Positions 1-39,202 of a stretch of DNA of 39,202 nt are shown piece by piece; position 1 is the first letter of the stretch, and the number at the start of each line of letters is the position of its first letter. Under the pieces are notes generated by a model, which was not told the origin of the DNA, did no database searches, and was given only the letters and a program-made list of their open reading frames with translations. A program made the translations under genes and the position numbers. The stretch covers positions 1 through 39,202 of the forward strand of contig CALVIY010000009.1 in NCBI GenBank assembly GCA_944331955.1. Direction: 5' to 3'. Source of the DNA: an uncultured Bacilli bacterium. Its GTDB lineage: Bacteria; Bacillota_I; Bacilli_A; RF39; UBA660.

Positions 1-74
1 TATTCTTAACGGGTTATTACTTGTCTATTGATATCACTTATTTTGTCACGGGCATTTACTTTGAGAATTCACCA

Positions 75-101
75 AAAATAGCCATAATTTTATGACTATT
101 T
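75..101 (-). terminator. Rho-independent terminator of the 96-515 gene
   Basis: A 12-bp stem (AAATAGTCATAA with TTATGGCTATTT, including G.U pairs) overlaps the TAG stop of the preceding gene and is followed on the minus strand by TTTTT. Bases 1-74 beyond it show no supported gene. Confidence 0.7.
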
Positions 102-515
102 ATTTAACATATTTAATAAGTTGATTTTAAACATATCTTTTTCAGGGTGAGATTTAGAAATCATTACTCCTTTATAAGTAGATAATTCAGCCATATGACC
201 TTCATTTAGAATACCTTCTGGAGTAATATTGGTAAGTAAAATAACATGTTTATCAGGATAGACTGTATAATGAACTCTTATCTCACCATGTACTTTTGCA
301 AATAAAGCATCAGTTGGTAATTTAAGCTCATAATCAACTGTACCTGCTTTAGTATCGTCACTAACCTTTTCACCTAAAAAATGACCTTTTCTTAGTTCTG
401 GATAATATTCAAAAGTTAGTTTTTTATATGCTAACATATTATATTTTCTTACAGAACGTTCTCTTTTTCTAAAATCATTCTCATCTAAATATTCAAATAT
501 AAATGACTTCTCCAT
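96..515 (-). CDS. Hypothetical protein, 139 aa
   Basis: I do not recognise this family. The protein is soluble, mixed alpha/beta and charged, with no signal peptide or membrane segment. The middle is rich in short beta-like stretches (for example DYELKLP, GEIRVHYTVYP, HVILLTNI), which suggests a small beta-rich domain. The ATG at 515 has a strong AAAGGGGG ribosome binding site eight bases upstream. The gene stands alone, with its own consensus promoter at the end of addA and its own terminator, so it is probably well expressed and monocistronic. No function can be assigned. Confidence 0.75.
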   Translation of the reverse strand: MEKSFIFEYLDENDFRKRERSVRKYNMLAYKKLTFEYYPELRKGHFLGEKVSDDTKAGTVDYELKLPTDALFAKVHGEIRVHYTVYPDKHVILLTNITPEGILNEGHMAELSTYKGVMISKSHPEKDMFKINLLNMLNK

Positions 516-560
516 ATGTAAAACCCCCTTTATTAACCCCCATATCTTGAAGTTGCTTGT

Positions 561-589
561 ATTATACTACAAAATTAGCATTTTGTCAA
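561..589 (-). promoter_or_regulatory. Perfect-consensus sigma-A promoter
   Basis: On the minus strand TTGACA (589-584), a 17-bp spacer and TATAAT (566-561) match the consensus exactly. It drives the 96-515 gene. The -35 box contains the TGA stop codon of addA (588-586), so the promoter is embedded in the 3' end of the upstream gene. Confidence 0.88.
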
Positions 590-3500
590 ATTTTTTCAAA
601 ATTTTCTCCAATTATTGAGTATAAATAACAACTAGTAGGTAGATTTAATTTCTTACTGATTACTTCCTTATAACCATTAAGTTGGTCTATATAGGCTTTA
701 TCTTTAGTATTTTTTAATTTATAATCTATAATTATCGCTTCACTATCCCCTACTAATAATAAGTCTATTTTACCATGGTAAGTTTTATTACTACTCCTAA
801 AAAGAAATTCATATTCTTGATATTTTTTATAGTCTTTATATTTATTCATAAAATTACTATTAAGAAAGTTAGTAAGTTTTTCTTTATAATAATTATCTTC
901 TATATAAGGTAATTTATTATTAACAAAATCTATTCTCTCAAACAAAGTATGAACATTTCTTCCTATCTCTAATAGTTTTAATTCATCTTCTGTTTTAACA
1001 TCATCACTTTCTTTATGATATGTTTCCTTTTCTTTTATAGTCTTATCATAAATAGAAGGAAGAATTTCTAATTCTTTAACATTATTATCTATTTTTGTAT
1101 CTACTTTTTTTACTTCTAAATATGCTTTAGATATATCTTTAATATCGCTTATCTCTTTAGTTTTATCTTTAAATAAAGGGGCAACACTAATTACCATTTT
1201 AGCAAAGTTAGTATAGTTTAATCTATCATAATCACTAACTATATCACCTAATTCTTTATCATTTTCGATGTTAGGCATAACTATTATCATTTTCTCTCTT
1301 GCACGTGTTAATGCTACATATAAAAGTCTAATTTTTTCACTAATATCTTTTTGTTTTAACTTCTCTATTGCAAGAGTCTTAGTAATTAATTTATTATTAG
1401 TATCTACTTCATCTATAATAATACCATAGGTATTATCAAATAAGACATTACTCTTATATTCATCTTTATTAAAGTCTTTATAGAAACCTGCAAAGTAACA
1501 GATAGGATATTCTAGTCCTTTAGATTTATGAATAGTCATAATCTTAACGCTATTACTATCTTCTTTACTAATAGCAAGCTTGATTTCTAATTTCTCGTTA
1601 TTAATTTTTTCTAAGTAATCACTAACATCAAGAATAGTAAAGTTACTATTTTCTAAGTTTGATATTAGATTATAAAAGTATTCCATTCTACTAGAATTAA
1701 TCTCAACATTGCCTATTAATGTAAGTTTATCCAGGTAGTTTAATTTATCTAATAATTTTTCTAAATAAACTACTGGGGTTAACTCATCAATATTTTCTAA
1801 AACTTCTTTAAATAGTTTAAAAACATTTGTTTCTTTATAAGTATCATTAACTAGACACTGATAGATTTCATCATCGGTATAAGAGAAAAGGAAACTACGA
1901 CAAATCGAGGTGAAAGCAAGGCGAAACTTGGTATCATAATTATTAGTAATAATAGATTTAGCCATAATAAAGAAATTCTTTAAAAGATATAAATCAGCAC
2001 TACCACTAGTTTTTTCATCTTCATATAAAGTAATAGGTAGACCTAAATATTCAAATACTTGTTTATAAGTAGTAAAATCAGTCGCTCTATCTAAAAGAAT
2101 AACAAAGTCACGATACTCTATTTCTCTTAAATAGTCCTCATCTTTATCATAGACTAAATATTTACTATTAATTTTTTCTTTAATATCATTTGCAATAATA
2201 AAAGCTTCTTTTTCTAGTTTACTATAACTTTTATCTTTAGCATCATAAGTATAAATATCTAAATAATTATTATTAGTAGTTTTGGCACTAGTTTCATAAG
2301 TCATATTACCAAACACCATAGCATGGCCATTATTATAGTCTGCTTCTCCTAAATAATCATCCATGATATGGGAAAAGAAAAGATTTATATCATCTAATAC
2401 TTCTCTTCTACTTCTAAAGTTTTTGGCAAGGTCAATTACTCGTCCTCCTATATTTTTCTTATAATTATCATATTTATCTTTAAATATAGAAGGATTAGCA
2501 TTACGAAAACGATAAATTGACTGTTTAATATCTCCTACCATATAAACATTATCATGTGATATATAACTAATAAAGGTTTCTTGAATATCATTAGTATCTT
2601 GATATTCATCTATTAATATTTCTTTAAAGGAATTTCCTACTTCTTCTCTAATCTCTAAATTATCACGAACAAGACTGATAGCAATTTTTTCTATATCCAT
2701 AAAGGTATAATAGTTATTTTCTTTCTTATACAAAGTGAATCTTTTGTCTAGTTCTTTAACTAGTTCTAGTATTATAGAAATATATTCTTTAGTTTTTATA
2801 ATACTAGATTTAATATCATCAATACTATCATATATAACTAAGTCTTTAAATTCTTTTAGTAAGGTTGTTAAATTATCTCTTAGTTCTTTAGAATCACTAT
2901 CAACACCAGTTCTTGCCCTAGGTAGTGATGTAAAGATTGTTCTTTTTAATTCTTCATAACTACTTGCATCCACAAAAGGTAAAAACATACTTTCTAGTTG
3001 TTCTAGATACTTACTAGATGTAAGAGATCTAACTTCTTCATAAAGGTCTATTATATTATCTTTCTTTTTACCTAATAGTTCTAAATATTCTTTAATATAC
3101 TTATCTATTACTTCATCACTATAATATTTAGAGATATAGTCATCTATAAAAGCTCTCTTATCTAATTTTAAATCTAGGGTACTATCAAGTTCTAGTATTC
3201 TTTTCTTAATAGTTTTATCATCTTTAAGGCAAAATTTAGTAATTAAGTTAAGAAAGTCTTCAGGACATTTATCATAGTAATCTAAAAATATTTCGTCTAA
3301 TATTTCTTTTTTTGCAAGATCTAAGATACTAGACTCGGCAATTGTTATATTACTTGATAAGTGTATAGTATCAGCATATTTTTTTACTAAGGCAAGAGAA
3401 TAAGCATCAAAGGTTGTAATATAACTACTATCTAGTAAATCTAACTCATCTATTAGTTCGTTTTCTTTAAATTTTTTCCTAACACGTTCTTTCATCTCTA

Positions 3501-3681
3501 AGGCTGCTTTATTAGTAAATGTTAAGATTAATAGTTCATTTATATGAGTTCCCTCTTTTATTTTTCTTAACACTCTTTCTGTTAAAACTGCAGTCTTACC
3601 ACTTCCTGCACCGGCACTGATTAGTAAATTAGAACCTTCTAAATCTATCGCTTTTTGTTGATCTTCAGTAAATTTAGGCAT
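586..3681 (-). CDS. addA: ATP-dependent helicase/nuclease subunit A (AddA)
   Basis: AddA is the UvrD-type helicase and nuclease subunit of the AddAB complex, which resects double-strand ends for RecA-mediated repair. The 1031-residue protein opens with FTEDQQKAI (Q motif) and Walker A GAGSGKT near residue 24. It has the Walker B/DEYQDT motif near 355, VGDIKQSIYRFR (motif III region), IMTIHKSKGLEYP (motif V) and VALTRAREK (motif VI). The C-terminal nuclease domain shows GKIDLL, IIDYKLKN near 985 and QLNGY, the PD-(D/E)XK triad of AddA. The start at 3681 is preferred to the longer ORF because AAGGTG lies just upstream and it overlaps the addB stop by eight bases (ATGCCTAA), indicating translational coupling. 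It is shorter than Bacillus AddA (about 1230 aa). Confidence 0.95.
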   Translation of the reverse strand: MPKFTEDQQKAIDLEGSNLLISAGAGSGKTAVLTERVLRKIKEGTHINELLILTFTNKAALEMKERVRKKFKENELIDELDLLDSSYITTFDAYSLALVKKYADTIHLSSNITIAESSILDLAKKEILDEIFLDYYDKCPEDFLNLITKFCLKDDKTIKKRILELDSTLDLKLDKRAFIDDYISKYYSDEVIDKYIKEYLELLGKKKDNIIDLYEEVRSLTSSKYLEQLESMFLPFVDASSYEELKRTIFTSLPRARTGVDSDSKELRDNLTTLLKEFKDLVIYDSIDDIKSSIIKTKEYISIILELVKELDKRFTLYKKENNYYTFMDIEKIAISLVRDNLEIREEVGNSFKEILIDEYQDTNDIQETFISYISHDNVYMVGDIKQSIYRFRNANPSIFKDKYDNYKKNIGGRVIDLAKNFRSRREVLDDINLFFSHIMDDYLGEADYNNGHAMVFGNMTYETSAKTTNNNYLDIYTYDAKDKSYSKLEKEAFIIANDIKEKINSKYLVYDKDEDYLREIEYRDFVILLDRATDFTTYKQVFEYLGLPITLYEDEKTSGSADLYLLKNFFIMAKSIITNNYDTKFRLAFTSICRSFLFSYTDDEIYQCLVNDTYKETNVFKLFKEVLENIDELTPVVYLEKLLDKLNYLDKLTLIGNVEINSSRMEYFYNLISNLENSNFTILDVSDYLEKINNEKLEIKLAISKEDSNSVKIMTIHKSKGLEYPICYFAGFYKDFNKDEYKSNVLFDNTYGIIIDEVDTNNKLITKTLAIEKLKQKDISEKIRLLYVALTRAREKMIIVMPNIENDKELGDIVSDYDRLNYTNFAKMVISVAPLFKDKTKEISDIKDISKAYLEVKKVDTKIDNNVKELEILPSIYDKTIKEKETYHKESDDVKTEDELKLLEIGRNVHTLFERIDFVNNKLPYIEDNYYKEKLTNFLNSNFMNKYKDYKKYQEYEFLFRSSNKTYHGKIDLLLVGDSEAIIIDYKLKNTKDKAYIDQLNGYKEVISKKLNLPTSCYLYSIIGENFEKI

Positions 3682-5959
3682 TAGATTCACCTTCTTTCTT
3701 ATCAAGATAGACATAGTCACTTGCACTTACAAAACATACTTCTTTAAATGGACAAAACTCACAAGAAATATTTTTGTTATTAATTATTTTAGGGGCGATA
3801 GCAAAGTCATTATTATCTATTATTTTAAGAGACTTATCTAAGGCTTTATGAATAGAGTTCATTATATCTTCTACTTCACTATCTGATAAGACTTTACTTC
3901 TACTAGAAAGTTCTCCATCTTTCTTTATACTTAAACCTTTAACAAAAGAATCTGTTTCATAATCTTCATCTAAATATGAAAGTACTATTTTATCATCTGT
4001 TGTATACCCTACTAGTTTTAAGTTTTTTAGTTGTTCTTCGCTATCTTTATAGTTTTGTAACAAATACTGATAAAAGAACCCAACAAAAGTAGGATTATTA
4101 AATAAATTACTCTTATTTATTAGGTAAATATATAAAGGTAGTTGTAAATATAATCCCTCACTCAAATAATCTAAATTTAAAGTAGCACTTCCTGTTTTAT
4201 AATCAAAAACAGCATAAAAAGTTTTATCATGAAATGGTTTAAATAATATCTTATCAATAAAACCTTTTAAAGTTGCATGATTACTAAGAGGAATTTCTAA
4301 TCTCTTTTCTCCATAAAATTCTGTAAGAAAACTTCTTTTTTCTATTTCTTTATTATAATCAACTATTATCTTTAACTCTTTTTCTAATCTTTTAAATAAA
4401 ACAGTTTCTCTACTATCTAAGGTATTATCTTTTAAAGCTTTATTAAGAGACTCTTCAAAAGAAAAGTTATTATTATAACTATCTTTTAATACACTATGAA
4501 AGATATTACCTATTTTTGTACTAAAACTCTCCTCAAAACTATCTAATTTTAAGATGTATTTTAAATAGTATTTAAAGGGGCATTTTGCAAGATCATCTAT
4601 ACTTGAATATGACAGACTATAAGGGGTAATAGGTCTATTAATCCCTTTAAATTTATGATCAAAACTAGAATATTTACTAGAATCTATATTAGTAGTTAAA
4701 AAGTCAAAATCTTTATCTTTTTCATGATATTTATAATAAGTATCTAAGACATTACTTACTCTATAATTATTAAAATCTTTACTATAGTTATAATTATAAT
4801 GAAGATTATCTACTTCTTTTAAATTAAACTCATTTAATAAACTAGACTTAGCATATTCTCCAGTTAATGATGTTAATTTATATGATATAGTAAGGTTTTC
4901 AATAGTACCTAAGACTTTAATTAGGTTATCTTTACTTAGTTTATTTTTAATAGTAGAAGTATTTAAATTACAAGTTCTTTTTAAATTATCACTTAAATAC
5001 TCTTCATCTTTATATATTTTAGGTAAATAATTCTGGTTAAAGCCTAAGACAAATAAATATTCATCATCACTAACTAAATAAGGAATTTCTAATGATTCAT
5101 TTAAAACTTTAACAGATTCTATTAGTTCATTATTATCAAGAGTAGTATTTTCTAGCTTTTCTTTTAATAAAATATCATAATACTTACTATCCTTCGCATA
5201 AGTTAAATCATCATTTATTTTCGTAATTTTTGCCTTTAAACTATTATCTTTAATATGGTTAATATCTTTATCTTTTAGATATTCTTTAACACTTATTATG
5301 GAAGTTAATTTATTAGTAGATTTAAGGTATAGAGGAATATCAAACATAGAAAAAATAGTTTTAAGTAAGAAGTTATAACTATTATCTACTCCTGCTAGAA
5401 ATATTTTATTATAACTAATGCCTTTAGTATTAAGCTCTCTTATTTTTAAAGCGGTACTAATTATCTCATCTTTCATCGAATGATATTTATAGACTGTATC
5501 TATAGATATACTACTAGTTATTTCTATGTAATTTGTATTAATACTATCTAGCATATCTTTTTGATATGGTTCTAACATACCATAACCTAAAATAAAGATG
5601 TTTTTAGTTAATAAGTAATCACTGTAACCTTTATCAAAAATTAAATAATTATTATCTTTTAAATCAAAGTATAAGTTTTTAAGATTATTTAATTTAGTTT
5701 CTCTATATTCTTTAGTTATATCTATTTTATAAAGTTTTTTAAGCATTAACTTTAAAACATCTATATTTTCATTAGTTTTATCTAATAAATATAGTAAAGC
5801 TTCTTCTTTTATATCAAAAAAATAATGTTTTTCTAACTCTTCTAAACTAATAAAAGTTATATTATAAATATTTCTATCTTTTGATAAGAGATCTAATAGT
5901 TTTAATTTTAAACTATTAGGAACAATATAAATAGAATTATCAGTAAATTTAAAGTTCAT
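3674..5959 (-). CDS. addB: ATP-dependent nuclease subunit B (AddB/RexB type)
   Basis: AddB is the second nuclease subunit of AddAB. The C-terminal half has the RecB-like nuclease core: VFDYKTGSA near residue 586 followed by GLYLQLPLYIYL. Four cysteines expected to hold the 4Fe-4S cluster are visible: one in AKCPFKYYL near 458 and three in CEFCPFKEVC near 735-745. At 761 aa it is much shorter than Bacillus AddB (about 1166 aa), and the N-terminus has no Walker A, so this subunit probably cannot bind ATP there. It lies directly upstream of addA with an eight-base overlap. The assignment is secure from the nuclease and Fe-S motifs plus the addA partner; the reduced size is the unusual feature. 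Confidence 0.9.
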   Translation of the reverse strand: MNFKFTDNSIYIVPNSLKLKLLDLLSKDRNIYNITFISLEELEKHYFFDIKEEALLYLLDKTNENIDVLKLMLKKLYKIDITKEYRETKLNNLKNLYFDLKDNNYLIFDKGYSDYLLTKNIFILGYGMLEPYQKDMLDSINTNYIEITSSISIDTVYKYHSMKDEIISTALKIRELNTKGISYNKIFLAGVDNSYNFLLKTIFSMFDIPLYLKSTNKLTSIISVKEYLKDKDINHIKDNSLKAKITKINDDLTYAKDSKYYDILLKEKLENTTLDNNELIESVKVLNESLEIPYLVSDDEYLFVLGFNQNYLPKIYKDEEYLSDNLKRTCNLNTSTIKNKLSKDNLIKVLGTIENLTISYKLTSLTGEYAKSSLLNEFNLKEVDNLHYNYNYSKDFNNYRVSNVLDTYYKYHEKDKDFDFLTTNIDSSKYSSFDHKFKGINRPITPYSLSYSSIDDLAKCPFKYYLKYILKLDSFEESFSTKIGNIFHSVLKDSYNNNFSFEESLNKALKDNTLDSRETVLFKRLEKELKIIVDYNKEIEKRSFLTEFYGEKRLEIPLSNHATLKGFIDKILFKPFHDKTFYAVFDYKTGSATLNLDYLSEGLYLQLPLYIYLINKSNLFNNPTFVGFFYQYLLQNYKDSEEQLKNLKLVGYTTDDKIVLSYLDEDYETDSFVKGLSIKKDGELSSRSKVLSDSEVEDIMNSIHKALDKSLKIIDNNDFAIAPKIINNKNISCEFCPFKEVCFVSASDYVYLDKKEGESNA

Positions 5960-5987
5960 ATAAACACCAACTTCCTTATTAGTTTTA

Positions 5988-6056
5988 AAGAAAGAAGTTA
6001 TATTTCTTCTTTCTTTAGTTCAAGTTTCTCTTTTATTAAGACATAATGTCTTTTTT
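5988..6056. other. Intergenic hairpins between the flavodoxin gene and addB
   Basis: Two inverted repeats sit here. One has 11-bp arms AAAGAAAGAAG / CTTCTTTCTTT. The other, AAGACA-taa-TGTCTT, is followed by TTTTTT on the plus strand and has weak U-richness on the minus strand. They could limit read-through from nusB-xseAB into addBA. Direction and strength as terminators are uncertain. Confidence 0.4.
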
Positions 6057-6522
6057 ATATATTTTTTAGATAATTAATACACGGTTCTAAATTGTTTTTA
6101 GTAACAAAGTCTTTCCCATTTTTAAATAAGTTTAAAAGTTCCTTATCGTCTTTAGCGATATCTTTACCAATAATAGAGAGAAACTTCCTAAAGAAAAAGT
6201 TTAATTTACTATAATCAATCCCTCCTCTTAGATAAAAGAAAGGAAGACTTATATTGTTAGCATTTTTTAATGTTTCAACATAATCTTTACTATAGGCAAG
6301 GGCTCCTACAGCGATTACTACTTTTACATTATATTTCTTTAATATTTTAGAAAGTCCCATTATTTTAGAAGCATAGATATAACTAAGGAATATTATTTCA
6401 TCATTTTCACTGGCTTTAGCATCTTTATAGGAATAACAAGGAATATTTAACTCTTCACTAAGCATTTTAGCATATCTTTTTGTATGCCCTGTTTTACTTT
6501 TATATATAATTACTTTTGCCAT
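6055..6522 (-). CDS. Flavodoxin-domain protein, 155 aa
   Basis: The N-terminus, KVIIYKSKTGHTKRYAKML, is a flavodoxin-type phosphate-binding loop (SKTGHT, compare T/SxTGxT) after the first beta strand. The alternating strand/helix pattern continues through EIIFLSYIYASKI and VVIAVGAL, consistent with an FMN-binding flavodoxin-like fold (Flavodoxin_5 / protoporphyrinogen oxidase-like group). The redox partner cannot be read from sequence. The ATG lies two bases after the stop of the DUF1653 gene, whose final codons (AAAGGG) double as its ribosome binding site, so the two are co-translated as the tail of the nusB-xseAB operon. Confidence 0.75.
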   Translation of the reverse strand: MAKVIIYKSKTGHTKRYAKMLSEELNIPCYSYKDAKASENDEIIFLSYIYASKIMGLSKILKKYNVKVVIAVGALAYSKDYVETLKNANNISLPFFYLRGGIDYSKLNFFFRKFLSIIGKDIAKDDKELLNLFKNGKDFVTKNNLEPCINYLKNI

Positions 6523-6524
6523 TT

Positions 6525-6782
6525 TTACCCTTTAAAGTTATTTCTATTACTATTAGGTTCTATAAGTTCAAACTTATACTCTTGCTCTACATTAGGATAC
6601 TTTTCATGATTAACTTTTTCCATAAAATCTTTTAAAGGCCTAACCCAACAACTTCCATCTTCATATAGTTTTCTATATATAACTAAATCTTCTAAAGTCT
6701 CACAGTCTTTAGCAATTTCTTCAACTAAGTAATAATCTCCTTTAAAGTGCTTATAGATACCATGTATTTTAATTTTTCTCAT
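6525..6782 (-). CDS. DUF1653 domain protein, 85 aa
   Basis: The first 60 residues fit the DUF1653 pattern: GIYKHFKGDYYLVEEIA, then ETLEDLVIYRKLYEDGSCW and WVRPLKDFMEKV. Family members are small single-domain proteins of unknown function, often tucked into housekeeping operons. It starts two bases after the xseB stop and ends two bases before the flavodoxin-like gene, so it is tightly coupled to both neighbours. No catalytic role can be assigned. Confidence 0.85.
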   Translation of the reverse strand: MRKIKIHGIYKHFKGDYYLVEEIAKDCETLEDLVIYRKLYEDGSCWVRPLKDFMEKVNHEKYPNVEQEYKFELIEPNSNRNNFKG

Positions 6783-6784
6783 AA

Positions 6785-7015
6785 TTATGCCTCTGCTTCG
6801 CCTTTAAATTCAGAAAGAGTTCCATCTTCATTAACAATAGATGTTAATGCTTTTTCAGCTTCTTTTAAATCTTTATCGCATAGACTAGCAAGTTTAGTTG
6901 CTTTTGTAAAATAATCTATCGCTTTGTCTAGTTCCACATCACCATTTTCTAAAGCTTTAACAAGTGTTTCTAACTCCTCTATTTTCTCTTCAAATTTCAT
7001 TTCTTTCTTTTCCAT
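6785..7015 (-). CDS. xseB: Exodeoxyribonuclease VII small subunit
   Basis: XseB joins XseA to form exonuclease VII, a metal-independent single-strand DNA nuclease. The 76-residue, almost wholly helical protein has the family signature: FEEKIEELETLVKALENGDV followed by LDKAIDYFTKATKLASLCDKDL, and the usual length. GGAGGAG precedes the ATG at 7015. It sits immediately downstream of xseA, the standard order. Confidence 0.95.
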   Translation of the reverse strand: MEKKEMKFEEKIEELETLVKALENGDVELDKAIDYFTKATKLASLCDKDLKEAEKALTSIVNEDGTLSEFKGEAEA

Positions 7016-7027
7016 AATTAACTCCTC

Positions 7028-8281
7028 CTATTTTATAATAGCTTCCTTACTACCATCTTTTAACTCTATATTAATTAAATCATCTTTCTTTAAATCTTTT
7101 ATACTAGTAATGGCCTTATCATTAAGTTTAACAATACTATAACCTCTTTCTAGAGTTTTTAATGGCGATAAGGTATCTAATTTACTAAGTAATAAAGCAT
7201 ATTTCTGTTTAGTCTTATCTAATACTACTAAAGGATTACTAAATAAAGGTCTTGATTTAATATTATTTAGTTTAACCTTCTCTTTATCAATAATAACTTT
7301 ATAATTCTTAACTAAACTCTCTGTTAAATAATCAAGTTTTTGAATCTTAGCAGAGTATAAATCTAAAGGATTATTTAAAATATAATGCCCCTTAATACTA
7401 TCGAGTCTTTTTTTCTTTAACTCAAGTATTGTTCCCATTGCTTTCCTACTTCTTAAGTTTAACTGATTAATATAGTTTATAACATCAGTTTTATTAGGAA
7501 CGGCAATCTCTGCTGCCCCTGTTGGTGTAGGGGCTCTTAAATCTCCTACAAAGTCTGCAATAGTAAAGTCTATTTCATGACCTACGGCACTGATTATTGG
7601 TATAGGGCATTCAAAAATAGCACGAGCCACTATCTCTTCATTAAAGGCCCATAAATCTTCAATAGAACCTCCACCTCTACCTACTATTAGAACGTCTAAA
7701 TTGTAGTTTTCTGCGCGTTTAATTTGCCTTACAATATCTTCTTTAGCACCTTCTCCTTGTACTAAACTAGGTAAAAGTATTACTTCTGTTAAAGGAAATC
7801 TTCTATTAATAGTAGATATTATATCACGAATAGCAGCCCCTGTTGGTGCAGTTATAACTCCAACACGTTCTGGTATTTTTGGAATAGGTTTTTTGTACCT
7901 ATCATCAAATAATCCTTCACTTGCTAGCTTTTTCTTTAACTGTTCAAATGCTACATAAAGATTACCTACTCCATCTTCCATCATTTCATTAACATAAATC
8001 TGATATCCACCTGTCGCTTCATAAACAGATATTCTTCCAGTTACAAGTATCTTCATTCCATCAACTGGTTCAAATTTAACTTTACTAGCACTACTTGCAA
8101 ACATAACAGCATTAATTCTACTACCTTCGTCTTTAATAGTAAAATAAAAGTGTCCTCTAGTATGAGCCTTAAAATTAGATATTTCTCCTTTAAGATAAAC
8201 TTCTCTTAAATTAACATCATTATCTAATTTATATTTAATATACTTAGTTAACTGACTAACTGTTAAATATTCTTTATTCAT
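7028..8281 (-). CDS. xseA: Exodeoxyribonuclease VII large subunit
   Basis: XseA is the catalytic subunit of exonuclease VII. It begins with an OB-fold (YLTVSQLTKYIKYKL, VYLKGEISNFK, GHFYFTIKD) and continues into the catalytic domain (RVGVITAPTGAAIRDI, GRGGGSIEDLWAFNEE, SAVGHEIDFTIADF, RAPTPTGAAE). It ends with the helical region and GYSIV motif near the C-terminus. At 417 aa it is of normal length. I place the start at the ATG at 8281, with GAGGATAG upstream, rather than the GTG four codons earlier. This start overlaps the nusB stop by eight bases (ATGAATAA), the same coupling geometry as addB-addA. Confidence 0.95.
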   Translation of the reverse strand: MNKEYLTVSQLTKYIKYKLDNDVNLREVYLKGEISNFKAHTRGHFYFTIKDEGSRINAVMFASSASKVKFEPVDGMKILVTGRISVYEATGGYQIYVNEMMEDGVGNLYVAFEQLKKKLASEGLFDDRYKKPIPKIPERVGVITAPTGAAIRDIISTINRRFPLTEVILLPSLVQGEGAKEDIVRQIKRAENYNLDVLIVGRGGGSIEDLWAFNEEIVARAIFECPIPIISAVGHEIDFTIADFVGDLRAPTPTGAAEIAVPNKTDVINYINQLNLRSRKAMGTILELKKKRLDSIKGHYILNNPLDLYSAKIQKLDYLTESLVKNYKVIIDKEKVKLNNIKSRPLFSNPLVVLDKTKQKYALLLSKLDTLSPLKTLERGYSIVKLNDKAITSIKDLKKDDLINIELKDGSKEAIIK

Positions 8282-8681
8282 TACTATCCTCACTATGATA
8301 AATATTATCTAAAACTCCATTTAGCATCTTAGTAACTTCTAAATCACTATATTTTTTAGATATCTCTACCCATTCATTAATACTAACAATACTAGGAGTA
8401 TCTAGATATTTTAACTCATAACTAGATAAAAGAAATAAAGCCTCGTCTACTTTATTTAATCTATTAAGAGACCAATCAGACATATATTTATTAACTAAAT
8501 TAGTTAATTCTTCTCTTTTCTCTATAACTCCATTAACTAGCGAATTAACAAAATCATTTTCTACTTCATATTCTTCTTTAATTAAATCATCTACATCATA
8601 ATAAACATGAGCATCTTCAAAAATATTAATTTTATAAATTATACGAAGAGCTATTTCTCTTACTTCATTTCTTGTTTTCAA
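8274..8681 (-). CDS. nusB: Transcription antitermination factor NusB
   Basis: NusB is the all-helical partner of NusE/S10 in transcription antitermination of rRNA operons. The protein starts with the typical basic segment (KTRNEVREIALRIIYKINIF) and continues through FVNSLVNGVIEKREEL, the WSLNRLNKVDEALFLLSSYEL signature and SINEWVEISKKY. The likely start is a TTG at 8681, preceded by a GTGAT sequence resembling the extended Shine-Dalgarno; a GTG at 8690 is an alternative. It heads an operon with xseA, xseB, DUF1653 and the flavodoxin-like gene. The nusB-xseA-xseB order is common in Firmicutes. Confidence 0.9.
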   Translation of the reverse strand: MKTRNEVREIALRIIYKINIFEDAHVYYDVDDLIKEEYEVENDFVNSLVNGVIEKREELTNLVNKYMSDWSLNRLNKVDEALFLLSSYELKYLDTPSIVSINEWVEISKKYSDLEVTKMLNGVLDNIYHSEDSNE

Positions 8682-8776
8682 AAGTATCACTCGCTTTCTT
8701 ATTTCATTTTATCAAAAAAAGTCACATATGAAAAGAGCAAACATTATAAAATGTTTGTTCTATCAAAAAATGTATC

Positions 8777-8813
8777 TTGTCAGATTGTTTTATTGTATTA
8801 GATATGTTATTAT
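8777..8813 (+). promoter_or_regulatory. Promoter for the small RNA/peptide unit
   Basis: TTGTTT (8785-8790), a 17-bp spacer and TATTAT (8808-8813) form a plausible sigma-A promoter. It predicts a start at about 8820, where the 5' pairing arm of the RNA begins. An additional TTGTCA is at 8777-8782 but is less well spaced. Confidence 0.6.
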
Positions 8814-8820
8814 ACAAACC

Positions 8821-9056
8821 AGGAATACTTAGTAATGGGTGTTTACCTTTTCTACAATCTGATTTCAGGGGATAGATTGTGGGAAATGTTTATGAATAAG
8901 AAAGATGCTTTAATAGTAATATTATTACTTATTATAATCCTTTTAATTATTTATAGATAGTAAAACACCCTGTTACATCATTGTAATCGGGTGCTTACTT
9001 CTAAAACCATTTTGAGGTAACACCCAGGTACAAAACTAGGTATTCCTCTTTTTTTT
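8821..9056 (+). ncRNA. Structured small RNA with paired ends, candidate type I toxin mRNA
   Basis: The 5' segment 8821-8833 (AGGAATACTTAGT) pairs with 9035-9047 (ACTAGGTATTCCT) over 13 bp with one G.U. The adjacent GGGTGTTTACC (8837-8847) pairs with GGTAACACCC (9016-9025) with one bulged T. CTTTTTTTT follows at 9048-9056, so the closing helix doubles as a terminator. Inside lie a hairpin with arms ACAATCT / AGATTGT that brackets AGGGGAT, a short hydrophobic ORF, and a CACCC...GGGTG hairpin at about 8964-8993. Pairing between mRNA ends around a small hydrophobic ORF is known from hok-like and aapA-like toxin mRNAs. A MITE with imperfect terminal inverted repeats, or an unrelated structured RNA, are alternatives. 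Confidence 0.5.
8886..8960 (+). CDS. Small hydrophobic peptide, 22-24 aa, putative toxin
   Basis: The ORF begins with ATG at 8886, or a second ATG at 8892 that gives MNKKDALIVILLLII and a tail LLIIYR. It is a short basic head followed by a single membrane span of Ile/Leu/Val, the usual architecture of type I toxin peptides. Its candidate ribosome binding sites (AGGGGAT and GTGGGA) lie in or next to a hairpin, which would restrict translation. No homolog is recognised and the short length leaves room for chance; support comes mainly from the surrounding promoter, RNA structure and terminator. Confidence 0.45.
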   Translation: MFMNKKDALIVILLLIIILLIIYR

Positions 9057-9058
9057 AT

Positions 9059-9081
9059 ATTATGTAAATTTTCTTTACATA
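9059..9081 (-). terminator. Hairpin downstream of the 9100-9621 gene
   Basis: The arms TATGTAAA and TTTACATA form an 8-bp stem just after the stop of the membrane protein gene. The minus-strand continuation is A/T-rich without a good U run, so termination is only possible, not clear. Confidence 0.35.
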
Positions 9082-9099
9082 TACATTTTATCACAAATA

Positions 9100-9621
9100 T
9101 TACATTCTAGTAAGTAGCTTCAAAAACTTAAAATTATTTACTGGTCTATATAAAAGTAATAAGAATGTAGTCATTATAGTACTTGTAAATAAAAGACAAT
9201 TTATAGTAGTGATGTTTTGGTATAATACTAGATTTAATATTGTTAAGATAAAGAATGCTATTAATAAGATAAAATATTTAATTCTAAATGATTTATTCTT
9301 CTTATACATTTCTCTTAGTTTATCTAAAGACTCTTTCTTACCTTTTTCTTTAAAAATATCTTTAATAGTAGAGTTTGCAATTAAAGTTATAATGCTACCG
9401 AAGATAATACCAACTACTATAATAAACAGATATGAATATGGTAAATAGTAACTAAGACAAGTGAAAGTAAGATAGAAGATAAAACCTATAATTATGCCTA
9501 TTACTCCTGTTATATTACAGTTATTATTTTTATTATCACTAGTATAAACTAACTTATCATTAAAATTATAATAGTAATTTATATTCTTTTTAGTATCTTT
9601 ATATACTAATACATAATTCAT
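9100..9621 (-). CDS. Integral membrane protein, 173 aa, unknown function
   Basis: The protein has two pairs of predicted membrane helices: about residues 38-60 and 63-87 (ITGVIGIIIGFIFYLTF; YLFIIVVGIIFGSIITLIA), and about residues 114-135 and 140-160 (YFILLIAFFILTILNLVLY; a Leu/Phe-rich helix). A basic loop (KEKGKKESLDKLREMYKKN) separates the pairs. I do not recognise the family. Its ATG shares one base with the stop codon of the upstream gene (TAATG), so it is translated together with the 268-aa hypothetical gene and sits downstream of mutS. Confidence 0.75.
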   Translation of the reverse strand: MNYVLVYKDTKKNINYYYNFNDKLVYTSDNKNNNCNITGVIGIIIGFIFYLTFTCLSYYLPYSYLFIIVVGIIFGSIITLIANSTIKDIFKEKGKKESLDKLREMYKKNKSFRIKYFILLIAFFILTILNLVLYQNITTINCLLFTSTIMTTFLLLLYRPVNNFKFLKLLTRM

Positions 9622-10427
9622 TATTTATCATCCCTTTTATTCTTTATACTAAATAATTTTATATATTGTCTATTGTTCACATCTTCTTTTTTATGTTTTT
9701 TTATATGTTCTATAATATGTTTTAACTTTAGAAAATTATTAAGTAAAGCATGGCAGTTTTTACTTTTTTCATCAATAACCATATCAAAATCTGCAAAATC
9801 ATCAAAGCTAGTTAGAATATCTATATTTTTAAAATTATTTTTGGAAGAAACAATACCATTATAATCCTCTTGATAAATTTTATATTTCTTATCTATTATT
9901 AGAGTGTGATACATATCAGGAGTGATTCTAAAATCATCATAATGTTTTTTTACTAAATCATTAATCAATCTAAAATAATCAGTATTATTAAAAGTTTTAT
10001 TTACAACGTCTTTAATTGGCTCAACTAGATCAAGATTATCGTTAGTATAATACCATTTTCCTCCTTTAGCTATGGTAATGTTTGTATCCTCAAAATCAAA
10101 CTGATAACACTGTAAAATATGATTGTTATCACCTAAAGTGTAATTAAAGTAGGAAACAATAAAATTAGATTCATCTTCAATTTTAAAACTATAGTATTCT
10201 GTACTATTTTTACCTTTTTTACTAATATGAACTGTATTATCATCTATTACATCAATATAATGTTTGTTACCTTTAGAATCTTCTTCTATACTAATACAAT
10301 CTGCACTTATAGAACAAGTTGAAGTGTTAAATGGTGCTATATAATGATCTAGTAGTTCATTTGCTATTTTGTTTTCTCCTATGATTGGAAAACTATCTTT
10401 TATTACTTGTAATAAATCGTATCTCAT
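9621..10427 (-). CDS. Hypothetical protein, 268 aa
   Basis: I do not recognise this family. The protein is soluble, rich in Asp, Asn, Lys and aromatic residues, and appears beta-rich for its first 130 residues (YIDVIDDNTVHISKKGK, NFIVSYFNYTLGDNN). The C-terminal third is more helical and very basic at its end (HIKKHKKEDVNNRQYIK). There is no signal peptide. The start lies two bases after the mutS stop with GGAGAAATAATT before the ATG, and its stop overlaps the next start, so it is coupled to mutS upstream and the membrane protein downstream. A link with the membrane protein is suggested only by this coupling. Confidence 0.7.
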   Translation of the reverse strand: MRYDLLQVIKDSFPIIGENKIANELLDHYIAPFNTSTCSISADCISIEEDSKGNKHYIDVIDDNTVHISKKGKNSTEYYSFKIEDESNFIVSYFNYTLGDNNHILQCYQFDFEDTNITIAKGGKWYYTNDNLDLVEPIKDVVNKTFNNTDYFRLINDLVKKHYDDFRITPDMYHTLIIDKKYKIYQEDYNGIVSSKNNFKNIDILTSFDDFADFDMVIDEKSKNCHALLNNFLKLKHIIEHIKKHKKEDVNNRQYIKLFSIKNKRDDK

Positions 10428-10429
10428 AA

Positions 10430-13000
10430 TTATTTCTCCTCATTCTTTATCTTTTCTTTTAATTCATATAAGAAATTTAAGGCATTAATAGGTGTCATAT
10501 TTAATGGTTCGATCTCTTTTATTGCTGCTTCAATCTCATTTACTTTTTCTTCAACTTTCACTTCTTCTTCATCAAGACTAAATAAACTAGTCTGTGTAAA
10601 TTCTCTTTCTTTAACACCTTCACTCTCATAGATATTAAGTATCTCTTCAGCTCGTTTAATTAAACTATTAGGAAGATGGGCAAGGCTTGCAACGTTAAGA
10701 CCATAACTTTTATCTATTGCACCTAGTTTTATTTTATGTAAGAATGTTAATTTACCATCTTCTTCTACAGCAGAGACATGAACATTTTGTAAATGTTTAA
10801 GGCTATTAGAAAGGTCAGTTAATTCATGATAATGAGTTGAAAACATTGTCTTCGCCCCTATTTTATCATGGATATATTCAAGTATTGCCTGAGCAAGACT
10901 CATTCCATCATAAGTTGCTGTACCACGTCCTAATTCATCAAATAAGATTAAACTGTTTTTTGTAGCATTTTCTATAGCAAGATTAGCTTCTTTCATCTCT
11001 ACCATAAAGGTAGACTCACCACTAACTAAATCATCACTTGCCCCTATTCTTGTAAATATCTTATCAAATAAAGGCACGGAACAACTCTTAGCAGGTACAA
11101 AACAACCTATCTGGGCCATTATAACTGTAATGGCAAACTGTCTCATATAAGTAGATTTACCAGCCATATTAGGTCCTGTTATTAAAAGTATACTTGTATC
11201 TTCATCCATAATTATGTCATTAGAAACATATTTTTTATCCTCTTTTGACATTACTTCTTCTATAACAGGATGACGGGATGCGATTATTTTTATTGAATGA
11301 TTATCTGTAATAGTGGGTCTTACAAAGTTATACATATCAGAAACAGTAGAAAATGCTTGTAACATATCAACTTCTGCTATTACTCCTGCTGTTTTTTGTA
11401 AGGGATGAATATATCTTTTAATAGTCTCTCTTATCTTCATAAATAAATTATATTCTAAGTTTATAATCTTTTCTTCTGCCCCTAAAATAATATTTTCTTT
11501 TTCTTTAAGTAACGGCGTAATAAATCTTTCACAATTAGAGAGTGTCTGTTTTCTTTCATAGCCATACTCTTCTTTTAATTCTTTAACTTGTCCTTTACTA
11601 ACTTCTATATAATAACCAAAGACTTTATTAAAACCTACTTTTAAGTTCTTAATACCAGTTCTTTCTTTTTCTTTTTGTTCAAGTTCTAAGATAAAGTCTT
11701 TAGAACCACTAGATACCTTCCTTAACTCATCTAATTCTTCATTATATCCATCTTTAATAAGATGTCCTTCTCTTAAAGTAATAGGTGGATCTTCTACTAT
11801 ACTTTTATCAAGTAAACTATATACTTCAGGAAAGTCTTCTATTTCTTTATAGTAGTTTAACTCTTTTAAGATTCTCTTAATCTCTGGTAATACTTTTAAA
11901 CTATTCTTAAGTTGTAATAAGTCTCTTGCATTTAAATTACCATAAGTAATTCTACTAGCAAGGCGCTCTAAGTCATAAACTTCATTTAAATTATTTTTTA
12001 AATCATCTCTTAAAATAAACTCTACTCTTAATTTATCTACAAAGTCATACCTTTTTTCTATTTCTTTTCTATTAGTTAAGGGACTTTCTATATTTTGTTT
12101 TAAAAGCCTACTACCCATAGCAGTCTTATTTTTATCTAAAAGCCATAATAGACTATAAGTCCTCTCTCTTAATCTAACTGTTTCTGTAAGTTCTAGATTT
12201 CTTTTCGTATTATTATCTATTAATAAATGTTCTTTAGTATCTTCTAACTTTGCTTCTCCTAAATGGGATAAATCTCCTTTTTTAGTATTAGTAAGGTATG
12301 AAAGTAAATGTTTAATACCTGTCTCTTCTCTAACATCTTTTAAGTTTTTATAAACATAACTATAATCACTTTCATTATATAAATCATCATAAATAGTTAC
12401 ATTTAAATGATAAGTAGTTCTAAGTGTATTAACAAACTCTCTATCCATCTTATTATTTACAATAATCTCACTAAAGTTATGTCTTAATACTTCTCTAAGT
12501 AGAGAATCTTTATCATTATTTTCTAATAAAACATAAACTTCTCCAGTAGATACATCTGAATAAGATAGAACATAACAATACTCTAAATCATAGATAGAGG
12601 CGATAAAGTTATTATCTTTAGCATTAATAGATGAATCAAGTCTAGTACCTTTAGTAACTACTTGAATAACATCACGTTTTACCATATCTTTAGTAGTTTT
12701 AGGATCTTCTAATTGTTCTACTATCGCTACTTTATATCCTTTGTCAATTAGTTTATCTAAATATCCTTCGTATGCTTTAAAAGGCACACCACACATAGGA
12801 ACCCTCTCATCAAGTCCTGCATTACGTCCTGTTAGGGTTAATTCTAATTCATGAGAGACAGTAACAGCATCTTCAAAAAACATTTCATAAAAGTCCCCAA
12901 GCCTAAAAAAGATAATAGTATCTTCATACTTATCTTTTATTTCTAAATACTGTCTCATCATAGGACTTAATTTTTCTCTATCTACTTCACTACGTTTCAA
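10430..13000 (-). CDS. mutS: DNA mismatch repair protein MutS
   Basis: MutS recognises mismatches and small loops and recruits MutL. The 856-residue protein has the mismatch-binding motif GDFYEMF with Phe37 and Glu39 in the FxE positions, followed by GRNAGLDERVPMCGVPFKA. The ATPase domain has Walker A GPNMAGKSTYMRQ near residue 610, then STFMVEMKE, the Walker B LILFDELGRGTATYDG and the STHYHELTDL motif. The start is a TTG at 13000 with GAAGTGATACC upstream, the same start type as nusB. It lies 14 bases after the upstream hypothetical gene. No mutL is seen in the window. Confidence 0.97.
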   Translation of the reverse strand: MKRSEVDREKLSPMMRQYLEIKDKYEDTIIFFRLGDFYEMFFEDAVTVSHELELTLTGRNAGLDERVPMCGVPFKAYEGYLDKLIDKGYKVAIVEQLEDPKTTKDMVKRDVIQVVTKGTRLDSSINAKDNNFIASIYDLEYCYVLSYSDVSTGEVYVLLENNDKDSLLREVLRHNFSEIIVNNKMDREFVNTLRTTYHLNVTIYDDLYNESDYSYVYKNLKDVREETGIKHLLSYLTNTKKGDLSHLGEAKLEDTKEHLLIDNNTKRNLELTETVRLRERTYSLLWLLDKNKTAMGSRLLKQNIESPLTNRKEIEKRYDFVDKLRVEFILRDDLKNNLNEVYDLERLASRITYGNLNARDLLQLKNSLKVLPEIKRILKELNYYKEIEDFPEVYSLLDKSIVEDPPITLREGHLIKDGYNEELDELRKVSSGSKDFILELEQKEKERTGIKNLKVGFNKVFGYYIEVSKGQVKELKEEYGYERKQTLSNCERFITPLLKEKENIILGAEEKIINLEYNLFMKIRETIKRYIHPLQKTAGVIAEVDMLQAFSTVSDMYNFVRPTITDNHSIKIIASRHPVIEEVMSKEDKKYVSNDIIMDEDTSILLITGPNMAGKSTYMRQFAITVIMAQIGCFVPAKSCSVPLFDKIFTRIGASDDLVSGESTFMVEMKEANLAIENATKNSLILFDELGRGTATYDGMSLAQAILEYIHDKIGAKTMFSTHYHELTDLSNSLKHLQNVHVSAVEEDGKLTFLHKIKLGAIDKSYGLNVASLAHLPNSLIKRAEEILNIYESEGVKEREFTQTSLFSLDEEEVKVEEKVNEIEAAIKEIEPLNMTPINALNFLYELKEKIKNEEK

Positions 13001-13014
13001 GGTATCACTTCTTC

Positions 13015-13914
13015 CTATTTTCTCATATCTAATATTTTTTGATTTACTTTAGGATTAGATGTTTCAAAGTCTTTATCTCTAACATTTTCTTTTCTAAACT
13101 CTATATAAGTTAATATATAATAAGCTTTAACTAAAGCATATATATGGTCTATTCTATTTAATTTCTCTAATTCATTATATAAATCAACTACATTGTCACC
13201 TGCTAATATAGCTCTCTTGTAAAAAGCTACTAGGTTTTCTTCAACAAATAAATCTTTAAAACGACTTGTAGTTAATCCTTCTTTAGTTACATTCATATTA
13301 ATCATTTCATCAATCTTATTAATATTTAAAGTAACATCACTATTTTTTCTTTTTCCTTCTTTTTTATGAATATCATAAACTTCCCCTAATACAAAGTCTT
13401 CTATATCATCAAGGGGCATATTTCTTTTCTTTGCTCTTTCTACTATTAAATTTATTAAGGGAATATCATCTTTAGTATAAGTATCACTTATTCCATAAGT
13501 ATTAGAAATTACTTCCATAATAAATTTCTTTAATTCATCAGTTAAATCTAAATCTTTAGTAGACTTATTATTAATAGCATTATAAGTATCAATACCATCT
13601 TTTATATAAATATTTAATCTAGTATCACTACTTAATGGAAAGCTTTTAGAATAGATAAAATCTTCTAATAAATTTTGTCTCATTATATTAAATCTTCTAC
13701 TTGCCTCTTCTATTTCTAAGTATCTTAATATATCATACTCATGATATAAATTAAGATACGTCTCTTTTTGTTCTTTAGTTAACCCAAAGTAGAACTTTCC
13801 TTTTTTAGTATTACTTAGATTATTAAATAACTTATTTCTTAAAGCCTTATTTTCTTCTAAAGCTTTATTTATAATTAGATATTTTTCATAGTATTTTTCT
13901 AGCGTTTCTTTCAT
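13015..13914 (-). CDS. Hypothetical helical protein, 299 aa
   Basis: I do not recognise this protein. It is soluble, largely helical and strongly charged, with tracts such as EKYYEKYLIINKALEENKALR and DIEDFVLGEVYDIHKKEGKRK. There is no signal peptide or obvious motif. The start is placed at 13914 because GGAGGG sits eight bases upstream, and the longer reading frame would run back past the promoter. It is the first gene of a unit that runs into mutS 14 bases downstream. The promoter faces rarA divergently. Confidence 0.75.
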   Translation of the reverse strand: MKETLEKYYEKYLIINKALEENKALRNKLFNNLSNTKKGKFYFGLTKEQKETYLNLYHEYDILRYLEIEEASRRFNIMRQNLLEDFIYSKSFPLSSDTRLNIYIKDGIDTYNAINNKSTKDLDLTDELKKFIMEVISNTYGISDTYTKDDIPLINLIVERAKKRNMPLDDIEDFVLGEVYDIHKKEGKRKNSDVTLNINKIDEMINMNVTKEGLTTSRFKDLFVEENLVAFYKRAILAGDNVVDLYNELEKLNRIDHIYALVKAYYILTYIEFRKENVRDKDFETSNPKVNQKILDMRK

Positions 13915-13934
13915 AATGAACCCTCCATAAGTAA

Positions 13935-13964
13935 AGTATATCATTAATATCTTTAAAATGACAA
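13935..13964 (-). promoter_or_regulatory. Promoter of the hypothetical-mutS unit
   Basis: On the minus strand TTGTCA (13964-13959), an 18-bp spacer and TATACT (13940-13935) give a good sigma-A promoter about 20 bases upstream of the ATG at 13914. Confidence 0.7.
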
Positions 13965-13980
13965 TGTTTTTTGATAAAAT
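13952..13980 (+). promoter_or_regulatory. Promoter of rarA
   Basis: TTTAAA (13952-13957), a 17-bp spacer and TAAAAT (13975-13980) would start transcription near 13987. This leaves a short leader with AAGAAAG as ribosome binding site. It overlaps the -35 region of the divergent promoter, so the two probably compete for polymerase. Confidence 0.5.
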
Positions 13981-14003
13981 AAACAAAGAAAGAAAGTGAT
14001 ATA

Positions 14004-15218
14004 ATGGATAAACCTTTAGCATTAAAACTTGCTCCTACTTCGCTAAAAGAAGTAATAGGACAAAAACATTTAGTAGGAAGTGATATGATTCTTAGTAATC
14101 TAGTTAAGAATAAAAGATTGTTTTCTATGATTTTATATGGTAAACCTGGTATAGGAAAAACTTCTATTGCAAATGCTATTATTAATGATTTAGGAGTTAG
14201 ACATAGATTTTTAAATGCTACTGTTAATTCTAAGAAAGATTTAGATATTGTTATAGAAGAAGCGAAAATGTATGAGGGACTTGTTCTTGTTATGGATGAA
14301 ATACATAGATTAAATAAAGATAAACAAGATATTTTACTACCTTGTTTAGAAAGTGGTCTTATTACATTAATTGGTATGACTACTAGTAATCCCTATCATG
14401 CAATTAATCCTGCAATTAGGTCAAGATGTCAGTTGTTTGAACTAAAAGAATTAGAGACAAAAGATATTTTAGAAGGACTAGAGAAAGCGATTAAAAGTCC
14501 TTATTTACCTAATATAAAGATTGATACGGAAACTATTAACTACATTGCTAAAATATCAGGAAATGACTTAAGATATGCTTATAATCTTTTAGAGATATCA
14601 TACTACTCTACTAATGATTTTAAAGTAGATTTAGAAGTTGTTAAAAAGATTAATAGTAAGCCTGTATTCTTTGCCGACAAAGATGGAGATGCTTATTATG
14701 ATATGTTATCTGCTTTTCAAAAGTCTATTAGAGGAAGTGATGTAGATGCTTCACTTCATTACTTAGCAAGACTTATTACTTTAGGCGATTTAGATAGTAT
14801 TTTTAGACGTATGGCAGTTATTGCTTATGAAGATATAGGACTTGCTAACCCTTCTATTGGTCCAAAGGTAATGGCAGCGATAGAAGCAGCTAAGTTAGTA
14901 GGGCTTCCGGAAGCAAGAATTCCCCTAGGCACTATTGTAACTGAAATGGCCTTATCTCCTAAAAGTAATACAGCACATATCGCTTTAGATGAAGCTTTAA
15001 GTGATATAGAAAAAGGAAATGTAGGTGATGTTCCTAAACATTTAAAGAATCCTACCACTACTTATAAATATCCTCATGATTATAAAAACGCTTTTGTTAA
15101 ACAACAATATCTACCAGATAAATTAAAGAATAAAAAGTATTATCATCCAAAGAGTTTAGGTTATGAATCTAAATTAAAGGAGATATATTTATATTTAGAA
15201 AAATTAAAGAAGGACTAA
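14004..15218 (+). CDS. rarA: Replication-associated recombination protein A (RarA/MgsA)
   Basis: RarA is an AAA+ ATPase of the clamp-loader clade that acts at stalled replication forks. The 404-residue protein starts with PLALKLAPTSLKEVIGQKHL and has Walker A GKPGIGKTS at residues 46-54 and Walker B LVLVMDEIHRLN near 95. It also has the sensor region IGMTTSNPYHAINPAIRSR. The C-terminal RarA/MgsA tetramerisation region shows RGSDVDASLHYLARLI, YEDIGLANPSI and ALSPKSNTAHIA. It is the only confident plus-strand protein gene in the window and appears monocistronic between a divergent promoter and a terminator overlapping its stop. Confidence 0.95.
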   Translation: MDKPLALKLAPTSLKEVIGQKHLVGSDMILSNLVKNKRLFSMILYGKPGIGKTSIANAIINDLGVRHRFLNATVNSKKDLDIVIEEAKMYEGLVLVMDEIHRLNKDKQDILLPCLESGLITLIGMTTSNPYHAINPAIRSRCQLFELKELETKDILEGLEKAIKSPYLPNIKIDTETINYIAKISGNDLRYAYNLLEISYYSTNDFKVDLEVVKKINSKPVFFADKDGDAYYDMLSAFQKSIRGSDVDASLHYLARLITLGDLDSIFRRMAVIAYEDIGLANPSIGPKVMAAIEAAKLVGLPEARIPLGTIVTEMALSPKSNTAHIALDEALSDIEKGNVGDVPKHLKNPTTTYKYPHDYKNAFVKQQYLPDKLKNKKYYHPKSLGYESKLKEIYLYLEKLKKD

Positions 15219-15228
15219 AATCCTTCTT
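15207..15228. terminator. Convergent terminator of rarA and the 15227-16513 gene
   Basis: AAGAAGGA and TCCTTCTT form a perfect 8-bp stem with loop CTAAAA. The rarA stop codon is in the loop and the stop of the convergent gene abuts the other arm. ATTTTAAT follows on the plus strand, so it probably works mainly for rarA. Confidence 0.6.
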
Positions 15229-16513
15229 ATTTTAATACTTTTGTTTTAATTTTACTATCTCTTAACTCCACTTGTCTTTTTATAGCACCATATAAAACAC
15301 CTTTTACTTTTGGAAGATCATTTTCATCAATATCTTTTAAGGCATTAGATAAATCTGTTGTAGTAAAACTAATTGTCTCTTTGGCACAACTCATTACTCT
15401 TTTATTTTTATATCCTTCTATATCTTTTTCATATACACATTGAATAAGAAAATAATATTTTTCAAAGTATTTATGAATAATTGTAGAATTTTTAACATCA
15501 GTAAAAGATCTTGCAAGACTAGCTAATTCATGAATATTATACTTAGTAGTATTATAGTAATGATATAAATCAAATGGTTTGTTAAAGTTATCTTTACTTA
15601 ATGATGCTATTTCTCTTATAACTTTCCTAACTAAGTTCTTATATCTATTTATATATTCATTATATATATTAGTTATACTTTCTTTATTAAGATTAGAAGC
15701 AATTTCATATTTTAATTCGTCATTATCATTTAAAAGTTGTTTTAAAACTCTATTATCTAATCCATAATGGATACAAAAGTTAACATAGTTTCTATCTTCA
15801 ATATTAGGATCTGCTAAAAGTTCTATTACTGAAGAAGGATCTAACATACTAATATTTTCTATTTCTTTTCTTCTTTCTTCAGTTTTTTTATCATAGTATC
15901 TAATCTTAGATTCAGCATGTAAATTACTTGTATGGTTTCTATTTAATCTTTTATATTCTTTATATAAAGGATCACCTTTTTCTTTTAAGATATCTAAATA
16001 TTTATAATACTCTTCGGCATGACAATTAAATTTAGAGTAAATAGTTGTATTAGAATAACACTTATTTTCAATAAACATTTTAATGGCTACTCTAGCACTT
16101 ATTAATTCTCTTTCTTGATTAGGATTTATTACTTTTTTAAATAAATTATCATTAACTGTTATTTTATCTTTATATTCTCCTTTTAAATAATATGTGGTAA
16201 GTAAATTTTTAATTGATGTTGTAGTAACATTGTATTTATCTTTAATAGAATCTAAACTAGTATTATTAATTAAATCATATATAATTGATGATGCGTTTTC
16301 TAAAGTGTTATTATAAGAAATACGTTCTACATTTTTATGGAAGCATTTATTTCTTAAAGGCCTATTAATACCTCTTAGCTTAGATTGCCATTTAATTATT
16401 AGTAATTCTTCCATAGTAGTAGCTTTTTCCATTGCATCTAAAAAAGCATCTCCAACTATTTCATCTTCTAAATATGCGTTTAATTTATTATTTAATTCAA
16501 CCGTATTATTCAT
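15227..16513 (-). CDS. Hypothetical protein with possible repeated HTH-like segments, 428 aa
   Basis: I do not recognise this family. The protein is soluble, helical and basic, without signal peptide or membrane span. Segments resembling helix-turn-helix units are visible near residue 90 (TSLDSIKDKYNVTTTSIKNL) and near 150 (ENKCYSNTTIYSKFNCHAEE), so DNA binding or a regulatory role is possible but unproven. AGGAGGTG lies six bases before the ATG. It follows the HExxH protein gene by 16 bases on the same strand and is probably co-transcribed with it, which could link the two functionally. Confidence 0.65.
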   Translation of the reverse strand: MNNTVELNNKLNAYLEDEIVGDAFLDAMEKATTMEELLIIKWQSKLRGINRPLRNKCFHKNVERISYNNTLENASSIIYDLINNTSLDSIKDKYNVTTTSIKNLLTTYYLKGEYKDKITVNDNLFKKVINPNQERELISARVAIKMFIENKCYSNTTIYSKFNCHAEEYYKYLDILKEKGDPLYKEYKRLNRNHTSNLHAESKIRYYDKKTEERRKEIENISMLDPSSVIELLADPNIEDRNYVNFCIHYGLDNRVLKQLLNDNDELKYEIASNLNKESITNIYNEYINRYKNLVRKVIREIASLSKDNFNKPFDLYHYYNTTKYNIHELASLARSFTDVKNSTIIHKYFEKYYFLIQCVYEKDIEGYKNKRVMSCAKETISFTTTDLSNALKDIDENDLPKVKGVLYGAIKRQVELRDSKIKTKVLK

Positions 16514-16529
16514 AAAACACCTCCTAAAA

Positions 16530-18107
16530 TTATTTTACTAATACTCTATTATCAAAATCTATTTCTCCACTCTTATCTTCCCATAGCCATTGATAAAATT
16601 CTTGCTTTTCTTCTCCTAATATTTCTGGCATTTGATATGAAATGTCATTAATATAAGATGAATTGATTATATTATAGATTGTATCTTTACCTAAATCATA
16701 TTTTTTAGATAGATATTCTATAAATATATCATAATAATCATTAACACCCGGATCATTAGAAGTTATATGAGTAGAATTATCACTAGTAGTATCTTCTTCT
16801 AAAACTACTCCTTCTCTAATATTATTAGCTAATTTAAAATAAAGTTGTGCTAAAGCTGTATTATCAATTAAGCTTAAATCATGCTTTTCATTTAACATAA
16901 TCAAATTATTATAATAAATCTTACCAAGACCTTTAATACAATAATCTTTTATTTCTTTAAGTATTTCCTCATAACTAATACCATCGTTTTCTTTTTGAAC
17001 TTGTTCTAAATATTCTAAATCAGGATTTACAACTAAGTCTAAGCCTTTAATTACTTTTAAAGTATCTAATAAAAATTTACCTTTATTAGGACCAAAGGTA
17101 GGTAATTCTTTAATAAAACCAACGGGATCTTTATATACTGTTTTCTTTAATAAATCATCTACTTGATAGTTTTCTCCTAGAGCAAGTGATGCTTGTAAAA
17201 GATCTAATGCTTCATCATAATTATGATAAGTCGTCTGAGAAGTAGATGTTATTAAAGAAGAATAAAGTTCTGCATATATTTCTTCTATAAAACTATAGGA
17301 ATAACCCGACATGTTCCTATTTTTATTATTATAACCAAAAACCAGGTTTAAAACATTAATACCTCCTGCATATTTTATATCTGCATCATAACAAGTATTT
17401 GTCAACAAGTGAAAAGATTCATGCTTACTAACTTTTTCTTGCATTTTATCACTATAAGAATAATATGTTGGATAAAAAGTTATTTTATCACTAGAAGTTG
17501 AGGCAACTACACTACCATTTTTTGTACTTGATTTTAAAAAAGCATAATTTTCTAAGTTGCAAGCTAGAGTTTTAGTATCATAATCTTCAAAATCTTTTTT
17601 TACCTCATTATATGTATCGTGAATATAGTTAACTTGTTCTATTACTTCTTCTTCATTTAAAGCTTCAAGATTATCTTCTAAATCTCTTGTTAAGCCGTTT
17701 TGATAAATAACCTCTCCTACTTCATCCCATTTTATATCATCGGTCTCTTTATCATATAAAGTAGTATTTTCGTGTTTTTCTGCTACTTCAGGCGTAGCAA
17801 AAGTAGCTGCAGCACTTACTTTTGTTATTGCTAAATCATCTAAAAGTGGCATGTTTAACGATGTGCTACTAATTTCATCAATAGCATTTTTAGCTTCTTC
17901 ACTTAAGTTCACTTCATCTAGTGATAATAAACTTTTAAAACTTTTATCAGCAGCTCTTTCTATTTCTTTTTTAACTTCTAAGCTTTCTGTAGCATAATAT
18001 TCCACTGATGATAATGTTGTATAAGTAATAAATGAAGGCATCAAAAGAAAACTCGCACCTTTTATTATTTCCTTAATTAGGTTTGAATTAATTTTAAGCT
18101 TTTTCAT
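16530..18107 (-). CDS. Putative secreted or membrane-anchored zinc metallopeptidase (HExxH), 525 aa
   Basis: A short basic N-terminus (KKLKINSNLIKEIIKG) precedes one hydrophobic stretch (ASFLLMPSFITYTTLSS), consistent with a signal peptide or anchor. Near residue 231 lies KHESFHLLTN, which contains HExxH, and about 45 residues later comes SFIEEIYAELYSSL, whose glutamates could supply the third zinc ligand of a gluzincin. The rest, including the charged N-terminal third and an Asp/Glu-rich C-terminal part, matches nothing I recognise. GGGGGAGC precedes the ATG. A strong promoter embedded in the holA terminator drives it, so high expression is expected. A surface protease is the best guess; no substrate can be named. 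Confidence 0.65.
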   Translation of the reverse strand: MKKLKINSNLIKEIIKGASFLLMPSFITYTTLSSVEYYATESLEVKKEIERAADKSFKSLLSLDEVNLSEEAKNAIDEISSTSLNMPLLDDLAITKVSAAATFATPEVAEKHENTTLYDKETDDIKWDEVGEVIYQNGLTRDLEDNLEALNEEEVIEQVNYIHDTYNEVKKDFEDYDTKTLACNLENYAFLKSSTKNGSVVASTSSDKITFYPTYYSYSDKMQEKVSKHESFHLLTNTCYDADIKYAGGINVLNLVFGYNNKNRNMSGYSYSFIEEIYAELYSSLITSTSQTTYHNYDEALDLLQASLALGENYQVDDLLKKTVYKDPVGFIKELPTFGPNKGKFLLDTLKVIKGLDLVVNPDLEYLEQVQKENDGISYEEILKEIKDYCIKGLGKIYYNNLIMLNEKHDLSLIDNTALAQLYFKLANNIREGVVLEEDTTSDNSTHITSNDPGVNDYYDIFIEYLSKKYDLGKDTIYNIINSSYINDISYQMPEILGEEKQEFYQWLWEDKSGEIDFDNRVLVK

Positions 18108-18132
18108 AATGCTCCCCCTTTATGTAGTGCAT

Positions 18133-18161
18133 ATTATACCATAAAACCAAAAAAATATCAA
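18133..18161 (-). promoter_or_regulatory. Strong promoter overlapping the holA terminator
   Basis: On the minus strand TTGATA (18161-18156), a 17-bp spacer and TATAAT (18138-18133), with TGG before the -10 (extended -10), form a near-consensus promoter for the HExxH gene. The -35 lies in the descending arm of the upstream terminator and the U-run forms part of the spacer. Confidence 0.85.
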
Positions 18162-18182
18162 GTAGAATACACTACTTGATAT
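18148..18182 (-). terminator. Terminator of the alaS-holA operon
   Basis: An 11-bp perfect stem (ATATCAAGTAG / CTACTTGATAT, 6-nt loop) is followed on the minus strand by TTTTTTTGG. It lies just after and partly within the end of holA. Confidence 0.88.
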
Positions 18183-19101
18183 TTAATATTAATAAATCAA
18201 TAATTACATTATTTTCATAAGTACCACTTTTAATATTGTAATCAATTGAAGAAAGATTTTTTATTAGTTTTCTTATTTCTTTTAACGTATAATATCTAAT
18301 TAATTCTAAAGTCTTCTTAACTCTAAAGGGATGTACTTCTAATATTGATGCGATATCATTAGAAGAGATATTTCTCTTATTTAAAACTTTTACTTGATAT
18401 AATAAGCGATACTGACTTTCTAAAAGTCCTATTAGAGAATAACTCTCAATATTATAACTAAGTAATTCATTATATATATTAATCGCTTTCTTCTTATCTT
18501 TTAAAGCTATTTCACGAATTAAGTCAAAAGCTAGATTATCTCCTTTATTTAAAGGTTTAACTAATAGGTCAAGTGCATCTTTATAAGTAATTTTTTTACT
18601 ATCAATAAAGGCAAGTTCTAACTTTTTAACCTCACTAATTAATCTTTCTGGTTCATCTTTATAGTATTCATCTAAAAGATTAATAACTCTATACTCTATA
18701 TCATAATCTTTTAATAAAGATTTTACTATCATCTTAGTATCTGTATTTATATTGACTTTAGATAGTTTATTTATAACTTCTTTAACAATCTTTTTTCTTG
18801 TATCTATACCTTTTGTTGTAAATATTAAAATAACATCAGGATTATAGTTATCTAAATATCTAGATAAAGTATCTATATCTTTTTCGTTTAAGTTATTATT
18901 AGATAAATTCTTACCTATTACTACTTTATTGGGAGTTAGAAAAGAGATAGTATTTGCATCTTCTATAAGTGAAGCGATACTATCTTCATCTAAATCATAA
19001 GTATTAATACTAGCATCTGTAAACTCTTTTTCTTTGATTATTTCTTCTATTTTCTTATCGATAAGGGAAATAGAAGTACTTTCTATTATATAATTATTCA
19101 T
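18172..19101 (-). CDS. holA: DNA polymerase III subunit delta (HolA)
   Basis: HolA is the delta subunit of the clamp loader that opens the beta clamp. The 309-residue protein has the family layout: a degenerate AAA+ N-terminus (NNYIIESTSISLIDKKIEEI, SIASLIEDANTISFLTPNKV), a strand with DVILIFTTKGIDTRKKI, and a C-terminal collar domain containing LNKRNISSNDIASILEVHPF and VKKTLELIRYY. No Walker A is present, as expected for delta. Its ATG overlaps the end of alaS by eight bases and a strong terminator follows, so it is the last gene of the T-box operon. Confidence 0.88.
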   Translation of the reverse strand: MNNYIIESTSISLIDKKIEEIIKEKEFTDASINTYDLDEDSIASLIEDANTISFLTPNKVVIGKNLSNNNLNEKDIDTLSRYLDNYNPDVILIFTTKGIDTRKKIVKEVINKLSKVNINTDTKMIVKSLLKDYDIEYRVINLLDEYYKDEPERLISEVKKLELAFIDSKKITYKDALDLLVKPLNKGDNLAFDLIREIALKDKKKAINIYNELLSYNIESYSLIGLLESQYRLLYQVKVLNKRNISSNDIASILEVHPFRVKKTLELIRYYTLKEIRKLIKNLSSIDYNIKSGTYENNVIIDLLILNIK

Positions 19102-21784
19102 CTAATAAATCCTCTAATGAATGTTTAATATCTAAAAGATTGTCCTTATCTTTTATTCCTCCTTGGGCGAATGTTGGACTTCCTCCTCCATTACCATTAA
19201 ATGCTGTGGTTATACTTTTTACAATGAAACCGGCATTAACAGATGGTATAGAACTACGACAAATGAAGTTAACACTATTATCTTCTTTAATGTTAGCTAG
19301 TAATACGAAGACTTCATCAAATTTATTACATAAATTATCTGCTATAGATTTTACTAAGAATGTTTCGATATTATCAAGTTCTAAATATAATACTTTTTTA
19401 CCATTTATTTCTTTTACTCTAGAAAGGTAAGCATCTAAACTAGAAAGAGTTAATTTTTCCACTTCGCTATTATATGTTTTTTCTAAAGCTTTAACTTCAC
19501 TTTGAATATAAGATAATTCATTTTGATTAAATATAATATCTTTATATGATGTTGGAGCGGTATTATCTATTTCTACATCAAAGTTTAAATCTATGTTTTG
19601 TTTTTTAGCAAGAGCAAGTATTTCTTTCGCTTTAATTAGTAGTTTAACCATTTCATCATTATATGGTTTAATAACCTCGAATAGGGTATTTTCTATCTCT
19701 TTACCTGTAACTGCTTCTATTCTATAAGTATTACTTCCTTTAGATTCAAAGTTAAATATGGCAAAATGTCCTATATCTTTAGTATTTGCAACATGTGTAC
19801 CCCCACAAAGTTCTATAGATTTATCTATTTTAACAACTCTAACAGTATCACCATATTTTTCACCGAATAAAGCCATCGCTCCTATTTCTTTTGCTTTATC
19901 AAGAGGCATTGTTTCAGTAGAAGTAATAATGTTTTTACTTATCATTTTATTAACAAAGTCTTCTGTTCTAACTATCTCATCATCACTAATTTTAGATGGA
20001 CAAGTAAAGTCAAACCTAAGCTTTGTATTATCAACATAACTACCTGCTTGTCTAATATTTTTATCAACTACTTGCCTAAGAGCATATTGTAACATATGAA
20101 CACTTGAATGGTTCGCTTCTATTTCTTTTCTTCTTTGTTTATCAATAACTACCTCAACTTCATCATTAACATGAATAATACCATCTAATAGTTTTATTTT
20201 ATGGATATGTTGTCCATTTGGTCCTTTAAAGACATCTACTACTCTAGCTTTAAAGTTTTTACCAATGATCATACCTGTATCTGATACTTGACCACCAGAC
20301 TCTGAATAAAAGCATGTCCGCTTTAAGATAATATATCCAGAATGGTCTAAGCTTTTCTCTAGTTTATCTTTACTTACTATTGCAAGAACACTACTTTTTA
20401 AACGATATAGTCCATATACAAAAGTTGATGGTTTAGTAAAGTCCATTAAGACTTTCTTTTGACTTGCCATAGATGTTTTAGTTCTAGCATTCTTTTTAGC
20501 TTGTTCTTTTTGTTTAGCCATATAGTTTTTAAATTCTTGTACGTTAACAGTAAAACCATATTCATTTGCAATCTCTTCTGTAAGTTCTATTGGAAAGCCA
20601 TAAGTATCATATAATCTAAAAGCATCATAACCGCTAATTACTTTATCATTGTCATCTGAGATAATCTCTTTTAGACGACGTTCTCCCTCTTCTAGGGTAT
20701 TAAAGAATAGTTTTTCTTCATCAAGAATGTAGACTGCTACTTCTCCTGAGTTTTTCTTTAACTCAGGATATGCTTCTCCCATGACATTAACGATAGTAGG
20801 AACTAGTTTATAAAGGAATGGTTCACTAAAGCCTAATGTTCTTCCATATCTTACACTTCTTCTTACTAAACGTCTTAGGACATAATCTCTTCCTGTATTA
20901 CCAAAGCTTGCACCATCGCTTATTGCAAATGTTACCGCTTTCATATGGTCTGCTATTACTTTAAAAGCGACTTCCCCATTATATAAAACTCCACTTAACT
21001 CTTCTATTTTCTCTATTATTGGTTTAAATAAATCTGTCTCAAAATTAGATTCAGCACCTTGGAAAATACAAGCCCATCTCTCAAGTCCTGCACCTGTATC
21101 AATATTTTTATGAGGAAGTTCTTCGTATTTTTCTCTTTTTACTCCAGGTTTAGAGTTAAACTGACTAAAAACATTATTCCAAATTTCCACATATCGGTCT
21201 TGATCTTCATCATGAATAAACTTCTCCCAAGCATCTCCATTAGGATCTAATTTTTCACCCTGGTCAAAGAAAATTTCACTATCAGGACCACAAGGCCCTT
21301 CTCCTATTTCCCAGAAGTTACCTTCTAATTTTATAATATGATCTTCCATCATACCTAGTTCTACCCATTTGTTATAAGCATCAGTATCATTAGTATAGAC
21401 TGTTACATAAAGTTTCTCAATGGGAATATCAAACCAATCTTTACTTGTTAATAGTTCAAAAGCAAACTCTATCGCTTCATCTTTAAAGTAATCACCAATA
21501 GAAAAGTTACCCATCATCTCAAAGAATGTATGATGTCTTTTAGTAACTCCTACATTTTCTATATCATTAGTTCTAATACATTTTTGAATATTAACTATTC
21601 TTCTTGATTCTGGAGTTATGCTTCCATCAAAATATTTTTTTAATGGTGTAACTCCTGCATTAATCCAAAGAAGTGAATCATCATTAATAGGGATTAGTGG
21701 TGCTGACTTAACGTATTTATGTCCATGTTCTTCAAAGTATTTAATCCACATCTTTCTAATTTCATTACTAGTCATATATCTCAT
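19094..21784 (-). CDS. alaS: Alanine-tRNA ligase
   Basis: AlaRS charges tRNA-Ala and clears mischarged Ser/Gly. The protein opens with MTSNEIRKMWIKYFEEHGHK and has the class II core (VTKRHHTFFEMMGNFSIGDYF, NVFSQFNSKPG, NIDTGAGLERW). The editing domain has ANHSSVHMLQYAL and ELCGGTHVANTKDIG (zinc-binding His and Cys residues), and a C-terminal C-Ala domain ends in GGGSPTFAQGG. I choose the ATG at 21784 because AAGGAG sits eight bases upstream; the longer ORF would start inside that site. The length is then 896 aa. It lies downstream of two P-loop kinases and a T-box, which would couple expression to uncharged tRNA-Ala. Confidence 0.97.
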   Translation of the reverse strand: MRYMTSNEIRKMWIKYFEEHGHKYVKSAPLIPINDDSLLWINAGVTPLKKYFDGSITPESRRIVNIQKCIRTNDIENVGVTKRHHTFFEMMGNFSIGDYFKDEAIEFAFELLTSKDWFDIPIEKLYVTVYTNDTDAYNKWVELGMMEDHIIKLEGNFWEIGEGPCGPDSEIFFDQGEKLDPNGDAWEKFIHDEDQDRYVEIWNNVFSQFNSKPGVKREKYEELPHKNIDTGAGLERWACIFQGAESNFETDLFKPIIEKIEELSGVLYNGEVAFKVIADHMKAVTFAISDGASFGNTGRDYVLRRLVRRSVRYGRTLGFSEPFLYKLVPTIVNVMGEAYPELKKNSGEVAVYILDEEKLFFNTLEEGERRLKEIISDDNDKVISGYDAFRLYDTYGFPIELTEEIANEYGFTVNVQEFKNYMAKQKEQAKKNARTKTSMASQKKVLMDFTKPSTFVYGLYRLKSSVLAIVSKDKLEKSLDHSGYIILKRTCFYSESGGQVSDTGMIIGKNFKARVVDVFKGPNGQHIHKIKLLDGIIHVNDEVEVVIDKQRRKEIEANHSSVHMLQYALRQVVDKNIRQAGSYVDNTKLRFDFTCPSKISDDEIVRTEDFVNKMISKNIITSTETMPLDKAKEIGAMALFGEKYGDTVRVVKIDKSIELCGGTHVANTKDIGHFAIFNFESKGSNTYRIEAVTGKEIENTLFEVIKPYNDEMVKLLIKAKEILALAKKQNIDLNFDVEIDNTAPTSYKDIIFNQNELSYIQSEVKALEKTYNSEVEKLTLSSLDAYLSRVKEINGKKVLYLELDNIETFLVKSIADNLCNKFDEVFVLLANIKEDNSVNFICRSSIPSVNAGFIVKSITTAFNGNGGGSPTFAQGGIKDKDNLLDIKHSLEDLLDE

Positions 21785-21819
21785 ATTACTTCTCTCCTTC
21801 ATGTATTATTTTTAAATTT

Positions 21820-21854
21820 ATGTACTTGTGCAACAGACTGTTGCACAAGTACAT
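21820..21854. repeat. 35-bp palindrome upstream of alaS
   Basis: Two 17-base arms around a single central A (21837) are perfectly complementary. It lies 36 bases before the alaS start. There is no U-run, so simple termination is unlikely; processing or regulation of the alaS part of the transcript is possible. Confidence 0.8.
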
Positions 21855-21869
21855 CTGTTAAAGCTCTTA

Positions 21870-21893
21870 ATTTTGCCACTGCAGTGGCAAAAT
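21870..21893. repeat. 24-bp perfect palindrome upstream of alaS
   Basis: ATTTTGCCACTG and its exact reverse complement meet at a central CTGCAG. It is six bases beyond the stop of the kinase gene at 21900 and next to another long palindrome. A dimeric-protein operator, a terminator or an RNase site are possible. Confidence 0.75.
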
Positions 21894-21899
21894 ATAATA

Positions 21900-22448
21900 T
21901 TACTCATTATCTATTTCATCAAGTATTTCTTCTAATCTCTTATAAAAATCACTAAGATCTCCATTATTTAAGATATAATAATCGGCAAAAGCGATAGGTC
22001 CTCCTTTAGCAGAATTTTCAATTTCTGTAATATCTCTTTTAATAATATCTTCATGATTAAAAGGTCTATCAGGTCTTGATTCAACTCTATTATATCTAAT
22101 TTTCTTATCTGTGCAAACACAAACAAGTTTTAAATCTTTAAATTTCTCTTTTAGGATTAAGTATTCATCCCAAGAATATAATCCATCTAAAACGGTATTA
22201 CCCATGTTATATGCTTCTTCTATTTTAGGAAGAAGAATCTTGGCGACTACTCCCATTCCATGTTCTTTACGTAAATTTTCTCTAAACTCTTTTTGACTAT
22301 CAGGAGTAATCTCTATTCCTTCTTCTTTCATCTTATCATAAATTACTCCTCCAAAGTATATCTTTTTATAACCCTGATCTTCTAAGTATGTTGTTGCAAC
22401 ACTTTTACCTGTTCCACTCATTCCAACTACGGCAATTATTTTTTTCAT
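21900..22448 (-). CDS. AAA family ATPase / nucleotide kinase-like protein, 182 aa
   Basis: The N-terminus KKIIAVVGMSGTGKSVATTY carries a P-loop (GMSGTGKS) typical of small nucleotide and dephospho-CoA kinases. A second motif region, VLDGLYSWDEYLILKEKF, fits an acid-containing strand, and NRVESRPDRPF resembles the arginine-rich lid. The substrate cannot be determined. Its ATG overlaps the stop of the upstream kinase by four bases (ATGA). Together they form a kinase pair between the T-box and alaS. Confidence 0.7.
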   Translation of the reverse strand: MKKIIAVVGMSGTGKSVATTYLEDQGYKKIYFGGVIYDKMKEEGIEITPDSQKEFRENLRKEHGMGVVAKILLPKIEEAYNMGNTVLDGLYSWDEYLILKEKFKDLKLVCVCTDKKIRYNRVESRPDRPFNHEDIIKRDITEIENSAKGGPIAFADYYILNNGDLSDFYKRLEEILDEIDNE

Positions 22449-22993
22449 AGATACTCAATCCCACTTTCTATATCAATTATTTTATCCGCTTCTTTATATA
22501 AATGTTCTTTAGTAGTATTTTCAACTACATAATCATAATCTTTATAATTATCCATATCTGTTTCTGTAATATGTTCTTTTTCTTTAGTAGTTAATTTATT
22601 ATCATAATTATCTCTTACAACATGAATTATTTTTATTTCAGGAAATCTTTCTTTCAACAAATTAAATTCACTTACAAGTCTACCATCAGTAATAATAAAG
22701 ACATCAAAGTAATGTTTTAATATGTCTATATCTTCACATAATCTATCTACTAAGAAGGTATCTTTATGTAAAGTGTTTTTTATTACTTCAATCCCCATCT
22801 CTTGTAAAAACTCTCTTGGTTTTTCTCTCATATCACCATTCCAACTAAAATAGTTTCTAGCATACTCATATAAAGGTGTCGTTATATGAAGAATACAAGC
22901 GCTATCTCCTTTAAAATCATATTTAGTTTTCATGTAACTACCAAGTAAATCTTTACCACTGCCAGCTTTTCCTGCTAATAAAAATATTTTCAC
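22445..22993 (-). CDS. Deoxynucleotide monophosphate kinase-like P-loop protein, 182 aa
   Basis: The protein begins KIFLLAGKAGSGKDLLGSYM, a P-loop (GKAGSGKD) with the Asp-containing form seen in dNMP kinase and adenylate kinase-like families. It continues with REFLQEMGIEVIK and VFIITDGRLVSEFNLLKERF, consistent with a phosphate-acceptor kinase fold. It starts with GTG at 22993 with GGAG ten bases upstream. It is the first gene after the T-box leader, so its expression should follow tRNA charging like alaS. The specific substrate is not readable. Confidence 0.7.
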   Translation of the reverse strand: MKIFLLAGKAGSGKDLLGSYMKTKYDFKGDSACILHITTPLYEYARNYFSWNGDMREKPREFLQEMGIEVIKNTLHKDTFLVDRLCEDIDILKHYFDVFIITDGRLVSEFNLLKERFPEIKIIHVVRDNYDNKLTTKEKEHITETDMDNYKDYDYVVENTTKEHLYKEADKIIDIESGIEYL

Positions 22994-23015
22994 AATTAAC
23001 CAACTCCTAAATTAC

Positions 23016-23147
23016 ATAAAAAAGACCACTGTAGGAGTGTATAATACACGTTACCATCCTACTTTGGTCTTAATTTTGATAAAGGTCATCCCTACAAAAC
23101 TCTAGAACTAGCTTTCCAAAAGTATCTTAGTTAATTTCCACCTACCA
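23016..23147 (-). promoter_or_regulatory. T-box leader, probably tRNA-Ala responsive
   Basis: On the minus strand AAAGTAGGATGGTAACGTG (23065-23047) matches the T-box sequence (compare AGGGTGGTACCGCG). GTAGGA/TCCTAC and GTG/CAC form the two antiterminator helices around a UGGUAAC bulge, where UGGU would pair with an ACCA acceptor end. A larger stem AAGACCA / TGGTCTT ends in TTTTTT near 23018-23023. A candidate GCU (Ala) specifier sits at 23112-23110 after GGAAA. The leader upstream of the T-box is only about 80 nt, shorter than usual, so stem I is reduced or unusual. Operon content (alaS) supports tRNA-Ala. Confidence 0.7.
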
Positions 23148-24350
23148 TTAACTCTCTTCAATAAGATGCTCTTCTGTACTCTTTTCCTTCACAGTTTTCT
23201 TATTATTCTCTTGATAATTGTAAAACTTTTCACCTAAATTAGAATATTCCATAATAAATTCAAAAATTATCTTAATAGTAGCGATAACAGGTGTTGCAAC
23301 TATCATTCCTATCATACCAAAGAAATAGTTAAAAAGCAATAGTCCAAGCATAATTGTAACTGGGTGAAGTTTCATTGTTTTACCCATGATTAATGGTTGG
23401 TAGAAATTGTTTTCAAGTAATTGACAAACAAGTACTGATACTAGACAAAATACTCCTACCATAGGGTCTATGGTAAAGCCTACAATAACTGCAGGTGCTC
23501 CTCCAATCCAAGGTCCGATATATGGAATAACATCGGTAATAGCACAAAATAGTGCGAAAAGGAATGGAGCGCTTAGTCCTGCTAAACTAAAGCCAATAGA
23601 CTGAGTAATGAAGACTAATACCATGATTAAAAGGACGCCACCAACATAACTTCTAAGTTTACCATTAATACGACTCATTAAGTCTTTAGCACCTTCATGC
23701 CAATCTCTTGGAATAATACTAAGTAAATGTCCTTGGAATTTACGGAAATCAAACAGTAAGTAAAAACCAATCATAAGTCCTAAAACTATATTAGTTGCAA
23801 CACTTACTACTCCACTACCAAAATTCCAAATGGCATTAGGTAGAGTACTAGCAAGATTAGTTCCTACAGTTTCAATCTTATCAAGTATAGTATCTTTATA
23901 ACTTTCAATCTGTTTACTATCTCCTAGGTTTTCTAGCATATCACTAGCAAAGTCTTGAGTATTATCAACTATATCTGGAACTACTGAAACGATATCACTT
24001 ATACCACTTGAAAAAGTTGGAACAGTAAAAGCAAGTATTAAAATAATTCCTCCAAAGATGATAATATATGTAAGAATACATGCTACAACACGGGGCATCT
24101 TTTTAGCTAGTTTAGTAGCAAGAGGATCTAGTAACCAAGCGATAATAAAGCCTATAAAAACTGGTGATATTACCAATAAAATAGTACCAAGAATACCAAG
24201 AAGATTCCATTCTTTTATTAAGTATGTTGCAAGCAGTATAGCAAGTATAACAACTAAAACAAGAACAAAGTTTAATAAGTTATTAGAAGTATAAAAGAAT
24301 CTATTAATAGCTTTATAATCTAATTCATTATCTTTATTTTTTCTTAACAT
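23148..24350 (-). CDS. AI-2E family transporter (PerM/YrrI type)
   Basis: The 400-residue protein has the family pattern: early helices (LLNFVLVLVVILAILLATYLI; LGTILLVISPVFIGFIIAWLL followed by DPLA), a long extracytoplasmic segment rich in SGISDIVSVVPDI, and a C-terminal set of helices. The conserved AITDVIPYIGPWIGGAPAVI motif and GLLLFNYFFGMIGMIVATPV are clear. About eight membrane spans are expected. Bacillus carries the same gene type (yrrI) next to T-box-alaS, which supports this call. AAAGGAGG precedes the ATG. Its transported substrate is unknown; despite the name, AI-2 transport is not established for most members. Confidence 0.9.
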   Translation of the reverse strand: MLRKNKDNELDYKAINRFFYTSNNLLNFVLVLVVILAILLATYLIKEWNLLGILGTILLVISPVFIGFIIAWLLDPLATKLAKKMPRVVACILTYIIIFGGIILILAFTVPTFSSGISDIVSVVPDIVDNTQDFASDMLENLGDSKQIESYKDTILDKIETVGTNLASTLPNAIWNFGSGVVSVATNIVLGLMIGFYLLFDFRKFQGHLLSIIPRDWHEGAKDLMSRINGKLRSYVGGVLLIMVLVFITQSIGFSLAGLSAPFLFALFCAITDVIPYIGPWIGGAPAVIVGFTIDPMVGVFCLVSVLVCQLLENNFYQPLIMGKTMKLHPVTIMLGLLLFNYFFGMIGMIVATPVIATIKIIFEFIMEYSNLGEKFYNYQENNKKTVKEKSTEEHLIEES

Positions 24351-24369
24351 AAATGCCTCCTTTTAAGAT

Positions 24370-24398
24370 ATTCTAACATAACAAAAATTAATAGTAAA
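24370..24398 (-). promoter_or_regulatory. Promoter of the AI-2E transporter gene
   Basis: On the minus strand TTTACT (24398-24393), a 17-bp spacer and TAGAAT (24375-24370) make a good sigma-A promoter about 20 bases before the start codon. Confidence 0.65.
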
Positions 24399-24436
24399 TA
24401 TTTCTCTTAATAGTATGTTCAAAATAATAAATTATA

Positions 24437-24477
24437 AACAAAAACCAGTATGTAAATAAAACATACTAGTTTTTGTT
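24437..24477 (-). terminator. Terminator of the two-VR surface protein gene
   Basis: Arms of 17 bases (one mismatch) with a 7-nt loop lie three bases after the stop codon. The distal arm ends in a T-rich GGTTTTTGTTT on the minus strand. Confidence 0.75.
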
Positions 24478-24480
24478 AGG

Positions 24481-26409
24481 TTAGCTAGCAAGTTCTAGGG
24501 TGAATGGATTTTGTTTAGTTCCATCTCCTCCAGTTATTATGACGTTTTGTTTTAGATTTAGAGATGGACGGACGCCGTACGCGCTCGAAGGATTGTCGTC
24601 GTACGCATAGCCAGAGTTGTACACGTTACGCACGTCAGACGAACTTTCTGGTGTTAAAGTCCAATAAATTGTTGTTAATCCTGTACTAGTACTTCCATCC
24701 TTTACCGCATATCTTTCGAATTGTCCTGCCATTAATTCTCCTAACCTTAGTAATCCTACCTTTGCTGTAGTTGTACTTGACGTTAAAATATTATCCGTAG
24801 TATTTGTATATTTGGCTAATTTATATGAAGTACCACTACCTACTGTTCCTAAATACCATGTAGTACTTTCTTCTATCATATCACTATAACTGCTGTCTAC
24901 ATAACTTGTTAGATATTCTCCATTTAAGAATGTTCCTATAGTATTACTACTTGAAAACGTTGCATTACTTCCAAAGGTACTTGTTACAAAGTTTCCAGAA
25001 CTTTTTAGAGGAGCAGCACTGGTTATCTTAGTTAACCCTGATGTTTCGTGACTTACTATTCGATAGAGATTATTTTCATCATTGCCAAAGCGGATGTATT
25101 CACCACTATATCTACTCGAAAGTAATGTTCCCGAAAGGTCCGTATCATTATCTCCTTCTAAGCGATATGGGTTATCTAATGTTCCATCACCTTCTACAAT
25201 TCGAACGCTAGATTTTAGATTTATTGATGGACGGATGCCGTTCGCGCTCGAAGGAACGTTGTAGTCCGCATTGCCACGGCTGTTTACGCGACGCACGTGA
25301 GACGCACTGTATGGTGTTAAGGTCAACCAATATAAACCATTATTTAAATATCCATTTGTTCCACCATTATTACTAGACTGATACTCATACATATTTAAAA
25401 GTCCCACAGCATCTGTTACTATTGTACCACTATCACTTGGTCTTTGTATGTTTCCAAACCTTGTTGCATCTTCTGTGGCATTCCACTTAGCATCCATTAC
25501 AATGAATTTTTCTGGTTCTCTTAAATTACCTAAGAAGCCATCTATACTTGTATCATTTAACCAGTCTTCCATATAACTTCCTTCAAAAGCTGTCTGATTA
25601 TATGGATTATATGGAATTGCACTTATATTCCACTGTGTTACTAACTTGGTTGTCTTCGCTTCATTATTTACGCTCACCGCTCTCCATAATTTTCCACTAT
25701 ACCAGATATAGTTATTAGGATCTTCTCCTGTTATAAATGTATCTGTTCCATCATCATATTTACTTCCACTATTTAAATTTTCTATAATTACTTTAGATGC
25801 TTCTTCTCCTACTCTATCTTTTCCATAGACATTTACTTGTACTGCAAATGTTAAATTTCCTCCATCTCCTTGAGGATTATAATTTTCATCAACATACATT
25901 CTTAATCTGTAATTATTACTTTCACTACTATTCATACTACTTGTATATAAACTCATCTCTCCTGCTGGTCTTCCTGTAAATGTATTAGATGTTGATTCTT
26001 CATTATATGTCTTTGGTGTCATTAATTGTTCCTCACCATTATCAGTTAACCTAGTTAAATAAAGTTTAATATTAGAACCATCTATTGTTCCATCTCCTAC
26101 TTCTTTAGCACTTATTTCATAATTGATATTTACTTCACCTGTTATTTCACTACTAACTGTAAAGTCAAAGTATTCTCCTTCTTTTAATCTTGTTGTCCCT
26201 GTCGCATCTGTTGTTGGTAGAGCATTTCCTAAAGTGATAGTATTTTCACTTTCTTCATAAGTCATAGTTATTGATCCTGTTGTAATCTTATTAGGAACAT
26301 TCCCTTGCTGACTAAAACTAAATGCCGCATAACTTACTCCTATTATTGCTAAAATCATTATTACTAATATCACTATTATTACAATGTTTTCTTTTTTCTT
26401 TAAATTCAT
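24481..26409 (-). CDS. Surface-exposed DGR target protein with two variable domains, 642 aa
   Basis: A basic head and membrane anchor (NIVIIVILVIMILAIIGVSY, then AAFSFSQQ) lead into a TasA/camelysin-like beta-sandwich (about 30-200, ITTGSITMTYEE). Two tandem, related domains follow (about 205-410 and 425-640). Each has a YIWYSGKLWRAVS or EYIRFGNDENNLYRIVS opening, a WxLTP motif, a variable stretch, an IRPSINLK or VRPSLNLK strand and a GDGTxxNP(Y/F) ending. The variable stretches (about 364-395 and 585-616) are the DGR variable regions. The fold is probably C-type-lectin/FGE-like (DUF6273-type); this is inference. The protein should be displayed outside the cell as a diversified binder. A C7 tract, an attenuator-like hairpin and a 13-mer shared with its paralog lie upstream. 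Confidence 0.85.
   Translation of the reverse strand: MNLKKKENIVIIVILVIMILAIIGVSYAAFSFSQQGNVPNKITTGSITMTYEESENTITLGNALPTTDATGTTRLKEGEYFDFTVSSEITGEVNINYEISAKEVGDGTIDGSNIKLYLTRLTDNGEEQLMTPKTYNEESTSNTFTGRPAGEMSLYTSSMNSSESNNYRLRMYVDENYNPQGDGGNLTFAVQVNVYGKDRVGEEASKVIIENLNSGSKYDDGTDTFITGEDPNNYIWYSGKLWRAVSVNNEAKTTKLVTQWNISAIPYNPYNQTAFEGSYMEDWLNDTSIDGFLGNLREPEKFIVMDAKWNATEDATRFGNIQRPSDSGTIVTDAVGLLNMYEYQSSNNGGTNGYLNNGLYWLTLTPYSASHVRRVNSRGNADYNVPSSANGIRPSINLKSSVRIVEGDGTLDNPYRLEGDNDTDLSGTLLSSRYSGEYIRFGNDENNLYRIVSHETSGLTKITSAAPLKSSGNFVTSTFGSNATFSSSNTIGTFLNGEYLTSYVDSSYSDMIEESTTWYLGTVGSGTSYKLAKYTNTTDNILTSSTTTAKVGLLRLGELMAGQFERYAVKDGSTSTGLTTIYWTLTPESSSDVRNVYNSGYAYDDNPSSAYGVRPSLNLKQNVIITGGDGTKQNPFTLELAS
24562..24654 (-). 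repeat. DGR variable region VR1 (second domain)
   Basis: About 93 bp encoding the stretch from PESSSDVRNV to the GVRPS strand. It is much more GC-rich than the surroundings and shares an invariant codon scaffold with VR2. Variable residues in order are Asp, Asn, Tyr, Asn, Ser, Tyr, Tyr, Asp, Asp, Asn, Tyr: the residues reachable from AAY codons by adenine substitution. Confidence 0.88.
25224..25319 (-). repeat. DGR variable region VR2 (first domain)
   Basis: The counterpart of VR1, encoding PYSASHVRRV through GIRPS. It differs from VR1 at 19 bases, all at codon positions where an adenine in the template explains both states. All scaffold bases between (GTG CGT, GGC, GCG, CCT TCG AGC GCG, GGC, CGT CCA) are identical. 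Confidence 0.88.
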
Positions 26410-26443
26410 ATTTTTCTTACTCCTCCACTATTTTTTTCTAACA

Positions 26444-26476
26444 CTAAAAAGAACAGAATATAGTTATCCTGCTCTT
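26444..26476 (-). terminator. Attenuator-like terminator in the leader of the two-VR gene
   Basis: A 12-bp stem (AAGAGCAGGATA / TATTCTGTTCTT, two G.U pairs, loop ACTA) is followed by TTTTTA on the minus strand. It lies 40 bases before the start codon. It could terminate read-through from the upstream surface gene or act as an attenuator. Confidence 0.7.
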
Positions 26477-26517
26477 ATGTCATAATGAAAGAAAGTAACT
26501 AAATTACTACTAAACTG

Positions 26518-26524
26518 CCCCCCC
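26518..26524. repeat. C7/G7 homopolymer upstream of the two-VR gene
   Basis: Seven consecutive Cs on the plus strand (GGGGGGG in the transcript sense) in an otherwise AT-rich leader. Such tracts are known sites of slipped-strand length change. Confidence 0.6.
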
Positions 26525-26534
26525 AAGTAACATG

Positions 26535-26547
26535 TTGTAAACAAAGT
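26535..26547. promoter_or_regulatory. 13-mer TTGTAAACAAAGT shared by both surface genes (copy 1)
   Basis: An identical 13-mer is at 28262-28274 upstream of the neighbouring paralog. Its core TTGT-AA-ACAA is an inverted repeat, so it could be an operator or sigma-factor element. Confidence 0.4.
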
Positions 26548-26601
26548 CTCTTCATATTTCTTACCTTCTTTCTTACTATTGTTAACTTAATATTATCACA
26601 A

Positions 26602-28176
26602 TCAATCATCATTTACAATTACTTTTATTCTATATACTGTAAATAATGCTGTTCCTAATACTAATATTAAAATTAATCCTATTCCTATATAAGTCATACT
26701 ATTAGTTACTGGATTCTTTATTACTGTTACATCTATTTCATATGAAGTTAGTCCATCACTACTTACTCCTGTTATCTTTGTTATGCCTTCTTTTAATCCT
26801 AAAATCTTACCATTTTCTATTCTTGCAATACTATCATCTTCACTTGTCCATGTTACATTACTTAAATCTATTTCTTCTTCAAAAGCATCATTTATATTTA
26901 TACTCTCTTCACTTTCAATAGTAGCAGCACCTTTATAATTATTTTCAACTGCATCTACTAATATATATGGGTTATTGGCTGTTCCATCACCTTTTAATGT
27001 CTTATTTTCTGTTGTTACATTTATTACTGGTCTTATATTAGAATTAGTATTAGCAGCCTGATTATATAGAGTCCACGAAGATTGCCATAAATCTGCATAG
27101 TTATTATAAAATGTACTAGGTGTCATAGTCCAATAACCATTTGATGAACCCTTATCAGTACCACCATTTAAGTAACCATCTGATACTTTTCCTGATGTTG
27201 CAATAGGTCCCCAACTTGACATTATTACTTCTCCTGATAATACTAATTCATCTGCAGTTATTAGACCTGCTTTTAATCTATAACTTCCTCCATAACTTTC
27301 TGTTGTTGTAGGACATTTTAATGTTGGATCATTATCTTTTATATATTTATTAGCAGCTTGACCAAACCTATCATAACTTGCAAAAAAATTATAATTTCTT
27401 TCATCAAACCCATAGTCTACATCTTTTTTATATCCACTAGTATCATTACAAAATCTACCATTAATTACTAAATCATCATAACTTGTATTTCCTAATGCAT
27501 TGTTATACCATGCATCTACTTCCTCTTTAATTAAAGAACCCATTCCATTATCATAAGTGTAACCTGTGTATTTTGGTTCGTCACTAAGATCATTAAAATC
27601 TGCTTTACCAATAGAATATGATCTTAATTTTTCAATATCTTCTCCTTCTTCTGGACTAGTACCATTATAAATAAGTCTTAAACTTCCATCTCCATTTACT
27701 CTTACTATTCTCCAGTACATCTTATCGCCTTTAGATGCTAATTTTACTTTTCTATAGGAACCAGTTCTGCTATCTCTATTTTTTATTTGATAATAATTAT
27801 CTTCATCAGTATTTACATAATAATCTTCAGTATATTCACCAAACTGAATAATATTATTATTTATATTACCTCGATAATAATAACTGATTCCATCATCATC
27901 TTCCCTAGAATATAAACCTGTAGTTATATAGTTTGGATCACTAACTTCCATTCCTATACTAAGTTCATGATAAAAACCGTTACTAGTATAGTTAAACATA
28001 TGAGGTATTTCTTCTTTTAGTTCATTGTCATTTAATATTTTATTAAGTACATAATTATTATTACCGTTTTCATATAATATGTTACTAGTACTTATTACTG
28101 TTTTATTATCATGATAAAAACTTACTCCTAATACTAATATCATTACTGATAGTAGATATTTCTTAATCTTAGTCAT
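26602..28176 (-). CDS. Surface protein with DUF6273/FGE-like domain and BIG2-like domain, 524 aa
   Basis: The protein begins TKIKKYLLSVMILVLGVSFY, a signal peptide. A large domain, related to the domains of the neighbouring DGR target, shows MYWRIVRVNGDGSLRLIYNG, YWTMTPSTFYNN, NIRPVINVT and GDGTANNPYIL. A bacterial Ig-like (BIG2-type) segment follows (VTWTSEDDSIARIENGKILG; GITKITGVSSDG). A C-terminal membrane helix (SMTYIGIGLILILVLGTALF) and a short basic tail anchor it. The start is set at 28176 from AGAGGTG upstream. The segment matching the DGR variable region lacks the GC-rich scaffold, so it is probably not targeted by this DGR. It may share expression with the gene downstream. Confidence 0.8.
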   Translation of the reverse strand: MTKIKKYLLSVMILVLGVSFYHDNKTVISTSNILYENGNNNYVLNKILNDNELKEEIPHMFNYTSNGFYHELSIGMEVSDPNYITTGLYSREDDDGISYYYRGNINNNIIQFGEYTEDYYVNTDEDNYYQIKNRDSRTGSYRKVKLASKGDKMYWRIVRVNGDGSLRLIYNGTSPEEGEDIEKLRSYSIGKADFNDLSDEPKYTGYTYDNGMGSLIKEEVDAWYNNALGNTSYDDLVINGRFCNDTSGYKKDVDYGFDERNYNFFASYDRFGQAANKYIKDNDPTLKCPTTTESYGGSYRLKAGLITADELVLSGEVIMSSWGPIATSGKVSDGYLNGGTDKGSSNGYWTMTPSTFYNNYADLWQSSWTLYNQAANTNSNIRPVINVTTENKTLKGDGTANNPYILVDAVENNYKGAATIESEESININDAFEEEIDLSNVTWTSEDDSIARIENGKILGLKEGITKITGVSSDGLTSYEIDVTVIKNPVTNSMTYIGIGLILILVLGTALFTVYRIKVIVNDD

Positions 28177-28261
28177 ATATTTTATTTCACCTCTTACCTT
28201 ATCTTTATAGTTTAAGTTTAACACATATTCTCGTATTTTAAAAGAGGATAAAATCTTTTCA

Positions 28262-28274
28262 TTGTAAACAAAGT
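28262..28274. promoter_or_regulatory. 13-mer TTGTAAACAAAGT shared by both surface genes (copy 2)
   Basis: Identical to 26535-26547. It lies about 86 bases before the start codon of the 524-aa surface protein. Confidence 0.4.
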
Positions 28275-28296
28275 AAGCAGTCTAACAAAGGCTTTA

Positions 28297-28325
28297 GAAA
28301 AAAAGAATAGATTTAACTCTATTCT
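28297..28325 (-). terminator. Terminator of the mur/divIB gene cluster
   Basis: AGAATAGA / TCTATTCT (8 bp, 6-nt loop) overlaps the divIB stop and is followed by TTTTTTT on the minus strand. Confidence 0.85.
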
Positions 28326-29007
28326 ACTGCATTATCTGAAAATGATTACCTGAATCTAAATAAAGATATCCTTTTCTTCCATCTAATTGAGGTAGAACTT
28401 CATTATAATAATTTAATCTTTCAAACTTTGTAATTGTTATATATACACTATTACCATCATCCATATATAATAAAAATCTATCTTCATCAAAGTCATTAGG
28501 ATCATACTTTATTTCACTTATTTTCTCTCTAATACTTAAATCAACTCTTTTATAATATTTTATAAATCTATTTAATATTTTATCAGGTATTTCATTAATT
28601 AATCTTGGTATAGTATAAGGAATCTCTTTATCTAAAGTTACTTCTTCTTTATTTTCTAAAACATATTTACCATTATCTTCTCTTTTATAAAGTATTTGAT
28701 ATTCTTCTACACTAATTTCTATTATATGATAAAAGCTTCTATTTATATTTACGCTCTTAATAAGAGGATTTTCTTTTATATTATCTTTCATTGTTACATT
28801 TAATGTCTTATAGAAACTAGGGTAATCTGTAAGTCCTGCTAGTTCAATTATATCATCATCACTAAGTACATCATTACCACTTATTATAATATTTTTAACT
28901 TTAGTATCAAGAATAAATAAACATACAAAAACTATTACAGCGATTACTATAATAAATATTAAAAATGGTAATAGTCTTAATTTTTTCTTCTTGATCACTT
29001 TAGCCAT
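28324..29007 (-). CDS. divIB: Cell division protein DivIB/FtsQ
   Basis: DivIB/FtsQ is a bitopic divisome protein. A basic cytoplasmic head (AKVIKKKKLRLLP) is followed by one membrane helix (FLIFIIVIAVIVFVCLFIL). Then comes the POTRA domain: VKNIIISGNDVLSDDDIIEL, ENPLIKSVNINRSFYHIIEI and SVEEYQILYK. The beta domain continues to the C-terminus (EVLPQLDGRKGYLYLDSG). The length of 227 aa is normal. It lies four bases after murB, in the murG-murB-divIB order common in Gram-positive bacteria. Confidence 0.9.
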   Translation of the reverse strand: MAKVIKKKKLRLLPFLIFIIVIAVIVFVCLFILDTKVKNIIISGNDVLSDDDIIELAGLTDYPSFYKTLNVTMKDNIKENPLIKSVNINRSFYHIIEISVEEYQILYKREDNGKYVLENKEEVTLDKEIPYTIPRLINEIPDKILNRFIKYYKRVDLSIREKISEIKYDPNDFDEDRFLLYMDDGNSVYITITKFERLNYYNEVLPQLDGRKGYLYLDSGNHFQIMQ

Positions 29008-29011
29008 AACT

Positions 29012-29929
29012 TTACTCCCAATTTACAAATTCTTGTTCTACTCTTAAATCTATTCCATAATGTTCTTTAACTGCATCTTTTACAAACAGTATTAAATCAT
29101 GAATATCTTTAGCACTTGCATTATTTTTATTTATTATAAAATTAGCATGAACATTACTAACTTCCGCTCCACCTTTAGTAAGTCCTTTAAGTCCTATATC
29201 TTCAATTAATTTACCAGCAGGATCATATCCTTCAGGATTTCTAAAAACACTACCGGCACTAGGATAATTTAAAGGTTGAGACTTAAGACGTCTTTCTTTT
29301 CTATCTTTTACAACTGCTTCTAAAGCACTTTTTTCTCCTTTTTGTAAACTTAAAGAAGCTTCTAGACATATATAGTTAGGATTTTTTTGCAAAAAACTAC
29401 TACGATAATGGAAATCCATCTCTTCATTAGTTAAAGTTATAATTTTTAAATCAGGAGTTAGGACTTTAACTCCTCTAGTAATATAGCCCATATCACTTTT
29501 GTAAGCGCCAGCATTCATATATACTGCCCCACCAATTGTTCCCGGTATACCACTAGCGAATTCAAGTCCAGCAAGGCTTCTTTTTATAGATTCTCTTGCT
29601 ACTTTCATTAAGCTTGCTCCTGCACCACATACTACTCTAGTACCAAAAAATTCTATTTTATTAAATTCATCTAACTTAATTAAAACTCCTTCATAATTTT
29701 TATCACTGAATAGTAAATTACTTCCATTACCAAGTATTTTATATTTAATATTATATTTTTTTATAAGCTTACAAAGTAATACTAACTTTTCAGTATTCTT
29801 TGGATATATAACTGCTTTTACTAATCCTCCTACTTTATAAGTAGTAAGTTTACTAGCAAAAACATCTTTTTGAATCTTACCTATATCGTTAGATTCTACT
29901 TCTTTTAAAAAATCATTCATCTTCTTCAT
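29012..29929 (-). CDS. murB: UDP-N-acetylenolpyruvoylglucosamine reductase MurB
   Basis: MurB reduces UDP-GlcNAc-enolpyruvate to UDP-MurNAc with FAD and NADPH. Visible motifs are TYKVGGLVKAVIYPKN and ILGNGSNLLFSDKN (FAD binding), then GLEFASGIPGTIGGAVYMNAGAY split by normal spacing, and FHYRSSF. PSAGSVFRNPEG carries the catalytic serine and ISDIGLKG-like IEDIGLKGLTKGGAEVS follows. The length of 305 aa fits type II MurB. The start lies inside the end of murG (17-base overlap); an ATG three codons later is an alternative start. Confidence 0.96.
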   Translation of the reverse strand: MKKMNDFLKEVESNDIGKIQKDVFASKLTTYKVGGLVKAVIYPKNTEKLVLLCKLIKKYNIKYKILGNGSNLLFSDKNYEGVLIKLDEFNKIEFFGTRVVCGAGASLMKVARESIKRSLAGLEFASGIPGTIGGAVYMNAGAYKSDMGYITRGVKVLTPDLKIITLTNEEMDFHYRSSFLQKNPNYICLEASLSLQKGEKSALEAVVKDRKERRLKSQPLNYPSAGSVFRNPEGYDPAGKLIEDIGLKGLTKGGAEVSNVHANFIINKNNASAKDIHDLILFVKDAVKEHYGIDLRVEQEFVNWE

Positions 29930-31004
29930 CCCTAACTAATTTTATAATTTCGTTATATATTTTAGTAGCACTGTCTAATACTCCCCTTTTTAACATCGCT
30001 TTTTTCATACTATTTAACTTTTCTTTATCATTAATAGTTTTATCTAATAGATTAATTAATGTTTCTTTATCAAAGTCTTTCTCTTCTAATATTATACATG
30101 CCCCATCATCTTCTAAGCTCTTAGCATTAACATACTGATGATTATTAGTAACATATGGACTAGGTACCATAATAGCAGGTAATCCTATACTTGTTATTTC
30201 TGCTATAGTAGAGGCTCCACTTCTAGTTACAATTAAATCTGTATCTTTCATTAATCCTATTAAGTTATTATAAAATGGTATTAATTTTACATTACTACTT
30301 AGTTTTAGATCTTTATAATAATCATAATAGTTTTTACCAGTTATAAGTAAGACTTGATAATTTTTATTTTTAAATAGAGGTAATACTTCTTTTAATTTCT
30401 CAGTCATTGTTAAAGATCCAAGTGAACCCATAACTATTATAACAAGAGGTTTATCTTTTTTAAAGCCTAAGGTTGTTTTACTAATCTTTTCTATATCTTT
30501 TATTTGTTCGCTACGAGGATTGCCTGTATAAACTGTTTTTTCTTTAGGAAAATCATTTATACTTTCTTTAAATGATACTAATATTTTATCTACATATCTT
30601 GATAGGAATTTATTAGATACTCCAGGAATAGAATTTTGTTCATGAATAATAGTTTTTATTTTAAGTTTTGATGATGCATAAATAACAGGAGCGGATATAT
30701 AACCTCCAAAACCTATAACAACATCTGGTTTAAACTTAATTAACTCGCTCTTAGCTTTCTTTACGGCTTTAAAATATGTTTTCATAACATCTATATTTTT
30801 AAAGATGTTCTTTCTATTTAAACCTCTCATTTCTATTCCTACATAAGGTATTCCTTCCTTAGGAATAATATCTTTTTCCATTCTATCAGTTGTCCCAATA
30901 TATAAAATCTCTACATCTTTATCTTTTTCTTTAAGTTTAGAAATAAGGGCCAATGCTGGAAATATATGTCCCCCTGTACCTCCTGCTGTTATAACTACTC
31001 TCAT
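29913..31004 (-). CDS. murG: UDP-GlcNAc:undecaprenyl-pyrophosphoryl-MurNAc-pentapeptide transferase MurG
   Basis: MurG makes lipid II from lipid I on the inner face of the membrane. The N-terminal Rossmann domain has RVVITAGGTGGHIFPALAL (GGTGGH loop), VGIEMRGLNRKN and PDVVIGFGGYISAPVI, then IIHEQNSIPGVSNK. The C-terminal domain has VIIVMGSLGSL and the donor site VTRSGASTIAEITSIGLPAI with VPSPYVTNNHQ. I take the ATG at 31004 as start because AGGAAGG lies eight bases before it; the ATG at 31013 is too close to that site. It precedes murB and follows the phosphohexomutase gene. Confidence 0.96.
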   Translation of the reverse strand: MRVVITAGGTGGHIFPALALISKLKEKDKDVEILYIGTTDRMEKDIIPKEGIPYVGIEMRGLNRKNIFKNIDVMKTYFKAVKKAKSELIKFKPDVVIGFGGYISAPVIYASSKLKIKTIIHEQNSIPGVSNKFLSRYVDKILVSFKESINDFPKEKTVYTGNPRSEQIKDIEKISKTTLGFKKDKPLVIIVMGSLGSLTMTEKLKEVLPLFKNKNYQVLLITGKNYYDYYKDLKLSSNVKLIPFYNNLIGLMKDTDLIVTRSGASTIAEITSIGLPAIMVPSPYVTNNHQYVNAKSLEDDGACIILEEKDFDKETLINLLDKTINDKEKLNSMKKAMLKRGVLDSATKIYNEIIKLVRDEEDE

Positions 31005-31041
31005 TTTAGTCATCCTTCCTATTATAAGATATGTAATTTGT

Positions 31042-32415
31042 CTAGTTATTGTACTTAAAGATTAAACTTTCAAACTCTTCTTTTATTTCTTTAAGACGTT
31101 CTTCACTAGAAGCTTCAAACCTTGCTGTTAAATTAGGTCCTGTATTAGATGCTCTAACACTAGCCCAAGAATCATCAAATGTTACTCTGACTCCATCTAT
31201 ATTGTTATAAGTATAACCTTTTTCTTTACAATAATCTTCTATTTTTAGAACTACTGAGAATTTAATCTCATCAGTAGTTTTATATTTAGTCTCAGGTGTA
31301 GAATAATATCTATTAATACCTGAAAGTAACTCTTCTACGCTTTTATTAGTATTAGAAAGTATTTCAAGTAATCTAAGTCCTGCATAAATACCACTATCAA
31401 AGCCTAAGAATTTATCTCTAAAATAAACATGTCCTGATAATTCTCCCCCAAAAGCAAGATCTAACTCTTTAACTTTCGCTTTTGTATATGAGTTTCCTGT
31501 TCTATAACAATAAGGTGTTCCACCAAGTTTAACTATTTCATCTTCTAAGCTTTTACTACATTTAACATCATAAAGAAATGTCTTATTACTTACTTTATTA
31601 ATAATATCTCTAATAATTATAATCATATAGTAATCTATTGGTATAAACTTTCCACTAGAAGAAATAACTCCTACTCTATCTCCATCTCCATCAAAAGCAA
31701 GTCCAACATCAGAATTTGTTTTCTTTACCATTTCTTTTAATTCTGTTAAATTACTTTCAATAGATGGATCTGGATGATGATTAGGAAATGTTCCATCACT
31801 TTTACCATTAATAATAGTATAATCTACACCTACTCTTTTAAAAACATCATCTAAAAGAATAGATGTTGTTCCATTACCAGGATCAAGTACTACTTTAACT
31901 TTTCTTTTTCCAAAAGATAAATTATCTGTTAAAGCTATTAGATACTCATTTTTTACATCTTTTTTAGTAATAGAACCTGTTCCATAATGGAAATTACCTT
32001 TTTTAATGTAATTATAAAAGTCTTCTATCTCTTTACCTTTAGCATTCTGATAATCAGAGAAAGCGAATTTAAAGCCATTCTCATCTTTAGGATTATGACT
32101 AGCAGTTATCATAATACCAGAATCTATTTTTAAGTTGAGGCATGCAAAATAATACATTGGAGTTGTACATAGTCCAAGATCATAAACATGAACACCTGTA
32201 TCAAGTAATCCTTGAAGTAATGCTTGATGTAAATCAGGTGATGATATTCTATTATCATGCCCTACAACGCAATTTTCTTTTCCTAGTTCATATAATTTAC
32301 TACCAAAGCCTACTCCTATTGTATAGGCTGTGCTAACATCTATATCTGTTGGTACTACACCTCTAATATCATAACCTCTAAATATATATTTATTAATATT
32401 TTCTTTAATCTTCAT
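31042..32415 (-). CDS. Phosphomannomutase/phosphoglucomutase
   Basis: A member of the alpha-D-phosphohexomutase superfamily, which interconverts sugar 1- and 6-phosphates for envelope sugar synthesis. The 457-aa protein has the N-terminal FRGYDIRGVVPTDID, the phosphoserine loop MITASHNPKDENGFKF, the metal loop AFDGDGDRVGV, the sugar-binding GELSGHVYF and a C-terminal phosphate site (RASNTGPNLTARFEAS). The motifs fit the PMM/PGM (AlgC-like) subgroup better than GlmM, but the preferred substrate is not decided by sequence. AAAGGAATAATT precedes the ATG. Location next to murG supports a cell-wall or glycan role. Confidence 0.92.
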   Translation of the reverse strand: MKIKENINKYIFRGYDIRGVVPTDIDVSTAYTIGVGFGSKLYELGKENCVVGHDNRISSPDLHQALLQGLLDTGVHVYDLGLCTTPMYYFACLNLKIDSGIMITASHNPKDENGFKFAFSDYQNAKGKEIEDFYNYIKKGNFHYGTGSITKKDVKNEYLIALTDNLSFGKRKVKVVLDPGNGTTSILLDDVFKRVGVDYTIINGKSDGTFPNHHPDPSIESNLTELKEMVKKTNSDVGLAFDGDGDRVGVISSSGKFIPIDYYMIIIIRDIINKVSNKTFLYDVKCSKSLEDEIVKLGGTPYCYRTGNSYTKAKVKELDLAFGGELSGHVYFRDKFLGFDSGIYAGLRLLEILSNTNKSVEELLSGINRYYSTPETKYKTTDEIKFSVVLKIEDYCKEKGYTYNNIDGVRVTFDDSWASVRASNTGPNLTARFEASSEERLKEIKEEFESLIFKYNN

Positions 32416-32444
32416 AATTATTCCTTTCTTTTTTTATTATAACA

Positions 32445-33173
32445 TTATTTTTGTTTCTTTTTTATCCCTTTAGTACTATATCTTTTCAATTTACTAAGAG
32501 GATTATTATAATCACTTAAGTTAATCCAAGGGAAAGCATTTAACATATGTCTAACAAAGAAGTTAGTCTTAATATCACGTTTCTTAGTTAATTCTTCTCT
32601 AATTAGTTTTGTAATTTCTGCTGTAACATCACGGCTTTTAAATTTAATAGTTGATACTTTTACTTGATAAAGGGTTCTAATAGTAATAACAACATCTATT
32701 ATAAATATGGTGAAGAAAATAAGTGAAATTATTCTTAAAATGGTAATAGATAATTTACTAAGTAAGAAAACAACAAAGGGATTAATGACATATGTAAAGG
32801 CAATACCACCTAAGCCAAACAAAAAGGCATTAAATAAGCAGACTCTTCCTTCTATATTAAATCTATGATTACTATAATCCCACCATCTAGCTTTAAAGAT
32901 TTTTTCTAAGATATAACTAGTAATATATTCAACTGTTGTACAAACAAAGGCACTCATAACAAAGACTGTAAGTAAGTCAGATTTATATCTTATTATGAAT
33001 GAACCCATTAACAAACATGATATACCGTATATGGGTAAATATGGTCCTAAAAAGAATCCTCTATTAAATACTAATTTTTTCTCTCTTATTGAACAATTAG
33101 TAATTTCAATGATATAACCAATAACTGAATAGATAAAAAATAAAAGAAATACATAACAAAAACTATCTAACAC
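32445..33173 (-). CDS. CmpB-type putative ABC transporter membrane protein (PF06541-like)
   Basis: About five membrane spans are visible (YVFLLFFIYSVIGYIIEI, YLPIYGISCLLMGSFII, LTVFVMSAFVCTTVEYITSY, FGLGGIAFTYVINPFVVFLL, IISLIFFTIFIIDVVITI). The diagnostic stretch is FKARWWDYSNHRFNIEGRVC, matching the WWDYS...N..GR(I/V)C pattern of the CmpB/DUF1113 family. The C-terminal 70 residues are cytoplasmic and basic. It starts with GTG at 33173 behind AGGTGATC. No ABC ATPase gene is adjacent, so the transporter label is only family nomenclature. Confidence 0.8.
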   Translation of the reverse strand: MLDSFCYVFLLFFIYSVIGYIIEITNCSIREKKLVFNRGFFLGPYLPIYGISCLLMGSFIIRYKSDLLTVFVMSAFVCTTVEYITSYILEKIFKARWWDYSNHRFNIEGRVCLFNAFLFGLGGIAFTYVINPFVVFLLSKLSITILRIISLIFFTIFIIDVVITIRTLYQVKVSTIKFKSRDVTAEITKLIREELTKKRDIKTNFFVRHMLNAFPWINLSDYNNPLSKLKRYSTKGIKKKQK

Positions 33174-33183
33174 AACCGATCAC

Positions 33184-33933
33184 CTACCCTAATAACATAC
33201 TAACAAGGGCAATTATAACTCCAGAAATTAAACCTATAATAGTAATTTTCTTATTTTTAGTTTTCTTTACTTTAGGATATAGTTCAAAGATAATTATATA
33301 TAGAAGCATTCCAATAGTAAGCGCTAGTAATGATCCTATTACTACATCACTTACTGTACTGATATTTAAAAGATAAAGAAGTAATCCTCCTAGAAAACTT
33401 GAAATAAATAGAGAAATTATACAAAATATATATTTACCTATTTTTTCTTCACTATTTAAAGTAGTTGTTATAATTATTCCTAAAGGAATATTATGTAGTC
33501 CAACTCCTAAAGCCATCATTATTCCTAAATTAATATCGTTTGTACTAGTTAAATAAATTGCCATACCTTCAACAAAATTATGAATAATTAAAGCGATAGT
33601 AGCAAGTAAACCTATATGCACAATATTTTTCTTTTCTTCTTTTTTAGTCATTTTATTATCTTCATGTTCTGGGACAAAATCATCTATTATTTTAAAGATT
33701 AAGAGTCCAAGACATGTAAATAAAATAAAGAGATAGATATGTTTAATTCCTAAATGTTCAATAGTATGTCCTAATAAGTCTACTAATATTAGCATTGTTA
33801 AAATTGAAAGGGCGAATGCGAATATAAAATCTAAAACTTTTTGTTGTTTTTTTAGGAAGAATGCTATTATAACTCCTATAATTATAAAGAATCCTAATAG
33901 GAACGTTATAAATAAAGCAAGATTATTATGCAT
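33184..33933 (-). CDS. ZIP family metal transporter (ZupT-like)
   Basis: The protein imports divalent metals such as zinc, to judge from family knowledge. About eight membrane helices are present in 249 aa. The two metal-site helices are explicit: HNFVEGMAIYLTSTND and GLHNIPLGIIITTTL (HNxxEG and HNxPxG). A His/Asp/Glu-containing cytoplasmic loop (PEHEDNKMTKKEEKKN) lies between helices 3 and 4, as usual. It is seven bases from the YhcG-like gene, whose tandem stop region contains its GGAGTGAT ribosome binding site. Confidence 0.92.
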   Translation of the reverse strand: MHNNLALFITFLLGFFIIIGVIIAFFLKKQQKVLDFIFAFALSILTMLILVDLLGHTIEHLGIKHIYLFILFTCLGLLIFKIIDDFVPEHEDNKMTKKEEKKNIVHIGLLATIALIIHNFVEGMAIYLTSTNDINLGIMMALGVGLHNIPLGIIITTTLNSEEKIGKYIFCIISLFISSFLGGLLLYLLNISTVSDVVIGSLLALTIGMLLYIIIFELYPKVKKTKNKKITIIGLISGVIIALVSMLLG

Positions 33934-33939
33934 AAGTTA

Positions 33940-34953
33940 TCACTCCTCATCTAAATCCATAAAAATATTTAATTCATCTTCTGTTGGAAAATCTTTTAAT
34001 AAATTATTAGGGAGTTCATTAAATATTTTATATTCACTAACTCCTAGTGATTTATTAATATATTTTAAAGTATAATCTACTATTTGGTTATTTTTACTAG
34101 AGCACAAAATTATACCAATAGAAGGATTATCATTATCATCTTTAACTTGTTCGTCTAACGCAGTTAAATAAAAACCCATTTTACTACCAAATTCAGGTTT
34201 AAACTTACCTACTTTAAGTTCTACTGCCACATAACATTTAAGTTTAATATGGTAAAATAGTAAATCTATATAGAAATCTTCATCACCAACTGTTATTTTA
34301 TATTGATTAGATACAAAGGAAAAACCACTACCTAATTCCAATAAAACATTTTTTAAGCGTTCTAACATTTTATTTTCTAATTCTCTTTCCTTATAATCTT
34401 CAGTTAATTCTATTAAATCAAAAACATAAGGTTCTTTCATAATGTTATTAGCAAGATCACTATTTTCTTTTAAAGTAACCTTGAAATTATTGTGTTTTTT
34501 ATTTTCTACCTGTCTTTTATATAAATCAGTATCTATCTGATATACTAAAACATTCTTTGACCAACCTTCTTCTAAGCATTTTTCCATATACCATTTACGA
34601 ATATTTTTATCTTTTACTTTTTGCATTAAAGTAATATTGTGCTTCCAAGGTAATTTTGCACAGTTTAAGCAGTGCAAAAATTCTTCATCATCTTTATATT
34701 CTTCGTAAAAAGCTTTCATATAATTTAAATTACGAGTGGAAAAACCTTTTAAAGTTGGAAAAGTATTTTTAAATTCAAAAGAGACATTTTCTACAAATTT
34801 ATTTCCCCAAGAAAAGTTCTCACTGATTATTTTTCCTATTCTATAATAAAGATTAACTAAATTAGTATTAGCATTTACCATAATTTCTAACTGAGTATCT
34901 TTAACATCTTTTTTAATACCATCACATATACTTTTAAATGATTTATCTAGCAT
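33940..34953 (-). CDS. PDDEXK nuclease domain protein, YhcG/DUF1016 family
   Basis: The N-terminal DUF1016 helical domain is clear (LVNLYYRIGKIISENFSWG, FPTLKGFSTRNLNYMKAFYE, LPWKHNITLMQKV). The C-terminal nuclease domain has FYIDLLFYHIKLKCYVAVEL with KVGKFKPEFGSKM after it, supplying the D...ExK residues, and SIGIILCSSKNN. At 337 aa it appears intact. Family members are scattered and often seen near mobile or defence genes. Here it lies between uppP and the ZIP transporter with operon-like spacing and a GGAGGTAG site, so it may be a recent insertion into an envelope gene cluster. Confidence 0.88.
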   Translation of the reverse strand: MLDKSFKSICDGIKKDVKDTQLEIMVNANTNLVNLYYRIGKIISENFSWGNKFVENVSFEFKNTFPTLKGFSTRNLNYMKAFYEEYKDDEEFLHCLNCAKLPWKHNITLMQKVKDKNIRKWYMEKCLEEGWSKNVLVYQIDTDLYKRQVENKKHNNFKVTLKENSDLANNIMKEPYVFDLIELTEDYKERELENKMLERLKNVLLELGSGFSFVSNQYKITVGDEDFYIDLLFYHIKLKCYVAVELKVGKFKPEFGSKMGFYLTALDEQVKDDNDNPSIGIILCSSKNNQIVDYTLKYINKSLGVSEYKIFNELPNNLLKDFPTEDELNIFMDLDEE

Positions 34954-34967
34954 AGCTTTCTACCTCC

Positions 34968-35783
34968 TTAAAATATTACTGTTAAAATAACAATTATAGC
35001 AAGGATTATACGATAAATCATAAATAGTTTAAAATCGTGTTTCTTAAGATATTGTAGTAAAAATTTAATACAAATTAAACCAGTAACAAATGATACAACA
35101 ATTCCTAAAATAAAGATAGTGGCATTTTCCATAATTAATGATACTGCACCATCATCAAGTAATTGAAGAACACATGCTCCAAGAACAACTGGTGCAGATA
35201 AGTAAAATGAAAACTTAGCAGCACTTTCTCTATCTACTTTTAAACATCTTGCACTAGCGATAGTTGTACCACTACGAGAAAAACCTGGTATTAGGGCAAA
35301 AACTTGAGAACAGCCAATAATAATTGCATCTTTAAATGATATTTCTCTAGTATTTTTTTCCATCTTACTATATTTATCTACAAGATAAATAATAACACCC
35401 ATTACTATTAAAGCTGTTGCTATTAATAAATAGTTAGTTCTAATAGCATTTTCTATTACATCTTCAAAAAGTACTCCTACGATAGCAGCAGGAATAGTTG
35501 CAACGACAATTTGCCAGAATAGTTTACCATCTTTATCTTTTACTCCTTTAGTAAAACCTTTTATAACCATATTTAAAAAGTCTTTAAAGAAGAAAACAGC
35601 TATAGCAAGTAAAGTACCTAAATGAAGAGCTAAATCAAAAGATAAAGCTACTTTTGTAGACATAGATGCTCCTATACCAAAAACATCTCTAAAAATAATT
35701 AAATGAGCACTACTTGATATAGGTAAAAACTCTGCTATTCCTTGTATAATTCCTAAAATAATAGTATTAATGTAATCTATCAT
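34968..35783 (-). CDS. uppP: Undecaprenyl-diphosphatase UppP (BacA)
   Basis: UppP dephosphorylates undecaprenyl pyrophosphate to recycle the lipid carrier for wall synthesis. The 271-aa, roughly eight-helix protein has both signature regions: GIIQGIAEFLPISSSAHLII near residue 12 and ALIPGFSRSGTTIASARCL near 165. Length and topology are normal. AAGAGG precedes the ATG. It is functionally linked to murG and murB nearby. Confidence 0.96.
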   Translation of the reverse strand: MIDYINTIILGIIQGIAEFLPISSSAHLIIFRDVFGIGASMSTKVALSFDLALHLGTLLAIAVFFFKDFLNMVIKGFTKGVKDKDGKLFWQIVVATIPAAIVGVLFEDVIENAIRTNYLLIATALIVMGVIIYLVDKYSKMEKNTREISFKDAIIIGCSQVFALIPGFSRSGTTIASARCLKVDRESAAKFSFYLSAPVVLGACVLQLLDDGAVSLIMENATIFILGIVVSFVTGLICIKFLLQYLKKHDFKLFMIYRIILAIIVILTVIF

Positions 35784-35868
35784 AAAAAACCTCTTTTCTA
35801 CTAATAAAGTATATCATTAAAAAGAAATAAATGAAAGAACTATAAGTCTTATTAGACACATAATTGGC

Positions 35869-35901
35869 AAAAAAATAGAAAGTATTAAAATAACACTTTC
35901 T
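35869..35901 (-). terminator. Second terminator downstream of the transposase-family gene
   Basis: AGAAAGT / ACTTTCT stem (7 bp, 11-nt loop) followed by ATTTTTTT on the minus strand. It sits between the 36011 gene and uppP. Confidence 0.65.
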
Positions 35902-35966
35902 AGATTAATATTGATTTTTTTAAATAAATCTTTTCCTTTGCATCATTAAAACCTTTTTCTAAATTC

Positions 35967-36009
35967 AAAAAGATACCTATATCTTATTTTAGTAGATATA
36001 GTTGTATCT
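35967..36009 (-). terminator. Terminator of the PD-(D/E)XK transposase-family gene
   Basis: Arms AGATAC + CTATATCT pair with AGATATAG + GTATCT, separated by a two-base bulge, and TTTTTG follows on the minus strand. It begins two bases after the stop codon. Confidence 0.75.
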
Positions 36010-36010
36010 T

Positions 36011-36829
36011 CTACATTAATGCAGTTATTTGTTTCTTAGATAGTCCTGTCGCTTTCATTATATCTTTAACGGATAAGTTCATTTTGAGAAGATTCTTTGC
36101 AATAGACTTTTTCTCATTATTAGCACCTTCTTTTCTACCATCACTTCTAGCAGAGTTTACTTCTTTTCTGTGTACAATCTCTGCATCATAATACATTCCA
36201 AATTCATCATCTAAGCCTAATTGTTTTAATTTTTCCATAATTATTTTTCCCTCCTTTAAATCTCCTACTATTCTTTCCATTTCTTCATAAGACTCTGCTG
36301 TTAACATAGATAAATATGTTTCATATTTATTGGTTCCATCATAAACTATTCCTTTATACTTCCCTAAATCTATGGTAATTATTCTTACATCTTTTAAATA
36401 AGCTTTAGATTTATAATCTTCTAGTTTATAATCTTTTCCATTCCATTTCTTTACATTAGCTTTTTTAATCTTATTATTTAAATTTATCTGCGTAACATAT
36501 CTATGATAATACTGTTCTCCTTGTAAATAACCATTACCAGCGATTCTTAAAGCATATCTAATATTCTTTATCATAGTATGAGCATGAACATCTTGATTAA
36601 ATTCTAAATTAACAAGTCTATTTTTATTAAGAAATATTGTATCTGCTCTATAATCTTTACCAATATTCCCTGTATTAAGTTCATTATCTATTGCAGTATA
36701 ATGTTTTAAATCAATACCTGTTGCAAATTTAATAAAGTCTTCATAAAACCATTTATAATGATCATCTTTAACTAAAGCTTTAGCAGTTGTGTCTGACATT
36801 AATGATATAAATCTAGGTACTTTGTTCAT
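36011..36829 (-). CDS. PD-(D/E)XK nuclease family transposase (Rpn/YhgA-like)
   Basis: The protein has the Rpn-type layout. The N-terminus (FISLMSDTTAKALVKDDHYK, where a typical family start reads as a failing-state/target motif) is followed by the nuclease core RADTIFLNKNRLVNLEFNQD, which supplies D, E and Q of the PD-(D/E)XK site. Next come helices with MIKNIRYALRIAGNGYLQGE. The C-terminus has a helix-turn-helix-like segment (NLLKMNLSVKDIMKATGLSK). The start is set at 36829 from GGAGGG eight bases upstream. Length 272 aa. It is bounded by its own promoter and two terminators and lies between uppP and the DGR, marking a mobile boundary. Confidence 0.8.
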   Translation of the reverse strand: MNKVPRFISLMSDTTAKALVKDDHYKWFYEDFIKFATGIDLKHYTAIDNELNTGNIGKDYRADTIFLNKNRLVNLEFNQDVHAHTMIKNIRYALRIAGNGYLQGEQYYHRYVTQINLNNKIKKANVKKWNGKDYKLEDYKSKAYLKDVRIITIDLGKYKGIVYDGTNKYETYLSMLTAESYEEMERIVGDLKEGKIIMEKLKQLGLDDEFGMYYDAEIVHRKEVNSARSDGRKEGANNEKKSIAKNLLKMNLSVKDIMKATGLSKKQITALM

Positions 36830-36885
36830 AAAGTCCCTCCTCTCTGCAATAGATATAACATAAGTAAAAATATATTGCAAAAAGG

Positions 36886-36954
36886 TAATTTTGAAAATTC
36901 AGTCCTATTTTAAGGGTAGATTTTCAATTTTCTCCGGGTGAATTTTCAAAATTA
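36886..36954. repeat. Perfect 16-bp inverted repeat upstream of the transposase-family gene
   Basis: TAATTTTGAAAATTCA (36886-36901) and TGAATTTTCAAAATTA (36939-36954) are exact reverse complements separated by 37 bases. A third related copy (ATTTTCAATTTTC) lies in the loop. It could be a regulatory structure or a relic of a mobile element end. Confidence 0.75.
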
Positions 36955-37054
36955 ATCCTAAAAAGTACCATCAATTTACAAAATTCATACTTTTTTCAAA
37001 AATTTCATTTTTCCTCCTTCCTCCATCTTTTTTTACAAGTCTCCCATCTATTTA

Positions 37055-37083
37055 CAATGTATCATAATAGTTATAATTAATCA
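37055..37083 (-). promoter_or_regulatory. Promoter candidate for the transposase-family gene
   Basis: On the minus strand TTGATT, a 17-bp spacer and TACATT lie upstream of a purine-rich GGAGGAAGGAGG leader. The leader to the gene would be about 200 nt and carries the inverted repeat. Confidence 0.45.
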
Positions 37084-37087
37084 AGTA

Positions 37088-38038
37088 TTATTTTTCATAT
37101 TTGAAACAATATTTTATATTTTTCCTTAGTAATCTTCTTCTAGTCTTACTAACAATTCTTCTAGATATTTTATTATTCTTTACTTTATAATTAATACCTA
37201 AAAAGGTAAAGCCTTCAGTACTCTTATATATTTTAGTTTTATTATTAAACTCTAATAGATAATCTCTATTAACAATAGATTCTAATATTCTTAAAATTTT
37301 TTTTAATCTTTCTTTACTACTATCTAAGATAATACCATCATCCATATAATGGATATAGTATTTACAGCCTAACTCTTCTTTAATAAAGTGATCTAAGTCA
37401 TTAAGATAGAATACTGCAAGGAACTGAGAAGTATAGTTACCTATAGGTAGACCAGTATTTTTCTTATAAAAAGTATCCATTCCTAACTTACTAATAGTAT
37501 TATTAATATAATCATGATTAGTAGTATCTAAGATATCTTTAATTAATAATAAATCTTTATTACTTAAATATTTACTTAATTTATTAAGCAATACTTTATG
37601 ATTAATATTATAGAAATACTTACTAAAGTCAAATTTAAGGACATAGAAAGTACAGGATTTATTTTTAATATTAACAAGATACTTATCTAATAATTTTCTA
37701 GCATAACTAGTTCCTCTACCTACTCTAGTTGCACAATTACTATCTATTAAGTACTTATCTAAAGGTAATAATATTTTCTTACAGATAACATGATTTACTA
37801 TTTTATCTTCTAAAGTACTACTCATAATAAGTCTTTTCTTTTTCTCTATTATTGTAAAGATATGATAATTACTATAAGTATAATTACCACTATTAATCTT
37901 ATCTACTAATATATTACAATTGCTATAATAATTCTTTTCAAAGAGATATAACTTCTTTTTATTTCTAATAGACTTTCTTATCTTTAAATAAGCATCTTCT
38001 ATATCACTTAACTCTACTTTCACTTTTAATCCATCCAT
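37088..38038 (-). CDS. DGR reverse transcriptase
   Basis: A 316-residue reverse transcriptase of the DGR class, which copies the template repeat RNA with adenine errors for transfer into variable regions. Visible in order: LYLFEKNYYSNCNILVDKI and KKRLIMSSTLEDKIVNHVIC (motifs 1-2), YVLKFDFSKYFYNINHKVLL (motif A, catalytic Asp), GLPIGNYTSQFLAVFYLNDL (DGR hallmark IGxxTSQ), YYIHYMDDGIIL (YMDD-type motif C) and GFTFLGINYKV (motif E region). No maturase or endonuclease domain is present, ruling out a group II intron. Its start overlaps the avd gene by 35 bases; a GTG five codons later with an upstream GGATGGAT is an alternative start. Confidence 0.93.
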   Translation of the reverse strand: MDGLKVKVELSDIEDAYLKIRKSIRNKKKLYLFEKNYYSNCNILVDKINSGNYTYSNYHIFTIIEKKKRLIMSSTLEDKIVNHVICKKILLPLDKYLIDSNCATRVGRGTSYARKLLDKYLVNIKNKSCTFYVLKFDFSKYFYNINHKVLLNKLSKYLSNKDLLLIKDILDTTNHDYINNTISKLGMDTFYKKNTGLPIGNYTSQFLAVFYLNDLDHFIKEELGCKYYIHYMDDGIILDSSKERLKKILRILESIVNRDYLLEFNNKTKIYKSTEGFTFLGINYKVKNNKISRRIVSKTRRRLLRKNIKYCFKYEK

Positions 38039-38348
38039 ATATTAATTTAGTAATTGTAATATATTTTTTACTTATAGATATATATTTATCTTTAGATATT
38101 TCTTTATAAGTATAAAGTTTATAATAGTAATAATCTAATAGTTTAACTTCTACTAACATCTTTCTTTGAATATAGATTCTTTTAGGTCTTTCTAGGGTAT
38201 TAGTATAATATAAGTAATAAAGTAATTTATAATTGGAATCTATTATATTATTCTTAAGTGTTTTATATTTATTATTAATATTAAGAATTATTTTATCAGT
38301 AATAATATCTATTTCTTTAATTTTATTTTCTAAAACAAAGTTACTCAT
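38004..38348 (-). CDS. avd: Avd-like DGR accessory protein, 114 aa
   Basis: A small basic, all-helical protein directly upstream of and overlapping the reverse transcriptase. Avd forms a pentameric four-helix-bundle barrel that binds the RT and the template RNA. The helix breaks and the ending fit: ERPKRIYIQRKMLVEVKLLD, then YKEISKDKYISISKKYITI and the terminal LIYGWIKSE, which resembles the GWIKS ending I know from Avd proteins. Many Lys/Tyr residues suit nucleic-acid binding. It overlaps the preceding ORF by eight bases. Confidence 0.75.
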   Translation of the reverse strand: MSNFVLENKIKEIDIITDKIILNINNKYKTLKNNIIDSNYKLLYYLYYTNTLERPKRIYIQRKMLVEVKLLDYYYYKLYTYKEISKDKYISISKKYITITKLIYGWIKSESRVK

Positions 38349-38679
38349 AAAATTTCTCCATCTTAGAGATAATCTCTTCTATATTATCTAAATATAAACA
38401 ATTCTTTAAGTTAATAGATAACTTATCTATTCTAAAGACTAACTTACCATACTCTAGATACTTAGAATATTTATTATCTTTAAAGGTGACTACATCATTA
38501 TAGAAATAGTTGATATGACATTTATTAAGTAAATTTATTAATTTGCTCATTGAGTTCCTTTCTATATAGAACGTTTCTTTATAGGGTTTATCTAATAAGT
38601 AACTAATAATATAACTATCATTTTTAGTTGTATAATAGATAACTCCTTTACATATGAAATAAACTAAACTGTTATCCAT
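38341..38679 (-). CDS. Small DGR accessory protein, possibly MutS-like (MSL) type, 112 aa
   Basis: This small alpha/beta protein is the first gene after the template repeat and is coupled to avd by an eight-base overlap. It begins with beta-rich VYFICKGVIYYTTKNDSYII and has a middle segment MSKLINLLNKCHINYFYNDV followed by FKDNKYSKYLEYGK. MutS domain I-like small proteins are known DGR accessories, and the DNKYSKYLEYG stretch is loosely reminiscent, but the match is too weak to assert. A GATAGGAGAG site precedes the ATG. Conserved position in an RT-avd operon is the main functional clue. Confidence 0.6.
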   Translation of the reverse strand: MDNSLVYFICKGVIYYTTKNDSYIISYLLDKPYKETFYIERNSMSKLINLLNKCHINYFYNDVVTFKDNKYSKYLEYGKLVFRIDKLSINLKNCLYLDNIEEIISKMEKFYE

Positions 38680-38715
38680 ATAAATAACACTCTCCTATCT
38701 TTTCCTTAACATAAC

Positions 38716-38768
38716 AAAAAAAAAAAAAATCAAGCATATTTGCAAATTTATGTAGTTTACATAAATTT
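38716..38768 (-). terminator. Hairpin plus long T-run before the accessory operon
   Basis: On the minus strand the 11-bp stem at 38768-38744 is followed, after a short GCAAATATGC element, by about 14 Ts (38729-38716). It may end the template RNA or attenuate entry into the accessory-RT genes. Confidence 0.5.
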
Positions 38769-38771
38769 ACT

Positions 38772-38800
38772 ATTATACTTGACATAAACTATTGGCCTAA
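38772..38800 (-). promoter_or_regulatory. Candidate promoter for the DGR accessory-RT operon
   Basis: On the minus strand TATAAT (38777-38772) is preceded at 17 bp by TTAGGC, a weak -35. It would start a leader containing the 38744-38768 hairpin. Confidence 0.4.
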
Positions 38801-38969
38801 CCTTGCCTTTAGTTTTATAAGGTTGGATAGTGTATAAATAGTTTCATAAATATTTATTACAATTCTATTATCTATCTAGTCTTTAGTGTTAATAACACAA
38901 GGAAATTACCTGTTCCTTTTATCTATTCTATATAAGTTATACCTATAATGCTAGGTTTAAAAGGAAATG

Positions 38970-39058
38970 CCGAGCGCCATTCGAATTGCTAGAAGGCGAA
39001 TTGTTGTTCGCATTACCATTGTTGTTGACGTACCGAACGTTTGACGAAGATTCTGGTA
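38970..39058 (-). repeat. DGR template repeat (TR)
   Basis: This non-coding 89-bp stretch reads, in the frame of the variable regions, as PESSSNVRYVNNNGNANNN then SPSSNSNGAR. Ten of 21 consecutive codons are AAC or AAT, the hallmark of DGR templates. Its Asn positions coincide with the residues that differ between VR1 and VR2 (Asn6, 11, 12, 13, 15, 17, 18, 19 and 26 of the aligned block). It has no start codon, lies between a target-gene end and the RT operon, and similarity to the VRs ends abruptly at the Arg codon. Silent scaffold differences and one extra codon show that it is not the direct parent of VR1/VR2. Confidence 0.85.
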
Positions 39059-39103
39059 AATCCCTACTATAATATATTTTAATCTAATTATAGCCTTTTT
39101 GAT

Positions 39104-39141
39104 TAGTCACGAAAGAGAAATACAGTTCTCTTTCGTGACTA
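39104..39141. repeat. Perfect 16-bp hairpin between target gene and TR
   Basis: TAGTCACGAAAGAGAA and its exact complement flank a 6-nt loop (39120-39125). The hairpin begins immediately after the target stop codon and has no U-run on either strand. Hairpin/cruciform elements just downstream of variable regions are known to stimulate DGR retrohoming, which fits this position. Confidence 0.8.
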
Positions 39142-39202
39142 TTAACTTCCTAATCGTATTTCAAATGGTGAGTTTAAGGTTCCATCACCATTTACAATTT
39201 GT
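39142..39202 (-). CDS. C-terminal end of a further DGR target protein (partial)
   Basis: The last 19 codons of a gene that continues beyond the window: QIVNGDGTLNSPFEIRLGS followed by tandem stops TAA TAG. It matches the post-VR ending of the two-VR protein (RIVEGDGTLDNPYRLEG; TGGDGTKQNPFTLELAS), so its variable region should lie just outside the window edge. Order on the minus strand (target, hairpin, TR, accessory, avd, RT) is the classic DGR layout, making this the likely cis target. Confidence 0.8.
   Translation of the reverse strand, partial: QIVNGDGTLNSPFEIRLGS

Follow-up and report, generated by a model that had tools for sequence, protein, structure and literature searches.

A chromosomal DGR with a MutS domain I-like accessory protein in Candidatus Onthousia

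A genuine chromosomal diversity-generating retroelement (DGR), a system of a known kind, is found in a genome of the Candidatus Onthousia lineage, where such systems have been recently active, and the known accessory protein MSL (MutS domain I-like) is present in it in a compact three-gene form. We propose that the template repeat (TR) RNA of this DGR is copied with errors at adenines into target genes encoding two DUF6273 domains, with MSL assisting the reverse transcriptase (RT); in our estimate the probability of this reading as a whole is about 93%. The locus occupies positions 37,088–39,202 of the minus strand, at one end of the window, the whole 39,202-nt stretch of DNA that was analyzed. 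The window covers contig C9 of a 1.5-Mb MAG (94% complete, contamination 2.7%) from end to end. A sequence-only reading had already pointed to a chromosomal DGR in an AT-rich member of the Bacillota, which is confirmed here: sequence comparison identifies the relatives of the genome as Ca. Onthousia and other gut Bacilli, and the locus has housekeeping surroundings.

Organization of the locus

On the minus strand the elements follow in the order target-gene end, hairpin, TR, non-coding spacer with a terminator-like hairpin, 112-aa ORF, Avd and RT (Table 1), and comparison of related loci shows that both the order and the sequence of the cassette are conserved in sister species. The sequence-only reading described a complete DGR core. 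All of the pieces it named—the RT, the Avd-like ORF, the 112-aa ORF, the TR and the end of a target gene—were located with their coordinates and translations, but completeness does not extend to the cis target, which is cut to its last 19 codons and has its variable repeats (VRs) out of view, the remainder lying beyond the contig end. Contigs C46 and C9 both terminate in one repeated target sequence, and therefore no neighboring contig can be assigned to C9.

Table 1. Positions of the DGR elements and of the remote target in the window
Feature	Position	Strand	Basis
Remote target gene; 642-aa product with two DUF6273 domains and a hydrophobic N-terminus	24481–26409	-	Pfam DUF6273 E 3e-10; VR analysis
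VR2 of remote target, cognate of C48-type TR	24568–24651	-	VR/TR comparison
VR1 of remote target, cognate of C48-type TR, not of the window TR	25231–25314	-	VR/TR comparison
DGR reverse transcriptase, 316 aa	37088–38038	-	Pfam, PDB and PHROG matches; tree
Avd (accessory variability determinant)	38004–38348	-	PHROG 'Avd protein of DGR' E 2e-6; Pfam bAvd weak
MSL (MutS domain I-like) accessory protein, 112 aa	38341–38679	-	Iterated HMM, AF2 fold match, relatives' Pfam scores
Non-coding spacer of about 290 bp, 3' of TR, nearly invariant, probable part of TR RNA	38680–38969	-	Alignment, consensus fold
Terminator-like hairpin and T-run between TR RNA and protein genes	38716–38781	-	Consensus fold
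TR core of 84 bp with 25 A's, rich in AAC/AAT codons	38970–39053	-	Alignment with the TRs and VRs of relatives
Hairpin, candidate homing hairpin/cruciform, directly after target stop, upstream of TR	39104–39141	-	Inverted repeat, covariation
3' end of cis target gene, ending ...QIVNGDGTLNSPFEIRLGS and stop	39142–39202	-	Translation; 3' end shared with C46 and C48

The three protein genes are tightly coupled. The RT translation contains GLPIGNYTSQ and YMDDG, the motifs by which it had been recognized, and its gene overlaps avd by 35 bp. The Avd-like protein ends in GWIKSESRVK, so that the small RT-overlapping protein ending in GWIKSE is borne out, and a profile search agrees with its identity through the PHROG Avd family, though the match to Pfam bAvd (17 bits) falls below the cut-off. 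The 112-aa ORF in turn overlaps avd by 8 bp, as expected for the third small coupled ORF of the earlier reading. The AAY-rich non-coding repeat noticed there corresponds to the TR core, which is conserved among relatives and unique in its own genome.

The homology between TR and VR ends sharply on both sides, beyond which the TR reads CATTTCCTTTTAAACC and the VR CCATCNATAAATCTAAAATC. In the consensus fold the 3' flank of the TR, TTCCTTTTA, pairs with the downstream TAAAAGGAA, and this pairing may explain the end of the homology. In two relatives the terminator-like hairpin is replaced at the same site by a shorter one, GTCAA..TTGAC, again followed by a T-run; the recurrence of a different hairpin and T-run at one position supports its reading as a terminator. 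The TR RNA is thus probably a discrete transcript that ends before the protein genes. A simple promoter and terminator scan performed at chance level and did not call the hairpin at 38716–38781.

The second hairpin, that after the target stop, displays covariation in its stem: among 10 sequences, three of the eight pairs are changed on both sides with 100% of cells remaining paired, and the covariation score is matched by none of 500 shuffles. Such conservation of pairing would be expected of a counterpart of the homing hairpin of the Bordetella phage BPP-1, which lies by the mtd stop codon and has a 4-nt GRNA loop (PMC3240598). Unlike the latter, the Onthousia hairpin is located about 100 bp from VR2, has a longer stem and loop, and is without a 4-nt GRNA loop.

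Adenine-specific variation, targets and decay

In sister species, where the cis targets are visible as adjacent double-DUF6273 genes, each target carries two VRs about 640 bp apart, located about 100 and 740 bp upstream of the stop codon. In one sister genome (G014), 13 of the 26 A's of the TR are changed in one VR and 10 in the other, alongside 0 and 1 non-A mismatches, respectively; in another (G002), the changed A's number 11 and 18 of 29, again alongside 0 and 1 non-A mismatches. Pooling seven clean TR/VR pairs gives 88 changes at 192 A's against 11 at 380 non-A bases (p 8e-37, odds ratio 28), the changed A's becoming T, G and C. When the G014 genome was searched in full with an A-masked pattern, only the TR and its two VRs were returned, and the reversed control gave nothing. 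A-specific differences are present wherever a VR is visible.

A remote target within the window carries one VR in each of its DUF6273 domains. Four VRs compared with the C48 TR show 0–1 mismatch outside A positions in a 38-bp core, a figure that holds after removal of two mismatches per row added by the pattern starting with TC where the TR has CT. Between VR1 of the remote target and its C48 paralogue, 17 of the 84 sites differ, 12 of them at A's of the TR (p 3e-4). The flanks of the same pair show one difference in the preceding 200 bp and none in the 71 bp after position 84. The lineage is therefore recently active: TR and VR differ only at A's in the sisters, and paralogous targets are alike around the VR and different inside it. 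For the lineage, the earlier suggestion of recent activity holds.

DUF6273 is found in all 35 Onthousia genomes, with 1 to 25 matches each, and only a minority of the paralogues carry VRs. We rejected the possibility that every one of the approximately 14 double-DUF6273 paralogues currently serves as a target: a close match to a TR is seen in just two, the window gene and a gene on C48, the paralogues on C55, C12, C24 and C5 correspond to distant TR types alone, and the majority of the rest to none. The domain has been reported to resemble the C-type lectin fold and to bear VRs in Faecalibacterium-type phage DGRs (PMC11792537, PMC10743442), where the VR lies within DUF6273 as it does here; unlike these, the Onthousia systems are bacterial and have two DUF6273 domains per protein with a VR in each. 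The AF2 model of the DUF6273 target reached a pLDDT of 38, and a PDB profile search with the target gave no match. The gene adjoining the remote target (26602–28224) encodes a large exported-type protein with a Big_2-like domain. Its GYWTMTP...RPVINV motif resembles the type-B target described below, and no VR of the type-B TR is detectable in it.

Neither BLAST nor the A-masked pattern found a VR of the window TR in the 94%-complete assembly, the only match being the TR itself. This is the expected outcome for a contig that breaks off within the cis target, and the window copy is presumed to be active. The missing VR would also be explained if the window DGR were a dying copy, with intact genes but a lost cis target or a TR serving no gene, while other copies work; the decay seen at other loci of the genome—a decayed TR without cassette on C46, a truncated TR on C48, and an RT with an intron and a frameshift on C17—fits such a course. 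We consider it unlikely, given that the three ORFs are intact, the TR is conserved, and the contig ends within the target, with the VRs due beyond the break, at the same distances from the stop as in the sisters.

Besides the window copy, which we presume to be active, the genome and its relatives contain DGR loci in various states. A second RT on C26 is 95% identical to the window RT and could be contamination, which amounts to 2.7% in this single MAG. Contig C17 carries a type-B DGR with its own A-biased TR. Type-B DGRs in the genus (L029, L030 and C17 in L043) have their own 94-aa relative of MSL and an Avd, and their TR/VR pairs show no non-A and 10–14 A mismatches over 60 bp. At its end, C46 (L044) has the target end and the decayed TR followed directly by an Rpn-like gene, and is a locus stripped of the MSL-avd-RT cassette. 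A gene of the same Rpn/PDDEXK transposase-like type (PHROG transposase E 1e-8) lies downstream of the window RT at 36011–36880, and may have a role in moving or deleting cassettes. A PDDEXK nuclease gene of the YhcG/DUF1016 type (Pfam) is located in the window at 33940–34953.

Insertions are also found in the loci. The TRs of L041 (C48, about 8203–8243) and L090 (G034) are broken by an element with the end TTATAGGACAAAAT; in G034 the broken TR has a tyrosine recombinase next to it, and the TR spacer is separated from MSL by three tyrosine recombinases in tandem. A group II intron of about 1.9 kb (Rfam RF02005 and RF00029, with a 438-aa IEP) resides within the YMD^D catalytic codon of DGR RTs at L043 (G000:C17), L152 (G021:C20) and L153 (G015:C1), and its 3' ends are also found at L154 (G003:C11) and L155 (G013:C120). 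At least two RT lineages contain the intron; beyond it, the second exon remains in frame with the RT in G021 and is frameshifted in C17.

The MutS-like accessory protein

The product of the 112-aa ORF is MSL, a homologue of MutS domain I. The ORF itself has no match in a direct Pfam scan, and a PDB profile search with it returned only noise. A profile started with its relatives and extended by iteration through related loci, however, reaches domain I of the window's own MutS at E 8e-14, and relatives of the protein score 41, 33, 30 and 29 bits against Pfam MutS_I, above the cut-off of 20.6. The profile check suggested for this ORF therefore failed for the protein itself and succeeded for its relatives. 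Its AF2 model (pLDDT 86) matches the PDB accordingly: the 43 best rows are all MutS domain I, with Z up to 7.5 over 69 residues at an rmsd of 2.9, and the next family reaches Z 3.6. Since the Foldseek E-values of the model alone are weak (0.07), the identification relies on the iterated profile, the relatives' scores and the fold jointly. MSL (Pfam MutS_I, PF01624) is already known as a DGR accessory, as mentioned in PMC10053308 with reference to Wu et al. 2018. The Onthousia system shares this accessory with the MSL-containing DGRs cited there and differs from them in the occurrence of MSL together with Avd and, in relatives, in the fusion of MSL to the RT.

MSL directly precedes Avd, in the order MSL-Avd-RT, in 30 of the 52 related loci, and occurs without a recognized Avd in two. 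The separate ORF before avd, thought uncommon in the earlier reading, is thus part of the usual order in the lineage. In eight of the 52, which belong to other gut Bacilli (L113, L116, L118, L121, L125, L126, L127 and L128), MSL forms the C-terminal part of the RT and Avd is separate. These fusions and the shared operon suggest that MSL belongs to the RT complex.

The Phe-x-Glu motif with which MutS reads mismatches is missing from the window MSL, which has GVIYY in place of the GDFYE of the window's own MutS; Onthousia MSLs in general read GVMIY or GVIYY at this site. Among distant MSL relatives, most keep FY and few the Glu. Mismatch sensing by the Onthousia MSL is thus improbable. Because the motif is gone, binding of the template/cDNA duplex or of the RT is favored as its role, to which we would give even odds. 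More speculatively, and with somewhat less than even confidence, the MutS-derived domain, whether separate or fused, might have become a core component of the polymerase of these DGRs in this lineage and, in Onthousia, have exchanged the reading of mismatches for another function, either in homing or in mutagenic reverse transcription. The fusions of RT and MSL and the missing mismatch motif are candidate novelties, although the fusions, like the pairing of MSL with Avd, may already be covered by the survey of Wu et al. 2018.

Homology to MutS domain I raises the alternative that MSL still senses mismatches, or that it competes with the host MutS and shields the new VR heteroduplex from mismatch repair. 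F-Y-E is in fact retained in the MSL of some relatives (L144, L146 and L131), and a mutS deletion served to preserve DGR substitutions in one study in E. coli (PMC12875486). The same study, however, found no effect of MutS on an insertion reporter, and with GDFYE replaced in Onthousia and the Glu absent in most relatives we regard this alternative as rather improbable.

The proposed mechanism would run as follows. The TR region would be transcribed as a structured non-coding RNA, probably ending at the hairpin and T-run, as its conserved structure indicates. The RT with Avd would copy the TR with errors at A's, a step shown by the TR/VR differences in sister species, with its biochemistry extrapolated from BPP-1, and the cDNA would replace both VRs of the adjacent surface-type target, one per DUF6273 domain, with the hairpin after the stop as the likely recognition element. 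TRs of the same family would also have rewritten the remote paralogous target. MSL would work with the RT as part of its complex, as its fusion to the RT in eight relatives suggests.

The reverse transcriptase and known DGR systems

The RT was recovered by profile searches with 73 bits against Pfam RVT_1 and E 2e-73 against the PHROG reverse transcriptases. Its top sequence match in the PDB is 8ub7 (E 5e-19), an entry titled Reverse transcriptase that we take to be a DGR RT complex, and the best group II maturase follows at 1e-9. In a tree of 21 RTs, all of the DGR or group II type, the window RT belongs to 16 DGR RTs separated from five YADD group II-type RTs with support 100/100, rather than clustering with the latter. 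The DGR side includes the RT of phage Lagaffe, which adjoins an annotated Avd, and that of the archaeal virus ANMV-1, which adjoins an annotated DGR target.

The relatedness of phage DGR RTs to the window RT could indicate a prophage-borne element. This is very improbable: the window otherwise consists mostly of housekeeping chromosome, including mutS, alaS, murB/murG and xseA, and the nearest RTs in the phage collection and in IMG/VR show 34% and 39% identity, against 80–95% in the chromosomes of sister species. That the RT derives from a group II intron, a retron or another defense RT can be practically dismissed, as the match to the NCBIfam group II RT model (E 8e-26) reaches only 91 bits, far under the model cut-off of 300, the tree of DGR and group II-type RTs groups the RT with DGR RTs, A-specific TR/VR pairs exist in the same lineage, and no Rfam group II intron RNA domain is matched anywhere in the window.

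The chromosomal DGR supported by these data resembles several described systems in part. With that of BPP-1 (mtd/avd/TR/brt) it shares the RT, Avd and TR, the A-specific VR and a hairpin just after the target stop; it differs in being chromosomal, in the order target-TR-MSL-avd-RT, in the additional MSL and in having two VRs per target. As in Thiohalocapsa PB-PSB1 (PMC10907252), several complete and degenerate DGR loci occur per genome, targets are diversified in trans, one target may carry several VRs, and mobile elements are found in the loci; the phylum and targets are different. Remote paralogous targets and an orphan VR fitting another TR type are also seen in Treponema denticola (PMC4891356), where the accessory is HRDC, unlike the MSL and Avd of Onthousia.

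Onthousia has DGR-type RTs in nearly every sequenced species, together with paralogous double-domain targets, in genomes of small size (0.9–1.7 Mb). The lineage shows DGR loci that have been duplicated, stripped and broken by other mobile elements. Its loci with separate MSL, with fused MSL and with no MSL form a natural series for probing the function of a MutS-like helper in DGRs.
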